DNA from: Candidatus Tritonobacter lacicola
Lineage (GTDB): Bacteria > Auribacterota > Tritonobacteria > Tritonobacterales > Tritonobacteraceae
Assembly: GCA_030765135.1 (NCBI GenBank)
Contig: JAVCDC010000077.1
Coordinates: 20,400 to 84,399, forward strand
Reading direction: 5' to 3'
DNA length: 64,000 nt
Part shown: piece by piece, positions 1 through 64,000 of the stretch
Position numbering within the stretch: position 1 is the stretch's first letter
Layout: each line of letters opens with the position of its first letter
Notes under the pieces: generated by a model
The model's input: only the letters and a program-made list of their open reading frames with translations
Told to the model about the DNA's origin: nothing
The model's database searches: none
Position numbers and translations under genes: made by a program

Positions 1-841
1 CCAGCTTCTTGAACTTCTTCATCAGGGACTTCGTCACGTGCCCGGGCCCGCCCAGGCCGATCTTCCTGCCGTCGACCTTGACAACCGGGACTATCTCGGC
101 AGCCGTGCCGGTGAGGAAACACTCATCGGCATTGTAGATGTCGTGGCGTGTCATAACAATGGGCTTGACCACCATGCCGGAGTCCCTGGCGATATCTATG
201 ACACACGCTCTCGTTATACCCTCGAGTACTCCCATATATATGGAGGGAGTAAATATGACCCCCTTTCTCACGGTGAAAATGTTGTCCCCCGTGCACTCGG
301 AAACGAAACCGAACGAATTCAGCATGACTGCCTCCGGCAAACCCGAGTTAAGGGCCTCTATCTTGGCCAGTATGTTATTAAGGTAATTGAGAGATTTTAT
401 CCTGGGGCTGACGGCCTCCGCGATGTTCCTCTGCGTGCCGACCGTGATGACGGTGAGACCCTCCCTGTAAAACCTCGGCGGATAGAGAATAATTTTATCC
501 ACGATGATTATGATCTGCGGGTTCCTGCACGTGAAGGGATTAAGGCCGAGCGAACCTGCCCCACGTGTAACAATCAGCCGGATATAGGCATTCTTGAGCT
601 TGTTGAGCCTGACAGCCCTGATAACATCCCCGGTAAGCTTATCCTTCGATGCGGGGATCTCCAGCATGATCGACGTGGCCGATTCGTAGAGCCTATCGAT
701 ATGATCGCGGAGCTTGAATACCCGGCCGTTGTAAACCCGGATGCCCTCGAAGATGCCGTCGCCGTAGAGCAGGCCGTGATCGAAGACCGAAACCTTCGCC
801 GTCCTCTTCGAATAATATTTGCCGTTGATAGATATCTTCAT
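1..841 (-). CDS. ilvE: Branched-chain amino acid aminotransferase (class IV), 3' end truncated by window edge
   Basis: Reverse complement from 841 reads MKISINGKYYSKRTAKVSVFDHGLLYGDGIFEGIRVYNGRVFKLRDHIDRLYESA..., the class IV aminotransferase N-terminus; frame stays open to the window edge. Confidence 0.9.
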   Translation of the reverse strand, partial: MKISINGKYYSKRTAKVSVFDHGLLYGDGIFEGIRVYNGRVFKLRDHIDRLYESATSIMLEIPASKDKLTGDVIRAVRLNKLKNAYIRLIVTRGAGSLGLNPFTCRNPQIIIIVDKIILYPPRFYREGLTVITVGTQRNIAEAVSPRIKSLNYLNNILAKIEALNSGLPEAVMLNSFGFVSECTGDNIFTVRKGVIFTPSIYMGVLEGITRACVIDIARDSGMVVKPIVMTRHDIYNADECFLTGTAAEIVPVVKVDGRKIGLGGPGHVTKSLMKKFKKL

Positions 842-845
842 CGCT

Positions 846-1574
846 TCACAGTCCCCCTCGTCCGTTGCCCTCAACAACACGCCCGTCAATCATTCTTACC
901 GTCCTGTTTCCTATCCCGCTCAGCTCCGGATCGTGCGTAACGACCAGAAACGTCTGTCCCTTCTCCCGCGCAAGTCCGGCCAGCAACTCGTGGAGCCGTC
1001 GGCTCGTCTCCGTGTCGAGGTTGCCGCTCGGCTCATCGGCCATGACTATCTTAGGCCTGTTCATGAGAGCCCTGGCAATCGCAACCCGCTGCTGCTCCCC
1101 TCCGGAAAGCTCCCGGGGCTTATGGCCCGTTCGCTCCTCCAGGCCGACGTCGGAAAGGAGTTCCAGCGCCCTCATCCTCAGCTCCGTCCGTCGCCTACGG
1201 CTGTCGTTGAATATCATCGCCGGAAGAAGGACGTTCTCGAGGGCCGTGAACTCCGGAAGAAGATGATAAAACTGGAAGACGAAACCGACCTTCCTGTTCC
1301 TCACCCTGGCCCTCTCCCGCTCCCCCAGCGCGAAGAGATCCACCCCATCAAGAAACACCTTCCCTGACGTCGGGACATCGAGCCCTCCGAGAAGATGGAG
1401 AAGGGTGCTCTTCCCCACGCCCGAAGAGCCCATTATTATGAGGACCTCTCCTCCTCGAACCTCCAGGTCGATGCCCTTGAGGACCTCGAGACTCTTTCGC
1501 CCCATACTATAAGATTTGTGGAGATTCCGCGCAACCAGTAACTGGTCTCCCCTCTTTTGCCCGGGTCCGTTCAT
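846..1574 (-). CDS. lolD: Lipoprotein-releasing ABC transporter ATP-binding protein LolD
   Basis: Walker A GSSGVGKST, signature LSGGEQQRVAIARAL, Walker B VMADEPSGNLD; next to a LolC/E permease. Confidence 0.9.
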   Translation of the reverse strand: MNGPGQKRGDQLLVARNLHKSYSMGRKSLEVLKGIDLEVRGGEVLIIMGSSGVGKSTLLHLLGGLDVPTSGKVFLDGVDLFALGERERARVRNRKVGFVFQFYHLLPEFTALENVLLPAMIFNDSRRRRTELRMRALELLSDVGLEERTGHKPRELSGGEQQRVAIARALMNRPKIVMADEPSGNLDTETSRRLHELLAGLAREKGQTFLVVTHDPELSGIGNRTVRMIDGRVVEGNGRGGL

Positions 1575-1757
1575 CGAACTGTCATCCTGTGTCTCTTTAC
1601 AACTTGTCTAATGCAAAGCATCTAATAACCAATCACCAAGAAACAAGGTACAAACAATAACCAATAATCAATATCCAATGACCAAACCGCTTGATTATTG
1701 AATTATATATCTTGGTTGTTAGACCTCTATTGCAGTTCGTAGTATATAGCGCCCCTA

Positions 1758-2987
1758 TTATTCGTATCGTAAAGCTTCCACCGGTTTCAGGCGTGACGCC
1801 TTCCATGAGGGATAGAGGGCCGCACAAATGCTCATCGCCACCGCGCACAGCGAAATAACGACCACGTCCTTCATGAAGATATCTGCGGGTATCCTATCAA
1901 AATAGTAGACATCGCTCGGAAAGAGCTGAAAACCGGTGACCTGCCCCACGAAATCGGCAATAGGATTGATGTTCGCCGCGAACCACACGCCGGCCAGAAC
2001 GCCGAAGATCACTCCCATAACGCCGATGATGAACCCCTCGAGCGTGAATATGGTCATGACGCTCCGGGAGCTGCACCCGAGGGCCTTCAGTATGCCGATG
2101 TCCTTAGTCTTCACCATCACCATCATGATGAGAGTGCTGATGATGTTCAGCGCTGCCACCAGGATGATAAAGATGAGGATGATGAACATGACCTTCTTCT
2201 CCATTTTTACTGCCGAGAAGAGCGTGGGATTGAGGTCCATCCAGCCCAGCACCCTATAGCTGGAGCCGAGGAGCACTCGGAGGCTCTTCTTGAGATCGTG
2301 GGCCTTTTCCAGTTTGTCCGTGGAAAGGCTCAGTCCGCTCACGCCGCCGCCGATCCTGAAGAGCTTCTGGGCAGTGTCGAGGGAGACATAGGCCATGTTG
2401 GCGTCGTACTCGTACATGCCTGAGTCGAAGATGCCGACGACCTCGCTCTCGACCACTATCTGGACGGGACCCGATGGCGTCTGGACCTGGGAGGGGGATA
2501 TGATCTTCGCAACATCCCCCTCAAGAAGGCCCAGTCTCTTGGAAAGCTCTTCGCCCAGGATGATACCGTCCCCCTGGAAGTCAAGGCCGCCCTTGACGAT
2601 ATACCTGCTGATGGCGGAGACCTCCTGCTCTTTTTTCGGGTCTATCCCCCGCACGACGAACCCCATGGCCTTCCCGTGAGCCCGCAGCAGCGCCTGCCCG
2701 GTGATGAACGGCGCGCCGGCGGTCACGCCGTCGACCAAGAGAACCCGGTCGAGCACCTCCTGATAGTCGTGCATATTGCCCCTCGTACTGTGGATCGTGA
2801 GGTGAGAGAAGGTGCCCATCAGCTTCTCCTCGAGCTCGCGTTCGAAGCCGCCCATCACACTGAGAACGACGATTAAAATCATGACGCCGGCCCCGACCCC
2901 CACCACGGAGAATATCCTATTGAGGAGAAGGGACTGCTTCCGCATGGAGCTGAGATAGCGCCAACTTATGAAAAGCTCGAATCTCAT
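1758..2987 (-). CDS. Lipoprotein-releasing ABC transporter permease (LolC/LolE family)
   Basis: 409 aa; MRFELFISWRYLSSMRKQSLLLNRIFSVVGVGAGVMILIVVLSVMGGFE N-terminus and FtsX-like C-terminal TM block. Confidence 0.88.
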   Translation of the reverse strand: MRFELFISWRYLSSMRKQSLLLNRIFSVVGVGAGVMILIVVLSVMGGFERELEEKLMGTFSHLTIHSTRGNMHDYQEVLDRVLLVDGVTAGAPFITGQALLRAHGKAMGFVVRGIDPKKEQEVSAISRYIVKGGLDFQGDGIILGEELSKRLGLLEGDVAKIISPSQVQTPSGPVQIVVESEVVGIFDSGMYEYDANMAYVSLDTAQKLFRIGGGVSGLSLSTDKLEKAHDLKKSLRVLLGSSYRVLGWMDLNPTLFSAVKMEKKVMFIILIFIILVAALNIISTLIMMVMVKTKDIGILKALGCSSRSVMTIFTLEGFIIGVMGVIFGVLAGVWFAANINPIADFVGQVTGFQLFPSDVYYFDRIPADIFMKDVVVISLCAVAMSICAALYPSWKASRLKPVEALRYE

Positions 2988-4423
2988 GAACTCTCGGGCC
3001 TCAGCTGCGGGAAGAGGATGACCTCGCGTATGGACGCCTTGCCGGTGAGGATCATAACGAGCCTGTCGATGCCTATCCCGAGGCCGCCGGCGGGCGGCAT
3101 TCCGTGCTCAAGGGCCGTGACAAAATCATCGTCCAGCTCCCGCCCCTCCTTCTCGCCGCTCCTGAGCTGCCTTTCAAACCGCTTCCTCTGCTCGATCGGG
3201 TCGTTCAGCTCGGAGTACGCGTTGGCCAGCTCCTCGCCCCCGGCGAAGAGCTCGAAGCGCTCGCACAGGGACGGGTTATCATCTCTCGCCCTGGCAAGGG
3301 GAGACAACGGTACGGGGTAATCCGTCACGAAGGTCGGATCGATGAACTTCGGGGAAGCGGCTTTCTCCAGGATCTCATTCATGACCTCCTCGTCCGACGA
3401 GCAGCCGGAGACGTCCAGGTCGAGGCAGCCCGCAACCTCCCGAACGTCCATCTTGTCGCCCGGCTTCACGCCCCCCGCTTCGCGAACTGCGTCCTCGAAG
3501 GTGAGGCGGCGCCACGGTGGGGAGAGGTCGATCCGACGCCCCTCGCCGTCGGTAACACCGGTCCCCCCGCAGACCTCCATCGCGACGTGGGCGATCAGCT
3601 CCTCCGTCAGGGTCATCATATCCGTGTAGTCGGCGTAGGCCCAGTAGACCTCGAGCATTGTGAACTCGGGGTTATGAAAGCGGGACAGCCCCTCGTTCCT
3701 GAAGCTCCTGTTGAGCTCGTATATCTTCTCGAACCCACCCACGAGGAGACGTTTCAGGAACAGCTCGGGAGCAATGCGCAGGTACAGGTCGGCATCGAGG
3801 GCGTTGTGATGGGTGCGAAAGGGCTCCGCCACCGCGCCCCCGATCCTCTCCTGCATCATCGGCGTCTCGACCTCGAGGAAACCCCGGCCGTCCAGAAACG
3901 CCCGTATGGTCGAGATGGCGCGGGACCTCGTGACGAACGTTTCCTTCACGCCCGGGTTCGAGATCAGGTCCAGGTAGCGCTTCCTGAACCTCGTTTCGAT
4001 GTCCTTGAGGCCGTGCCACTTCTCGGGGAGGGGCCTCAACGCCTTGGCCAGAATTTTCAATTCATTGACCTTAAGCGTTATTTCCCCCGTGTTCGTCCTG
4101 AAGAGCTCCCCCTCGGCGCCCAGGATGTCGCCCACGTCGCACTTCTTGAAGAGCTCGTAGGGCCGCTCCCCCACCACGTCCCTCCTGACATATATCTGGA
4201 GCTTCCCGCTACAATCGCTTATGTCGGCGAAAGCCGTGCGGCCGTGCCGCCGGTATGCGGTCAGTCTCCCCGCAACCCTCAACGCCCGGCCCTCCCGGTA
4301 ATCTTCATGGGCCGACCGCGCGCGGTCCCTCCGGAGATATCGTCCGCCGTAGAGCGAAACACCCATCTCCAAGAGCTCCTCCACGCGCTTCTTCTTCTGC
4401 CTGATCTGGTCCTCGAGCTTCAT
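2984..4423 (-). CDS. lysS: Lysyl-tRNA synthetase (class II)
   Basis: 479 aa; OB-fold, FRNEGLSRFHNPEFTMLE motif 2, GLGIGIDRLVMILTGKASIREVILFPQLRP motif 3; ATGA overlap with permease start. Confidence 0.95.
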   Translation of the reverse strand: MKLEDQIRQKKKRVEELLEMGVSLYGGRYLRRDRARSAHEDYREGRALRVAGRLTAYRRHGRTAFADISDCSGKLQIYVRRDVVGERPYELFKKCDVGDILGAEGELFRTNTGEITLKVNELKILAKALRPLPEKWHGLKDIETRFRKRYLDLISNPGVKETFVTRSRAISTIRAFLDGRGFLEVETPMMQERIGGAVAEPFRTHHNALDADLYLRIAPELFLKRLLVGGFEKIYELNRSFRNEGLSRFHNPEFTMLEVYWAYADYTDMMTLTEELIAHVAMEVCGGTGVTDGEGRRIDLSPPWRRLTFEDAVREAGGVKPGDKMDVREVAGCLDLDVSGCSSDEEVMNEILEKAASPKFIDPTFVTDYPVPLSPLARARDDNPSLCERFELFAGGEELANAYSELNDPIEQRKRFERQLRSGEKEGRELDDDFVTALEHGMPPAGGLGIGIDRLVMILTGKASIREVILFPQLRPESS

Positions 4424-4471
4424 GTCAGTTCACTCTATCCTTCGCTAATGACTTAAGAAATAATACCTCTT

Positions 4472-4504
4472 GGGTAGGGGCGGGTTTCAAACCCGCCCCT
4501 ACCC
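4472..4504. repeat. Perfect 15-bp hairpin with 3-nt loop overlapping the prfB stop
   Basis: GGGTAGGGGCGGGTT-TCA-AACCCGCCCCTACCC. Confidence 0.95.
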
Positions 4505-5603
4505 TTTGACTGTGGACCTCAGGTACGCGTCTATGAAGCGGTCTATATCACCGTCCATTACACCACGGACGTTCCCCACTTCCACTTTCGTGCGGTGGTC
4601 CTTGACCATATTGTAGGGATGAAAAACGTACGACCGTATCTGGCTTCCCCACGCTATCTCCATCTTCTCGCCATACTGCTTCCTTATCTCCTCCTCCTTC
4701 TTCGTCCTCTCCATCTCGTACAGCCTCGCCCGCAGAACCTTCATCGCGGAGGCCTTGTTCTTGTGCTGGGACCGCTCGTTCTGGCATGTTACGACCAGGC
4801 CCGTGGGGATATGTGTAATCCGCACCGCCGAGTCCGTGACGTTCACATGCTGACCGCCGGCCCCGCTCGAGCGGAACGTGTCTACACGGAGATCCTTTTC
4901 GTTTATCTCCATCTCGCCGTCGTCCGCGATCTCCGGGATGACCTCGACAGAGGCGAAAGAGGTGTGCCGTCTCTTGCCCGAGTCAAAGGGGGATATCCTG
5001 ACCAGCCTGTGGACCCCTTTCTCCGCCCTGAGAAAACCGAAGGCGTAGTCACCCTTGATTCCGATTGTCACGCTCTTGATCCCCGCCTCTTCACCCGGAA
5101 GAAGGTTGTAGTCAACGATACCGTAACCCTTCCTCTCACACCACCGCCCGTACATCCTGAGAAGCATCTCCGCCCAGTCGCATGACTCCGTCCCGCCCGC
5201 CCCCGCGTTGATGCTCAGGATCGCGTTGCTCCTGTCATGCTCCCCGCTCAGGAGTGCCTTCAGCTCGAATGAACCAACTTCAACCGCCAGCTCTTCGATC
5301 TCGAGGGCGATCTCCCCGAGCAGCGAAGCGCCGTCGGAGTCGGAGGAAGCGAGCTCTATCATCTCCTCCATATCGGCGGCCTTCTTCTCGAAAGCCCGGA
5401 TAGCATCGGTCGGATTCTTGAGGGATGAGAGCTCGTCCACCAATACCCGGGCCCGTTCGCGCGCCTCCCAGAAAGAAGGGGCCGCCATGAGCTCCTCAAT
5501 CTCGGCTATCCGTGAGAGCTTGGCCGGGACGTCAAAGATACACCCGCATCCGAAGGACCCGTTGCCTGGTGTCCTCTAATTTCGCTTTTACTTCTTCATA
5601 CAT
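4499..5603 (-). CDS. prfB: Peptide chain release factor 2, expressed by programmed +1 frameshift at an in-frame TGA (5534..5532)
   Basis: Downstream frame has SGAGGQHVNVTDSAVRITHIPTG GGQ motif. Upstream frame MYEEVKAKLEDTRQRVLRMRVYL ends at TAT-CTT-TGA-C; shifting gives ...VYL-DVPAKLSRIAEIEELMAAPSFW. Confidence 0.93.
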
Positions 5604-5632
5604 AAATTAGCTCGCTTAACTCGCAAATTTAT
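5602..5632. repeat. 31-bp AT/GC palindromic repeat family, copy 1
   Basis: ATAAATTAGCTCGCTTAACTCGCAAATTTAT; 28/31 identical to the 51372 copy. Confidence 0.85.
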
Positions 5633-5715
5633 TACGGATTACAGCCTATAGCTTATGAACTTAACTCAAAAGCTATAACAATATATATGGAAAGAGGCAT
5701 ATCAGGAATACAAAT

Positions 5716-7257
5716 TTACGCTCCCCCTATGCCGGGCCTCTTCCGGAAACAGGCACAAATAAGGGAAACGAATGCGAGAATAAGGCACGCCATTGAAAAG
5801 ACATCTCCGTGCTCAGCGTAGAAAGTCCCCCCGCCGCCGGGACGCACGGAGGCCGTAAGATGCCCCTCCACGAAGATATCATAACCACCGGGGCCCTTTA
5901 ACCTGGCGTACTCCCGCCCGTACCGGTCGATAAAACATGAGACGCCGGTATTGGCGCACCTGACCATCGGCACCCTGTTTTCGACGGTCCTGAACGTTCC
6001 CATGGCGAGATGCTGATACGGCTCGCACGAGCGCCAGAACCAGGCGTCGTTGGTAATGTTTATGAGGAGCCTGGCACCGTTCTTAACGAAGCGGCGCACC
6101 ACGTCCGGAAAGGCGTCCTCGAAACATATAAGGACCCCGACGGGGGCGCCTTTCACGGTGACGACCTTGTAATCCTGCCCGAACGAGAAATCCTGCTCGA
6201 AGGGAACCATGGATGCTATGAAGAAGAGGAGCTTCCTGAAGGGGACGTACTCGCCGAAGATGACAAGATGGATCTTGTCGTACCTGTCCGTCACGTTCTT
6301 CTCCGGTGAGATGAAGAAAGCGCTGTTGTAATAAATATCTTGTCCTTCAACACTCTCCGCGTGGGTCGAGCCTACAATAAAGTGGCACCGGCCCTCGTCG
6401 ATGACATCGGTCACAAGGCCCTGCAGCTCCGGGTCGTACTGCAGGTAGCCGGGCAGCGCCGTCTCCGGCCAGATGAGAATGTCGGGCCCGTCCCTCAGGG
6501 CGGCCATGGAGAGCCTCCTGTACTGGCCCATGATGACGGGTTTTTCAGCGGGATCCCACTTGAAGTGCTGCTCGATGTTACCCTGGACCACGGTGATTTT
6601 GAGCGACGGCTCCGGACCGGGAGGGGAGGAGAGGACGCGCTTACCGTAAAGGAGAACGGCAAGCACCACCGCCGTGGCCGCTACGAGAGGAGCGATCGAT
6701 ACCAGAAAGCCGCGCCGTGCGCGAATACCGCAGAGAAAGCCGTAGAGCGCAACGTTCACCATCACGATGAGAAACGATATGCCGTAGACACCCGTGAACT
6801 CGCATATCTGGATGAGATGTGTCGCCGTGTACTGGGTCGTTCCGGCCACCCCCCAGGGGAAGCCCGTTATGAGGCGGCTGCGTAAGAGCTCGAGGCCAAC
6901 CCACGCGCACGGCGCCGATACGATCAGGGGGACGGGGCGGCACCTTTTCAGCCGGTTGAAAATGACGGCGAAGATTGCGGGGTAAATGGAGATGTACGCC
7001 GATAAGACGATCCAGCCCGCGACGGTCACGTGACAAAGCCAGTAAAGGGAGCCGAAATTGTAAACGGCGCCCATCAGGTAGCCCAGGCCAAACGCCCTTC
7101 CGGGCCTCTTTCCCTCTATGGCGAACAGCAGGGGAAGCAGGCAGGCCCACGGCAGGAAGCTCCAGCCCGGCCGGGGAAACGCCGCCACAAGCATCAAACC
7201 CGACAGGACCGACAACAAGATATCTATATTACCCTTCCTTAATCTACTGCCGTTCAT
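5716..7257 (-). CDS. lnt: Apolipoprotein N-acyltransferase
   Basis: 513 aa; N-terminal TM region plus nitrilase domain (WPETALPGYL, CFEDAFPDVVRRFVKNGARLLINITNDAWF). Confidence 0.92.
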   Translation of the reverse strand: MNGSRLRKGNIDILLSVLSGLMLVAAFPRPGWSFLPWACLLPLLFAIEGKRPGRAFGLGYLMGAVYNFGSLYWLCHVTVAGWIVLSAYISIYPAIFAVIFNRLKRCRPVPLIVSAPCAWVGLELLRSRLITGFPWGVAGTTQYTATHLIQICEFTGVYGISFLIVMVNVALYGFLCGIRARRGFLVSIAPLVAATAVVLAVLLYGKRVLSSPPGPEPSLKITVVQGNIEQHFKWDPAEKPVIMGQYRRLSMAALRDGPDILIWPETALPGYLQYDPELQGLVTDVIDEGRCHFIVGSTHAESVEGQDIYYNSAFFISPEKNVTDRYDKIHLVIFGEYVPFRKLLFFIASMVPFEQDFSFGQDYKVVTVKGAPVGVLICFEDAFPDVVRRFVKNGARLLINITNDAWFWRSCEPYQHLAMGTFRTVENRVPMVRCANTGVSCFIDRYGREYARLKGPGGYDIFVEGHLTASVRPGGGGTFYAEHGDVFSMACLILAFVSLICACFRKRPGIGGA

Positions 7258-7425
7258 GGGAATTCCAATTTAAACTGCTTGGGCCTTTGTGAATTTATTC
7301 ATTGGAGTTTGTTTCGGATTTCGAGTTTCGAATTTAGGATTTTACAGCTAAGAGACCGGGAAAACAGCTTTTTAATTAATCAGGAGAGTGTGGTAGGCAT
7401 TGAAGGCTGGTGTAAAAAGGGTAGT

Positions 7426-10470
<3,045 letters not shown>

Positions 10471-10569
10471 GGTAGCAGCGGTTATAAGTTGAAGATTAAA
10501 TCACTATCCCTATTGCGCGTGTTACTATAAATAGTCACCATGGAGATCACGGATTCCACGGAGAAGATA

Positions 10570-10942
10570 CTAGAGAACAAACCTTTTGATGCCCTGCTTC
10601 AGGATTTTAACATTGAAGTTAATAATCAATCCTACCGTAATGGCGGACAATTTCATATACGTGAGAATCTGAGCTTCGTGGATAGGAAGTATTTTTTTTC
10701 GCACTCTTCAATTCAACGATCAGTTTGTTCCTTACCAATATATCTATACGGTAACCGCAATCCAGCTTCACTCCTTTGTACTCGATAGGTATGGGAACCT
10801 GCAGTTTGAACGGGATATCATTTAAGCTTAACTCCCGGGCCAGGCATTGTTCATAGGTCGTCTCCAGCAGCCCCGGCCCCAGTACCCTGTGAACTTCAAT
10901 GGCGCATCCAATAACTTCCTGGGTTAGTTTCTCATATTTCAC
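10570..10942 (-). pseudogene. GxxExxY-family protein, frameshifted at an A8 homopolymer (10692-10699)
   Basis: [34 protein letters not shown]...[13 protein letters not shown] matches GxxExxY family. Removing one A restores ...[48 protein letters not shown] ending at 10570. Confidence 0.8.
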
Positions 10943-11021
10943 TCCGTGTTCTCCGTGTGCTCCGTGGTTTCAAATAAAGCTTCGTTCCCGTAAAAATGGA
11001 AGTGTACCAAAGTATAAGGGG

Positions 11022-11402
11022 TTAAACCTTCTGCAAGGTTATTGTATCGCCGTCCCTGACGGACTTCAAGACCATCGGGTCGCCGTTGACCTTCCCGATA
11101 ATGTTTACGGCGCTCGCCGGGCGCACCTCCCCGGCAACGCTTATGGGCGTAGGGCCGAAGAATATACAGAAGGCACTGCCCGCCGGCCAGTAGCCGATGT
11201 CTCCCACTTCGACAATCTCTCTCGCAGTCTCGTCGAGGCTTTCATCAACAGGAATTGCGAAGTATATCTCATCCCCCCACGTGCTGACGGCGCCCTCGAT
11301 GGGCATCTCATCCGCCACCTTTTTCGCCGTTCCCGAATCGTTGAGCTCCGCCTCGAGTGCGACCTCCCCCGCCTTTATCTTTATCCTCGTTCCCATACCC
11401 AA
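11022..11402 (-). CDS. Cyclophilin-like fold protein (DUF369/Cyclophil_like family)
   Basis: 126 aa; ...VSTWGDEIYFAIPV..ETAREIVEVGDIGYWPAGSAFCIFFGPTP. Confidence 0.75.
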   Translation of the reverse strand: MGMGTRIKIKAGEVALEAELNDSGTAKKVADEMPIEGAVSTWGDEIYFAIPVDESLDETAREIVEVGDIGYWPAGSAFCIFFGPTPISVAGEVRPASAVNIIGKVNGDPMVLKSVRDGDTITLQKV

Positions 11403-11446
11403 CCCCTATTGTCATAGCCTGCGAGAACCAAACTCATAAAACTTCT

Positions 11447-11650
11447 TTAATACTCTGACCGCCACTTCCTGGCTTTTCTCTGCTCCTCCATCTTCTCGAG
11501 GACGTAGTTCGGTGCATAGACGCCGTCGTAGTGATCGGCGTCCGGCTTGTCGTCCTCCCGGTCGGCAAAATGGCTGCAGCCGGATAAAGCCATCGTGCCG
11601 GATGACAGAAGCAGCGCGGCGGCAAGCATTCTTGTAAATCGTGCCTTCAT
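11447..11650 (-). CDS. Small predicted lipoprotein
   Basis: 67 aa with signal peptide and lipobox MKARFTRMLAAALLLSSGTMALSGC. Confidence 0.6.
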   Translation of the reverse strand: MKARFTRMLAAALLLSSGTMALSGCSHFADREDDKPDADHYDGVYAPNYVLEKMEEQRKARKWRSEY

Positions 11651-11809
11651 AATTTCGATTACATTAAATCATTCCCCGGCACACTAAAACTCACCACACC
11701 GGTATTTGTAGTATATAGTTCCGGCGAAGCGGGAGCACTAATAAATTTACGGTCTTAATTCACCCGATTTATGGGTTGAAGCGGCGGGACCGGAGGCTAT
11801 AATAAAACC

Positions 11810-14188
11810 ATGTTCCGCCCGAGGTCGAAGGCCTTTTTTCCGCTCCTCTTCGCTGTCGTCGTGCTCCTTTACATCGGCAGGGCGGCCTTCGGCGGGAAGC
11901 TCATCTTCGGGAGCGACGTCCTCTCCGTGTGGTACTTCGCGCGCTCCTTCGCGTTCTCATCCATCAGGGAGGGGATTCTCCCCCTCTGGAACCCGTACAT
12001 GTGCTCGGGCATGCCCTTCATGGCGGAACCCCAGTCGGCGATCTTCTACCCGCCGAACCTCACGTTCCTCTTCCTCGACACACGGCAGGCCCTGAACATC
12101 TCCGTCATCCTCCACGTCTACCTCGCATGGCTGTCCATGTATCTCCTCGCGAGGAGGATGAAGATGGGGCCCGTCCCCGCCGCGCTGAGCGCGACCTCCT
12201 TCTCCCTTTCCGGGTTCTTCCTCCCACGGATATTCGGCGGGCACCTCCCCGTCATAAACGCCGCGGCATGGGTTCCCGCCATCTTTCTTGCCTTCGATAT
12301 GGGCCTGCGGGGCAAAAGGGCCGCTGCCTGGATGGTCCTGACGGCCGTCCTCCTGGCCTTTCAGCTCCTGGCGGGGCACCCCCAGTTCGTGGCCTTCACC
12401 CTCATCATCATTCTCCTCTACATGGTCTACTGCCTCATCCGCGGGGAGGTCGAGCGACGCCGGATCGGCTACGCATGTGCCTGTGTCGTCCTCGCCGCCG
12501 GCCTGGCCGCGATACAGATCCTGCCCGCCGCGGAGCTCTTCCGGCACTCGATACGGTCTTCGCCCCAACCGTATCGGGAGGCCACCCTCATCTCGATGCC
12601 ACCGGAGAACCTCGTGACGCTGGCCGTTCCCGGCTTCTTCGGCGGGACGGACATGATCGACTCCGCCCTGGACCTCGCGGGAGAAGACTTCGGGAGGGCC
12701 ATCTCCGACCAGTACTGGGGGCGAGGCATATACTGGGAGATGTGTCCCTACATAGGGGTTATTCCCCTCATGCTCGCCTTCATCGCCGTCGGGCGCCTAT
12801 GGCGCACCAACCGCCACGTCCCGTTCCTGGCCATCCTTGCCCTCATCTCCCTCGTCATCGCGCTCGGCAAGTACACGCCCGTCTACGGCGTGCTGTACCG
12901 CGCCGTTCCCGGCTTCAGGGCCTTCGAGTCACCCGCGCGCGCCCTCTTCGTCTTCATCTTCTGCACGGCGCTCCTCGCGGGGTGCGGCCTCGGCCTGGTC
13001 ATGGACTTGGAGAGAAAGCCCCTGGGATTCAGACACCTCATAATTGTTTGCGCTATCATGTTGTCGGCCCTCGCTATCATCGCGCTCTTAACGGCCTCGT
13101 GGACCGACATCCTCCGCGCGAGCCTCTACCGGGGGGACCGCATGACGTACCTGCCCGGTCCGCACGACACGCTCTTCCGGCAGTTGACCTTCGCGCGCGC
13201 CCGACTTGGCATACTCGCGGCGGCCGTCTGGTTCTCCATCGGTGCCGTTCTCCTCTCCGGGGCGTTCCCCGGAAGGCTGAAGGGCGGCCTTGTTCTCGCG
13301 GTGGTGCTCGCCGACCTCGCGCTCTTCGGTTCGAGGTACTGCTTCGGCGTCAGGCTCGAGGATTACCTGTGGGACCCCGGGGAAGTGGCCACCCTGCGGG
13401 AGGCGGCGGGCGACGGGCGCATCATCTACTCGACCGGCCTGGCAAGCCTCAACGAGGGCGCCCTCTGGCGCCTACCCAACATCTGCGGCTTCGGCCCCAT
13501 GATACTCAATCGGTACAACGCGTACATCAACCTCTGCAAGGGCCTTCCCGTGAAAACCTGTACGAAGATACTTGGAATCGGACAGCTCAGGAAGGACCGC
13601 AGGCGCCTGCTGGATCTCCTCGGCGCCTCGGCTTTCGTCATTCCGCGAACGGTGAAAGCAACCGGGCTGGGCGAACCGATACCCCTTGGTTCGGGCGGCT
13701 CGGTCGTGTACCGCAACGACGCCTGCCTGCCCCCCGTCATCTTCCCGCGGGAGGTGCTCGTCGTCGAGAGCAGCAGGAGGGCGCTCGCCGAGCTGAGCTT
13801 CCCCGCCTTCGATCCGGAGAAGACGCTCATACTGGAGGAGCCGCTCGCCCCGCATCTCAGGGAACCGGTGAGCGAGGGCTCCCCCGAGCCCTCCTTCAGC
13901 CGCACCGCAATCAACGTCAACGAGATAAAGGTAGCGGTCTCGACGGACCGGGACCGCTTCATGCTCCTGAGCGAGATATCATACCCGGGCTGGAGGGCGT
14001 CCGTAGATGGAGAGGAGACAAGGATCTACCGGGCCGACTACATCCTGCGGGCGATCCGCATCCCGAAGGGAGACCACGGGGTCAGAATATGGTTCGACCC
14101 CTCTTCCTTGAAAAAGGGAACAGCCGTCTCAGTCATAGCGTGCCTGGCAGCGCTGATTATCCTTATCTTCGCGTCCCGAAGAATATAA
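11810..14188 (+). CDS. YfhO-like multi-spanning membrane protein (GT-C type)
   Basis: 792 aa, many TM segments; GSDVLSVWYFARSFAFSSIREGILPLWNPYMCSGMPFMAEPQSAIFYPPNL is typical of the YfhO family. Confidence 0.75.
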   Translation: MFRPRSKAFFPLLFAVVVLLYIGRAAFGGKLIFGSDVLSVWYFARSFAFSSIREGILPLWNPYMCSGMPFMAEPQSAIFYPPNLTFLFLDTRQALNISVILHVYLAWLSMYLLARRMKMGPVPAALSATSFSLSGFFLPRIFGGHLPVINAAAWVPAIFLAFDMGLRGKRAAAWMVLTAVLLAFQLLAGHPQFVAFTLIIILLYMVYCLIRGEVERRRIGYACACVVLAAGLAAIQILPAAELFRHSIRSSPQPYREATLISMPPENLVTLAVPGFFGGTDMIDSALDLAGEDFGRAISDQYWGRGIYWEMCPYIGVIPLMLAFIAVGRLWRTNRHVPFLAILALISLVIALGKYTPVYGVLYRAVPGFRAFESPARALFVFIFCTALLAGCGLGLVMDLERKPLGFRHLIIVCAIMLSALAIIALLTASWTDILRASLYRGDRMTYLPGPHDTLFRQLTFARARLGILAAAVWFSIGAVLLSGAFPGRLKGGLVLAVVLADLALFGSRYCFGVRLEDYLWDPGEVATLREAAGDGRIIYSTGLASLNEGALWRLPNICGFGPMILNRYNAYINLCKGLPVKTCTKILGIGQLRKDRRRLLDLLGASAFVIPRTVKATGLGEPIPLGSGGSVVYRNDACLPPVIFPREVLVVESSRRALAELSFPAFDPEKTLILEEPLAPHLREPVSEGSPEPSFSRTAINVNEIKVAVSTDRDRFMLLSEISYPGWRASVDGEETRIYRADYILRAIRIPKGDHGVRIWFDPSSLKKGTAVSVIACLAALIILIFASRRI

Positions 14189-14332
14189 ACTCTTTTCCTC
14201 GCATAGATATTTGCATATTATTTTTCTTAGTGTCTTGGTGGCAATTATCGTCGAAGATGCGGCTTCAGACGCAAAATTCCGAGGCAGGAACTTTATGATA
14301 TAGGAATTTGTTACGTGTTCAAAGGTAGCCAC

Positions 14333-14363
14333 ATAAATTTGCGAGTGCAGCGAGCTAATTTAA
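14333..14363. repeat. 31-bp palindromic repeat family, copy 2 (inverted orientation)
   Basis: ATAAATTTGCGAGTGCAGCGAGCTAATTTAA; reverse complement differs from the 51372 copy at 2 of 31 positions. Confidence 0.85.
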
Positions 14364-15953
14364 ATGATAAGTAATCGGGAGAAAAACTGGATCGTCGGGT
14401 CTATCTTCGTCTTTGCCGCCGTCATGGGGATCGCCTACGTCGTCCGGGGACGGCTTTCCGGGGACGAGGGCTGGTACCTGCACGCATCGAAGCTCGTCAT
14501 GGATGGGAAGGCGCCCTATAGCGACTTCTTCTTCACGCAGGCTCCCCTTCTGCCCTATATCTTCGGGCCGGTTCTCAGGCTTATCGGTGAAAGCTACTAC
14601 GCCGGGAGGACCCTCTGCCTCGCCCTCCTCCTGGCGGGCATGGGCATGATGTGGAAAGTCAGCCGGGATATCTCCGGGCCCGCGGGAGAGATCGTGGCAA
14701 CGGCCCTCGTCGGGCTCAACCTCTTCGTCATCATGCAGGCGTGCTCGGTCATGACGCCGGCCCTCGCGCTCTTCTTCATCACGGCGAGCGTCTTCTCCCT
14801 CAGGTCCTCCTGCTCCCCTCCCATGAGGGCGATACTCTCCGTTCTCTTTATGTCGATGGGCGCGATGGTCAGGCTCAGCCTGCTGCCCGCCGTCCCCCTG
14901 CTTGTCATCTACCTCTACCTCGCCGAGGGGAAGAGGACTTCTATTGTCGTAGTCGCGATCGTTACCGCCGTGATAGCACTGGGGGCGATGCTCCTCCCGT
15001 TCGTTTACCTTGGCGGTGACCGGTTCTTCTTCGGTGCTTTAGGCTTTCACACCTCGTCGCGCCTTGCATCGCCCGCCCTCTTCATCAGGTACAAGCTCGG
15101 CTTCATCGGCGGGTGTATCAGGGAATACCTCCCCGTCGTCTTCCTGGGGGCGGTTATGATCACGAGCCTCGTGCTGCGCTTCCGGAGGCGATCCGGGGGA
15201 GAGTTCATCACTTACCTGAAACGGAACCACTTCCCTGTTTACCTCGGGGCCACGGCCGTACTGGTCACGCTCTCCCATCTCACCATCACCATGCCATGGC
15301 CGACATACGAGGTTATGCTCCTCCCTCTCATGGCCCTCGTCATCGGAGCGTGGACATGGAGCAGGCTGTCGTCGCTCAACCTCGGCAGAAAGGCCACGCT
15401 TCTGGCAGTGATCTCCATCATTATCCTGGCATGCCTCGCCATGCCGCTCGAGGAGTACGCCGTCGATGCCGGGGGGCCCTTCTCGCCCGTCGAGAAGATG
15501 TTCGAGGTCTGCAGGTTCATCGAGCAAAACGCGCGGCGTCCCATCACGATATTGACCCTGGACGCGGGGATCGCCTACCAGGGGGGCTTCGACCTGCTTC
15601 CCGGCCTCGAGATGAGCGAGTTCTCCTACTTTCCGACGTGGTCCAGGGAACGGTGCGGGGCCTACAACGTCGTAAACGTTGATATCCTGCGGGAGGCGAT
15701 AGGAGATGGGGTTCCCGGGATCATAGCCCTGCGAAACAGGGACATCTACATGATAGGAGGAAAAAATCCCGCCGGGTTTATGGACCTCATCCGGTCCAGG
15801 TACCGGTGGATCAACACCGCGACACAATACGGCCAGTTTTACGAGCCCCTACACATATTCAAGAGGAAGAAAGAGGTAACCTGCCCCGGTGGGAAAGCCT
15901 CTCCGGGGCCGGAGACTTTTCCGGGAATCCCCGACCATCTCCTCCCCTGGTAG
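14364..15953 (+). CDS. Glycosyltransferase family 39/ArnT-like membrane protein
   Basis: 529 aa; RGRLSGDEGWYLHASKLVMDGKAPYSDFFFTQAPLLPYIFGPVLRL acidic first-loop motif plus repeated TM helices. Confidence 0.7.
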   Translation: MISNREKNWIVGSIFVFAAVMGIAYVVRGRLSGDEGWYLHASKLVMDGKAPYSDFFFTQAPLLPYIFGPVLRLIGESYYAGRTLCLALLLAGMGMMWKVSRDISGPAGEIVATALVGLNLFVIMQACSVMTPALALFFITASVFSLRSSCSPPMRAILSVLFMSMGAMVRLSLLPAVPLLVIYLYLAEGKRTSIVVVAIVTAVIALGAMLLPFVYLGGDRFFFGALGFHTSSRLASPALFIRYKLGFIGGCIREYLPVVFLGAVMITSLVLRFRRRSGGEFITYLKRNHFPVYLGATAVLVTLSHLTITMPWPTYEVMLLPLMALVIGAWTWSRLSSLNLGRKATLLAVISIIILACLAMPLEEYAVDAGGPFSPVEKMFEVCRFIEQNARRPITILTLDAGIAYQGGFDLLPGLEMSEFSYFPTWSRERCGAYNVVNVDILREAIGDGVPGIIALRNRDIYMIGGKNPAGFMDLIRSRYRWINTATQYGQFYEPLHIFKRKKEVTCPGGKASPGPETFPGIPDHLLPW

Positions 15954-16105
15954 CACCTCGCGCCCCAACAGGCAATCCCTGGAATTCCCCGCAACATCCT
16001 GACTATTAGCTATGTAAAATAAATTTCAACTGGTACAATATTTCATATTTCGGGCCTGTACTTCACCATCGGCCCGACCGCCTTGATGTACCGGAAGTTT
16101 GCCTG

Positions 16106-17130
16106 ATGACAAGCCGCCAAAGTCCACCCGGACCGGATGAATGTCCTGCCGTGAACAGGCATCCATCAGCGCCCTTGCTGTGCTTAGCCCTGTCTATCAT
16201 CGTTCTCATCTTCCTGGCCCACAGCTACTACCTCGGCGGCTATACCGCGGACGACTCTTTTATAACATTCCGCTATGCCCGAAACCTGGCCGACGGATAC
16301 GGGCCGGTGTTCAACACAGGGGAAAGGGTCGAGGGGTACACAAGCTTCGGATGGGTGATTATCTTCGCATTTTTTCACTATATCGGGATGGAACCCGTGG
16401 CCGTAGGCCGAATTCTCGGGCCCCTTTTGGGGGCGGCCACCCTCATACTATGCTTCAAGTTCATGTCGCAACAGAGGCCAGACGCCCCATTGATAATACG
16501 TTGCCTCCCTTCCATATTTCTGGCACTTAACGGCGGCTTCGCGCTCTCGGCATGGACGATCTCCTGAAAAATAGCGCCCGGGCCAACCTCAATAAATACG
16601 TATATCTCTTCTGGACAGCTTTCATCATTTCCGCAGGGTTGTTGACGTTCGAATATTCTGCTACTAAAAGAACCGGCCTGGCCGCAAGGTATCAGAATCT
16701 CCTGGGGGCGAAGAAAGCCGGTTTATGGCTTGCTGAAAACGCCGACCCCTCAGCTAAAATCTCCCTGGGGTTCGTGGGAGCCATTCCGTATTACTCCCAT
16801 TTGAATACCGTCGATATCTGGGGCATAACCAACAAGGAAATTGCCCACCAGCCATTCAATAAGACTACAACCCTGGGTCCCGGGCACTTCAAGCATAATG
16901 CCGGCAGCGTGCTGGGTGAAGAACCGGATATCATAATCTTCAACGGCTGTACCATTGCTGTTCCGGACGAGATTGCAAAACCGCAAAATCCCGCCGAGAG
17001 AGAGCTTTACGAGCACCCCCTCTTCTCTTCAAGATACAGGCATGAATGCGTTCAACTGGGAAAGGATTGCTACTTCCGTTTCTATATTAACAAGGGTAGA
17101 GCTGACAAGGTAATCCCTCCTCCACGATAA
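16106..17130 (+). pseudogene. Internally deleted and frameshifted GT-C membrane glycosyltransferase
   Basis: 16106-16567 encodes the family N-terminus (YTADDSFITFRYARNLADGYGPVFNTGERVEGYTSFGW); 16552-17130, in another frame, encodes a C-terminus (GFVGAIPYYSHLNTVDIWGITNKEIAHQ); the TM core is missing. Confidence 0.75.
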
Positions 17131-17179
17131 CCGCTGGGACGGATCGAAGGCGTAACCGGGCCGCATCCGCAGGCCGCCT

Positions 17180-18646
17180 TCAAACCCGGCCGGCATTTAA
17201 ATAAGCCAGGAGTCGCTCTGCCGTTCTCCTGTCGATGCCGGCCTTCTCCTTGAGCAACTCCACCGACGCCCTCCTTATTTTACCGATAGAGCCGAAGGCC
17301 TCGAGAAGCTTTTTCCTGCTCTTGGGACCGATGCCGGTAACTTCGTCGAGGATCGAGTGAGACATCCTCTTTCTCCTGAGGGTCCGGTGGTAGTCGATGG
17401 CGAAACGGTGGGCCTCGTCGCGAATCCTCTGGACGAGACTGAGTGCGGGTGTGCCCCTTTTAAGTATTATCGGCCCCGGTTTCTCCAGGATGTGAAGCTC
17501 CTCGTTCCTCTTGGCGAGTCCTGCGACGGAAAGCGATGTTAATCCCAGGGTGTCCATCGCCCTTCGGGCCGCGCCGACCTGACCCCTTCCCCCGTCTATC
17601 AACACGAGATCGGGAAGGTCCCCGGCCTCCCGGAGAAGCCGCCCGTACCGTCGCCGAACCACCTCGGCGATCATGGCGCAGTCGTCCGCGCCGGCGACAT
17701 CCTTTATCCTGAACCTCCGGTATCGCTTCCTCTGCGGCCTTCCGTCATGGAAGCGGACGACAGAGCCGACAGCATCCCGCCCCATGATGTTCGAGATATC
17801 CACTGCTTCCAGTGAACGGACCTCACCATCCAGATCCAGGGCCCCGGCAAGGCCCCTTCCCCCTCCCGCCCGCCCGGCGGAGCGCGAGGAGAGCAGCGTC
17901 CTCAGCCCGCGCCCGTGGCTCAGGATTTTCTCCAGGCTGTGGAGCATATCACGGAGCCCTGCCGCCCTCTCGAACCGGAGGCCTTCGGAGGCACTCTTCA
18001 TCTTTTTTCGCAAAATCCGCATCAGCCTGTCCGACCTCCCCCGCAGGAGAAGCTCCACCTCGCCGACAACCTCGCGGTATTCATCCGGGGTGACCCTGCC
18101 GATGCACGGAGCCAGGCAGTACCCGAGATTGTAGTCCAGGCAGTGGAGGACATCCTTCTCCGAAGGCGAAGGTGTCCGGCACGTCCGGATCTTGAATATC
18201 CTCTCGATGAGCTTGATCGTGTCCCGGAGGGCTCCCGCGTCGGTATACGGCCCGAAGTAGGACGCGCCGTCCGCCCTGCGCGCCCTCGTAATAACCAGCC
18301 GGGGGAACTCCTCCGCGCGGGTGATCTTCAACAGCGGGTAGCGCTTGTCGTCCTTCAAGCTGATATTGTAGCGCGGGCGGTACTCCTTTATTATTCGCTC
18401 CTCGAGTATAAGCGCCTCCGACTCCGACTTCAGACGGACATAATCGACATCCCCGGCCTTCGCCCGGATCAGGGCGGCTTTCGTCCGGGGGGGCGTCTTC
18501 CCGGTAAAATGAGAGGCGAGCCTTTTACGCAGGGACTTCGCCTTCCCCGCGTAAATTATCCTCCCGTCCGCGTCACGGATAATATAAACGCCGGGCGCGT
18601 CCGGAGCCCCCCGGACCCTCTCCCTCAGGTGCTCTTTCGCGACCAT
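17180..18646 (-). CDS. uvrC: Excinuclease ABC subunit C, compact form
   Basis: 488 aa; GIY-YIG (PGVYIIRDADGRIIYAGKAKSLRKRL), UVR, RNase H-like (PDLVLIDGGRGQVGAA) and HhH (VTGIGPKSRKKLLEAFGS) regions. Confidence 0.9.
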   Translation of the reverse strand: MVAKEHLRERVRGAPDAPGVYIIRDADGRIIYAGKAKSLRKRLASHFTGKTPPRTKAALIRAKAGDVDYVRLKSESEALILEERIIKEYRPRYNISLKDDKRYPLLKITRAEEFPRLVITRARRADGASYFGPYTDAGALRDTIKLIERIFKIRTCRTPSPSEKDVLHCLDYNLGYCLAPCIGRVTPDEYREVVGEVELLLRGRSDRLMRILRKKMKSASEGLRFERAAGLRDMLHSLEKILSHGRGLRTLLSSRSAGRAGGGRGLAGALDLDGEVRSLEAVDISNIMGRDAVGSVVRFHDGRPQRKRYRRFRIKDVAGADDCAMIAEVVRRRYGRLLREAGDLPDLVLIDGGRGQVGAARRAMDTLGLTSLSVAGLAKRNEELHILEKPGPIILKRGTPALSLVQRIRDEAHRFAIDYHRTLRRKRMSHSILDEVTGIGPKSRKKLLEAFGSIGKIRRASVELLKEKAGIDRRTAERLLAYLNAGRV

Positions 18647-20181
18647 AGCGAGCCCTTAAGCTCCTCCAGTTCTCTCAACCCGAAGATGCGGGCAGTCACA
18701 AAGAACACGAGCAGGCCGGCCCCGAGCGGAATGCCCAGCGCCATGAGCTTATCGCCGAGAATGTTTGCCGGGAAACGCACGCCGGAATACGCATACAGAC
18801 CATGGCATACCAGACCCATGAAGAGAGAGGCTGAGCATATCCTGGCCGCCGAGGACACCATCTGTTTCCCTCCTATGCAACCCATCTTCTGCCTGAGAAG
18901 ATAGAAGAGCCAGGCGGCGTTAAAGAAAGCGGATATGGACGTCGCCAGGGCAAGCCCTCCCGCTCCGAGATGGTACATCAGCAGCAGGTTAAAGAGAACG
19001 TTTACCATCACCGCGCATGCGCCGACCTTGGCCGGAGTTGTCGTGTCCTTGAGCGCGTAGAAGGACTGGGCCAGGATCCTGACCGCGGCGTAGGCCACCA
19101 GGCCGATCGCGTAATACATGAGGGCCGACGCCGTCATGTCGGTCGAGGCTGCGCCGAAGACCTTCCACTCGTAGATCAGCCTGATAATGGGCCTGTGAAG
19201 AACGATAAGGCCGACGGAGGAGGGGATCGTGATGAAAAAGACAAGACGCATGGAATGGGAGAAGCTCTTCCGCATACCATCAATATCCCTCGCCGCGGTC
19301 TGGGAAGACATCACGGGAAGGATGGCGGTCGCCACCGCGATGACGAACACCCCCATCGGGAATTCGATTATCCTGTTGCTGAAGTAGAGGGCGGACGCGG
19401 CGCCCTCGCCGAGGACGAGCGCCAGGAACCTGTCCACCACGACGTTTATCTGGAAGATGGCCATCCCGAAAATACCGGGCAGGGTCAGGCGCAGGACCCG
19501 CTGTACTTCCGGATCGCGCAGCGTCGGACAGAACCGGAACCGCATCCCCTTCGACCTCAGAACGGGAAGCTGCGCTCCGAACTGGACCATGCCGCCCACC
19601 AGCCACGCGAAGGCCAGGCCGTAGATAGCCCACTCGCCGAGGTGCGGACAGATGAAGAGAAGGGCCGCGATAAGAACGATGTTGTGCATAGCCGGCGCGA
19701 GCGCTGGAACGGCAAAGTGCCTGAAAGTGTTCAGCACGCCCATGAAGAACCCGACCATGCATATGAAAACCATATAGGGGAGCGTTATCTCGGTGAGACG
19801 GATGATCAGCTCCCCGCGGTTTCCAAGCGGCAGGAACCGGCCCAGCGCCCACAGGCCTGCCCATCCCGCAACGAGCAGGGAGAGAAGAATAACCAGCAGA
19901 ACCGAGGTCACCTTGTTCGCCAGGTCCAGCGCCCCCTCCTTCCCCCGGCGATGGAGGTTATCGGAGAATATGGGGACGAAGCCGGCCGTCAGGGCGCCCT
20001 CCCCGAAGAACCTCCTCGTCAGGTTGGGGATGGTCAGCGCGACGACGAGAGCGTCCATGGCCACGCCGGTACCGAAGAGCGAGGCGGAGACGGCGTCGCG
20101 GACCAGGCCGAGCACCCTGCTCAGCAGCGTCGCCGAGCCGAAAACGCTCGCGTACCTGGCAACCTTTTTGTGCTCATGCAT
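18625..20181 (-). CDS. murJ: Lipid II flippase MurJ (MviN)
   Basis: 518 aa; SATLLSRVLGLVRDAVSASLFG...DALVVALTIPNLTRRFFGEGALTAGFVPIFSD. Confidence 0.93.
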   Translation of the reverse strand: MHEHKKVARYASVFGSATLLSRVLGLVRDAVSASLFGTGVAMDALVVALTIPNLTRRFFGEGALTAGFVPIFSDNLHRRGKEGALDLANKVTSVLLVILLSLLVAGWAGLWALGRFLPLGNRGELIIRLTEITLPYMVFICMVGFFMGVLNTFRHFAVPALAPAMHNIVLIAALLFICPHLGEWAIYGLAFAWLVGGMVQFGAQLPVLRSKGMRFRFCPTLRDPEVQRVLRLTLPGIFGMAIFQINVVVDRFLALVLGEGAASALYFSNRIIEFPMGVFVIAVATAILPVMSSQTAARDIDGMRKSFSHSMRLVFFITIPSSVGLIVLHRPIIRLIYEWKVFGAASTDMTASALMYYAIGLVAYAAVRILAQSFYALKDTTTPAKVGACAVMVNVLFNLLLMYHLGAGGLALATSISAFFNAAWLFYLLRQKMGCIGGKQMVSSAARICSASLFMGLVCHGLYAYSGVRFPANILGDKLMALGIPLGAGLLVFFVTARIFGLRELEELKGSLWSRKST

Positions 20182-20187
20182 ATCAAC

Positions 20188-20214
20188 GTGTAAAGTGTAA
20201 CGTGTAATGTGTAA
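20188..20214. repeat. Four-fold heptamer tandem repeat GTGTAAN
   Basis: GTGTAA at 20188, 20195, 20202, 20209. Confidence 0.9.
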
Positions 20215-20272
20215 TGTTCAAGGTGTAAGTACCCTCTGGAAAATGTTTCAATCATAGATCTTGCAGGCGCCC

Positions 20273-20301
20273 TTGACATTCCCAGGGGGGGCTGATAGTG
20301 T
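20273..20301 (+). promoter_or_regulatory. Putative sigma70 promoter for rpsT
   Basis: TTGACA (20273-20278), 17-nt spacer, TAGTGT (20296-20301), about 120 nt before rpsT. Confidence 0.45.
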
Positions 20302-20358
20302 TACCCACACTTATTAGCTCTTACGACATTGCTGCCCCTGAATTTCATAAAGCATGCA

Positions 20359-20403
20359 ACTCCGACAAAGTCGGAGTATTAATAAATTCGCGAGCTAATT
20401 TAT
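20359..20403. repeat. Composite: ACTCCGAC-AAA-GTCGGAGT hairpin plus short variant of the AT palindrome
   Basis: 8-bp perfect stem at 20359-20377, then ATAAATTCGCGAGCTAATTTAT at 20382-20403. Confidence 0.75.
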
Positions 20404-20422
20404 AAAATAGGAGAAGACGATA

Positions 20423-20683
20423 ATGCCGACCCGCAAATCAGCTCTGAAGAGGATGCGGACCGACCGCGAAAAAGGCCTGGCGAATAAATCCGTCAGGACC
20501 GAACTGAAGACCCACGCCGCCAAGCTGCGAAAAATCATAGAGAAAGGTCAAAAAGAAGATGCCGCAAGCCTCTTTACGGCCTACTCATCCAAGCTCGACA
20601 AGGCGTCCAAGAGAAATATAATCCATCCCAACAGGGCCGCGAACCAGAAGTCACGGTTCTCGAAGAAGATTGCATCCCTTTAA
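20423..20683 (+). CDS. rpsT: 30S ribosomal protein S20
   Basis: 86 aa; MPTRKSALKRMRTDREKGLANKSVRTELKT...GIIHPNRAANQKSRF-type C-terminus. Confidence 0.93.
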   Translation: MPTRKSALKRMRTDREKGLANKSVRTELKTHAAKLRKIIEKGQKEDAASLFTAYSSKLDKASKRNIIHPNRAANQKSRFSKKIASL

Positions 20684-20723
20684 ATCGCCTCCTGCGATTT
20701 AAAAAGATCTCTGCCATGCCGGG

Positions 20724-21692
20724 TCAGGCGCAGAGAACTATGATCAGCCTCTCCAGAATACCGCGGGGATCACCCGGCCCGGACTTCATCTGCCAGTCGG
20801 TCCCGAGCAGGAGCCTGTAACTCCGGTAAAGCTCCCTCTCCTCAAACAATCGGGCCCTCCTGATAAAATTATTCATGCGGTAGCTGCTGATTTTGAGACT
20901 GCGTCCTATCTCCTCCCGGGAAGCCCCCTTCTTCAGCATCTCCTTACCTACCCATATCCTGTTCAGGTTCCAGCGCAGGAGCCCCGGCACGCCGTACGCA
21001 TCGGACCTGCGCCTTATGAGCCTGGAATAAATGCTAAGGGCGCGCCTCTCGTCCTTATCGGCAACCGCCTCCACGAGGGCCCATATATCCGGCTCCCGCC
21101 TGGCCGAGACAATTTCCGCCACGTCCTCCGCCCGCACATCCCTTCTGTCCCCTACGTAAAGAGATATCTTCTCGAGCTCGTTGACAAGCGCGTTCATATC
21201 GGGTCCCGCGAGTTCGACAAGGGAGCGGGCAACGGCCATGGAGAGGTCTTTCCCGTAATCGGCCCTGGCTTTCTCCCTCAGCCAGGCCGCCAGCTTGCCG
21301 TCGGGGAGGCGCGCGCAGGACCGGACCCATCCCCTCTTTTGCGCCTCGCGAAAAAGCCTGCTCCTTCTGTCCAGCTTATTGAACAGGAGGAGCAGGCGCG
21401 CCGTCGGCGAAGGATCCGACATATATTCCAGGAGAGCCTCCCTTCCCTTCTCGGAAAGGCCGTCGGCGTTCCCGACCACGATAACGCGGAAGCCCGTGCC
21501 GAACGGCAGGGTGGAACACGCGGAGATTATCTCACCCGCGCTGCACTCTCCGCCGTCGAAGGCCTCGTGATTAAACGGCCCCGGGCTCTCCCTCTTCTGC
21601 TCGCAGACCCGCTCCCGCTTGAGATAGTCGTCCTCCCCGACGAGGAAGGTCACGGGGGATGACCTGCCCGATCTTCTCCCGGCTCCTACCAC
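20724..21692 (-). CDS. holA: DNA polymerase III subunit delta
   Basis: 322 aa; VTFLVGEDDYLKRE..., ELAGPDMNALVNELEKISLYVG. Confidence 0.85.
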   Translation of the reverse strand: MVGAGRRSGRSSPVTFLVGEDDYLKRERVCEQKRESPGPFNHEAFDGGECSAGEIISACSTLPFGTGFRVIVVGNADGLSEKGREALLEYMSDPSPTARLLLLFNKLDRRSRLFREAQKRGWVRSCARLPDGKLAAWLREKARADYGKDLSMAVARSLVELAGPDMNALVNELEKISLYVGDRRDVRAEDVAEIVSARREPDIWALVEAVADKDERRALSIYSRLIRRRSDAYGVPGLLRWNLNRIWVGKEMLKKGASREEIGRSLKISSYRMNNFIRRARLFEERELYRSYRLLLGTDWQMKSGPGDPRGILERLIIVLCA

Positions 21693-22192
21693 CGCTCAAC
21701 CGTTCTTTCCACGACGTGCCTGGCGAGGTCCTCCAACGCATCGGGCCGGGCCCTCCGCTCGTCTTCGGGAAGGGCGACATTGATGAAAAACGTCGTTTCA
21801 CCCTCAACCCTCGTCGCGCTCCATATAAGCTTCCCCGTCCTTGCCTCGACGAGCTTGAGGGAGGCGCCAATAGTCAGGCGGTATTCCCTGGTAACATCAT
21901 TACTGCTGAACCTCAGCGCGTTCCGATTGTAGCCGATGATATTCCCGTGAAGGACGGCGTCGGCCTGTGCTGGCTCCACGATCTGGTACGCGCCGTCTAT
22001 CTGGAACTGGGTTATGATCGCGCTCGTCGCCCTTGTCTGGATGCCGGGCTCGGTGGAACTATTTTGAAAGGTGGGAACGGCGAGCCTCTTTATCGGGTCA
22101 TCGGGATTAATGTTGCCGATGCGGTAACCGCAGCCGGGAATACATAGAGCGAAACAAATAAAGGCGGTGCAAATTTTAAACTCTGCCCTCAC
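21686..22192 (-). CDS. lptE: LPS assembly lipoprotein LptE
   Basis: 168 aa; CALCIPGCGYRIGNINPDDPIKRLAVPTFQNSSTEPGIQTRATSAIITQF. Confidence 0.8.
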   Translation of the reverse strand: MRAEFKICTAFICFALCIPGCGYRIGNINPDDPIKRLAVPTFQNSSTEPGIQTRATSAIITQFQIDGAYQIVEPAQADAVLHGNIIGYNRNALRFSSNDVTREYRLTIGASLKLVEARTGKLIWSATRVEGETTFFINVALPEDERRARPDALEDLARHVVERTVERW

Positions 22193-22243
22193 GAAATCCT
22201 CCTTTGCTCATTACCGCGCAAATACTGACGGTCTCACGCCTTT

Positions 22244-24418
22244 CTATCCTGCGGGGGCGGGAGCAGCCTCCACATTTTTCCTCTCCTTAGCCCCGGCCCT
22301 TTCCCGCGCGCGCCTTTCTATTTCTTCGAGCCGCTCATTTCTTCTCGCCTCTCTTTCGGCAGCCTTCCGCTCGCGGGCAAGCTCCTTCTCTTTTTTTCGC
22401 CTCTCCTTAGCCTCTGCCTTCTCCCTCACCCGCCGCTTCCGCCCGGCCTGCTTCTCAATCCGCATCTTCTCCCTGTCGGTGATATAATCCTCTCCCCCGG
22501 TAAGGGCGGATAACTCGCTCTCAATCCTGCGGCGCTCACCCCTCAGCCGGTCCAGCCGCTTCACGGACCGTGAAACCGGATCCCCCCTGAAAAACGAAAA
22601 GGGACCCTTCTTCCCCCCGTAAGCTGCCACCTCTATCCGGTGGAGTGCGGCCTCGGCACGCCGCTCCCTCCCCATAATCACCCCGTGCCGCTTCTCCAGC
22701 TCATGTATCTTGCGCCTGCGCTCGATGTCGCGCTCCAGCACCGATACCCTTTCCCGTGACTCCCTTAGCCTGGAGGTGATAAGCGAGAGATTCACCTCGG
22801 CCTCGGCCTCGGCCGCCTCGTCGGGGGGGGTCTTGCTGCCAAGCCGCTCAAGCAGCTTCGTCTGCTTCCTCTCCTCCCTGGAGAGAGCCCTCGCAATCCT
22901 CCGCTCTGCCGGCAAATCCGCCGTCAGCTCCGCCAGCTTGTTCTTGAACTCCTCCCGCCGGAGATCTTTTCTCCTCTTCCTGGAGCCCCGCACAGCCCTG
23001 GTCTCCTCCCGCCCCCTCACCGACTCGACGTTCTCCTTTACCGCTGCCAGCCTCTCCTCGGCACTCGAAACCGCCCTCCCGGTGCGCTCCAGTTTCCTGC
23101 GTTTCTTCTCAAGCTCCCTCTCGTACGCTTTCAGGGATGCACCGTACTCTTCCTCCGAGGGCCCAGGCCTGTCATCCCCTGCCGCCTCGAGATCCATTTT
23201 GGCGATATGGTTCTTTCTCCGGGCCTCATCCAGCTTCAGCTGCGACGACGCTACCAGGTAAACCTTGCGGCGCTCCCCGAAGACCTTCTTTATCTCTCTT
23301 TTTTTCTCTCCGGACTCTTTCCCGAGAGCTCTCAACCGCTCCTTCTCCTGGACGACCCTTTCACCCTTTGGACCCTCCGGCGTCCCAAGTTGCTTCCATA
23401 CGTGCCACTTCACCTCCGGCCTGCGGAGCCTCTTGAGCCGGCTCCTGGAATATGCCATCTCATCCTTGATGGAATCGAGCTCGTCGTTGAGCTCTTCGAT
23501 CCGCTTGTCGACCTTTGCAAGCTCGAATCCGCGACGTATCTTTACCTCGGCCCTCCTCGCGATCTCCAGATCGGGATAGCCATCGATAATCTCCTGGTAG
23601 TAGTGAATCGCCGACCCGGGCGAACCGGTCTTCTCGTAGTACTTGGCTATCCCGAACAAGTGCTTCGCCTTCCGCCCCACTATCTCTTCCATCTTGGCCT
23701 TCGCGTCCCCGGCTTTCGTATTGCCGGGATAGCGCTTGTGGAATCCCTTGAGCGCCGCAGCCGCCTTCTCGGCCGCGCTCTGGTCGTGAGGCGCCGACTT
23801 CGCCTTCCTGTAGTAACACAGGGCTATGTGGTAATCCGCGTCATCCACGACATCGCTCCCCGGGTAATTGCTTATCACCTTTCCGTACTCCATGATTGCC
23901 TCGCTGTACAGCTTCTTCTTCTCGTAGCTCATGGCGAGGTTGAACTGGGCCCGCGGGGCAAAATCCCCGAATGGAGCGTTCTGGACAACGCGGCGAAAGA
24001 TTTTGCGCGACTTGGTCAGATTGCGTCCGAAGAGCCCGGGCTTGTTCATCAGGGTCGTCCCGATCCTCAGCTGGCGATCGGCCACCTCGCCGGCGTTGGG
24101 AAAGATCGGGTACTGCTCCAGCAGCTCCTGGTAAACCTTGAACGCCGGGTAGTAATTCTTCATCAGCTCGAGGCACTCGGCCTGGCGGAATTTTGCCTCG
24201 GGGGCCAGCGGGGAGGCGGGAAAACCGTCAACAATGCGCCCGTAAAGCTTCGATGCCTTGCCGTACTTGGACCGTTCCGCGAGCGACCTGGCTGCGTCGT
24301 ACATCTCGCGCGGACCTGCCACCGGACCTACCTCCGAAGAGGAGGCGACGCCGGCTATGGCTAAGGCGGCCGAGCAAAAGATGGCGCACGATACTGGATA
24401 TTTCCACCTGGATATCAT
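22244..24418 (-). CDS. TPR (BamD/YfiO-like) protein with long highly charged C-terminal helical region
   Basis: 724 aa; N-terminal signal and TPRs (YDAARSLAERSKYGKASKLYGRIVDGFPASPLAPEAKFRQAECLE), then about 400 aa rich in E/K/R. Confidence 0.7.
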   Translation of the reverse strand: MISRWKYPVSCAIFCSAALAIAGVASSSEVGPVAGPREMYDAARSLAERSKYGKASKLYGRIVDGFPASPLAPEAKFRQAECLELMKNYYPAFKVYQELLEQYPIFPNAGEVADRQLRIGTTLMNKPGLFGRNLTKSRKIFRRVVQNAPFGDFAPRAQFNLAMSYEKKKLYSEAIMEYGKVISNYPGSDVVDDADYHIALCYYRKAKSAPHDQSAAEKAAAALKGFHKRYPGNTKAGDAKAKMEEIVGRKAKHLFGIAKYYEKTGSPGSAIHYYQEIIDGYPDLEIARRAEVKIRRGFELAKVDKRIEELNDELDSIKDEMAYSRSRLKRLRRPEVKWHVWKQLGTPEGPKGERVVQEKERLRALGKESGEKKREIKKVFGERRKVYLVASSQLKLDEARRKNHIAKMDLEAAGDDRPGPSEEEYGASLKAYERELEKKRRKLERTGRAVSSAEERLAAVKENVESVRGREETRAVRGSRKRRKDLRREEFKNKLAELTADLPAERRIARALSREERKQTKLLERLGSKTPPDEAAEAEAEVNLSLITSRLRESRERVSVLERDIERRRKIHELEKRHGVIMGRERRAEAALHRIEVAAYGGKKGPFSFFRGDPVSRSVKRLDRLRGERRRIESELSALTGGEDYITDREKMRIEKQAGRKRRVREKAEAKERRKKEKELARERKAAEREARRNERLEEIERRARERAGAKERKNVEAAPAPAG

Positions 24419-24498
24419 CGGGACAACCTGCTGATGCTAAAGAGATTTAAGCCGTATTGCGCCCAAACCGCAACATATTTCTTGGGGCGGCTATTTCA

Positions 24499-24600
24499 CC
24501 ACGGAGATCGCGGAGAAGTGTTCCAGTTGAATAAGTTATGGCCCCCGAAAAAACCGTCCACGAATTTCACTAATTTCCACGAATTAAATCAATTAAATGA
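24499..24600. repeat. CCACGGAG-type dispersed spacer repeat, copy A
   Basis: ccacggagatcgcggagaagtgttccagttgaat...cccccgaaaaaaccgtccacgaattt...cacgaattaaa; aligns block by block with 29919-30030. Confidence 0.8.
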
Positions 24601-26670
24601 ATCTTCGCGCCTCTCAGCCTTTCTAAGATTACTCAATCGCTTCCGGACTTTCTCCTGGTCAGGATTTATCCTCAGGGATTGCTCCAGCTCGGCTATCGCT
24701 TCATCGTGCATCCCGGAGCTCTCGTAAGCGATACCCAGGTTGCCGCGCGCCTCCCACATGGAGTGATCCGCGTCAAGCGCCTTCCGGTACTCGCCGATGG
24801 CCCTCCGGACGTCTCCTTTCTTCATGTAACAGTTGCCCAGGCCGAGATGGGCGCCCGCTTTTGTCTCCTCGAACCGGGCGGCTTCCGCGAACTGAACCAG
24901 GGCATCGTCGTATCGTCCATCCAGAAAATATGCGTTTCCCAGGAGCGTATAGACGGACGGGTCGCGCCGGGAAAGGGCTCGCGCCGCTTCTTCATAGCAG
25001 CGCAAGGCTTCGCTCCTCCGCCCACCCCCTTCCAGGAGCCGCCCCTTCATGAGCCACGCCTCCCCCATCTCCGGGTAGCTTACGATCAACACGTCGATAT
25101 GGCGGATCGCCTCATCATTCTTCCCCTCCGCCTCGCAGAGGGAGGCAAGGTTGAACCTCGGCTGGGAAAGCCGGGGATCGATCCGGGCCGCCAGCTCGTA
25201 ATAACGCCTGGCCTCCGGGACATCTCCCCTCCGCCTGAAAAGATTCCCGAGGTTATTATACGCGGTGGCGTCGTCGCTTCTGATCCTGAGCGCCCTGCGA
25301 AACGCCCTCTCTGCCTCGGGATATCTCCCGAGCCTCAGGTACGCGAGGCCGAGATTGTTGTGCGCTTGCCCGTTACGGGGGTTGATGGCCAGCGATTTTT
25401 CAAGGTGACCGATAGCTTCCTCCATCTTTCCCTCTCCGGAGCAGAGCATCCCCAGGTGGTTGTGGGCCCTGAAGCTTCCAGGTGAAACCCTTGCAGTGCT
25501 CGACCAGAGCGCCGCCTCGTCCCGCCAGGCGAGATTTCTCCATGCTGTAAGCGAGGTGTACGACAACAGGATAACGATAACGGCAAGCAGCCCCCCCCGC
25601 CTTCTCTCCAGGAATATCGCAACGAGCATACAGAACGATATGGACGGTATATAGAGGTACCTCTCGGCGAGGATATTCGGCAGGGGCACGGCGTTGCTTA
25701 TCGTTCCGAATGTCAGGATGAAAAAGAGAAAGGCGAAGAGGAGGTCCTTCCTTACCCTGGAAAGCGACACGGCGAGGACGGCAACTGCCAGTGCCCCGAT
25801 GCAGACAATCTCCGTCGCGAGAAAGATCCTGCCGTGATGGGAGGATGCGAAGAGTCGCAGGGGCAGCTGGAAGACGTGGTCGGCCGACAGGTTCACCGGA
25901 AGGACGAGCAGGAGAAGGTACCGTGACAGGAGCTCCGGCATGATCAGGATCCTGTTCACGAGCCCTCCGCCGTAAAACCCGTACTCCGCCTCCCCGGGGT
26001 TGAGGAAGAGGCCGAACCGCAGGCAGGAGAAGAGAGCGGCGGCGATAAGGAATGGGAGGTAGCGCGAAACCGCTCGACGGAGCGGGCGAAGGCATCGCCC
26101 GGAGATAAGATCGCAAACCAGGAGGACGAGAGGAAGCGGATAAGCCGTCTCCTTGGAAAGGAGGGCGAGAAAATACAGCGCGGCGGCCGGAACAGCCAGG
26201 GCCCCGCGCCGTCTCATCGCGACCTTGAGCGCGGCGAGCATGAAGATAAGGCAGAGGATGTCGTCCCTGAAGGAGACCGCGTTAACAACCTCGGTCTGGA
26301 TGGGGTGAACGGCGAAGATGGCCGCGGCCAGGAGCGAGACACGTCGCGTCGTGATATCCCTCAGGAACGCGTACAGGAGAAGGCAGCAGAGGTAATGGAG
26401 AAGAACGTTGGTCAGATGGTAGCCCCCGGCATGAAGCCCCCACGCGGAGTAATCGAAAAAAAAGGTGAGTGTCGTCAGGGGCCTCCAGCCGATCTCGCCC
26501 GAGAGCTTGAAATACCGTTCGGGGTTGAAGACAATGGACATGCCCCTCCAGTTCCGTATGGAGGGGTTGTCGGTGATCGTGTCGAAATCGTCCCAGAGGA
26601 AGCCGTTGCCCAGGGAGTTGCCGTACGCGACCGCCACGAGGACGAACAAAAGGAGTGCCGCTCTTTTCAT
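24589..26670 (-). CDS. TMTC-like membrane protein with C-terminal TPR array
   Basis: Start at 26670 (MKRAALLLFVLVAVAYGNSLGNGFLWDDFDTITDNPSIRNW) gives 693 aa. N-terminal TM region, then TPRs (AHNNLGLAYLRLGRYPEAERAFRRALRI). The upstream part of the 885-aa track ORF overlaps pgpA out of frame. Confidence 0.8.
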   Translation of the reverse strand: MKRAALLLFVLVAVAYGNSLGNGFLWDDFDTITDNPSIRNWRGMSIVFNPERYFKLSGEIGWRPLTTLTFFFDYSAWGLHAGGYHLTNVLLHYLCCLLLYAFLRDITTRRVSLLAAAIFAVHPIQTEVVNAVSFRDDILCLIFMLAALKVAMRRRGALAVPAAALYFLALLSKETAYPLPLVLLVCDLISGRCLRPLRRAVSRYLPFLIAAALFSCLRFGLFLNPGEAEYGFYGGGLVNRILIMPELLSRYLLLLVLPVNLSADHVFQLPLRLFASSHHGRIFLATEIVCIGALAVAVLAVSLSRVRKDLLFAFLFFILTFGTISNAVPLPNILAERYLYIPSISFCMLVAIFLERRRGGLLAVIVILLSYTSLTAWRNLAWRDEAALWSSTARVSPGSFRAHNHLGMLCSGEGKMEEAIGHLEKSLAINPRNGQAHNNLGLAYLRLGRYPEAERAFRRALRIRSDDATAYNNLGNLFRRRGDVPEARRYYELAARIDPRLSQPRFNLASLCEAEGKNDEAIRHIDVLIVSYPEMGEAWLMKGRLLEGGGRRSEALRCYEEAARALSRRDPSVYTLLGNAYFLDGRYDDALVQFAEAARFEETKAGAHLGLGNCYMKKGDVRRAIGEYRKALDADHSMWEARGNLGIAYESSGMHDEAIAELEQSLRINPDQEKVRKRLSNLRKAERREDSFN

Positions 26671-27113
26671 AGAAAATAGAGAATGAGGCGAAGAAGGATA
26701 TTGGCGTAGATCGAGGAGACGAGGTCGTCCGCCATGATGCCGAGCCCCTTTCCGGCCTTCTCCGCCTTGTTGGCCGGATACGGCTTTATGATGTCCAGGA
26801 CCCTGTTCAGGGCGAAGCCGATAACGACGGCCTGGATGGAGAAAGGAATGCAGAACATGGTGATGAGGTATCCGACGACCTCGTCGATGATGACCTGCGA
26901 AGGGTCCTTCCCCCCGAGCGCCTCCTCCGCCACCGTAGAGGCCCATACGCCCAGGACGAAGAGGGCCGCAGTTATCATGAGGTAGACCTGCCACGCGAGA
27001 GGGAATACAGCCAGATACAGGAGCACGCCCACAAGGGCCCCCGCCGTTCCGGGCGCGAGAGGGCATCGACCCAGACGGCAAACGGTCGCTATGGCCAGAG
27101 CGGCTCTCTTCAA
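26667..27113 (-). CDS. pgpA: Phosphatidylglycerophosphatase A
   Basis: 148 aa; GTAGALVGVLLYL, DPSQVIIDEVVGYLITM, KAGKGLGIMADDLVSSIYAN. Confidence 0.92.
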   Translation of the reverse strand: MKRAALAIATVCRLGRCPLAPGTAGALVGVLLYLAVFPLAWQVYLMITAALFVLGVWASTVAEEALGGKDPSQVIIDEVVGYLITMFCIPFSIQAVVIGFALNRVLDIIKPYPANKAEKAGKGLGIMADDLVSSIYANILLRLILYFL

Positions 27114-27709
27114 GCCTTCTTCTCTGAAAAAAGGTTCTTGTTCTCGTATAGGTAGAGGGAGCCCGAGGCGACGGTAAAGAAGACCGCCACGAGCATGAGC
27201 AGGTACACCAGGGTCGAGAAGACAAAGCTATACGACTCGAAGGCATTTTGAAGGGCGGGAAACTTCTGATCGGAAAGGGCGAGGATGATGAGAATCACCG
27301 CTATCGCGATAGACTGGGAGAGCATCTTGTGCTTGCCGAGCTTCCCCGCCTCGAGGACCGTGTTCTCGGAAGCGGCAAGGAGCCTCAGCCCGGTGATTAA
27401 GAACTCCCTGCTGATTATAACCACCACCATCCAGAGGGGAAGGCACCACGGCTTCAGGACTGGGGACCCCATCTGGCTCAGGGATATGAAGGCGGCCGAT
27501 ATAAGGATCTTGTCCGCTATGGGGTCCATCAGCTTGCCAAAATCGGTCACGCACCCGAGCTTTCGCGCGAGCTCGCCGTCGATAGCGTCGGTGATAACTG
27601 CCACGATAAAAACGAAGCCCGCCGCAATGTACCACCGGCCCGATACCGCAGCCATGAAGAGGAACGCGAGACCGATTCGCGATATCGTTATCTTGTTAGG
27701 AAGGTTCAT
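27110..27709 (-). CDS. pgsA: CDP-diacylglycerol--glycerol-3-phosphate 3-phosphatidyltransferase
   Basis: 199 aa; MNLPNKITISRIGL, DAIDGELARKLGCVTDFGKLMDPIADK CDP-OH-P motif. Confidence 0.93.
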   Translation of the reverse strand: MNLPNKITISRIGLAFLFMAAVSGRWYIAAGFVFIVAVITDAIDGELARKLGCVTDFGKLMDPIADKILISAAFISLSQMGSPVLKPWCLPLWMVVVIISREFLITGLRLLAASENTVLEAGKLGKHKMLSQSIAIAVILIILALSDQKFPALQNAFESYSFVFSTLVYLLMLVAVFFTVASGSLYLYENKNLFSEKKA

Positions 27710-27711
27710 TA

Positions 27712-27742
27712 ATAAATTTGCGCGCTTCGCGCGCGAATTTAT
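27712..27742. repeat. 31-bp palindromic repeat family, diverged copy
   Basis: ATAAATTTGCGCGCTTCGCGCGCGAATTTAT, same length and AT arms. Confidence 0.75.
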
Positions 27743-27753
27743 GTTGAAAAAAA

Positions 27754-29118
27754 TTACAATTCCGGAACATGAACTTCGCCTGTTAGATCGTATTCATCCG
27801 CGCCTATCACGGTTACCCTGACTATTTCGCCCGGCCGTACATGCCTTCCGGTAAGGTAAACGCGACCGTCCACTTCGGGCGCGTCTCGCTCCGTCCTCCC
27901 CACACCGCAGTAGTCCCCACCGGGAAAAGAGGCATCCACCAGGACGTCGACTTCAGTGCCCAGGAGTGACTCGTTGAACTCCCTGGATATCCCCTGCTGC
28001 AGGCTCATCAGGGCGCTCAGCCTCTCCGTCTTCACGCGTTCATCCACCTGGTCGGGAAGAAGAGCGGCGGCCGTACCGGCCTCCGACGAGTAAGCAAACG
28101 CCCCGAGCCTTTCAAAGCGCGCCTCCGAGATAAAATCCATGAGCTCGCCGAACTCCCCGTCCGTCTCGCCCGGGTAACCCACTATCACAGTCGTCCTGAG
28201 CGCCGCGCCGACAACCTTTTCACGTATGGCCGTCACCAGCCCGTGTATCCGCGACGAGGTAACTCCCCGCCCCATGGACGCGAGGATCCTGTCCGAGACG
28301 TGCTGGATAGGGAGATCGACATACCTGCAAAGCTCCGGCTCCCGCCGGAAGGTCTCGATAAGCTCGCCGTCGAAGTGGGCCGGATGCGCGTAGAGGAGCC
28401 TCAGCCATTTCAGCCCCTCGATAGCGCAGAGGCGCCTCAGCAGGGCTGCAAGGCTTCGCGCGCCATGCAGGTCTTTCCCGTATAAGGTGGAATCCTGGGC
28501 AATCAGGTTGATCTCGACCACTCCCTCATTCACCAGACGCCTCACCTCGTCCTCCACGGCGCCCGGGGCGCGGCTCCGGAAGGGGCCTCTTATGGAGGGA
28601 ACGGTGCAGTACGAGCAGCGGTTGTCGCACCCGTCGGCGATCCTCACGTAAGCCGTGTGCCCGGAAGTGAGCCTCATGCGGGGCAGCTCGGCGGCAACGG
28701 GGTTGTCCCTGCGGACGAACTTCTCCTCGAGATCACCCTTCAAGAGGGTCATGACGACATGAGCCACGTCGGGCATGGCGGAGGGATGTATAAAAGCGTC
28801 CACCTCCGGAAGAGCCTCGAGCAGCTCCCTGCCCAGGTGCGAGACCAGGCAGCCTGCCACAACCAGCTTCCGGCCGTTCCGAGATGAGGCCGAAAGCCCG
28901 CGAATCGTTTCCATCGATTCCTCGCGGGCTTCCCTGATAAAAGAACAGGTGTTGACCAGAACGAAATCCCCCGCCTCCCGCCCATCGGTAAGCTCGATGC
29001 CGGAACGGGCCAGCAGACCCAGCATCAGCTCGGAATCAACGAGGTTCTTCGGGCAGCCAAGGCTCACGATCTCTGCTTTAATTGGGGATCTCGACGTTCC
29101 CATCCCTATCGATCTCAA
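27754..29118 (-). CDS. rimO: Ribosomal protein S12 methylthiotransferase RimO (start possibly 29103)
   Basis: SLGCPKNLVDSE, radical SAM RIADGCDNRCSYCTVPSIRGPFRSR, C-terminal TRAM. Confidence 0.93.
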   Translation of the reverse strand: MRSIGMGTSRSPIKAEIVSLGCPKNLVDSELMLGLLARSGIELTDGREAGDFVLVNTCSFIREAREESMETIRGLSASSRNGRKLVVAGCLVSHLGRELLEALPEVDAFIHPSAMPDVAHVVMTLLKGDLEEKFVRRDNPVAAELPRMRLTSGHTAYVRIADGCDNRCSYCTVPSIRGPFRSRAPGAVEDEVRRLVNEGVVEINLIAQDSTLYGKDLHGARSLAALLRRLCAIEGLKWLRLLYAHPAHFDGELIETFRREPELCRYVDLPIQHVSDRILASMGRGVTSSRIHGLVTAIREKVVGAALRTTVIVGYPGETDGEFGELMDFISEARFERLGAFAYSSEAGTAAALLPDQVDERVKTERLSALMSLQQGISREFNESLLGTEVDVLVDASFPGGDYCGVGRTERDAPEVDGRVYLTGRHVRPGEIVRVTVIGADEYDLTGEVHVPEL

Positions 29119-29845
29119 TAGTCCTGGGCTTGCTCGTCTTGCCGCTTATGGTTATGGGATTGCCGTCCAGCGTAAGGTTGACCGCGTCGGGTCTCCCCAC
29201 CCTCATAGTGAAGCCGCTGTTTCCCAGCCAGAACTCCTCGCCGCCCTTCTTGATGACGTTCTGGAACACCGTTACGCCATCGGCAACAACCTTTACCCAC
29301 ACATCTTTCGTCGCCTTCAGGCGCAGCTCCATCTCCCGCGGCGGCTCCTGGACAACGGGCTGCAGGAGATCGCTCCCATCCACCGTCACGCTCGACGGCT
29401 CGAGTATCTCCATCTGGAGAGGGAGTACAACGGCCTTCCTGGAGGGGCGAAGACCCCTGACCGCGAGAGCGATAATCACGATAAGGAGGACGGCCGCCGC
29501 ACCGATAACAGCGTACAGGATCAACCTCTTGTCCTTCTGCGTCTTGACCTTGCCCTCGACATCCAGGACGAGTACCTGCTCCGAATCCCCGGCGTGGTTC
29601 TTGAGGTACTCCCCCACGACCTCTTCGGGATCAAGGCCCAGGTAGGTTGCGTAAATTTTCAGAAAGCCTTTTGCGTACGTCGGCGCCGGCACCATCGTGA
29701 AGTCGTCGTTCTCCAGCGCCTCCAACAGGTCCTTCTTCATCTTGGTGGCGCGGGCGGCCGCATCGGTTGTCAGCTTCTTCTTCTCCCGCGCCTCCCTTAA
29801 CATAGAACCGACGCTGGACATTCTTTCATCCCCCTCTTTATTCAT
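29078..29845 (-). CDS. RodZ-like HTH/DUF4115 protein
   Basis: 255 aa; SVGSMLREAREKKKLTTDAAARATKMKKDLLEALENDD HTH, one TM, C-terminal DUF4115. Confidence 0.82.
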   Translation of the reverse strand: MNKEGDERMSSVGSMLREAREKKKLTTDAAARATKMKKDLLEALENDDFTMVPAPTYAKGFLKIYATYLGLDPEEVVGEYLKNHAGDSEQVLVLDVEGKVKTQKDKRLILYAVIGAAAVLLIVIIALAVRGLRPSRKAVVLPLQMEILEPSSVTVDGSDLLQPVVQEPPREMELRLKATKDVWVKVVADGVTVFQNVIKKGGEEFWLGNSGFTMRVGRPDAVNLTLDGNPITISGKTSKPRTIEIDRDGNVEIPN

Positions 29846-29918
29846 TTCGACATTCCCAATAAAAAATTTAAATCACAAATCCAAAATTAAACTATATCAA
29901 CATTGCTTAAATTTTACC

Positions 29919-30030
29919 ACGGAGGTCACGGTGATGTGTTCCAATTTAATGAATTTCCGTGATTTTGAGTTAAATGATTTATAGCCTCCGAAAAAATCAT
30001 CCACGAATTTTCACGAATTAAAGCAATAAA
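29919..30030. repeat. CCACGGAG-type dispersed spacer repeat, copy B
   Basis: ccacggaggtcacggtgatgtgttccaatttaat...cctccgaaaaaatcatccacgaattttcacgaattaaa. Confidence 0.8.
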
Positions 30031-30170
30031 CCGCAAAGGCGCATGTCTGCGTACGAACACGCACAACCAGTTAATGGTCGCAAAAATTCATTTAAAGAAT
30101 AAAAAACGGAACCACGGATTAAACGGATTATACGGATTTAAAGCAGGCTCAATTACTTCCATGTTTCCAT

Positions 30171-32411
30171 TTACTCTTCCTTCTCCTCTGCGTATGTCTC
30201 TATAAGGACCTCCCGCGCCTTGCTGCCCCGATAGGGCCCCACTATGCCTTTCGCCTCCATGAAATCCATGAGCCGGGCAGCGCGCGTGTAGCCTATGCGC
30301 AACCGCCTCTGGAGGAGCGACACGGAACCATGCCCGGTCCGCTTTATTATCTCGAGGGCATCGTCGAAGAGTTCATCGTCAACCTCCACTTCCCTCCCCT
30401 TCTCAGCCTCCATCTGTTTGAATATGTCATCGCGCGGGTACTCTCCGGCCTGCTCGATGACACTGTCGACAACCCGCTGTATCTCGCTGTCGAAGACCAG
30501 CGTCCCCTGGGACCGCACCCTCCTCGACGTCCCCGGCGGGATGAATATCATATCCCCTTTTCCCAGGAGCTTGTCCGCACCGATGGTGTCTATTATGACC
30601 TTCGAGTCCACTCTCGAGGCCACCTGGAACGCTATGCGCGTCGGGAAGTTCGCCTTGATCAGGCCGGTGATCACGTTAACCGACGGGCGCTGGGTCGCCA
30701 GGACGATATGGACCCCGGCGGCACGGCCCATCTGCGCGAGGCGAATGATCGGGTCCTCCACCTCCTTGCGGCAGGACATCATCAGGTCTGCAAGCTCATC
30801 GATAACGACAACAATGTAGGGAAGGCTTCCGGGCAGGTCGCCCTCCTCCGGGCCTCCCCCGAGCTTCATCTTTTTGTTGTAGCCCGCGATGTTCCTTACA
30901 AGCGCCCGGGAGAAGTACTCGTACCTCCGCTCCATCTCGGCGACGACCCAGTTCAGGCCGGCGGCTGCCTTCTTGTGCTCCTTGATAATGGGAGCGACGA
31001 GATGCGGGAGAGCCTGGTACTGGCTCATCTCCACCCGCTTGGGGTCCACGAGGAAGAGCTTCACCTTCTCCGGTGTCGAGTGAAAGAGTATGCTCATGAT
31101 AATCGCGTTTATGCTCACTGTCTTTCCGGAGCCGGTGGCGCCGGCTATGAGGAGATGGGGCATATCGACCAGATCGGGGATAATGGGCCTGCCGGACAGG
31201 TCTTTACCTATGCAGAGGGGTATGATTTTTTTGTCCGTGTCGAACTCTTTGGACTCGATCATATCCTTGAGATAGACGAGAGTTGTCTTCCTGTTCGGGA
31301 TCTCTACGCCGACAGTGGCCTTCCCCGGGATGGGAGCTATACGGATGCTAACGGCCTTCATGGCGAGGGCGAGGTCTTCCGAGAGCGCGGTGATCTTCTG
31401 GACCTTGACACCCGGCGCCGGGTATATCTCGTAACGCGTTATAACCGGTCCCCGGGTGACCTCGCCGCACTTCACCTCGAGCCCGAAATCCGCCAGCGTG
31501 CCCTGGAGGATATCCTTGTTCTTCTCGATGTCTTCCTCGAGCTGACGCTTGTTTGGGGGAGGCGGCTCCTCGAGCAGCCCGGGCCGCGGAAGCGGGTACC
31601 CGCGGGCGGGCGGCGCAACTTTCTCTCTCTTCACGGCCGCCCGGCGGGGAGCACGTCTCCTCGGTTTCCTCACGACCTCTTCTTCTTCTTTCTCCTCGCC
31701 GGGGCGATAACGCTTCACCCGTATCTTCCGCGCCGGCGCCGCGCCCCCTCCCGTCGCCCTCCGCAGCTTGAACAGCCGCCGTGACTCAAAGACACCCTTC
31801 CATACGGCCCTCGATCCCCCGTGTAAACCGCGTGCCATACCGTGCCACAGCCCCGCACCGGTAAGCCAGAAAACAGAAACGACCAGGACGGTCGCCCCTA
31901 TCGTGAAGCTCCCGATAACCCCGAGGTAAGGTATGAGCTTCCCTATCACGAATACCCCCACCGCCCCGCCCGGGTTGATGAGGTTCACGGACTCGCTCGC
32001 TTTCGTCAAATCCAGTTTGATGGCAGCCCCGGACATGTACATCTCCTGAATGTAGGGCCAGATGGAAAACACGGTGGACAGGCCCAGGAGAACGAGAATG
32101 CCCAGTACCGCGCGGGATATACGCCCGAAAACCGTTCTTCGGGTGCCGCCTATCAGGATGAAGAGACCCCAGCAGAACACGATGACGGGGAGGGCGTATG
32201 CCCCGAACCCGAAGGCCAGGAAGAGAAAATGCGAGGACCACGCCCCTACCAGGCCGACGGCGTTGCGAACGGGGCGATTGGACGGCGAGCGCCAGAAAGA
32301 CAGGTCGTTACAGTCATAGGTGAGAAGGCCCAGTGAGAGAATGACGGTGAGGACGATGAGTACAATCCCAAGCGTTGTTGACAGCTTGCCGTTGGATTCT
32401 CCCGCGCCCAT
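30171..32411 (-). CDS. ftsK: DNA translocase FtsK/SpoIIIE
   Basis: 746 aa; 4-TM N-terminus, HLLIAGATGSGKTVSINAIIMSIL, C-terminal gamma winged helix. Confidence 0.93.
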   Translation of the reverse strand: MGAGESNGKLSTTLGIVLIVLTVILSLGLLTYDCNDLSFWRSPSNRPVRNAVGLVGAWSSHFLFLAFGFGAYALPVIVFCWGLFILIGGTRRTVFGRISRAVLGILVLLGLSTVFSIWPYIQEMYMSGAAIKLDLTKASESVNLINPGGAVGVFVIGKLIPYLGVIGSFTIGATVLVVSVFWLTGAGLWHGMARGLHGGSRAVWKGVFESRRLFKLRRATGGGAAPARKIRVKRYRPGEEKEEEEVVRKPRRRAPRRAAVKREKVAPPARGYPLPRPGLLEEPPPPNKRQLEEDIEKNKDILQGTLADFGLEVKCGEVTRGPVITRYEIYPAPGVKVQKITALSEDLALAMKAVSIRIAPIPGKATVGVEIPNRKTTLVYLKDMIESKEFDTDKKIIPLCIGKDLSGRPIIPDLVDMPHLLIAGATGSGKTVSINAIIMSILFHSTPEKVKLFLVDPKRVEMSQYQALPHLVAPIIKEHKKAAAGLNWVVAEMERRYEYFSRALVRNIAGYNKKMKLGGGPEEGDLPGSLPYIVVVIDELADLMMSCRKEVEDPIIRLAQMGRAAGVHIVLATQRPSVNVITGLIKANFPTRIAFQVASRVDSKVIIDTIGADKLLGKGDMIFIPPGTSRRVRSQGTLVFDSEIQRVVDSVIEQAGEYPRDDIFKQMEAEKGREVEVDDELFDDALEIIKRTGHGSVSLLQRRLRIGYTRAARLMDFMEAKGIVGPYRGSKAREVLIETYAEEKEE

Positions 32412-32484
32412 TTAAAACACTATAAATTAGCAGGGAGTTCGGATTCAGAGACCGTTCCCGATCAACACTTCGGATCCCGTGGGA

Positions 32485-34569
32485 TTACGGCGCATCCGGG
32501 CTCTCTTCAAGTGCCGCCTTCCTGCTCAGGTTGATCCTCCCCCTGTTGTCGATTTCCGTCACCTTTACCATCACCTCGTCGCCGATGCTCAGGACATCCT
32601 CTACCTTTTCCACCCGGAAGTTTTCCAGTTTGGATATGTGGACGAGGCCCTCCTTGCCGGGGAGGATCTCAACGAAGGCCCCGAATTTAAGGATGTTCTT
32701 CACCACTCCCCTGTAAATTTTCCCGACCTCTACTTCTTCCGTAAGCGCCAGGATCATCTCGACGGCCTTGTCGAGCATCGCCTCGTCGGAACAGGAGACG
32801 CAAACCTCGCCGCTGTCCTCGATATCTATATTGGACCCTGTTTCAGCCTGTATCTTCTTTATCATCTTTCCGCGGGGACCGATGATAATCCCTAGCTTGT
32901 CCGGGTTGACTTGTATGCTCTTTATCTTGGGCGCGTACCTGGATATGGATTCGCGCGCCCTGGATATCGTCTCGTCCATCCTGTCCATGATGTAGAGACG
33001 TCCGGCGCGAGCCTGCTCCAGGGCCTTACGCATGACCTCTTTTTCCAGCCCCTCCACCTTCACGTCCAGCTGGAAGGCGGTTATGCCCTTCCTCGTTCCC
33101 GCGACCTTGAAATCCATGTCGCCGGCCGAGTCCTCCGAGCCGAGGATATCCGATAATACGGCTACCCTGTCGCCCTCCTGCACCAGTCCCATGGCGATCC
33201 CCGAAACTGTGGCCCCGATAGGCACGCCGGCGTCCATGAGGGCGAGGCTGCCTCCGCACACCGTCGCCATGGACGACGAGCCGTTTGATTCGAGGATATC
33301 GGAGACGACACGGATGGTATAAGGAAAATCATCCGGCACGACCCGGAATAGCGACCTCTCGGCAAGGTGGCCGTGGCCTACCTCGCGGCGGCTCGGCCCC
33401 CTGCTGGGCTTCACCTCCCCGACGCAGAAGGGGGGAAAGGTATAATGAAGCATGAAGCTCTTTGAAAACTCGCCGGCGAGCGTGTCTATCCTCTGCTTGT
33501 CGCCCACCGCGCCTAGCGTTATGATAACGAGGGCCTGGGTCTCGCCCCTGGTAAAGAGGGCCGACCCGTGGGTCCTCGGCAGAAAGCCCACCTCGCAGCT
33601 TATGGGCCGTATTTCTTCGGGCTTCCGCCCATCCGACCTGAGCCCCTCGTCCAGTATCATTTTTCGTGTCAGCTCACGCTTAAGCAGGCTGATTGCCGAC
33701 TTGATCTCCGGTTCCCGCTCGGGCAGCTCTTCCTCCAGCTCGGCCGTCACGGACTCCACGATCTCCTTGAGCGCGCCGGAGCGCTCCATCTTGGCCGGGA
33801 TGCGGAGCGCCGCGTTAACCCTCTCCGCGGCCCTCGCGCGAACGGCCTCCATGACTTCCTCTCCGATCGTGGGAAGCGACAGCTCCCGCTTGGGGACCCC
33901 CGCCTTCTCCCGGAGCTCGTTCTGGGCCGCCACGATGTTCTTTATCGCCTCGTGGCCGAACATGATGGCGTCCAGCAGGACGTCCTCCGATACTTCGCCG
34001 GCGCCCCCCTCGACCATCGTTACGGCCTTTTCCGTTCCCGCCACTACGAGGTTCAAGCTGCTCTCCTCGAGCTGGGCGCTGGTCGGGTTGATAACGAACT
34101 GGTCGCCGAGAAGCCCCACCCTGACTCCGCCTATGGGACCGCCGAAAGGAATATCCGAGATCGTCAGCGCTGCAGACGCCCCGACTATCAATAGGACGTC
34201 GGGATCGTTCTGGCCGTCCGCGGAGAGCACGGAACCTATTATCTGCACCTCGCTCCTGTATCCGTCGGGAAAAAGGGGTCGGATCGGGCGATCCGTACAG
34301 CGCATCGTCAGTATCTCTTTCTCGGTCGGCCTCGTCTCCCGCTTTATGTACCCCCCGGGGAACCTGCCGGCCGCGGACGTCTTCTCCCGGTAATTCACCG
34401 TGAGAGGGAGGAAATCCCTGTCCGTGACGGACCGGGGAGATACAGCCGTCACGAGAACAATGGTATCACCGTACTGGACGGTAACGGCACCGTTCGCCTG
34501 CTTTGCGAGCAGGCCCGTCTCAATTACCAGCTGCTTGTCCCCTATCTGTAAATCTACTTTATTCTTCAT
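32485..34569 (-). CDS. pnp: Polyribonucleotide nucleotidyltransferase
   Basis: 694 aa; two RNase PH domains, KH (NPDKLGIIIGPRGKMIKKIQAETG) and S1 domains. Confidence 0.96.
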   Translation of the reverse strand: MKNKVDLQIGDKQLVIETGLLAKQANGAVTVQYGDTIVLVTAVSPRSVTDRDFLPLTVNYREKTSAAGRFPGGYIKRETRPTEKEILTMRCTDRPIRPLFPDGYRSEVQIIGSVLSADGQNDPDVLLIVGASAALTISDIPFGGPIGGVRVGLLGDQFVINPTSAQLEESSLNLVVAGTEKAVTMVEGGAGEVSEDVLLDAIMFGHEAIKNIVAAQNELREKAGVPKRELSLPTIGEEVMEAVRARAAERVNAALRIPAKMERSGALKEIVESVTAELEEELPEREPEIKSAISLLKRELTRKMILDEGLRSDGRKPEEIRPISCEVGFLPRTHGSALFTRGETQALVIITLGAVGDKQRIDTLAGEFSKSFMLHYTFPPFCVGEVKPSRGPSRREVGHGHLAERSLFRVVPDDFPYTIRVVSDILESNGSSSMATVCGGSLALMDAGVPIGATVSGIAMGLVQEGDRVAVLSDILGSEDSAGDMDFKVAGTRKGITAFQLDVKVEGLEKEVMRKALEQARAGRLYIMDRMDETISRARESISRYAPKIKSIQVNPDKLGIIIGPRGKMIKKIQAETGSNIDIEDSGEVCVSCSDEAMLDKAVEMILALTEEVEVGKIYRGVVKNILKFGAFVEILPGKEGLVHISKLENFRVEKVEDVLSIGDEVMVKVTEIDNRGRINLSRKAALEESPDAP

Positions 34570-34570
34570 A

Positions 34571-34840
34571 CTATCTCCTGAGCTTCAATCTGCTGATTAT
34601 GTCTTTGTACTGTTCTTTGTCGGTATCCTTTAGATAATCGAGAAACCTGCGCCTCTTGCTGACCATCTTCAGGAGACCACTCCGGGAACTGTGGTCCTTC
34701 TTGTGCGTCTCCAGGTGATCGGCGAGTTCTTTGATCCGCTCCGTGAGAAGCGCTATCTGAACGCCGGCCGAACCTGTGTCGGCCTCGTGGCGCCTGTACT
34801 CATCTTTTATCGTTTCCGTCCGGGCTCTATCCAGAACCAT
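34571..34840 (-). CDS. rpsO: 30S ribosomal protein S15
   Basis: 89 aa; [53 protein letters not shown]. Confidence 0.96.
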
Positions 34841-34920
34841 CGTTACCTCCTCTTGAGACTTTTATTTCAATCGTTGCAGATTGTACGTCCTGTATAACTC
34901 TATTGTAAAGCGGAATATAA

Positions 34921-34951
34921 ATAAATCAGCTCGTTCAGCGGGCAAATTTAT
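34921..34951. repeat. 31-bp palindromic repeat family, diverged copy
   Basis: ATAAATCAGCTCGTTCAGCGGGCAAATTTAT. Confidence 0.75.
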
Positions 34952-34966
34952 GTTGGCGGCTCCTTA

Positions 34967-35896
34967 TTATTCTTTGGCACGGAAGCTCTTCGCCGCTTCC
35001 CGCTCGTCTTCCTTTATGCGCCTGACCAGTTCCTCCGTGCTGCCGAACTTCATATCCCCTCTTATCCTGGAGACGAACGATATCTCGATATCTTCCCCGT
35101 ATATCATGCCGTCGAACCCCACCAGGTAAACCTCCACGCTTATATCCCCCCCGCCGAAGGTTGGTCTCCTTCCGATATAGAGGAGTCCTTCATGGGAGGC
35201 GTCACGCACCCTCGCCCTCACGGCGTAGACGCCTTCCGGGGGAATCGCCTCGTGGTGGGGATCAACGTTCGCCGTGGGATAGCCGAGCCTCCTGCCGAGA
35301 GTCCGGCCTCTTATTATCGTCCCCAGGATCGAATACGGCCTCCCGAGAAGCGTTGAGGCTTCATCGAGCCGCCCGGTTCCGATGGCGCTTCTGATGGCAG
35401 TGCTGCTCACCACTGCCCCCCCCGCCCTGACGGGCGGCACACAGCTCACCTCGAACCCCATTTCCTCCCCCATGGACTTCAGCGCATCCGTGTCACCCCC
35501 GCGGTCCCGGCCGAAGACGAAGTTGCTTCCGACGCACACGGCTGCGATGTTCATGGCCGAACAAAGGTATCCGGCAACGAACTCCCTGGCAGACAAGCTC
35601 ATAAGCTTCCTGTCGAACGCGACAACAAGACAGACGTCAACGCCCGAGGCATCTATCAGCCTGAGTTTGTGCGCCTCGGATATAAGAGAAGGGGGGCACG
35701 ATCCGCCGTCCACCAATCGCCGCGGATGCGGGTCGAATGTGACAACAGCACTCGAAGCATCCATCCTCTTCGCGAGCCTCACGAGTTCCGAAAGGACCTT
35801 CTTGTGGCCGAGGTGGACGCCGTCGTACGACCCTATCGTCACGGCGAACCGCTCATCAATCCCTTTAACCTCGTCTATATTTTTATATATCCTCAT
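34967..35896 (-). CDS. ribF: Bifunctional riboflavin kinase/FAD synthetase
   Basis: MRIYKNIDEVKG... with TIGSYDGVHLGHKKVL and GRRLGYPTANV; track ORF extends to 35923. Confidence 0.9.
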   Translation of the reverse strand: MRIYKNIDEVKGIDERFAVTIGSYDGVHLGHKKVLSELVRLAKRMDASSAVVTFDPHPRRLVDGGSCPPSLISEAHKLRLIDASGVDVCLVVAFDRKLMSLSAREFVAGYLCSAMNIAAVCVGSNFVFGRDRGGDTDALKSMGEEMGFEVSCVPPVRAGGAVVSSTAIRSAIGTGRLDEASTLLGRPYSILGTIIRGRTLGRRLGYPTANVDPHHEAIPPEGVYAVRARVRDASHEGLLYIGRRPTFGGGDISVEVYLVGFDGMIYGEDIEISFVSRIRGDMKFGSTEELVRRIKEDEREAAKSFRAKE

Positions 35897-36066
35897 TTGC
35901 CATAAGCCGTGCGAAATTATCAATCTTTTGCTAAAACCAGAAATTCGAAATCAGAATGACGAATCAAACCTCAATGCCTAAATGACCAAATCTATAAGCA
36001 ATAATAACCAAGATACAAGATACAATAACCAAGAAATATCCAAGTACAAAATTCAAATAACCAAAC

Positions 36067-36810
36067 TTAGAAAGGGTCATTCGGGTTTCTGGTTTCGTCA
36101 TTTATTTGTATAAGAATCTTTTCCAGCATCTCCCTGTCCATCCGCTTCAAGTCATCGATGGTCACTGCATCCTTGATATAATACTCCCCTATCCTCGTCC
36201 TCCGCAGGTAAGACATCATCGAGGGGCAGCCGACCTTCTTCCCGATATCCTCGCACAGGGTCCTGATGTACGTTCCCTTGGAAACAACGGCCCTGAAGAG
36301 GACGTTCGGGACCTCCATTTCAAGAACCTCTACCTCAACCACGTTCACCCTGCGCGCCTTTCTGGGTACATCCATCCCCTTTCTCGCGTAGCTGTACAGC
36401 GGCTTTCCCTTATACTTGACCGCCGAGTAAATCGGCGGGACCTGTTCTATCTCACCCTCGATCGAGAGGACGGCGCCTGCCAGTTCTTCGCCCGAAACAC
36501 AGACGCCACTTTCTTCAACGACCTCTCCCTCCATATCCCCCGTCGAAGTTCTCCTGCCGAGCAGAAGGCCTACCAGGTACTCCTTGTCGCACGCCGCGAC
36601 CTTACCGAGCGATTTCGTCGCGCTGCCCAGTCCCAGGATAAGCAGGCCGGTGGCAAGGGGGTCCAGCGTTCCGGCGTGCCCCACCTTCCCGGGCCGGTAG
36701 CGGCCCTTGACGTAGGCGACGACGTCGTGGGAAGTCCACCCCTCCGGCTTGTCCACGAGCAGAAGGCCGCCGGGACCCGTCCTATTGCCGACGGTCTTCT
36801 TCAGCTTCAA
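36067..36810 (-). CDS. truB: tRNA pseudouridine(55) synthase
   Basis: 247 aa; GLLLVDKPEGWTSHDVVAYVK, GHAGTLDPLATGLLILGLG. Confidence 0.95.
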   Translation of the reverse strand: MKLKKTVGNRTGPGGLLLVDKPEGWTSHDVVAYVKGRYRPGKVGHAGTLDPLATGLLILGLGSATKSLGKVAACDKEYLVGLLLGRRTSTGDMEGEVVEESGVCVSGEELAGAVLSIEGEIEQVPPIYSAVKYKGKPLYSYARKGMDVPRKARRVNVVEVEVLEMEVPNVLFRAVVSKGTYIRTLCEDIGKKVGCPSMMSYLRRTRIGEYYIKDAVTIDDLKRMDREMLEKILIQINDETRNPNDPF

Positions 36811-37138
36811 GCTCCTCCAACACTTCGTCGATATGGATGGAATATTCTATCGACCGGTCGAACACGAAGGAGAGAATGGGCATGTACTTCAGGTGGATTC
36901 TCGGGGAAAGCCGGTGCTGTATGTAGCCCCGGGCGTGATTGAGGGCCTCCAGGCATTCGTCCTTCTCCCGCTCGCTCCCGTAAACGCTGATATGGACCCT
37001 AGCGTGCTTCAGGTCATCGCTCATATCAACCCTGGTGATTGTTGCGAAACCCATGCGAGGGTCTCTCATCTCGCGGGTGATAATCTGGCTTATTTCCTTT
37101 TTCAGGAAATGGCTTACGGCGCGCGGGCGATTTTTCAT
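36782..37138 (-). CDS. rbfA: Ribosome-binding factor A
   Basis: 118 aa; KKEISQIITREMRDPRMGFATITRVDMSDDLKHARVHISVYG. Confidence 0.92.
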   Translation of the reverse strand: MKNRPRAVSHFLKKEISQIITREMRDPRMGFATITRVDMSDDLKHARVHISVYGSEREKDECLEALNHARGYIQHRLSPRIHLKYMPILSFVFDRSIEYSIHIDEVLEELEAEEDRRQ

Positions 37139-37162
37139 GAAATTTTTTAAGAAAAATTTTGT

Positions 37163-37444
37163 CTACAGCATATCAATACTGTAGTCCAGGATTTCAACGG
37201 TCCCCATAGCATCAACAAGCTTCACAACACCGGTCAGGATGCCGTGAGCGTGGCCGGTATCCGTGCTCACGGTGCTCACGCCGATCACGGCACGGCCCCA
37301 CACATCGTTATCCCCCACCTCGGCAATCGCAATGTTGAACCGGTTGCGCAATCGCGCCTTTATTCTGCTGACGACCGCCCTCTTCCCTTTCAGGGACCTG
37401 TTCCCGGGTATCCTCAACTCCAAGCTTAAGACGCCGATAACCAT
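37163..37444 (-). CDS. DUF503 (YlxP-like) protein
   Basis: 93 aa; LELRIPGNRSLKGKRAVVSRIKARLRNRFNIAIAEVGDNDVW. Confidence 0.85.
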   Translation of the reverse strand: MVIGVLSLELRIPGNRSLKGKRAVVSRIKARLRNRFNIAIAEVGDNDVWGRAVIGVSTVSTDTGHAHGILTGVVKLVDAMGTVEILDYSIDML

Positions 37445-37445
37445 A

Positions 37446-37516
37446 ATAAATTAATTCGCTTTCTGCCTGCCGGCAGGCAGGCGCCCGTTAATTTATCCGG
37501 ACCGACCCCGTCGGAG
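37446..37516. repeat. Composite palindrome: AT arms enclosing CTGCCTGCCGGCAGGCAG, then CCGAC-CC-GTCGG hairpin
   Basis: 18-bp perfect palindrome at 37463-37480 nested between ATAAATTAA and TTAATTTAT. Confidence 0.75.
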
Positions 37517-37553
37517 CCCCGAAACAGTAAAGCACTGCCGTGAGGAAGAAAAA

Positions 37554-39572
37554 CTAGAGAGTATCTATGATTTTCTTTATCTGGAAGACCTCGATGATGT
37601 CTCCCGGAGAGAATTCTTTTATCCCGCTGATGCGCAGGCCGCACTCCATGCCGACGGAAACCTCTTTTACCTCCTCCTTGAACCTCCGCAGGGAATCCAC
37701 CTTCCCCCTGTGAACGACCTCATCGTTCCTGATAAGCTTGACGTCCGAGTTTAAAGCGATCTTTCCTTCCAGCACGACGCAGCCAGCCGCGCGACCGCTC
37801 TTGCTCGCGCGGAAAACCTCTTTTACCTCCAGCCTGCCGGTGCTGAACTCCTCGTAGCGCGGCTCGAGGAGTCCCGCCATAGCCTTCCTGATTTCGTCGG
37901 TTGCCGTATATATAACATCGTAAAGCCGGACATCGACCCCCTCTTTCTTTATCACCTGCCGGGCCTGCGCGGAGGGCTTGACATGGAAGCCTATCACCAC
38001 GGCGCCGGATGCCGCCGCCAGGATGATATCCGATTCGTTGATGTCGCCGATGGCCTTGTGAATGATGTCAATTTCCACCTTTTCACTCTTCAGTTCGTCG
38101 ATCGACTTCAGCAGGGCCTCGATTGAGCCCTGCACGTCGGCCTTGATGATAAGCTTGAGCTCTTTCACCTTGCCGGCGGTCATCTGCTTGTAAAGGTCCT
38201 CCAGGCTCACCCGTCTGGCCGGGGCCATCTGTCTCTCTTTCTCCTCAGTCAATAGCTGCTCGCTCGTGGACTTCGCTTCCTTCTCGGTCCCGGTCTCCCA
38301 GAACCTGGCCCCGGCTTCGGGCACGCCGTTCAACCCCATCACCCTCACGGGAACGGATGGGGCGGCCTCTTTCATTCTCTCGCCACTTTCGTTGAAAAGG
38401 GCCTTCACTTTGCCCCAGAACACACCGGCCACGATTGGGGCCCCCGCCCTGAGCGTTCCCCTCTTGACGAGAAGCGTCGCCTCGGGCCCTGTCGCCTTGG
38501 ACATCTTCGCCTCTATGACAACGCCATCGGCCCTTCTCAGCGGGTTGCTTTTGAGCTCCAGTATCTCCGTCTGAAGAAGTATCATCTCGACGAGATGGTC
38601 GATACCCTCCCCTGTTTTGGCCGAGACATCGCAGCACAGGATCTCCCCGCCGAACTCCTCGATCATCACGTCGTGTTCAAGGAGCTGCTTCTTTACCTTG
38701 CCCGGCTGGGCCTTCGGCATATCCACCTTGTTGACGGCGACTATTATAGGGACGGCGGCGGCCTTCGCGTGATTTATGGACTCCACGGTCTGGGGCATGA
38801 CACCATCGTCGGCCGCGATTACGAGAACGACTACGTCGGTAACGTTGGCGCCGCGCGCCCTCATCGACGTAAAGGCCTTGTGCCCCGGAGTATCGATGAA
38901 GGTGATGGAACCCTTGGTGGAGGAGATGCGGTACGCGCCGATATGCTGCGTTATTCCCCCGGCCTCGCCCTCGCTGACGTGTGTCTTCCTGATGGAATCC
39001 AGGAGCGACGTCTTTCCGTGGTCCACATGGCCGAGAAGAGTCACAACCGGCGCCCTCGGGATAAGGTCCTCATCACGGTCCTCTATGGCCTCCTCGGGAA
39101 CCTCCTTCTTGACCACCTGGGGCTTCTCGGCCGACCTGGCCCGGGCCAGCTCTATTCCCAGGGCCTGGGACGCCCCCTCTAGAGTATCCCTGTAGATCTC
39201 CTGGGTTATTGTGGCGAATATGCCCTGCTCCATCAGCTTGCGGATCAGCTCGTTCGGCTTCATCTCCAGGTGGACCGCCAGGTCCTTGACGGCGATGGGG
39301 AAATCCAGCTTGAGGAGCCTTTTCTCCGCCTCGGGCCGGGGCTGCTCCTCCTCCACGGCGGGGGGCTCCTCCACGGCGGGGGGCTCCACCACGGCGGGGG
39401 GCTCCACCACGGCGGCGGGGGCGCCGAGCTCGTCCTTCACGAGTTGGGCAATCTCCTCATCAACCGTGCTGGAATGGCTCTTAACCTCGATCCCGAGTTC
39501 CTTCATCCTGGCTATGAGCTCCTTGTTCGGGATACCCAGCTCCCTTGCCAGCATGTAAACTCTAACGGACAT
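37554..39572 (-). CDS. infB: Translation initiation factor IF-2, short N-terminal region
   Basis: [20 protein letters not shown] start at 39572; GTPase [36 protein letters not shown]. Confidence 0.95.
39350..39420. repeat. 18-bp tandem repeat inside infB encoding PPAV(V/E)E units
   Basis: CCACGGCG at 39353, 39371, 39389, 39407; exact 18-bp period. Confidence 0.9.
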
Positions 39573-40770
39573 CGGTATCCTCGGCCTCTTCTCTCTTGCT
39601 CCTGGCACGCTTCCTCGCCATTTCGTCGTAGAACTCCTTGGCGGCCGCGAGGATCTTCTCTGCTGTAGCTCCTCCTATCCCCTGCACCTGCTGGAGGTCT
39701 TCCACGTCCGCCGCCAGTATCCCCTCTATGCTGAGGAAGCCCGCCTCGGCCAGCTTATCGGCCATCTTCTCGCCCACGCCCGGTATGGACGCAAGGGTCG
39801 CTTTGGCCTCCTTGAGCTTGTCCACAATGGACCCTTCTTTCCTGATATCTATCTTCCATCCGGTCAGCTTCGCCGTCAGCCGCGCGTTCTGGCCCTTCTT
39901 GCCTATAGCCAGGGACAGCTGATCCTTGTCCACTATTATATCGAGCCTTTTCCTTTTCTCGTCCACCTTTATCTCACGCAGCTTCGCGGGGCTGAGTGCG
40001 TTCGTGGCGTACGCGACAATATCATCTTCCCACCTGACGATGTCGATCTTCTCGCCGTTGAGCTCCCTCACGATGCTCTTCACGCGACTCCCGCGCATTC
40101 CAACGCACGCGCCAACGGCATCGACCCTCGCCTGATTCGACGCGACCGCTATCTTCGTGCGGTAGCCCGCCTCCCGCGCCACCGCCCTCACCTCGACCGC
40201 TCCTTCGCTTATCTCGGGCACCTCCAGCTCAAAAAGCTTTTTCACCAGGCCGGGGTGACTCCTCGATACGATTATCTCCGGCCCCCGCGGCACATCCTTC
40301 ACCTCGACGATATAAGCCCGCAGTCTGAGACCGGGATAGTACTCCTCCACCGGGGACTGCTCCCTCTCAGGGAGGAGCGCCTCCGTCCGCCCGAGATCGA
40401 GCACGACAAGACCTTTCTCGACCCGCCGCGCGGTCCCGGTAATCAGCTCGCCGACCCTGTCCCTGTAATCCTCAAAGACCTTCCGGCGCTCCGCCTCCCG
40501 GATCTTTTGCATGATCACCTGCTTCGCTGTCTGGACGTCGATACGGCCAAGCTCGGCGACGTTGACGGGCAAGGACCCTCCGTCGGCGTCGAGTACCCCG
40601 ATATCCCCGGTCTCCCGGTCTATGCTGATACGCATGTCCTCCTCCGCCCCCTCCTTCTTCCTGGCGGCTGTGAGAATGGCCTCCTCAACGGCCTGGAAGA
40701 GGATCTCGCGCTCTATCCCCTTGTCCCTCTCCATGGCGTCGATTATAGCCAGTACAAGTTTCCCATCCAT
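39562..40770 (-). CDS. nusA: Transcription termination/antitermination factor NusA
   Basis: 402 aa; S1 domain, KH domains (VGACVGMRGSRVKSIVRELNGEKIDIV), C-terminal HhH. Confidence 0.95.
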   Translation of the reverse strand: MDGKLVLAIIDAMERDKGIEREILFQAVEEAILTAARKKEGAEEDMRISIDRETGDIGVLDADGGSLPVNVAELGRIDVQTAKQVIMQKIREAERRKVFEDYRDRVGELITGTARRVEKGLVVLDLGRTEALLPEREQSPVEEYYPGLRLRAYIVEVKDVPRGPEIIVSRSHPGLVKKLFELEVPEISEGAVEVRAVAREAGYRTKIAVASNQARVDAVGACVGMRGSRVKSIVRELNGEKIDIVRWEDDIVAYATNALSPAKLREIKVDEKRKRLDIIVDKDQLSLAIGKKGQNARLTAKLTGWKIDIRKEGSIVDKLKEAKATLASIPGVGEKMADKLAEAGFLSIEGILAADVEDLQQVQGIGGATAEKILAAAKEFYDEMARKRARSKREEAEDTDVR

Positions 40771-40787
40771 TTTCCGTCTGTCCCTCC

Positions 40788-40815
40788 AAAAAAAAGAGTG
40801 GGGCCAAACCCACTC
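40788..40815 (-). terminator. Intrinsic-terminator-like hairpin directly upstream of nusA
   Basis: Minus strand: GAGTGGG-TTTGGC-CCCACTC followed by T8, then GGAGGG SD and nusA ATG at 40770. Confidence 0.75.
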
Positions 40816-40940
40816 AATCAGGGTTTCATTTTCGATGGATAACTATAAAGCCGGAGGAGAATGCCCGTCAACAAAAAAATGGCCGCGGCCGGAACTTCCC
40901 GGCGGACAGTGGAGGACATCGTGGCGGGGAAACCGGCCCT

Positions 40941-41918
40941 TCAGATCAGGCGGCGCTTCCTGAAGTATGCGAGCATCAGAAACGTGACGAGAGCAATCAA
41001 GCCCCATGCAAAAAGATAGCCGTATTTCCAGGAAAGCTCGGGCATTAACCTGAAGTTCATGCCGTAGAGGCCCGTGATGAACGTCAGCGGAATGAATATC
41101 GTCGCTATAATGGTCAGGGTCTTCATTATCTCGTTGAGCTTGTACGAGACGGAGGAGAGGTACGCCTCCATGTCGGTCACGATGAGCTCGCGCGATGTCT
41201 CGATCATCTCGTATATGCGGATAATATGGTCGTGGATATCATTGAAATACGGTCGATTATTGTGCCTCACGATGGAATAATCCCCCCTGCCGAAACGTGA
41301 AATAAGCTCCCGCTGGGGGCCGATAACCCTCCTCATGGTCATTATGTTTCTCTTCATCGAGAACATTCTTTCAAGGAGCTCCGGACGGGGCCTGGCCAGG
41401 ATTTGGTTCTCTATCGAGTTGAGCCTTTCGCCATACTCCTCCAGGATGGGGAAGTAGTTGTCTATGAGCTGGTCCAGTATATTGTAGAGCAGAAAATCCG
41501 AATCCCCTCTCATGATGTGGCTGCTTTTCTCGCAGCGCTTCCTGTTCGACGAAACCGCGCGGATGTGACCATTGTGATACGTTATGATGTAATTGGGACC
41601 GATGAAGATATTGAGCTCGCGTATATCCAGGGCGTCCTCTTCCCGTTTGTCCTTGTAGTGATAACAGGAGTGGATGACCATGAAAAGATAGTCCTTGAAC
41701 TCGTCGATCTTTGGATGGCTGTGGGAGGCGATGCAGTCCTCGATGAGGAGGGGGTGAAAATCGAACTCCTCCCTGATGATATCTATCTCCTCCTCAGTAG
41801 GGTCCTCGAGGTCGAGCCACAGGAGGTTCGTCTCGCCCGCCAGGACCCCCTTGATCTCCGGGCGGTCTATGCCCCTTTTGAAGGTGCCGTCCTCGAGTCT
41901 CGCAAATGAAGTGATCAT
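40941..41918 (-). CDS. corA: Magnesium/cobalt transporter CorA
   Basis: Start at MITSFARLEDG (41918); C-terminal IPLTFITGLYGMNF signature with two TM helices. Confidence 0.93.
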   Translation of the reverse strand: MITSFARLEDGTFKRGIDRPEIKGVLAGETNLLWLDLEDPTEEEIDIIREEFDFHPLLIEDCIASHSHPKIDEFKDYLFMVIHSCYHYKDKREEDALDIRELNIFIGPNYIITYHNGHIRAVSSNRKRCEKSSHIMRGDSDFLLYNILDQLIDNYFPILEEYGERLNSIENQILARPRPELLERMFSMKRNIMTMRRVIGPQRELISRFGRGDYSIVRHNNRPYFNDIHDHIIRIYEMIETSRELIVTDMEAYLSSVSYKLNEIMKTLTIIATIFIPLTFITGLYGMNFRLMPELSWKYGYLFAWGLIALVTFLMLAYFRKRRLI

Positions 41919-41946
41919 ATGAATCAGCTCACTTTGTCCGCAAATT

Positions 41947-43920
41947 TTATCGGGCGGCGGTGCCGAGCCGCCCCTTCGCGTAGCGCAGCTTCCCGCCCGC
42001 CGACAGGACCTTCCGCTCTCTCTCCGAAAGGTCAACCTTCAGGTCCATTCTCTCGCCCCGGGTTTCATTCACAGCCCGCACCGTATCTCCCCCGGCTATT
42101 TCGGCGGCCAGGTCATGGAAGACCATCGAATCGCCCTGTGCAACTGCTTCGTACTGCCGGTCTTCCAGGAAAAGAACCGGTACTATACCGAAGTTGATAA
42201 GGTTAGACCTGTGAATTCTCGAGAACGACACGGCAACGACGACCCTGACGCCCAGGTACATGCAGACGATGGCCGCATGCTCGCGTGAAGAACCCTGGCC
42301 ATAGTTCTCCCCTCCCGCAATAACACCCGCTTTAAGCTCCTCCCCGGCTTTCCCTGCCCTCTCCGCGAAGCCGGGGTCGATGCCGGAAAACGCGAACTGC
42401 GAGAGCTTCGGTATGTTCGACCTCAGGGGGAGCACCGCCGCCCCTGCGGGGATAATGTCATCAGTCGTTATGTTGTCTCCCACCTTCAGGAGGACCACCC
42501 CGTTCAGCGAGTCCGGAAGCGCGCCGCACTCCGGGAGGGGGGCTATATTCGGCCCCTTTATAACCGATATCCGCGACCCGTCGTCCGGAGGCTGCAGTAT
42601 CAATGAATCGTCTATAAGAAAGTGCCCGGGAAGCCGCACCTTCGGGGCCCTTCCCATTGTACGGGGGTCGGTCAGCTCCCCCCTGATTGCCGACGCTACG
42701 GCCACCTCGGGGCTTACCAGGTAAACTTCGCTGTCTGCAGTACCGCAGCGCCCCTTGAAATTCCTGTTGATCGTCCGGAGGCTGACTCCTCCCGTAGGGG
42801 GAGCCTGGCCCATCCCGATACAGGGTCCGCACGCGTTCTCCAGGACCCTCGCCCCGGCGCTTATAATCTCCGCGAGCGCTCCGTTGCGCGCGATCATCTC
42901 CATCACCTGCCTCGATCCCGGGCTGATAACCATGCTTACCCGCGGATGCACCTTCTTCCCCCGGAGGGTCTCGGCCGTCATCATCAGGTCCTTGTACGAG
43001 GAATTCGTGCAGCTCCCGATCACAACCTGGTCAATCCGCATTCCGGCAATCTCATCGACGGCGCAAACGTTGTCGGGCGCATGCGGCCTCGCGACGAGCG
43101 GCTGAAGGCTGTTCAGGTCGACCTCGAGCTCCTCGCTGTAGCCGCACTCCGGATCGGGGAAAAGTTCAACCCAGTCCGACTCCCTCCTCTGTGCGCTCAG
43201 GAACCCCTGCGCCACCGAATCGCTCGGAAAAAGCGACGAGGTGGCGCCCAGCTCCGCCCCCATATTGGCTACAGTCGCCCGCTCCGGAACGCTGAGAGCC
43301 CTCAGCCCGGGGCCGGTGTATTCGAGGATCTTGCCCACGCCCCCCCTGACGCCCAGCCGCCTCAATATCTCGAGGATTACGTCCTTTGACGATACCCACG
43401 GCGGGAGCTCTCCCGTGAGAACAACTTTCACGATGGAGGGCATGGTCATGCGGAAAGGCACCCCGGCCATGGCGAGGGCCACGTCAACGCCCCCGGCCCC
43501 GATACCGAGCATCCCGAGGCCGCCCGACGTCGGGGTGTGACTGTCCGAGCCAAGCAGCGTCGCGCCCGGCCGTGCGAACCTCTCCAGGTGGATCTGGTGG
43601 CAGATGCCGTTCCCCGCTTTCGAGAAACTTACGCCGTACCTGGCGGCAACGGTCCGGAGGTAGCGGTGATCGTCCGCGTTCTCGAAGCCGGCCTGGAGCG
43701 TGTTATGGTCAACGTAACTCACCGAGCGCTCGGTCCTGACCCGGTCCACGCCGAGCTGCTCGAACTGGAGATAGACCATCGTCCCCGTGGCGTCCTGTGT
43801 GAGCGTCTGATCGATCCTGACGGCGATCTCCCGGCCCGCCACCGGCTCGCCTTTGACGATGTGCGTCCTTATGATCTTCTCCGCCAAGGTCAGCGACATG
43901 CTTTCAGCCTCCAGCTTCAA
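41947..43920 (-). CDS. Aconitate hydratase (single-chain, about 650 aa type)
   Basis: HQIHLERFARPGATLLGSDSHTPTSGGLGMLGIGAGGVDVA, GSCTNSSYKDL, NACGPCIGMGQ. Confidence 0.92.
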   Translation of the reverse strand: MKLEAESMSLTLAEKIIRTHIVKGEPVAGREIAVRIDQTLTQDATGTMVYLQFEQLGVDRVRTERSVSYVDHNTLQAGFENADDHRYLRTVAARYGVSFSKAGNGICHQIHLERFARPGATLLGSDSHTPTSGGLGMLGIGAGGVDVALAMAGVPFRMTMPSIVKVVLTGELPPWVSSKDVILEILRRLGVRGGVGKILEYTGPGLRALSVPERATVANMGAELGATSSLFPSDSVAQGFLSAQRRESDWVELFPDPECGYSEELEVDLNSLQPLVARPHAPDNVCAVDEIAGMRIDQVVIGSCTNSSYKDLMMTAETLRGKKVHPRVSMVISPGSRQVMEMIARNGALAEIISAGARVLENACGPCIGMGQAPPTGGVSLRTINRNFKGRCGTADSEVYLVSPEVAVASAIRGELTDPRTMGRAPKVRLPGHFLIDDSLILQPPDDGSRISVIKGPNIAPLPECGALPDSLNGVVLLKVGDNITTDDIIPAGAAVLPLRSNIPKLSQFAFSGIDPGFAERAGKAGEELKAGVIAGGENYGQGSSREHAAIVCMYLGVRVVVAVSFSRIHRSNLINFGIVPVLFLEDRQYEAVAQGDSMVFHDLAAEIAGGDTVRAVNETRGERMDLKVDLSERERKVLSAGGKLRYAKGRLGTAAR

Positions 43921-43992
43921 TTATTGATTCCGCTGCAACGATGTTCCAGGCCTGATGTTCAAACACCGGCACAGAATCGGCCTCGGGAATCG

Positions 43993-44466
43993 TTAACTTG
44001 ATATCTCCAGGTTATTGAAAAAATACGCTATCTCCGTTGCGGCGGTCAATGGCGCGTCAGAGCCGTGGCACGAATTTTTCTCCACGTCCAAGCCGTAGAG
44101 CTTGCGGATAGTGTCCGGAGCGGCTTTCGCGGGGGCCGTGTTGCCCATGAGCTCACGGTACACCGCAATGGCATTTTCTCCCTCGAGAACGGCGACTACC
44201 GCGGGCCCGGAGGACATAAACTCCGTCAATCCTGCAAAGAAGGGCCTTTCCTTATGTACCGCGTAAAAGCCCTCGGCCTGTGCCCTTGTCATGTGAATCA
44301 TCTTCATTCCCCTGACGGTAAGTCCGCTCTCCTCGATCATCTTGAGTATGGTCCCGACAAGTCCTCTTTTTACGGCGTCGGGCTTTATAATCGCGAGGGT
44401 CCGTTCTGTCATCGTAACCTCCGGACAAATGTTTTGGGCCGTGATACCGGCGGTGCTCCGGAACAA
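43993..44466 (-). CDS. ndk: Nucleoside diphosphate kinase (start likely near 44412, [17 protein letters not shown])
   Basis: [21 protein letters not shown] and [31 protein letters not shown] active-site region. Confidence 0.93.
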
Positions 44467-44479
44467 CCGTGCAGCTCCT

Positions 44480-45151
44480 TCACGAACCGGGATCTTCCTC
44501 TACATCAACAGCTTCTTTGCTCCCGGGCTCCCCGCCAACGGTCTCCTCGACGGACCCCTCCGGCATCCCCGGCGTCTCACGGGGCTCTCCCTTCTCGAGA
44601 AAGACACGCTCTATCCACCGGTCATAGTCGAAATAGACGGACAGCTTCGCCGCGTCGTCCCGCTCGAGACGAACGTACTCTTTGTCCATGTACGCGGTCT
44701 CATCCGAATCATCGTACACCTCGACAGTCTCGTATCCCCTCCGCCTTGTCATCACTTCCCTGTACTCCTCCAGCACGGGCCTGACGTCGACGAACCTGGA
44801 GGCGAGCGGAATACCCTGTGCAATGCTGCCGCGGAAGGGGCTGTACGCCTGGAATCGGTTGAAGTAAACTGTAACCTCGTCCACCTCCCTGGTCTTCTTT
44901 TGCAGGAACACTTTTATGCCCAGGTTGTAATAGTTCCAGGTTTCTCCCGGGCTGCCGGAACTGCCGTACCAGATGTCGTAGGGGCGCCCCAGCTTCTCGA
45001 TCACCAGTTCCCCCGGGTCCCCCGGCTTGATCCCGGCCACCGTCATTCCATCAAAATCGATGGTCAGCGCCCTGCGCCCGCCCTTCATTGAGGAACACCC
45101 GCAGAGCACGCACGCCGCGATAATAAAAACCACCCCGCTGATAATTCTCAT
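44480..45151 (-). CDS. Predicted lipoprotein of unknown function
   Basis: 223 aa; signal peptide and lipobox VLCGCSS; SmpA/BamE-like [29 protein letters not shown] (weak). Confidence 0.55.
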
Positions 45152-45256
45152 ATTTTCATACTTCCATATTTGTTACGTTTTCCCCTCAGCGAATGCTATT
45201 CCGCAAATTAGTGGGATATTAGCACAAATCTTAAAACTAATGGTTATTTTCCCTCC

Positions 45257-45595
45257 CTATTTAAAGTAAACGCCCAGGAAGAAACCGGCGGGGATTATTG
45301 TCGCGATGATAACCTGTACGGCCAGGACGCCCAGCACGCCGGCCGTCACGGCCCTGCCGCGTTCACCCCCGCCGCCCCGTCTCGCCGCCGACGCGGCTAC
45401 GAGAGCCAGGATGACCGCGCCCAGGGCTCCCGTAAGATCGAGCAGCGCGCTGTGAGCGCCGTAATAGCCGTACCCGTTCCCCTTCAATATGCCTTCTTGA
45501 AGCCGGAGCAGGTCCGGGAAAATGAAACCGAACCACATGATGCCCGAGAGAACCACGAGCACACCGTTTGCCTTAGACCTATCGCTCACAGGCAA
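45257..45595 (-). CDS. Hypothetical membrane protein
   Basis: 112 aa with about 3 predicted TM helices; overlaps start of VanZ-like ORF. Confidence 0.5.
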   Translation of the reverse strand: MPVSDRSKANGVLVVLSGIMWFGFIFPDLLRLQEGILKGNGYGYYGAHSALLDLTGALGAVILALVAASAARRGGGGERGRAVTAGVLGVLAVQVIIATIIPAGFFLGVYFK

Positions 45596-46151
45596 CCCTC
45601 CCGGGCCTGATTATGAATGCCACAACGCACCCGCCGAGACCGCAGGCGTAGGCGTTCAGCCAGACATCCTGAAGGTCGTAGTATCTCCCTGCGATAAATC
45701 CCTGAACAAGCTCGTCGATGATACCTATATGGAACGCCATGATGACCGCCCAGAGATAGAGGATATTGCCCCGGGCGTGCCCGGCAAGCGCCATCACGAT
45801 AAAAAATGTGAGGATACCGTACTCGCCCATGTGGATCCTTTCTATGGGCAGTGTCACTATCCGGAAGAGATAGCAATAGAGGAAGGAGATGACGACGATG
45901 GCGGCGTAAACGGTCGCACGGCGCTCTTTTCTCCGGAGTAAAATCCAGAAGACGACGAGAACCAGGATGGCGCTGAGGATGAGGGGCGTCCTGGAGAACC
46001 ATGGGGAACGTCTCCCGAACAATACAGTCCAGAACCTCCTGGCATAAGGGAGGAACGTGCCGTAGGCCACAACCGCTCCCCACCAGACAAGGTTCTTCGC
46101 CCTTTCGGTCACTGCGTCAGCCCCCCTCGCGCGTGCTTCCCGTCTTTTCAT
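45579..46151 (-). CDS. VanZ-like family membrane protein
   Basis: 190 aa; IGIIDELVQGFIAGRYYDLQDVWLNAYACGLGG is VanZ-like. Confidence 0.75.
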   Translation of the reverse strand: MKRREARARGADAVTERAKNLVWWGAVVAYGTFLPYARRFWTVLFGRRSPWFSRTPLILSAILVLVVFWILLRRKERRATVYAAIVVISFLYCYLFRIVTLPIERIHMGEYGILTFFIVMALAGHARGNILYLWAVIMAFHIGIIDELVQGFIAGRYYDLQDVWLNAYACGLGGCVVAFIIRPGRVACER

Positions 46152-46265
46152 CCACCGCCCTTTAATGGAGCAATCCGCCGCGCTTTCTGGCGGCGGTCAC
46201 AAAAGGATAAACCAGCACACCTCCCGCAAAAAGTATTTTCTGCACACACCCGGCGAATATTTTTC

Positions 46266-46295
46266 TTGACCTCATGCTCGCTGTTCTGCTAGATT
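46266..46295 (+). promoter_or_regulatory. Putative sigma70-type promoter for the small basic ORF
   Basis: TTGACC (46266-46271), 18-nt spacer, TAGATT (46290-46295); strong SD GGAGGAGGTG before ATG 46332. Confidence 0.45.
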
Positions 46296-46331
46296 TTAAC
46301 AAAATAATACAATACGGGAGGAGGTGAAAAA

Positions 46332-46487
46332 ATGGGAAAGATCATAGCTAAGAACGTCATCACGAGAAAGAAGGGATTCCTCTACTACGTAGACGGGAAA
46401 GGCAACGTCTGCGAAGCACAGATGGCTCGCGGAGGAAAGAAAAAGGCGAAGAAAAAGAAAGTCGTAAAGAAGAAAAAGAAAAAGTAA
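46332..46487 (+). CDS. Small Lys-rich basic protein (51 aa)
   Basis: MGKIIAKNVITRKKGFLYYVDGKGNVCEAQMARGGKKKAKKKKVVKKKKKK; preceded by promoter-like sequence and strong SD, followed by a terminator. Confidence 0.75.
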   Translation: MGKIIAKNVITRKKGFLYYVDGKGNVCEAQMARGGKKKAKKKKVVKKKKKK

Positions 46488-46505
46488 CAAACAGACTTGA
46501 GAAAC

Positions 46506-46543
46506 AGCCCCCGGATAGTGTTCAACGCTATGGGGGCTTTTTC
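46506..46543 (+). terminator. Rho-independent terminator
   Basis: AGCCCCC..GATAGTGTTCAACGCTAT..GGGGGCT hairpin followed by TTTTCTTTT, directly after the 46332-46487 ORF. Confidence 0.85.
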
Positions 46544-46550
46544 TTTTCCC

Positions 46551-46575
46551 TGAAATTTTTCGAAGAAAAATTTCA
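46551..46575. repeat. Perfect 11-bp AT hairpin
   Basis: TGAAATTTTTC-GAA-GAAAAATTTCA. Confidence 0.9.
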
Positions 46576-46607
46576 TCAATGCCTTGGTGGATGGAAAGAG
46601 GTTTTAT

Positions 46608-46778
46608 ATGAATAAGGAGAAAGAAATGGTCCTCACCATCGACGGCAAGCCCGTCGCGCTGAACGGGTTCGTCAGGGGGATCATCGAGGGAGCCCTGAGG
46701 GGAATAGTATCCTCCCTCAAGGGGGTCGACCCGGACGGCGAGATCAGCCTTGCCATAAGGCGAAAAAAGAAGCAGTGA
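46608..46778 (+). CDS. Small hypothetical protein (56 aa)
   Basis: MNKEKEMVLTIDGKPVALNGFVRGIIEGALRGIVSSLKGVDPDGEISLAIRRKKKQ; AGGAG-like upstream region is weak. Confidence 0.5.
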   Translation: MNKEKEMVLTIDGKPVALNGFVRGIIEGALRGIVSSLKGVDPDGEISLAIRRKKKQ

Positions 46779-46838
46779 CGGGAGAGGGAGACCGGGTGAC
46801 TTGTCCCGCCCCGGCGGCGCCTTCGGGATGCGGCCTTA

Positions 46839-47795
46839 CTACTTCCCTTCCGGCCCGTAGCCGGTGATGTACTTCAGGTAGTCGGAGCCGGTCGAGAGGA
46901 TGAGAAACGTCTTGTCCTTCAGGGCCTGCCTGTAGGTCGTCATAGTGTTGAGGAAGGAGTAGAATTCAGGATCGCGGTTGTAGGCCTCCGCGTAAATATT
47001 GGTTGCCTCGGCATCGGCCTTACCCTGTATCTCCTGCGCCTCACGGTACGCTTCCGACTGTATGCGTTGGAGATCCTTGTTTATCTGGCCCTCGATATCC
47101 AGCGCTTCCCTCTTCCCCTCGGCGCGGTAGAGCTGCGAGACGCGCTTCCTCTCCGATATCATCCTTTCGAAGACCTTGGTGCGGACGTCGGCGTTGTAGT
47201 TGATCTTCTTGATCCTGATGTCGATCAGATCTACCCCGTACTCCTTGACGCGCGGCTTCGACCACGCCAGGATGTTCCTCGTTATCTGCTCCCTGCCGGA
47301 ATCCGGCGTTATCGCCTCGAGGGCACTCTCGGATATCACGACCTCCACGTCATCGATGTCCTCCACCACCTCGAGGATCCTGTTGGAGTTCCGGACTATA
47401 TCGATAAGTTCCCGGTCCGCTATCTCGTTTCTCGTCGCGCCGTCCAGGATATCGTCAAGGCGGCTATGCACCTCGCGCTCCGACCTGACCGACTGGAGGA
47501 AAAGCAGCGGATCGACAATTTTCCACCGGGCCGTCGTGTCGACCCAGATGTACTTCTTGTCTTTCGTGGGAATCATGTTCGGATCGCCGTCCCATGAAAG
47601 AACCCTCTTCTCGAAGTAATTGGCTTTCTGGATAAATGGCTTCTTCCAGTGCAGGCCCGCCTCCGTTACCGGTCCGCCGATGGGCTGGCCGAACTGGGTG
47701 ACGATGACCTGCTGGGTCTCATCGACACGGTAGAAACCGTTGAAGATAACGATTGCCGCGAGAACGATTACTATTATGGCGATAATCCCTTTCAC
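46839..47795 (-). CDS. hflC: HflC, SPFH/Band 7 membrane protease regulator
   Basis: 318 aa; RVDETQQVIVTQFGQPIGGPVTEAGLHWKKPFIQ; ATGA overlap with hflK. Confidence 0.92.
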   Translation of the reverse strand: MKGIIAIIVIVLAAIVIFNGFYRVDETQQVIVTQFGQPIGGPVTEAGLHWKKPFIQKANYFEKRVLSWDGDPNMIPTKDKKYIWVDTTARWKIVDPLLFLQSVRSEREVHSRLDDILDGATRNEIADRELIDIVRNSNRILEVVEDIDDVEVVISESALEAITPDSGREQITRNILAWSKPRVKEYGVDLIDIRIKKINYNADVRTKVFERMISERKRVSQLYRAEGKREALDIEGQINKDLQRIQSEAYREAQEIQGKADAEATNIYAEAYNRDPEFYSFLNTMTTYRQALKDKTFLILSTGSDYLKYITGYGPEGK

Positions 47796-48835
47796 TTGCC
47801 GTCACCCCCTTCCCGCATGACGTCGAGAAAGGGAAGGACCCCCTTCTGTTGCTCGTCTATAATCACTTTTCTCCCCATTGAGGGCATGATCTCCGCCATG
47901 GTCTCCAGGTACAGCCTCCTGCGGGTAACATCCTTCGCCCCATTGTAGGCCTCCCACGTCGCGACGAACCTGGACGCGTCTCCCCTGGCCCTGTTGACTC
48001 TCTCGATACTGTAGCCCTCGGCGGTCTTCACGAGCTTCCCTGCATTGCCCTTCGCCTCCGGAATGACCTCGTTGTACTTCTCCCATGCGATGTTCCTTAA
48101 CCTGTCCTTGTCCTGGCGGGCGCGGTTGACGTCATCGAACGAGTCTTTGACCTCGCGAGGGGGGTTCACATCCTGGAGGACGAGGTTCTTGATCTTTATA
48201 CCTATGTTGAACTCGTCCAGGACCTCCTGCAGCTTAACCTTCGCCTCCTCCTGGATCCTTACCTTTCCGAAAGTGATCACCTCGTCGACGGAGCTGTCGC
48301 CGATGATCTGCCTCATGACGGCCTCGGACATGTCGCGGATGGCGCCGCGGACGTCCCTGACGTTGAAGACGTACTCCTCCGGGTCGCCCACCTGGTACTG
48401 GATGACCCACTCGACCTCTGCGCAGTTGAGGTCGCCGGTAAGCATCAGCGTTTCCGCCAGAAACGGGTCGGCGGCGAAACCGGCCTTCCTCTGGTATGCT
48501 ATGTTGCTGTAGGAGAGTTTTTTCATGAAATCCCTCGCGCTCATGTACGTCGTATGGATCCCCGCTTCCTTCGTCCGGAAGCCGAACTCCTCCTTGAAGA
48601 TGTGCTTGACGCGCACCTTGGTCACCGTCTCTATGCCGAATGGGAGCTTCATCCTGAGGCCGGGCTGTGTCGTCCTCACGTACTTCCCGAACTTCCGCAC
48701 GACGCCTACCTCGTCCGACCTGATCTGGTAAAATGTTGTTGCCAGGAAAGCGACGATCACGACGCCCGCGATGATAAGGCCGGGGGCCCTGACGTCCAAC
48801 CTGATTTTCTTCACGTTCTCTGCGGCTGCTGCCAT
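47792..48835 (-). CDS. hflK: HflK, SPFH/Band 7 protein
   Basis: Start MAAAAENVKKIRLD at 48835; YQIRSDEVGVVRKFGKYVRTTQPGLRMKLPFGIETVTKV. Confidence 0.92.
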   Translation of the reverse strand: MAAAAENVKKIRLDVRAPGLIIAGVVIVAFLATTFYQIRSDEVGVVRKFGKYVRTTQPGLRMKLPFGIETVTKVRVKHIFKEEFGFRTKEAGIHTTYMSARDFMKKLSYSNIAYQRKAGFAADPFLAETLMLTGDLNCAEVEWVIQYQVGDPEEYVFNVRDVRGAIRDMSEAVMRQIIGDSSVDEVITFGKVRIQEEAKVKLQEVLDEFNIGIKIKNLVLQDVNPPREVKDSFDDVNRARQDKDRLRNIAWEKYNEVIPEAKGNAGKLVKTAEGYSIERVNRARGDASRFVATWEAYNGAKDVTRRRLYLETMAEIMPSMGRKVIIDEQQKGVLPFLDVMREGGDGK

Positions 48836-48854
48836 CTCACATTCTCCCTTCCAG

Positions 48855-49097
48855 CTAGAACCACTGCTCCGCCGAGACCTCCCCTGCCGGCTGCTCCGGG
48901 GCCGCCTTCTCTTTGAGAGTCCCAATGTCGATGCTGTTCGCCATGATGACAAGGACGATCAGGCCCGCGGAGATAGCGACCATCGAAAGCCTGGCCATGA
49001 GTTTAGAGGGGTTCTCGCTGCTCATAATTTTTACGTTGAATATCACGCCAGCGAAAAAGATAGCGAAACCAATCAAGAGCTTGATCATTATATCCAT
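48855..49097 (-). CDS. Small two-TM hypothetical protein upstream of hflK
   Basis: 80 aa; two hydrophobic helices; 20 bp upstream of hflK. Confidence 0.5.
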   Translation of the reverse strand: MDIMIKLLIGFAIFFAGVIFNVKIMSSENPSKLMARLSMVAISAGLIVLVIMANSIDIGTLKEKAAPEQPAGEVSAEQWF

Positions 49098-49194
49098 GCC
49101 GTGCTTCTTCCTTTTCAGCTCACTATATTATACACAGGCAAACCTTCTCGCCATCATTTTTTTATATTTTTTTATAATCCGCTATGCCGGGGAG

Positions 49195-49731
49195 CTAGTC
49201 TGCCCCTATTTCTCTCAGCTCATCCTCGTAGACTTTCAAGTCCGCCTCCGAGAAGAGGACGAACCTCACAAGCCATACGGCGCCGCTCTCCTCGAGAAAG
49301 GCGACGACGGTATTTAACGCTATACGCGCCGCCCCGGCAATGGGATAGCCGTAAGCCCCCGTACTTATGGAGGGGAATGATATGGATCTGACGTCGTTGC
49401 CGGCGGCAAGCTTGAGGCTCTCCAGGTAGGCGCTCCCGAGAAGCTCCGCCTCGCCCCTGCCGCCGCCGCGGTAAACGGGACCAACCGTGTGAATAACATA
49501 CTTCGCCTTGAGGTTTGCCCCCGAGGTTATCACGGCCCTGCCGGTCGGGCAGCCTCCTATCGCGCGGCACTCCTCCAGTATGCGGGGCCCTCCCGCACGG
49601 TGGATTGCCCCGTCGACGCCACCGCCGCCCGCGAGCCTGCTGTTGGCTGCATTGACGATCGCCTCCGTCTCCTGCCGCGTTATGTCTCCCCTGACCAGCT
49701 CCAGCACGCTCTCTCCAACACTGATTTTCAT
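49195..49731 (-). CDS. Macro domain (O-acetyl-ADP-ribose deacetylase-like) protein
   Basis: MKISVGESVLELVRGDITRQETEAIVNAANSRLAGGGGVDGAIHRAGG, SISTGAYGYPI. Confidence 0.92.
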   Translation of the reverse strand: MKISVGESVLELVRGDITRQETEAIVNAANSRLAGGGGVDGAIHRAGGPRILEECRAIGGCPTGRAVITSGANLKAKYVIHTVGPVYRGGGRGEAELLGSAYLESLKLAAGNDVRSISFPSISTGAYGYPIAGAARIALNTVVAFLEESGAVWLVRFVLFSEADLKVYEDELREIGAD

Positions 49732-50009
49732 TTCACTCCCCCTTTGTGCCGATGCTAAAAGCACCCACCGGAAGACCATTAAAATCATTCTGACATTTAA
49801 TCATTTTAATGGCAACGGTAGAAGCCGCTGCCGAGCACTCTTTTGAAGGCCTCATGGAGGCTTTCATGCCGCTCATCATCAAGTTCTAGGGGGCGGTTGT
49901 TCTCGAATTCGAGGATTTGCAGAAAGCCTTGCAAAGCAAGCGCAACCTCATGCATTATTGATCCCGGCTTATCCCACTTATCGAGGACGGAACAAATGGG
50001 AGGTGGAAG

Positions 50010-50150
50010 ATGAAAAACGTTTGGATTGCGGTCGCGGCCTGCCTGGTTATTCTTTTTATCAATATCGGGTGCGAGTCAAAAAAACCCGCTGAGACCGAAA
50101 AGGAGAAGGAGCTCCTGCAAGAACAGGAAGAAATAGACGGACTCGTGTAG
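50010..50150 (+). CDS. Small predicted lipoprotein (46 aa)
   Basis: MKNVWIAVAACLVILFINIGCESKKPAETEKEKELLQEQEEIDGLV; SD GGAGGTGGA before ATG; lipobox INIGC. Confidence 0.6.
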   Translation: MKNVWIAVAACLVILFINIGCESKKPAETEKEKELLQEQEEIDGLV

Positions 50151-50252
50151 TGATCGGTTCGGAACGCGAGTCCATGCCGCATCAACAGGAATCTTCTGTC
50201 TCGAAGAAATAGCGGCGGTTCCGCCTTCCCCTTGAAGTAATTCTCGCCCGTC

Positions 50253-51368
50253 ATGGAAAAATTCGATGTGTTGATTATAGGCGCCGGCGTAGTGGGGCTC
50301 GCCTGCGCTAGAGAGATCTCGAATGAGGGGCTTTCCGTCGTCGTCGCCGAGAAAAACTCGTCGTTCGGAGAGGAGACATCGAGCCGCAACAGCGAGATCA
50401 TTCATGCCGGACTCTACTACAAGCCCGGCTCGTTGAAGGCTAAGCTGTGCATCGAAGGCCGCCGCCGCCTGGTAGAACTCTGCCGGGAGCACGGTATCCC
50501 GTTCAAGCTGACCGGAAAGATCATCGTGTCGATAACGGAGGCTGAAACGGGCCAGCTCGAGGCGCTTAAAAGGAACGCGGAGGAGTGCGGCGCCGACACC
50601 CTGACGATGCTCACGGGGAAAGAAGTCGCGGCGATGGAGCCCGCCGTCACGGCGTCCTCGGGCCTCCTTTCTCCAGGCACGGGCATCATCGACACTCACT
50701 CCCTCATGGCGTTTTTCCTCCGCTCGGCCGAGGAGAACGGGGCGATCGTGGTCTTCGACTCTCCCGTCGAGGAAATCACGCCGGAAGACGGGCTCTACCG
50801 TATCGCCCTCGGCGACCGAGACGCTACACGCTTCGCCTCAAGGGTCGTCGTCAACGCGGCTGGACTCAACGCCGACGGAGTGGCGGAGATGGCAGGCATT
50901 GATACCGATAAACATGGCTACAGGCTCCACCTCGCCAAGGGGGAGTACTTCCGCGTTGGAGGAAAGTCGCCCGTGAGCAGGCTGATCTACCCAGTCCCGA
51001 AGTCCGGGGGGGGGCACCTCGGCATCCACACGGTCATCGACCTCGCGGGCAGTCTGAAGCTAGGCCCGAACGAGTACTACGTCACGGAGATCGAGTACTC
51101 GGTCAACCCCGACAACCTGGCGCCGACATACGACTCGGTGCGCAAGTTCATCCCGGGGCTTGAGATAAGCGGCCTTTCGCCCGACATGTCGGGAATAAGG
51201 CCGAGGCTCTACCTGAAGGGAGAGGAAGTGCGCGACTTCGTGATCTGCGACGAGCGGGATAAAGGCCTCCCGGGCTTTATCAACCTCATAGGCATAGAAT
51301 CCCCCGGCCTCACCGCCGCGCCAGCCATCGCCCGGCATGTATCTTCACTGGTCAAGCCTTACCTATAA
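50253..51368 (+). CDS. L-2-hydroxyglutarate oxidase-like FAD-dependent oxidoreductase
   Basis: 371 aa; MEKFDVLIIGAGVVGLACAREIS, HAGLYYKPGSLKAKLCIEGRR, GHLGIHTVIDLAGSLKLGPNEYY. Confidence 0.85.
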   Translation: MEKFDVLIIGAGVVGLACAREISNEGLSVVVAEKNSSFGEETSSRNSEIIHAGLYYKPGSLKAKLCIEGRRRLVELCREHGIPFKLTGKIIVSITEAETGQLEALKRNAEECGADTLTMLTGKEVAAMEPAVTASSGLLSPGTGIIDTHSLMAFFLRSAEENGAIVVFDSPVEEITPEDGLYRIALGDRDATRFASRVVVNAAGLNADGVAEMAGIDTDKHGYRLHLAKGEYFRVGGKSPVSRLIYPVPKSGGGHLGIHTVIDLAGSLKLGPNEYYVTEIEYSVNPDNLAPTYDSVRKFIPGLEISGLSPDMSGIRPRLYLKGEEVRDFVICDERDKGLPGFINLIGIESPGLTAAPAIARHVSSLVKPYL

Positions 51369-51371
51369 AAT

Positions 51372-51402
51372 ATAAATTAGCTCGCTGCGCTCGCAAATTT
51401 AT
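51372..51402. repeat. 31-bp palindromic repeat family, reference copy
   Basis: ATAAATTAGCTCGCTGCGCTCGCAAATTTAT. Confidence 0.85.
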
Positions 51403-51426
51403 GTGGCTCCCCCGTCCCTTGCCTGA

Positions 51427-51861
51427 TTATTTAACTGCCCACTTCGCGTTGCAATAGGGGCACCAACCGCTCTTGAGCTCTCTGGATACCTGGCTGACAT
51501 TCTTGCAGTTCCAGCATTTTATTGTCTGAAAGCTCTCTGTGGAATACACAGGGACCTCTATCGGCGCCGATGACGGGGCGACCGCCTTCGATTTTTTCTT
51601 CTTCTCGGGGGCGCCAACTGTTATCTTATCTTTGAACTTGGCGAAGGTCTTATTGCCTATTCCCTTTACACGGGTAATATCATTAATGCTGCTGTAGGGC
51701 CTGCCGTCTATGATTTTCTTGGCCGTTGCCGGCCCCACGCCGGAAAGGCTCTCCAGCTCGCTCTGCGATGCCGAGTTTATATCGATGAGGCAAAGAGCAC
51801 TACCGGCAACTATAAGGACAATACCGACAATCACAATGGTGCAAATAAATCCCTTTCTCAC
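51427..51861 (-). CDS. ComEA-like helix-hairpin-helix protein with C-terminal zinc ribbon
   Basis: DINSASQSELESLSGVGPATAKKIIDGRPYSSINDITRVKGIG plus KCWNCKNV..GWCPYCNAKW. Confidence 0.8.
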   Translation of the reverse strand: MRKGFICTIVIVGIVLIVAGSALCLIDINSASQSELESLSGVGPATAKKIIDGRPYSSINDITRVKGIGNKTFAKFKDKITVGAPEKKKKSKAVAPSSAPIEVPVYSTESFQTIKCWNCKNVSQVSRELKSGWCPYCNAKWAVK

Positions 51862-51944
51862 ATTCCACCTCCCTGGTTAAACGCATTGAAAACCTCGCCG
51901 GCGCGTCCGCTTTCCCAATGCTTCTCATCTATTACCACGCCGGA

Positions 51945-52310
51945 TCAACCCTGCCCTTCCGCAATGCGGTCCCTGGCATCTTCAACGGATGCGTATATGT
52001 TGAATACAGCGAAGAGACCCGCGACGTTTATGACCCTGGCCACCAGCGTCTGCAGGTTGCACAAAGCAAGGACGCCTCCCGTGCCGCGCATCTTTTCATG
52101 AAGCGAGAGAAAAACACGGATGCCGCCGGATGATATGTATGTTACATGCTCCATGTCCACTATTAGGTCGAAATCGATGGTCTTATCCCCGGCTCTCTTC
52201 TCGATCTCGAAATCAACGCGCTCCCCGAACCTCAGGGCGATGTCCGCGTCGAACCTGCCGCCCAGCGCCAGGACCATGCAGCTTTCCTGATTCTCTATCT
52301 TAATATCCAT
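51945..52310 (-). CDS. STAS-domain anti-sigma factor antagonist
   Basis: MDIKIENQESCMVLALGGRFDADIALRFGERV...HVTYISSGGIRVFLSLHEKMR; track extension to 52364 runs into the REP-like palindrome. Confidence 0.82.
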   Translation of the reverse strand: MDIKIENQESCMVLALGGRFDADIALRFGERVDFEIEKRAGDKTIDFDLIVDMEHVTYISSGGIRVFLSLHEKMRGTGGVLALCNLQTLVARVINVAGLFAVFNIYASVEDARDRIAEGQG

Positions 52311-52338
52311 CTTTTTTTCAACCTTGCGGGGTCGACCT

Positions 52339-52428
52339 TGTGGGGTCGGGTCTTCACATTTCACATCTTCAATACGTCTTTATGATATACATAGTGACAA
52401 ATGTGAAATGTGAAGACCTGACCCCACA
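52339..52428. repeat. REP/IS200-like long inverted repeat (28-bp arms, 34-nt spacer)
   Basis: 52339-52366 TGTGGGGTCGGGTCTTCACATTTCACAT versus reverse complement of 52401-52428 TGTGGGGTCAGGTCTTCACATTTCACAT: 27/28 identity. Confidence 0.9.
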
Positions 52429-52481
52429 TGCTTCCGTTTTATGACAACCCGATATGCGGGAAATATTTTATCCCGCCACCG

Positions 52482-52511
52482 GTGACAAATCCAGCATTTT
52501 TCCTGTATAAT
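52482..52511 (+). promoter_or_regulatory. Putative promoter of the hydrogenase operon
   Basis: GTGACA (52482-52487), 18-nt spacer, consensus TATAAT (52506-52511). Confidence 0.5.
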
Positions 52512-52720
52512 ATAAGCAATGAAGAAAGTATTTATCAAGTTATGGTCAGCCGTTTGTATTTTATCCGAAACAATTTCTATCGGCAATCCCTTAATCGAAG
52601 TGGCTACTTTTCTAAACCACGAAGACCAATGTTTTTCATTATATTTGGATGGGCCGAATGATATAATATTTTGGAAGTTGGTCCAGCAATCCGCAAACAA
52701 GGCGGCCCGGGTGAATACAA

Positions 52721-53779
52721 ATGATCTATAAGGTAATCACAAAAAGCGAGTTCAAGAAATTCATCAACGGCCTTATCAAGGAAAATCAGACGTTCGGCCC
52801 CCGGCAGGTGGATGAAGACATAAACGGAAAGCCCATTTACCAGTTCAGGGAGGTCCATTCATTCGATGAGATGGACCTCGACTACACGGTAACGTATTCG
52901 TCGGTGAAAAATTTTTTCCTTCCGTTCCGGGAAATTCTTTCCCGCTACACATTTCAAGGCGATGACTGGGAGCAAAGCCTCGAGTACCGGGTTAACCCGA
53001 GGGTGATTGTCGGCCTCAGGCCCTGCGATATAAACGGCCTTGCAATACTGGACAAGATTTTTATAAAAGGAGCGTTTCCTTCCCCTTATTACCTGGCGAG
53101 AAGAAACAACACCTTCCTGATAGGCATGGACCACGAGCCCCTGGAAGACTGCTTCTGCGAATCCCTCAACCACCACGTGGTTCGCCATGGGTTCAACCTC
53201 TTCTGCTCCGACCTTGGAGACAGGTATTATCTTTCCATTGATTCCTCCAAGGCGTTCAACTTTCTCAAGAACGTCGAGACCACCGAGCCGACAAAAAAAG
53301 ACAATGAGAAATTCATCGCCAGAAAAAATTTCATAGAGAGGAGCTTCAAGACCAGGGTCGAGGTCACCGGCCTCCCCAGTTTTCTGGACATAGAATTCAA
53401 GTCCCCCATCTGGAAAAAGTGGGGAGACAAGTGCCTCAACTGCGGCACATGCGCCATGGTATGCCCCACCTGCTACTGCTATGGCATAGAGGAGAGCATC
53501 GACGTGAGCTTAAAAACCTCCCGCAAGGAGCGGTTTCAATATTCCTGCAATATCGTCGATTTCGCCGAGGTCGCCGGCGGTCATAATTTCCGCCCCTTGA
53601 GGGAGGACAGGCTGAAATACAGATTCTACCATCATTACCGGGGGTTCGCCGAGAACGCCGAGGAGCCTATATGCGTGGGCTGCAACCGGTGCGGGCGCGC
53701 CTGCCTGGCGGGAATCAATCCCAGGGACGTCATTAACGATTTGAGACTGGAGAGCAAGGATGAATTACCGGCTACTTAA
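52721..53779 (+). CDS. hydB: Hydrogenase/sulfhydrogenase beta subunit (two [4Fe-4S] ferredoxin motifs)
   Basis: 352 aa; [18 protein letters not shown] and [17 protein letters not shown]. Confidence 0.82.
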
Positions 53780-54668
53780 GCAGGACATAAACCTCAAACC
53801 GTTCATGACGATGCCCCCGCAGTTCAATCGTAAAACAATTGTCATGAGAACGGACAAAGTCTATAAGTGCGAAATAATCAACATTGTCGAACTCACCGGG
53901 CTCGAAAAACTCTTTCACCTGAAGATACTGGACCCCGTCGAGAGAGAAATTTTCAGTTTCCGGCCCGGCCAGTTTATCATGCTTGAAGTGCCCGGCTTCG
54001 GGGAGGTCCCCATCTCCGTATCGAGCTCAAGCAACAACAGGGAATTCATCGAGCTATGCATAAGAAAGTCGGGCAGGACCACGAACATGCTCCACCGGGC
54101 AAAGAAAGGGGCGAAAGTCGGCATCAGAGGACCCTTCGGCACGTCTTTCCCGATGGAGGAGATGGCGGGCAACAACGTCCTCCTGATAGCGGGCGGCCTG
54201 GGACTTGCTCCTCTCCGTGCCCCCCTATACTGGGTCATCGAGAGGCGGGATGAATACAGGGATGTGGCCGTGCTGTACGGGACGAAGGAGCCGGAACAGA
54301 TGCTCTTCACATACCAGTACGAAGAGTGGGAAAAAGTAAACCACGTAAAGCTGCTCACCATCGTGGAAAAGGCGGACAAAGACTGGAAGGGCAGGACAGG
54401 CCTGATCACGGAGCTGTTCGAGGAGATAAACATCGATCCGGACAACACCTATGTCATCGTGTGCGGCCCCCCCGTGATGTTCAAGTTCGTCTGCAACCAC
54501 CTGGACAGCCTTGGAATCCCGATGAACCGCATGTTCGTCTCCCTGGAGAGGAGAATGCACTGCGGCATGGGCAAATGCTGCCGGTGCATGGTCGGCTCCA
54601 CGTTCACCTGCGTCGACGGCCCCGTCTTCGATTACTGGTCCGTCCTGAACCTGCAGGAAGCCATTTAG
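53760..54668 (+). CDS. hydG: Hydrogenase/sulfhydrogenase gamma subunit, FAD/NAD(P)-binding
   Basis: 302 aa; [36 protein letters not shown]-terminal [23 protein letters not shown] 2Fe-2S motif; overlaps hydB stop. Confidence 0.85.
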
Positions 54669-54864
54669 GCTTTGTCTGAAAGGGAATGGCCATAAAAAAG
54701 CACGAAAACACGAAAAAAATATGGAAATATGAAAGTATGGAAATAACTGACTGGTGAACAATGGCTGAACTTTATTTTCATATTACCTTGTTTCCATATT
54801 TTCATATCTTTGTGCCCTGGTGTCTTAGTGGCGACAATAAATCATCATATAGCAGAGGATCATT

Positions 54865-55623
54865 GTGAAGTACCTGGGTATTGAGACTGAAAAGGTCAGG
54901 ATAGGGGTCTTTGACTTCACCGGCTGCGAGGGCTGCGAACTGCAGCTTGCCAACAAGGAGGGGACATTGGTCAGCTTCCTCGATCTCCTCGAGGTGGTCA
55001 ATTTCAGGGAGATATCATCGGAGAGAGGCGATAACTACGACGTCGCGCTGGTCGAGGGGGCGATTTCCAGGGACAATGAGATCGAAAGGCTCAAACAAAT
55101 CAGGGAGAAGGCAAAGGTCCTGGTCGCCATAGGTTCATGCGCCTGCTTCGGCGGCGTCAACTACCTTAAGAACCGTTTTTCCATGGAAAACGTGGTGAAT
55201 GAAGTATACGGGGAACACAAAGTAGAGACGCGCAGGGTTCAAAGCATAGGCGAAGTGGTAAAAGTTGACCTGGAGATTCCCGGATGCCCTGTCTCCAAAG
55301 AGGAAGTCGAAAGGATTGTCGTGGATCTCGTCACGGGAGCAGACATCAAGTTTCCAAAATACCCCGTGTGCATTGAATGCAGGCAGAAACTCAACACCTG
55401 CGTCTTCGACCTCGGGAAAATATGCCTCGGCCCGATCACCAGGGCGGGATGCGGCGCCGTCTGCCCGAGCAGCAAGGTGGGCTGCCTCGGGTGCAGGGGG
55501 CCGGCGGAGGACGCCAATTACGATTCCTTCCGGCAGATAGCATTGGACCACGGCTTCACGGCACCGCGGATCGAGGAGAAGCTGAAATTCTTCAACGCGC
55601 TGGGAGCTGCGCTGCAAAAATGA
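54865..55623 (+). CDS. hydD: NiFe hydrogenase small (delta) subunit
   Basis: 252 aa; [70 protein letters not shown]. Confidence 0.88.
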
Positions 55624-55642
55624 GGTTCTCTTCTGTTTTGCA

Positions 55643-56920
55643 ATGAAAGTCGACATGAACATTAACGTGCATCACCTGACCCGCGTGGAGGGCCACGGCG
55701 ACATCCATATCAAGGTGAAGAAAGGCGAGCTGGTAGAGTCAAGATGGGCGGTCGTGGAAACCCCCCGCTTCTTCGAGGCCATGCTGCGCGGCATATCCCA
55801 TGACATGGCGCCTGTCCTGACCTCCAGGATCTGCGGCATATGCTCCATAAGCCACACGCTGACGAGCCTCAGGGCCGTTGAAAAGGCAATGCGAATAGAG
55901 GTCCCAGAAACCGCGCGGCTGCTGCGCCTCCTGGCGAAACACGGCGAAACGCTGCAGAGCCATATCCTGCATCTCCTCTTTCTCGCGGCCCCCGACTTCT
56001 TCGGCACGGGGAGCGTGATTCCGCTTATCAAATCCCGCCCCGAGGTGGTGGTACTGGCGCTAAGGCTCAAGGGGCTGGGGAACGATATCTGCGATCTGAT
56101 AGCAGGCCGCACGACTCACCCGGTAAGCCTCGTTGTCGGAGGTGTGAGCAAGGCTCCCTCAAGGGAGCAGCTCGAAACCCTGAAAGAGACCATCGGGGAG
56201 CGAATCCAGGACATACGCGCGGTGGTGGGCCTCTTCCAGACTCTCTCCATGCCCGACTTCGTCCGGGAGACCGAGTTCGTTTCACTGAAAGGCAGCAACC
56301 GATATCCATGGATAGGCGGGGAGCTCGTCTCCACGGACGGCGTGGTGAAAGCCGAGGATGATTACCTGGCAATGACGAATGAATACAAGGAGGATTTCAC
56401 CACGTCAAAATTCGCGAAGCTGAGCAGGGAGTCTTTCGCCGTGGGCGCACTGGCGCGATTCAACAACAACTACAATTTCCTGCATGAAAAAGCAAAGGAA
56501 GCGGCACGGATTTTCGGATTAACCCCCGTGAATCATAACCCGTTCATGAACAACATAGCCCAGATTGTGGAGTGTTACCATGTCATGCTGGAATCAATAG
56601 ATATAATCGACAGGGTTCTGGAAGACGGCTGTCCGGAAAGCATCTGCGCCGGTTACGAAGTTAAGGCGGGAGAAGCCATCGGAGCCGTCGAGGCGCCCCG
56701 AGGCATTCTTTACCATCACTACGACATTGATGAAAACGGTATAATAACGAAAGCCGACTGCGTTATTCCAACGACACAGAACAACGCCAATATCCACCAC
56801 GATTTGGCGGAGCTCGTGAAACAGCAGATAATGCTCGGCAAGAGCGACGAAGATGTCACCAGGCTAAGCGAGATGCTGGTGAGGGCTTACGACCCCTGCA
56901 TATCCTGCTCCGTTCACTAA
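55643..56920 (+). CDS. hydA: NiFe hydrogenase large (alpha) subunit
   Basis: 425 aa; L1 RICGICSISHT, L2 DPCISCSVH at the extreme C-terminus. Confidence 0.92.
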   Translation: MKVDMNINVHHLTRVEGHGDIHIKVKKGELVESRWAVVETPRFFEAMLRGISHDMAPVLTSRICGICSISHTLTSLRAVEKAMRIEVPETARLLRLLAKHGETLQSHILHLLFLAAPDFFGTGSVIPLIKSRPEVVVLALRLKGLGNDICDLIAGRTTHPVSLVVGGVSKAPSREQLETLKETIGERIQDIRAVVGLFQTLSMPDFVRETEFVSLKGSNRYPWIGGELVSTDGVVKAEDDYLAMTNEYKEDFTTSKFAKLSRESFAVGALARFNNNYNFLHEKAKEAARIFGLTPVNHNPFMNNIAQIVECYHVMLESIDIIDRVLEDGCPESICAGYEVKAGEAIGAVEAPRGILYHHYDIDENGIITKADCVIPTTQNNANIHHDLAELVKQQIMLGKSDEDVTRLSEMLVRAYDPCISCSVH

Positions 56921-57006
56921 AGTAAGGAATTGGAGTCAGACCTGCGCTATGGACTAAGGTAAGTATGTTTTTGTTTGCGCCGTAATAATCAACCGGAGAG
57001 AGTGCC

Positions 57007-59565
57007 ATGAAAAAAATCCAGAAATATATCGTCGTCCCCCACCTGCCGGACAAGCTCAAGCCTTTGATGGATATAGCCCACAATCTCTGGTGGTGCTGGA
57101 ACCCGGAGGCCGTAGAGCTCTTCAGGAGCCTCGATCCCGAAATTTGGGAGAATGCCTATCATAACCCCGTCAAGTTGCTGGGGATGCTCAGCAACGACGA
57201 TCTTAGCCGCCTTCTCAGGGACGAGGTATTTCTGGACAAGATGGACGGTGTAGCCGAAGATCTGAAGAGATACATGGAATACCAGACGTGGTACGAGAGG
57301 GCCCACGGCGACGAGCTCGAAAGCAGAATCGCTTACTTCTCGGCCGAGTTCGGCATACACGAGTGCCTCCCCATTTACTCAGGCGGCCTGGGCATCCTCG
57401 CGGGCGACCATTTCAAGTCCACAAGCGAGCTGGGCCTGCCCATGGTGGGGGTAGGGCTTGCCTACCGTTTCGGCTACTATCAGCAGTACCTGAACCTCGA
57501 CGGGTGGCAGCAGGAGACTTATCCGGAAAACGACTTTTACAATATGCCGATGGTTCTCGAGAAGGGCGACAACGGCAAGCCCGTTGAAGTCGATATCCCC
57601 TTTCCGGGCAGAACGGTTTACGCTTATATCTGGAGGGTCCAGGTCGGCCGGATCCCCCTCTTCCTCCTCGATACCAACCTCGAGAAGAACTCGATCGACG
57701 ACCGGAACATAACGTCGAACCTCTACGGCGGCGACAATGAAATGAGAATAAAGCAGGAGATCGTCCTCGGGATCGGCGGCATAAGGGCGCTGGAGGTCCT
57801 GGGACAGACGCCGACTGTCACGCACATGAACGAAGGCCACGCCGCCTTCCTGGCGCTCGAGAGAACGAGCAGGCTCATGAAAGAGAACAATCTCACCATC
57901 GAGGAGGCGAGGGGCCTCGTAGCCGGCACAAACGTTTTTACAACACACACGCCCGTACCAGCCGGCATAGACAGGTTCGACCCGGAGCTTGTGAAGAAGT
58001 ACCTCGGAGATTACTGCAAGACCCTCAAGATATCGATTGAAGCGCTACTGGACCTCGGGATGGAGAAATCTGACGGCGGCGGGAAGGGGTTCTCAATGGC
58101 GGTTCTGGCGTGCAGGTTCGCGTGCCACATCAACGGCGTGAGCAAGCTGCATGGCGAGGTCTCCCGCGAGATGTGGCACATACTATGGCCCGATATTCCC
58201 CTCTCGGAGGTGCCCATCGGCCATATTACGAACGGTATCCACACGCTCACCTGGCTCTCGGACGAGATGAGGCGCCTCTACAACCGCTACATGGGCACGC
58301 GGTGGGTCGAGGAGCCGGAGAACCACGCCATCTGGGGGCGGATCGACGACATCCCCGACGCCGAGATTTGGGGCAGTCACCAGAGGCTCAAGGAAAGGCT
58401 CATCGGCCATGCCAGGAAAAAACTCAAGGAACAGCTCAAGAACAGGGGTGCGCACAGCTCCCGCATCCTGGAGGCCTCGGATGCCCTCGATCCCAGCGCC
58501 CTGACCATCGGATTCGCGCGGCGATTCGCCACGTACAAGAGGTCCACGCTCCTCATGAAAGACCTGGAGAGGTTTGCCAGGATACTCAGCATCCCCGGCC
58601 AGCCGGTCCAGTTCATATTCGCCGGCAAGGCGCACCCCGCCGACACCCCCGGCAAAAAGCTCATCCAGGAGATCGTCCACCTCTCTCAGCAGGAGCCGTT
58701 TAAAAACAAGGTGGTCTTCCTGGAAAACTACGACATCAACCTGGCCAGGTACATGGTCCAGGGCGTAGACGTCTGGCTCAACACGCCGAGGCGGCCCATG
58801 GAGGCGAGCGGGACCAGCGGTATGAAAGTGGTGGCCAACGGCGGCCTCACCCTCAGCATCCTCGACGGCTGGTGGCCGGAGGGTTACGATGGCGAAAACG
58901 GATGGGCGATCGGCAGCGGGGAGGACTATGAAGACGAGGAATACCAGGACTCCGTGGAGAGCCAGGCCCTTTACGAGCTCCTCGAGAAGGAGGTCATTCC
59001 CCTCTACTACATGAGGGGAAAGGATGGAACGCCCAGGGAATGGATCGAGGTCATGAAGAACTCGATCCGCACCCTATGCCCGGTTTTCAACACCAACAGG
59101 ATGGTTGAGGACTACACTGAGAAGGAATACCTGCCGGCTATCATCCAGTGGAACTGGGTCACGGCCAACAACATGGAGGTGGCCAGGTCCCTCGCGAAAT
59201 GGAAGGTTTCGATCGCGAAGCTATGGGACGGCATATCCATCAGGGACGTAAAAATATCCAGCTTGTCCGAGCTCCTCGCGGGGGATAAACTCCCGATTGA
59301 AGTGCATGTCGACCTGGTCAAGGCAAAGCCGGATGACATCACGGTGGAGGTTTTCCACGGGAGGCTCGACCCCGCCGGCGAGATAGTCGAGGGGAAAGTA
59401 ACCACCCTGGAGCACAGCAAGGTCAATAAGTCGGGCTGCCACATCTATGCCGGCTCCATACCGTGCGTGTCCAGCGGCCAGTTCGGCTTCGCCGTCAGGG
59501 TCCTGCCCTCCAACCCCGCCCTCACCCAGCGCTTCGAGACAGGCCTGATACACTGGTGGAAGTGA
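57007..59565 (+). CDS. glgP: Alpha-glucan (glycogen) phosphorylase, GT35 with DUF3417 N-terminus
   Basis: 852 aa; MDIAHNLWWCWNPEAVELFRSLDP, YFSAEFGIHECLPIYSGGLGILAGDHFKS, MEASGTSGMKVVANGGLTLSILDGWW. Confidence 0.93.
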   Translation: MKKIQKYIVVPHLPDKLKPLMDIAHNLWWCWNPEAVELFRSLDPEIWENAYHNPVKLLGMLSNDDLSRLLRDEVFLDKMDGVAEDLKRYMEYQTWYERAHGDELESRIAYFSAEFGIHECLPIYSGGLGILAGDHFKSTSELGLPMVGVGLAYRFGYYQQYLNLDGWQQETYPENDFYNMPMVLEKGDNGKPVEVDIPFPGRTVYAYIWRVQVGRIPLFLLDTNLEKNSIDDRNITSNLYGGDNEMRIKQEIVLGIGGIRALEVLGQTPTVTHMNEGHAAFLALERTSRLMKENNLTIEEARGLVAGTNVFTTHTPVPAGIDRFDPELVKKYLGDYCKTLKISIEALLDLGMEKSDGGGKGFSMAVLACRFACHINGVSKLHGEVSREMWHILWPDIPLSEVPIGHITNGIHTLTWLSDEMRRLYNRYMGTRWVEEPENHAIWGRIDDIPDAEIWGSHQRLKERLIGHARKKLKEQLKNRGAHSSRILEASDALDPSALTIGFARRFATYKRSTLLMKDLERFARILSIPGQPVQFIFAGKAHPADTPGKKLIQEIVHLSQQEPFKNKVVFLENYDINLARYMVQGVDVWLNTPRRPMEASGTSGMKVVANGGLTLSILDGWWPEGYDGENGWAIGSGEDYEDEEYQDSVESQALYELLEKEVIPLYYMRGKDGTPREWIEVMKNSIRTLCPVFNTNRMVEDYTEKEYLPAIIQWNWVTANNMEVARSLAKWKVSIAKLWDGISIRDVKISSLSELLAGDKLPIEVHVDLVKAKPDDITVEVFHGRLDPAGEIVEGKVTTLEHSKVNKSGCHIYAGSIPCVSSGQFGFAVRVLPSNPALTQRFETGLIHWWK

Positions 59566-59664
59566 TGAAAACATAGAAATATGAAAATATGAAAATAACC
59601 CCTTGTTACGACGCTCCGTGTTGTAACAAGTACCGTGCAGTGCAAGAAATCTAGATTCAAGAGG

Positions 59665-59709
59665 TAACTTTTTATTAACTCTTATTAACCTCTGTTAACT
59701 TCTATTAAC
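59665..59709. repeat. Five direct repeats of (T/G)TAAC at exactly 10-bp spacing
   Basis: GTAAC at 59664-59668 and TTAAC at 59675, 59685, 59695 and 59705, 15 bp before ATG 59724. Confidence 0.85.
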
Positions 59710-59723
59710 CTGACCTTAATTTC

Positions 59724-60809
59724 ATGGTTACTAAAAAGATATTCATGGCCGCGACGGGCCAGCACGTCGGCAAGACGTCGATGACGCTGGGCCTTGTGAG
59801 CCTCCTCAGGGAGCGCGGATTCAACGTCGGCTACTGCAAGCCCGTGGGCCAGCAATACGTCGAAATCGACGGTAAAAGGGCCGACAAGGATGCGGTGGTC
59901 CTTGCCTCGATGCTGGGCCTGCCCCTCGACCCGGACATCCACAGCCCCGTCATCATCGGAGGGGGAGACACTGAAAAATACCTTAAAAACCCGTGTCCGG
60001 AAATGCTTAACAGACGTATTCTTGACGCGGCAAACGAGCTCGAAAAACGCCACGAGGTTATCGTCTTCGAGGGTACCGGGCATCCCGGCGTCGGATCCGT
60101 CGTCGACCACTCGAACGCGGACGTTGCCTCGCTGCTCGGGGCCGGCGTCATTATAGTCGCCGAAGGCGGCATCGGGAACACGATCGACCGGCTCTGCCTC
60201 TCCAAGGCGCTCTTTGACCGGGCACGGGTGAACATCATCGGCGCCATTATCAACAAGGTCAAGCCCTCTAAATTAGAGAAGGTCAGGGACGCGCTTGGCG
60301 AAGGCCTCCCGAAGAAAGGCCTTCGCCCGCTTGGCCTGGTCCCGTTCGAGGAGACACTGGTTTACCCCCGGCTGGAGCATATTAAAAAAGCCGTAGGAGC
60401 AGATGTTATCTCCGGGGTTGACAGCATGAAAAAGACTATCCGCTGGCCAGTCTTCGGGACCGTTATAGATCCAGAAAGGACACCGGACGCAGAAGAAATC
60501 CTCCTGGTCACGCCGGCCGACCAGATCGACCTCCTCCTGGAATCGGTGGCGAGGCTCCGCATGAAGAAAGGAGCCGACTGGAGGATCGGCGGTCTCCTCC
60601 TCACGGCGGGAAAATTCATCCCCGAGGAAATCATTCCCCTCTTCGACGCTGTGGGGATACCCGTCCTCTCCACCCCGATGGACACCTACACGGTCGCGAC
60701 GCACCTCCACGACCTCGTCGCGAAGATAGACCCCGATTCGCAGGATAAAATCGAAACGGTCAAGAAACTCTTCCGCGATCACGTTGGGCTGGACTTTTTG
60801 AAAACATGA
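59724..60809 (+). CDS. P-loop BioD-like/DRTGG-domain protein (phosphotransacetylase-family N-terminal-like, no Pta catalytic domain)
   Basis: 361 aa; MAATGQHVGKTSMTLGLVSLLRERGFNVGYCKPVGQQYVE, DRLCLSKALFDRARVNIIGAIINKV. Confidence 0.78.
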   Translation: MVTKKIFMAATGQHVGKTSMTLGLVSLLRERGFNVGYCKPVGQQYVEIDGKRADKDAVVLASMLGLPLDPDIHSPVIIGGGDTEKYLKNPCPEMLNRRILDAANELEKRHEVIVFEGTGHPGVGSVVDHSNADVASLLGAGVIIVAEGGIGNTIDRLCLSKALFDRARVNIIGAIINKVKPSKLEKVRDALGEGLPKKGLRPLGLVPFEETLVYPRLEHIKKAVGADVISGVDSMKKTIRWPVFGTVIDPERTPDAEEILLVTPADQIDLLLESVARLRMKKGADWRIGGLLLTAGKFIPEEIIPLFDAVGIPVLSTPMDTYTVATHLHDLVAKIDPDSQDKIETVKKLFRDHVGLDFLKT

Positions 60810-60818
60810 CTAAGCCTT

Positions 60819-61289
60819 TCACGCCACGCCGAACCTCATTGTCAGAACATGTAAAGGCCCCTCGTCGCGGTACCGGACGCTCTCGGAAACGCTTCTGATA
60901 ATATAGATGCCCAGGCCGCTCTCACGGGCTACGCCATCACGGGGAGGTTCGCCCGCTTTTTCGAAATCAAAGCCAACGCCCTGATCTTTAACCTTTATCG
61001 TCACGCCGTCATCGTCAAGCGCCAACTCGAGGACCACCGTGCCAACCTCTGCTCCAGGGTAAGCGTACTTGATAACGTTCGTAACGGCCTCGCTTACTGC
61101 CAGCTCGATCTTGTAAAGCTGCTCCTCTGATAATGCGAGGGTCGACGCGGACCCGCAGACTTTTCTCGCAAAAGAGCACAAGGACTCGAGGTTATCGACA
61201 GTTGCGGGCAGTTCGATGGTCTTCGTTAAAGTATCCCTCTCCATAACGCGTTTCCCGATTACGATGGCCTGGATGGGCCGGCACGCCAA
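60819..61289 (-). CDS. RsbW-like anti-sigma regulatory factor/HATPase (start likely 61244)
   Basis: SEEQLYKIELAVSEAVTNVIKYAYPG N-box; DDDGVTIKVKDQGVGFDF G1 box; SGLGIYIIRSV. Confidence 0.88.
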   Translation of the reverse strand: MACRPIQAIVIGKRVMERDTLTKTIELPATVDNLESLCSFARKVCGSASTLALSEEQLYKIELAVSEAVTNVIKYAYPGAEVGTVVLELALDDDGVTIKVKDQGVGFDFEKAGEPPRDGVARESGLGIYIIRSVSESVRYRDEGPLHVLTMRFGVA

Positions 61290-61301
61290 ACAAAACAGCC
61301 G

Positions 61302-61634
61302 TTAAAAACCTGCTTCAGCCTTCTCCACGGAATCGTAAATTTCAAAGAGCCTGTGCAGCCTCGTCAGCTCGAATATCGAGCGCATGTGCGGCAGCAAGTT
61401 GGCGATCTTGATATCGCCGCCCTTCTTGTTCGCGCTCCGCAGGCAGGCCACCAGGGCGCCAAGAAAGGAGCTGTCCACGAATATGATCTCCCCCATATCA
61501 ATCACGAACTTCCCCTCACCTTCGCCGATTAACCTCTTGATCTCGGCCTTAAAATCAGAGACGGCACTCATGTCAGCCCTGCCCTTGCATGATATTATTA
61601 CCGCTTTCTCTCCTTTTCTCACTTCCTGTTCCAT
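61302..61634 (-). CDS. STAS-domain anti-anti-sigma factor
   Basis: MEQEVRKGEKAVIISCKGRADMSAVSDFKAEI...VIDMGEIIFVDSSFLGALVACLR. Confidence 0.87.
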   Translation of the reverse strand: MEQEVRKGEKAVIISCKGRADMSAVSDFKAEIKRLIGEGEGKFVIDMGEIIFVDSSFLGALVACLRSANKKGGDIKIANLLPHMRSIFELTRLHRLFEIYDSVEKAEAGF

Positions 61635-61679
61635 GACTTCTCCTTTCCGTTTAAAAATTACAAACAATAATTCATATTC

Positions 61680-62636
61680 TTATGCTTTCAGCTGCTCTCT
61701 CCAATAATCCAGTATGTCCCGCAGGGTCGAGTCAATGTCGTACTCCGGAGTCCAGCCGGTGGCCTCTTTGAACCGCGAATAATCACCCAGGCGCACGGGC
61801 ACCTCGGACTTCCGGAGGCGTTTCGGGTCCTGGCGTACCTCTATCACTGCGCCGCTTAACTCCAGCAACCCGTCCAGTATCTTTCTTATAACGCACGCCC
61901 TCCCCGAACATATATTGTAAACACGCGCAGGGACGCCTCTTTCCGCCGCGAGCCGGTACGCCCGGACCACGTCCCGGACGTCCGTGAAATCCCTCTCTGC
62001 TTCGAGGTTGCCCACCTCCATCACCGGCTCCATATTCCCCGCTTCGATTTCCGCGATCTGCTTTGCGAACGCGGAGGTGACGAAGCTCGGGCTCTGCCGG
62101 GGGCCTATGTGGTTGAAAGGTCTCAGGATGACGATGTTGAAACCGTAGGCTCTGGCATAAAAGAAGGCTATCTGCTCCGATAAGAGCTTTGTAAGAGCGT
62201 AGATGTTGACCGGCGCCGTCTTTCTCTCCTCCGTCAGCGGCATATCCTCCGGCGAGACCCTGCCGTAAACCTCGGCCGAGCTCACCAGGACCACCCCGGC
62301 GCCGGGCGCCTCTTTCCTGCACGCCTCGAGCACGTTAAGGCTACCTTTCACGTTGACCTCGAAGGCGATCTGGGGAGCGTTCTCCGCCGACGGGACAAAA
62401 GTCACGGCCGCCAGGTGGAAGATCACGTCCGGATTTATTTCCCTTACGATGCGCTCCAGATCTCGGTGCAGGAGTATGTCGCACTCCATGACACGCACCC
62501 GCCCGGCGATATCCTCAAGGTTCTTCAGGGAAACACCGGCCCTCTCTACCCCGGCGACCTCCCATCCTGCGGAGACGAGGTCACCGGCGAGGTAGCTGCC
62601 GGCAAAACCCGCGATACCTGTTATAAGCGCGCGCAT
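61680..62636 (-). CDS. NAD-dependent epimerase/dehydratase, GDP-4-dehydro-6-deoxymannose reductase-like
   Basis: 318 aa; MRALITGIAGFAGSYLAGDLVS, YALTKLLSEQIAF (YxxxK), RPFNHIGPRQSPSF; adjacent to gmd. Confidence 0.82.
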   Translation of the reverse strand: MRALITGIAGFAGSYLAGDLVSAGWEVAGVERAGVSLKNLEDIAGRVRVMECDILLHRDLERIVREINPDVIFHLAAVTFVPSAENAPQIAFEVNVKGSLNVLEACRKEAPGAGVVLVSSAEVYGRVSPEDMPLTEERKTAPVNIYALTKLLSEQIAFFYARAYGFNIVILRPFNHIGPRQSPSFVTSAFAKQIAEIEAGNMEPVMEVGNLEAERDFTDVRDVVRAYRLAAERGVPARVYNICSGRACVIRKILDGLLELSGAVIEVRQDPKRLRKSEVPVRLGDYSRFKEATGWTPEYDIDSTLRDILDYWREQLKA

Positions 62637-62639
62637 AAC

Positions 62640-63779
<1,140 letters not shown>

Positions 63780-63954
63780 CTAACAAACGTAAATTTAAGT
63801 GGTTACACCATAAACAATATGCACCGATTTTGCGCATTCGAAATGCGCTGTCAATTTTTTAAATTTTTCTAAACTAAGGCTCCTGTAAAATAGTAACTGC
63901 TTTTATATCAATTGGTTAAACACCAAATTGTTTTCAATTTCCCTCACAATTTTC

Positions 63955-63983
63955 TTGACTTAATGAGTGGCATATTTTACTAT
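63955..63983 (+). promoter_or_regulatory. Putative sigma70 promoter reading out of the window
   Basis: TTGACT (63955-63960), 17-nt spacer, TACTAT (63978-63983). Confidence 0.45.
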
Positions 63984-64000
63984 ATCACCTTGCAGTTCAG

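Follow-up and report, generated by a model that had tools for sequence, protein, structure and literature searches.

A 31-nt imperfect hairpin, dispersed through the intergenic spacers of the host genome and of anammox bacteria from another phylum, lies with one particular end against gene boundaries, either the start codon of the gene that it precedes or the stop codon of a gene that faces it. This flush position and its polarity are the new observations made here; they were absent from the original prediction of the element. The explanation towards which we lean, with confidence only a little above even, is that the element is a REP-like non-autonomous mobile hairpin that would have been domesticated, in some places as a leader carrying the ribosome-binding site and in others as a 3'-end hairpin.

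The element in the 64-kb window

In the window, i.e., the whole 64-kb stretch of DNA that was analysed, five 31-nt elements had been predicted (at 5602, 14333, 27712, 34921 and 51372). All are present there, with the claimed similarities of 28/31 between copies 5602 and 51372 and 29/31 between the reverse complement of copy 14333 and copy 51372. The shorter and longer relatives expected at 20382-20403 and 37446-37496 were also found and measure 22 nt and 51 nt (Table 1). A search for the arms ATAAATT and AATTTAT, allowing up to two mismatches and requiring exactly 17 nt between them, returned five such spacings in the window and none in any of 10 shuffles.

Table 1. Coordinates of the element, its variants and its companion hairpin
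Feature	Position	Strand	Context
31-nt hairpin element	51372..51402	minus (GA strand)	stop-flush copy
31-nt element	5602..5632	minus	last two bases (AT) are part of the prfB ATG, start 5603
31-nt element	14333..14363	plus	0 nt (flush) to ATG of ORF 14364-15953
31-nt element	27712..27742	minus	2 nt upstream of ATG, pgsA-like gene 27110-27709
31-nt copy, degenerate	34921..34951	minus	spacer between ribF-like gene (34967-35896) and rpsO (34571-34840)
22-nt copy without inner stem and loop	20382..20403	plus	directly before native Shine-Dalgarno (SD) sequence (AGGAG) of rpsT (20423-20683)
HP1, companion hairpin CTCCGAC-AAA-GTCGGAG	20360..20376	plus	upstream of 22-nt copy; read from sequence
51-nt copy	37446..37496	minus	1 nt before ATG of DUF503 gene (37163-37444), beside infB
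Copies with a palindrome in the loop	window 37446-37496; G000 C34:42381, C41:432, C143:1072, C141:4980

The stop-flush copy faces the gene 50253-51368 (plus strand), whose stop codon is 3 nt away from the right end of the element. The prfB gene (5603-4499, minus strand; main ORF 4499-5488, with PCRF and RF-1 domains) contains the programmed frameshift site CTT-TGA (CTT TGA C), whose in-frame TGA at 5534-5532 lies 23 codons past position 5603, and we therefore place the start there, with the AT of its ATG contributed by the element. The longest-ATG annotation, at 5488, misses this true start. The copy in front of the pgsA-like gene, which encodes a CDP-OH_P_transf domain, has its GA mismatch repaired to a perfect stem, and the degenerate copy near rpsO is not flush with the rpsO start and reaches E=0.16 with the covariance model in the window. 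The loop of the 51-nt copy holds a CCTGCCTGCCGGCAGGCAG hairpin. Other palindromes (CCTGCCTGCCGGCAGGCAGG; CCTGAGCTTGTCGAAGG) were also seen in the loop of the element, where the whole stays a longer hairpin. At 52330-52425 a spacer contains a long inverted repeat (GGTCGGGTCTTCACATTTCACA ... TGTGAAATGTGAAGACCTGACCCC), possibly of another repeat family, to which Rfam gives spurious miRNA matches only.

Fold, polarity and companion hairpin

When the copies are oriented by purine content, the GA strand has the consensus ATAAATT N GC GA GC GNA GC GA GC T AATTTAT, whose fold has AT pairs in its outer stem and, further in, two stems of 2 bp each with a conserved tandem G·A/A·G mismatch between them; a GNA triloop closes the inner one. 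The element carries ATAA/TTAT at its two ends and is polar: the right arm of the GA strand is purine-rich and ends with (A/G)GGAGC or GCGAGC followed by TAATTTAT. Both partners vary in pairs 9:23, 10:22 and 13:19, for the most part from GC to AT, and pair 14:18 wobbles; the GNA loop and the tandem GA/GA mismatch are mostly retained. The pooled two-phylum alignment contains 45 cells with double changes versus 14.5±6 in shuffles. It is the shape and not the inner sequence that is conserved. The two CTCGC/GCGAGC motifs noted in the core, originally taken for direct repeats, are really the left and right half of a single imperfect hairpin, GCTCGC-TTC-GCTCGC, with GC, TC and GC on either side of the loop and a 2x2 mismatch that is GA/GA on the other strand. 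Folded as RNA, the GA strand has a modest energy of -4.5 to -7 kcal/mol.

A second triloop hairpin, HP1, often with a GNA loop, stands about 4 nt upstream of the element in 33 of the 91 host copies and 51 of the 79 Brocadiales copies (9% and 15%, respectively, when shuffled); its typical form is GCTCCGAC-GNA-GTCGGAGC in the host and ATTTTGC-GNA-GCAAAAT in Scalindua. About a dozen copies in the host genome (G000) have additional hairpin sequence in the loop. A larger composite (TATAGGAATTTGTTATG...GGTAGCC..GGCTACC-HP1-HP2 in the host) is real for roughly 15 copies and is not the unit because it is absent from most of them, and a longer full-length element in Scalindua was rejected as well, HP1 alone being general there. 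A second, GTAG-tagged palindrome family (GGTAGCC...GGCTACC), which follows a conserved TATAGGAATTTGTTATG stretch, often lies to the left of the element in host spacers (e.g., L108, L091 and L095).

Copy number and distribution

The count over the host genome (3.21 Mb in 148 contigs), set against chance, gave 74 copies with exact arms and exactly 17 nt between them and none for the reversed-pattern control. The covariance model (E<=0.05) recovers 104, so that the hundreds of copies per genome that had been expected come down to about 100. In a survey of 44 genomes of the host phylum, the same model found 104 copies in G000, 36 in G031, three in G013 and none in the other 41. G013 agrees in offset and flanks with the record of Ca. 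Euphemobacter frigidus, so that the phylum is probably Ca. Auribacterota. Outside it the structural pattern is largely confined to Ca. Scalindua and its relatives among the Brocadiales (Planctomycetota; anammox bacteria), where a second model detected 66 copies in S. rubra, 26, 15, 9, 6, 3, 2, 2, 1 and 1 in its relatives, and none in 10 of the 20 Brocadiales genomes searched. A few single matches elsewhere (Butyrivibrio, Companilactobacillus and others) may be due to chance, a guess made from their number. A 59-nt HP1-HP2 query had no match in a plasmid collection, and no description of this element was found in the open literature, within our incomplete coverage of it.

Relation to REP sequences

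The patchiness of the element, its copy number and the presence of near-identical composites at unrelated places point to a mobile repeat. It resembles the REP sequences associated with TnpA-REP/RAYT (PMC8266576, PMC3733652) in being a short (31 nt, within the 20-50 nt range) imperfect palindrome that is present in about 100 copies (104 in the host), mostly intergenic and patchy between relatives, with a conserved mismatch within its stem. The two differ in the AT outer arms of the element, its flush position at starts and facing stops and the SD-like sequence in one of its arms, and also in two features of REPs (PMC8266576, PMC3733652). First, no GTAG (or CGTC) tetranucleotide is conserved next to the palindrome: GTAG/CTAC occurs within 12 nt of either end in 8 of 109 host and 11 of 107 Brocadiales copies, and no other conserved tag was seen. 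Second, it has no linked or co-distributed Y1 transposase (RAYT). The search for a RAYT/IS200-like transposase that had been proposed as a check revealed none that adjoins or tracks the element convincingly; RAYTs are encoded in 34 of the 44 genomes of the phylum and the element is present in three. At seven of the eight host RAYT loci examined there is no copy within about 2 kb; at the eighth the nearby copy (contig C126) fronts what reads as tmRNA, and the closest relatives of this RAYT are in genomes without the element. Among 19 RAYT loci in 17 genomes (further ones or the same) the only copy nearby was again that on C126. No insertion with target duplication was seen. What holds of the predicted small non-autonomous mobile repeat (REP/MITE-like) is a dispersed, patchy palindromic repeat of about 104 copies found in two phyla, which is REP-like in form only.

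Placement against gene boundaries

Gene calls were trained on the analysed DNA, with starts taken from a simple caller. In 56 of 91 host copies and 60 of 79 Brocadiales copies, no more than 5 nt separate the right end of the element (3' of the GA strand) from a coding boundary. Uniform placement in the same spacers predicts 20.2±2.7 and 8.7±2.1, each copy being treated as independent in these enrichment tests; for the left end the numbers are 13 and 7 copies. The boundary at the right end is the start of a sense gene in 43 host and 36 Brocadiales copies and the native stop of a facing gene in 13 and 24. Start codons are flush with the right end 79 times (43 and 36) and with the left end never (43:0 and 36:0). 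Because facing stops are flush as well, what we see is a polarity of the right end rather than a simple orientation to transcription. Eleven of 109 host copies overlap the interior of a called gene, several of them through the choice of start.

The flush genes have textbook N-termini (MRKRIIAGNWKMN, MRRSKIVATLGPAS, MQIKISASILAAD, MEKMVIEGGHPLYGRVKINGAKNAA), and the C-termini of facing genes with flush stops (TPI, CarB, PheT, UGD) look native. Many of the copies that are not flush with an ATG end just upstream of a native SD sequence (AAAGGAGG, AAGGAG and similar). A few copies stand right before tmRNA- or tRNA-like genes (G000 C126:16395, C55:5726 and C28:12333), as judged by eye and not by a tRNA scan.

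The copies at facing stops would suit a bidirectional terminator of the ordinary kind, or a REP whose action is confined to mRNA 3' ends, as would the UGD locus of G050, where another hairpin takes the place of the element. We consider such a role very improbable: the fold is of modest energy, the AT outer stem without a U run departs from the stable GC stem and U run of an intrinsic terminator, and several of the 79 copies that touch a start codon lie inside tight same-direction gene pairs, in which a terminator would shut off the second gene.

A possible Shine-Dalgarno signal in the right arm

CT/AG and CC/GG are frequent inner stems in Brocadiales, so that the right arm reads AGGAGC or GGGAGC; this sequence lies 7-9 nt before a flush ATG. 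GGAG or AGGA is present in 40 of 49 start-flush copies versus 30 of 58 others (p=0.002), and the inner stem is intact in 63% of start-flush copies versus about 82% of others (p=0.028), copies being taken as independent in both comparisons although a few are orthologues. Start-flush copies with a broken stem keep GGA in 14 of 15 cases. Selection on the start-flush copies of Brocadiales seems to keep the SD sequence and not the hairpin, and the adjoining gene seems to have taken over the right arm as its ribosome-binding site. This reading is weaker in the host genome because the arm there offers only GAG (44 of 52 copies) and no GGA; about half of the other host genes have an SD core. About seven host start-flush copies have not even GAG and therefore cannot act through a classical SD sequence.

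In SD-sequestering RNA hairpins such as the ROSE and fourU thermometers, the SD sequence lies near the AUG, within the 3' arm of a hairpin with mismatches. The element shares this arrangement, with covarying pairs in addition, and at some orthologous starts its copies are conserved between genera, so that a cis-regulatory RNA that hides the SD sequence, unfolds in response to temperature or a protein and controls a regulon has to be weighed. We think it quite unlikely. Unlike the thermometers, the element also stands at unrelated genes and non-start sites, many copies facing stop codons or lying elsewhere, and its stem decays where the SD sequence would be used: at starts it is weaker, not stronger. 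Close relatives with the same genes are without the element. No functional theme was seen by eye among the downstream genes, and a regulon by gene function was rejected on this basis. Rfam gave no match at gathering score in the window and, near four copies (E<=1), unrelated matches only, far below gathering scores. A conserved protein or RNA signal had been the other half of the original prediction; in its favour are the conservation of some Brocadiales copies at orthologous starts and the SD-like behaviour of their 3' arm.

Orthologous loci

The comparison of orthologous spacers, which had also been proposed, revealed three kinds of allele (occupied, decayed and empty) among the rpe, AKR and UGD loci. 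Between pgk and rpe the element is present in S. rubra, OFTM180, G045 and G046, and decayed in G047, G061, G088 and G079 (three of the four keep GGA in that arm). It is absent from the AT-rich spacers of G048, G050, G053 and G076, which show no clear SD sequence. At the AKR start it is present in S. rubra and G046, with other spacers elsewhere; in S. arabica the left half of an HP1 only is followed by the ATG. At the UGD stop S. rubra, G045 and G046 have the element. Four relatives without it (L358-L361) have a different short spacer between the same convergent-gene flanks; in G050 this is a 32-nt hairpin. The orthologous copies in different Brocadiales genera (rpe, UGD) show that the element is inherited vertically too, which counts against the mobile explanation.

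At rpe (OFTM180) and UGD the 31-mer stands in place of a spacer of about 32-34 nt and is not added to it. Together with the polarity of the ends and the near-identical host copies, which are already near the right-hand gene, this replacement would fit a mobile element with a site-specific enzyme directed at gene boundaries, so that flushness comes from insertion itself and not from later selection or deletion. We regard this as unlikely: there is no common target sequence on either side of the element, and the enzyme would need to recognise boundaries as unrelated as ATG codons, facing stops, SD sequences and tRNA 5' ends. We know of no enzyme that recognises such varied gene boundaries.

Discussion

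In the explanation that we favour, a REP-like mobile hairpin turned into a leader or 3' end, copies would persist where they are able to take over the role of the spacer. Where the right side abuts a sense start codon, the right arm would come to lie at SD distance and serve as the ribosome-binding site; where it abuts the stop codon of a facing gene, the element would become the 3'-end hairpin of that gene. The spacer DNA between the element and the gene would then be missing. It is because of polarity and flushness together that we see the persisting copies as those able to replace a ribosome-binding site or a 3'-end hairpin. The element would have spread by transposition, ribosomes would use its right arm, and the stop-flush copies may serve mRNA 3' ends. 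Flushness may arise by later deletion or by site choice; the latter is favoured because of the near-identical host copies, whose nearness to the right-hand gene is not easily explained by selection after insertion. No mobilising enzyme was found, and no transposase is linked to the element. A bolder form of the idea, in which a portable ribosome-binding hairpin common to Auribacterota and anammox Planctomycetota replaces whole gene-to-gene spacers and is moved by a boundary-recognising enzyme, is in our opinion doubtful.

The nearest parallel in placement is that of the TAACTGA repeats of marine Beggiatoaceae (PMC4679880), which are also dispersed and oriented, have no functional theme, are common to distant lineages and mostly end within a few nucleotides of start codons, replacing the SD sequence. 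Those are direct repeats of a heptamer, form no palindrome and have little SD character (PMC4679880), whereas the element described here is a covarying hairpin with an SD-like arm and is also found at facing stops.

The usual view of REP-like repeats is that they are spacer debris or stabilisers of mRNA 3' ends. In our case a dispersed repeat occupies the very site that ribosomes need for binding, and does so at housekeeping genes (prfB, tpiA, alaS, lon, murA and rpe, among others). The finding offers a testable route by which repeats may become translation signals, with one lineage that seems to keep the Shine-Dalgarno sequence and lose the hairpin, and the occupied, decayed and empty alleles in Scalindua provide a natural comparison set for ribosome-binding site turnover.
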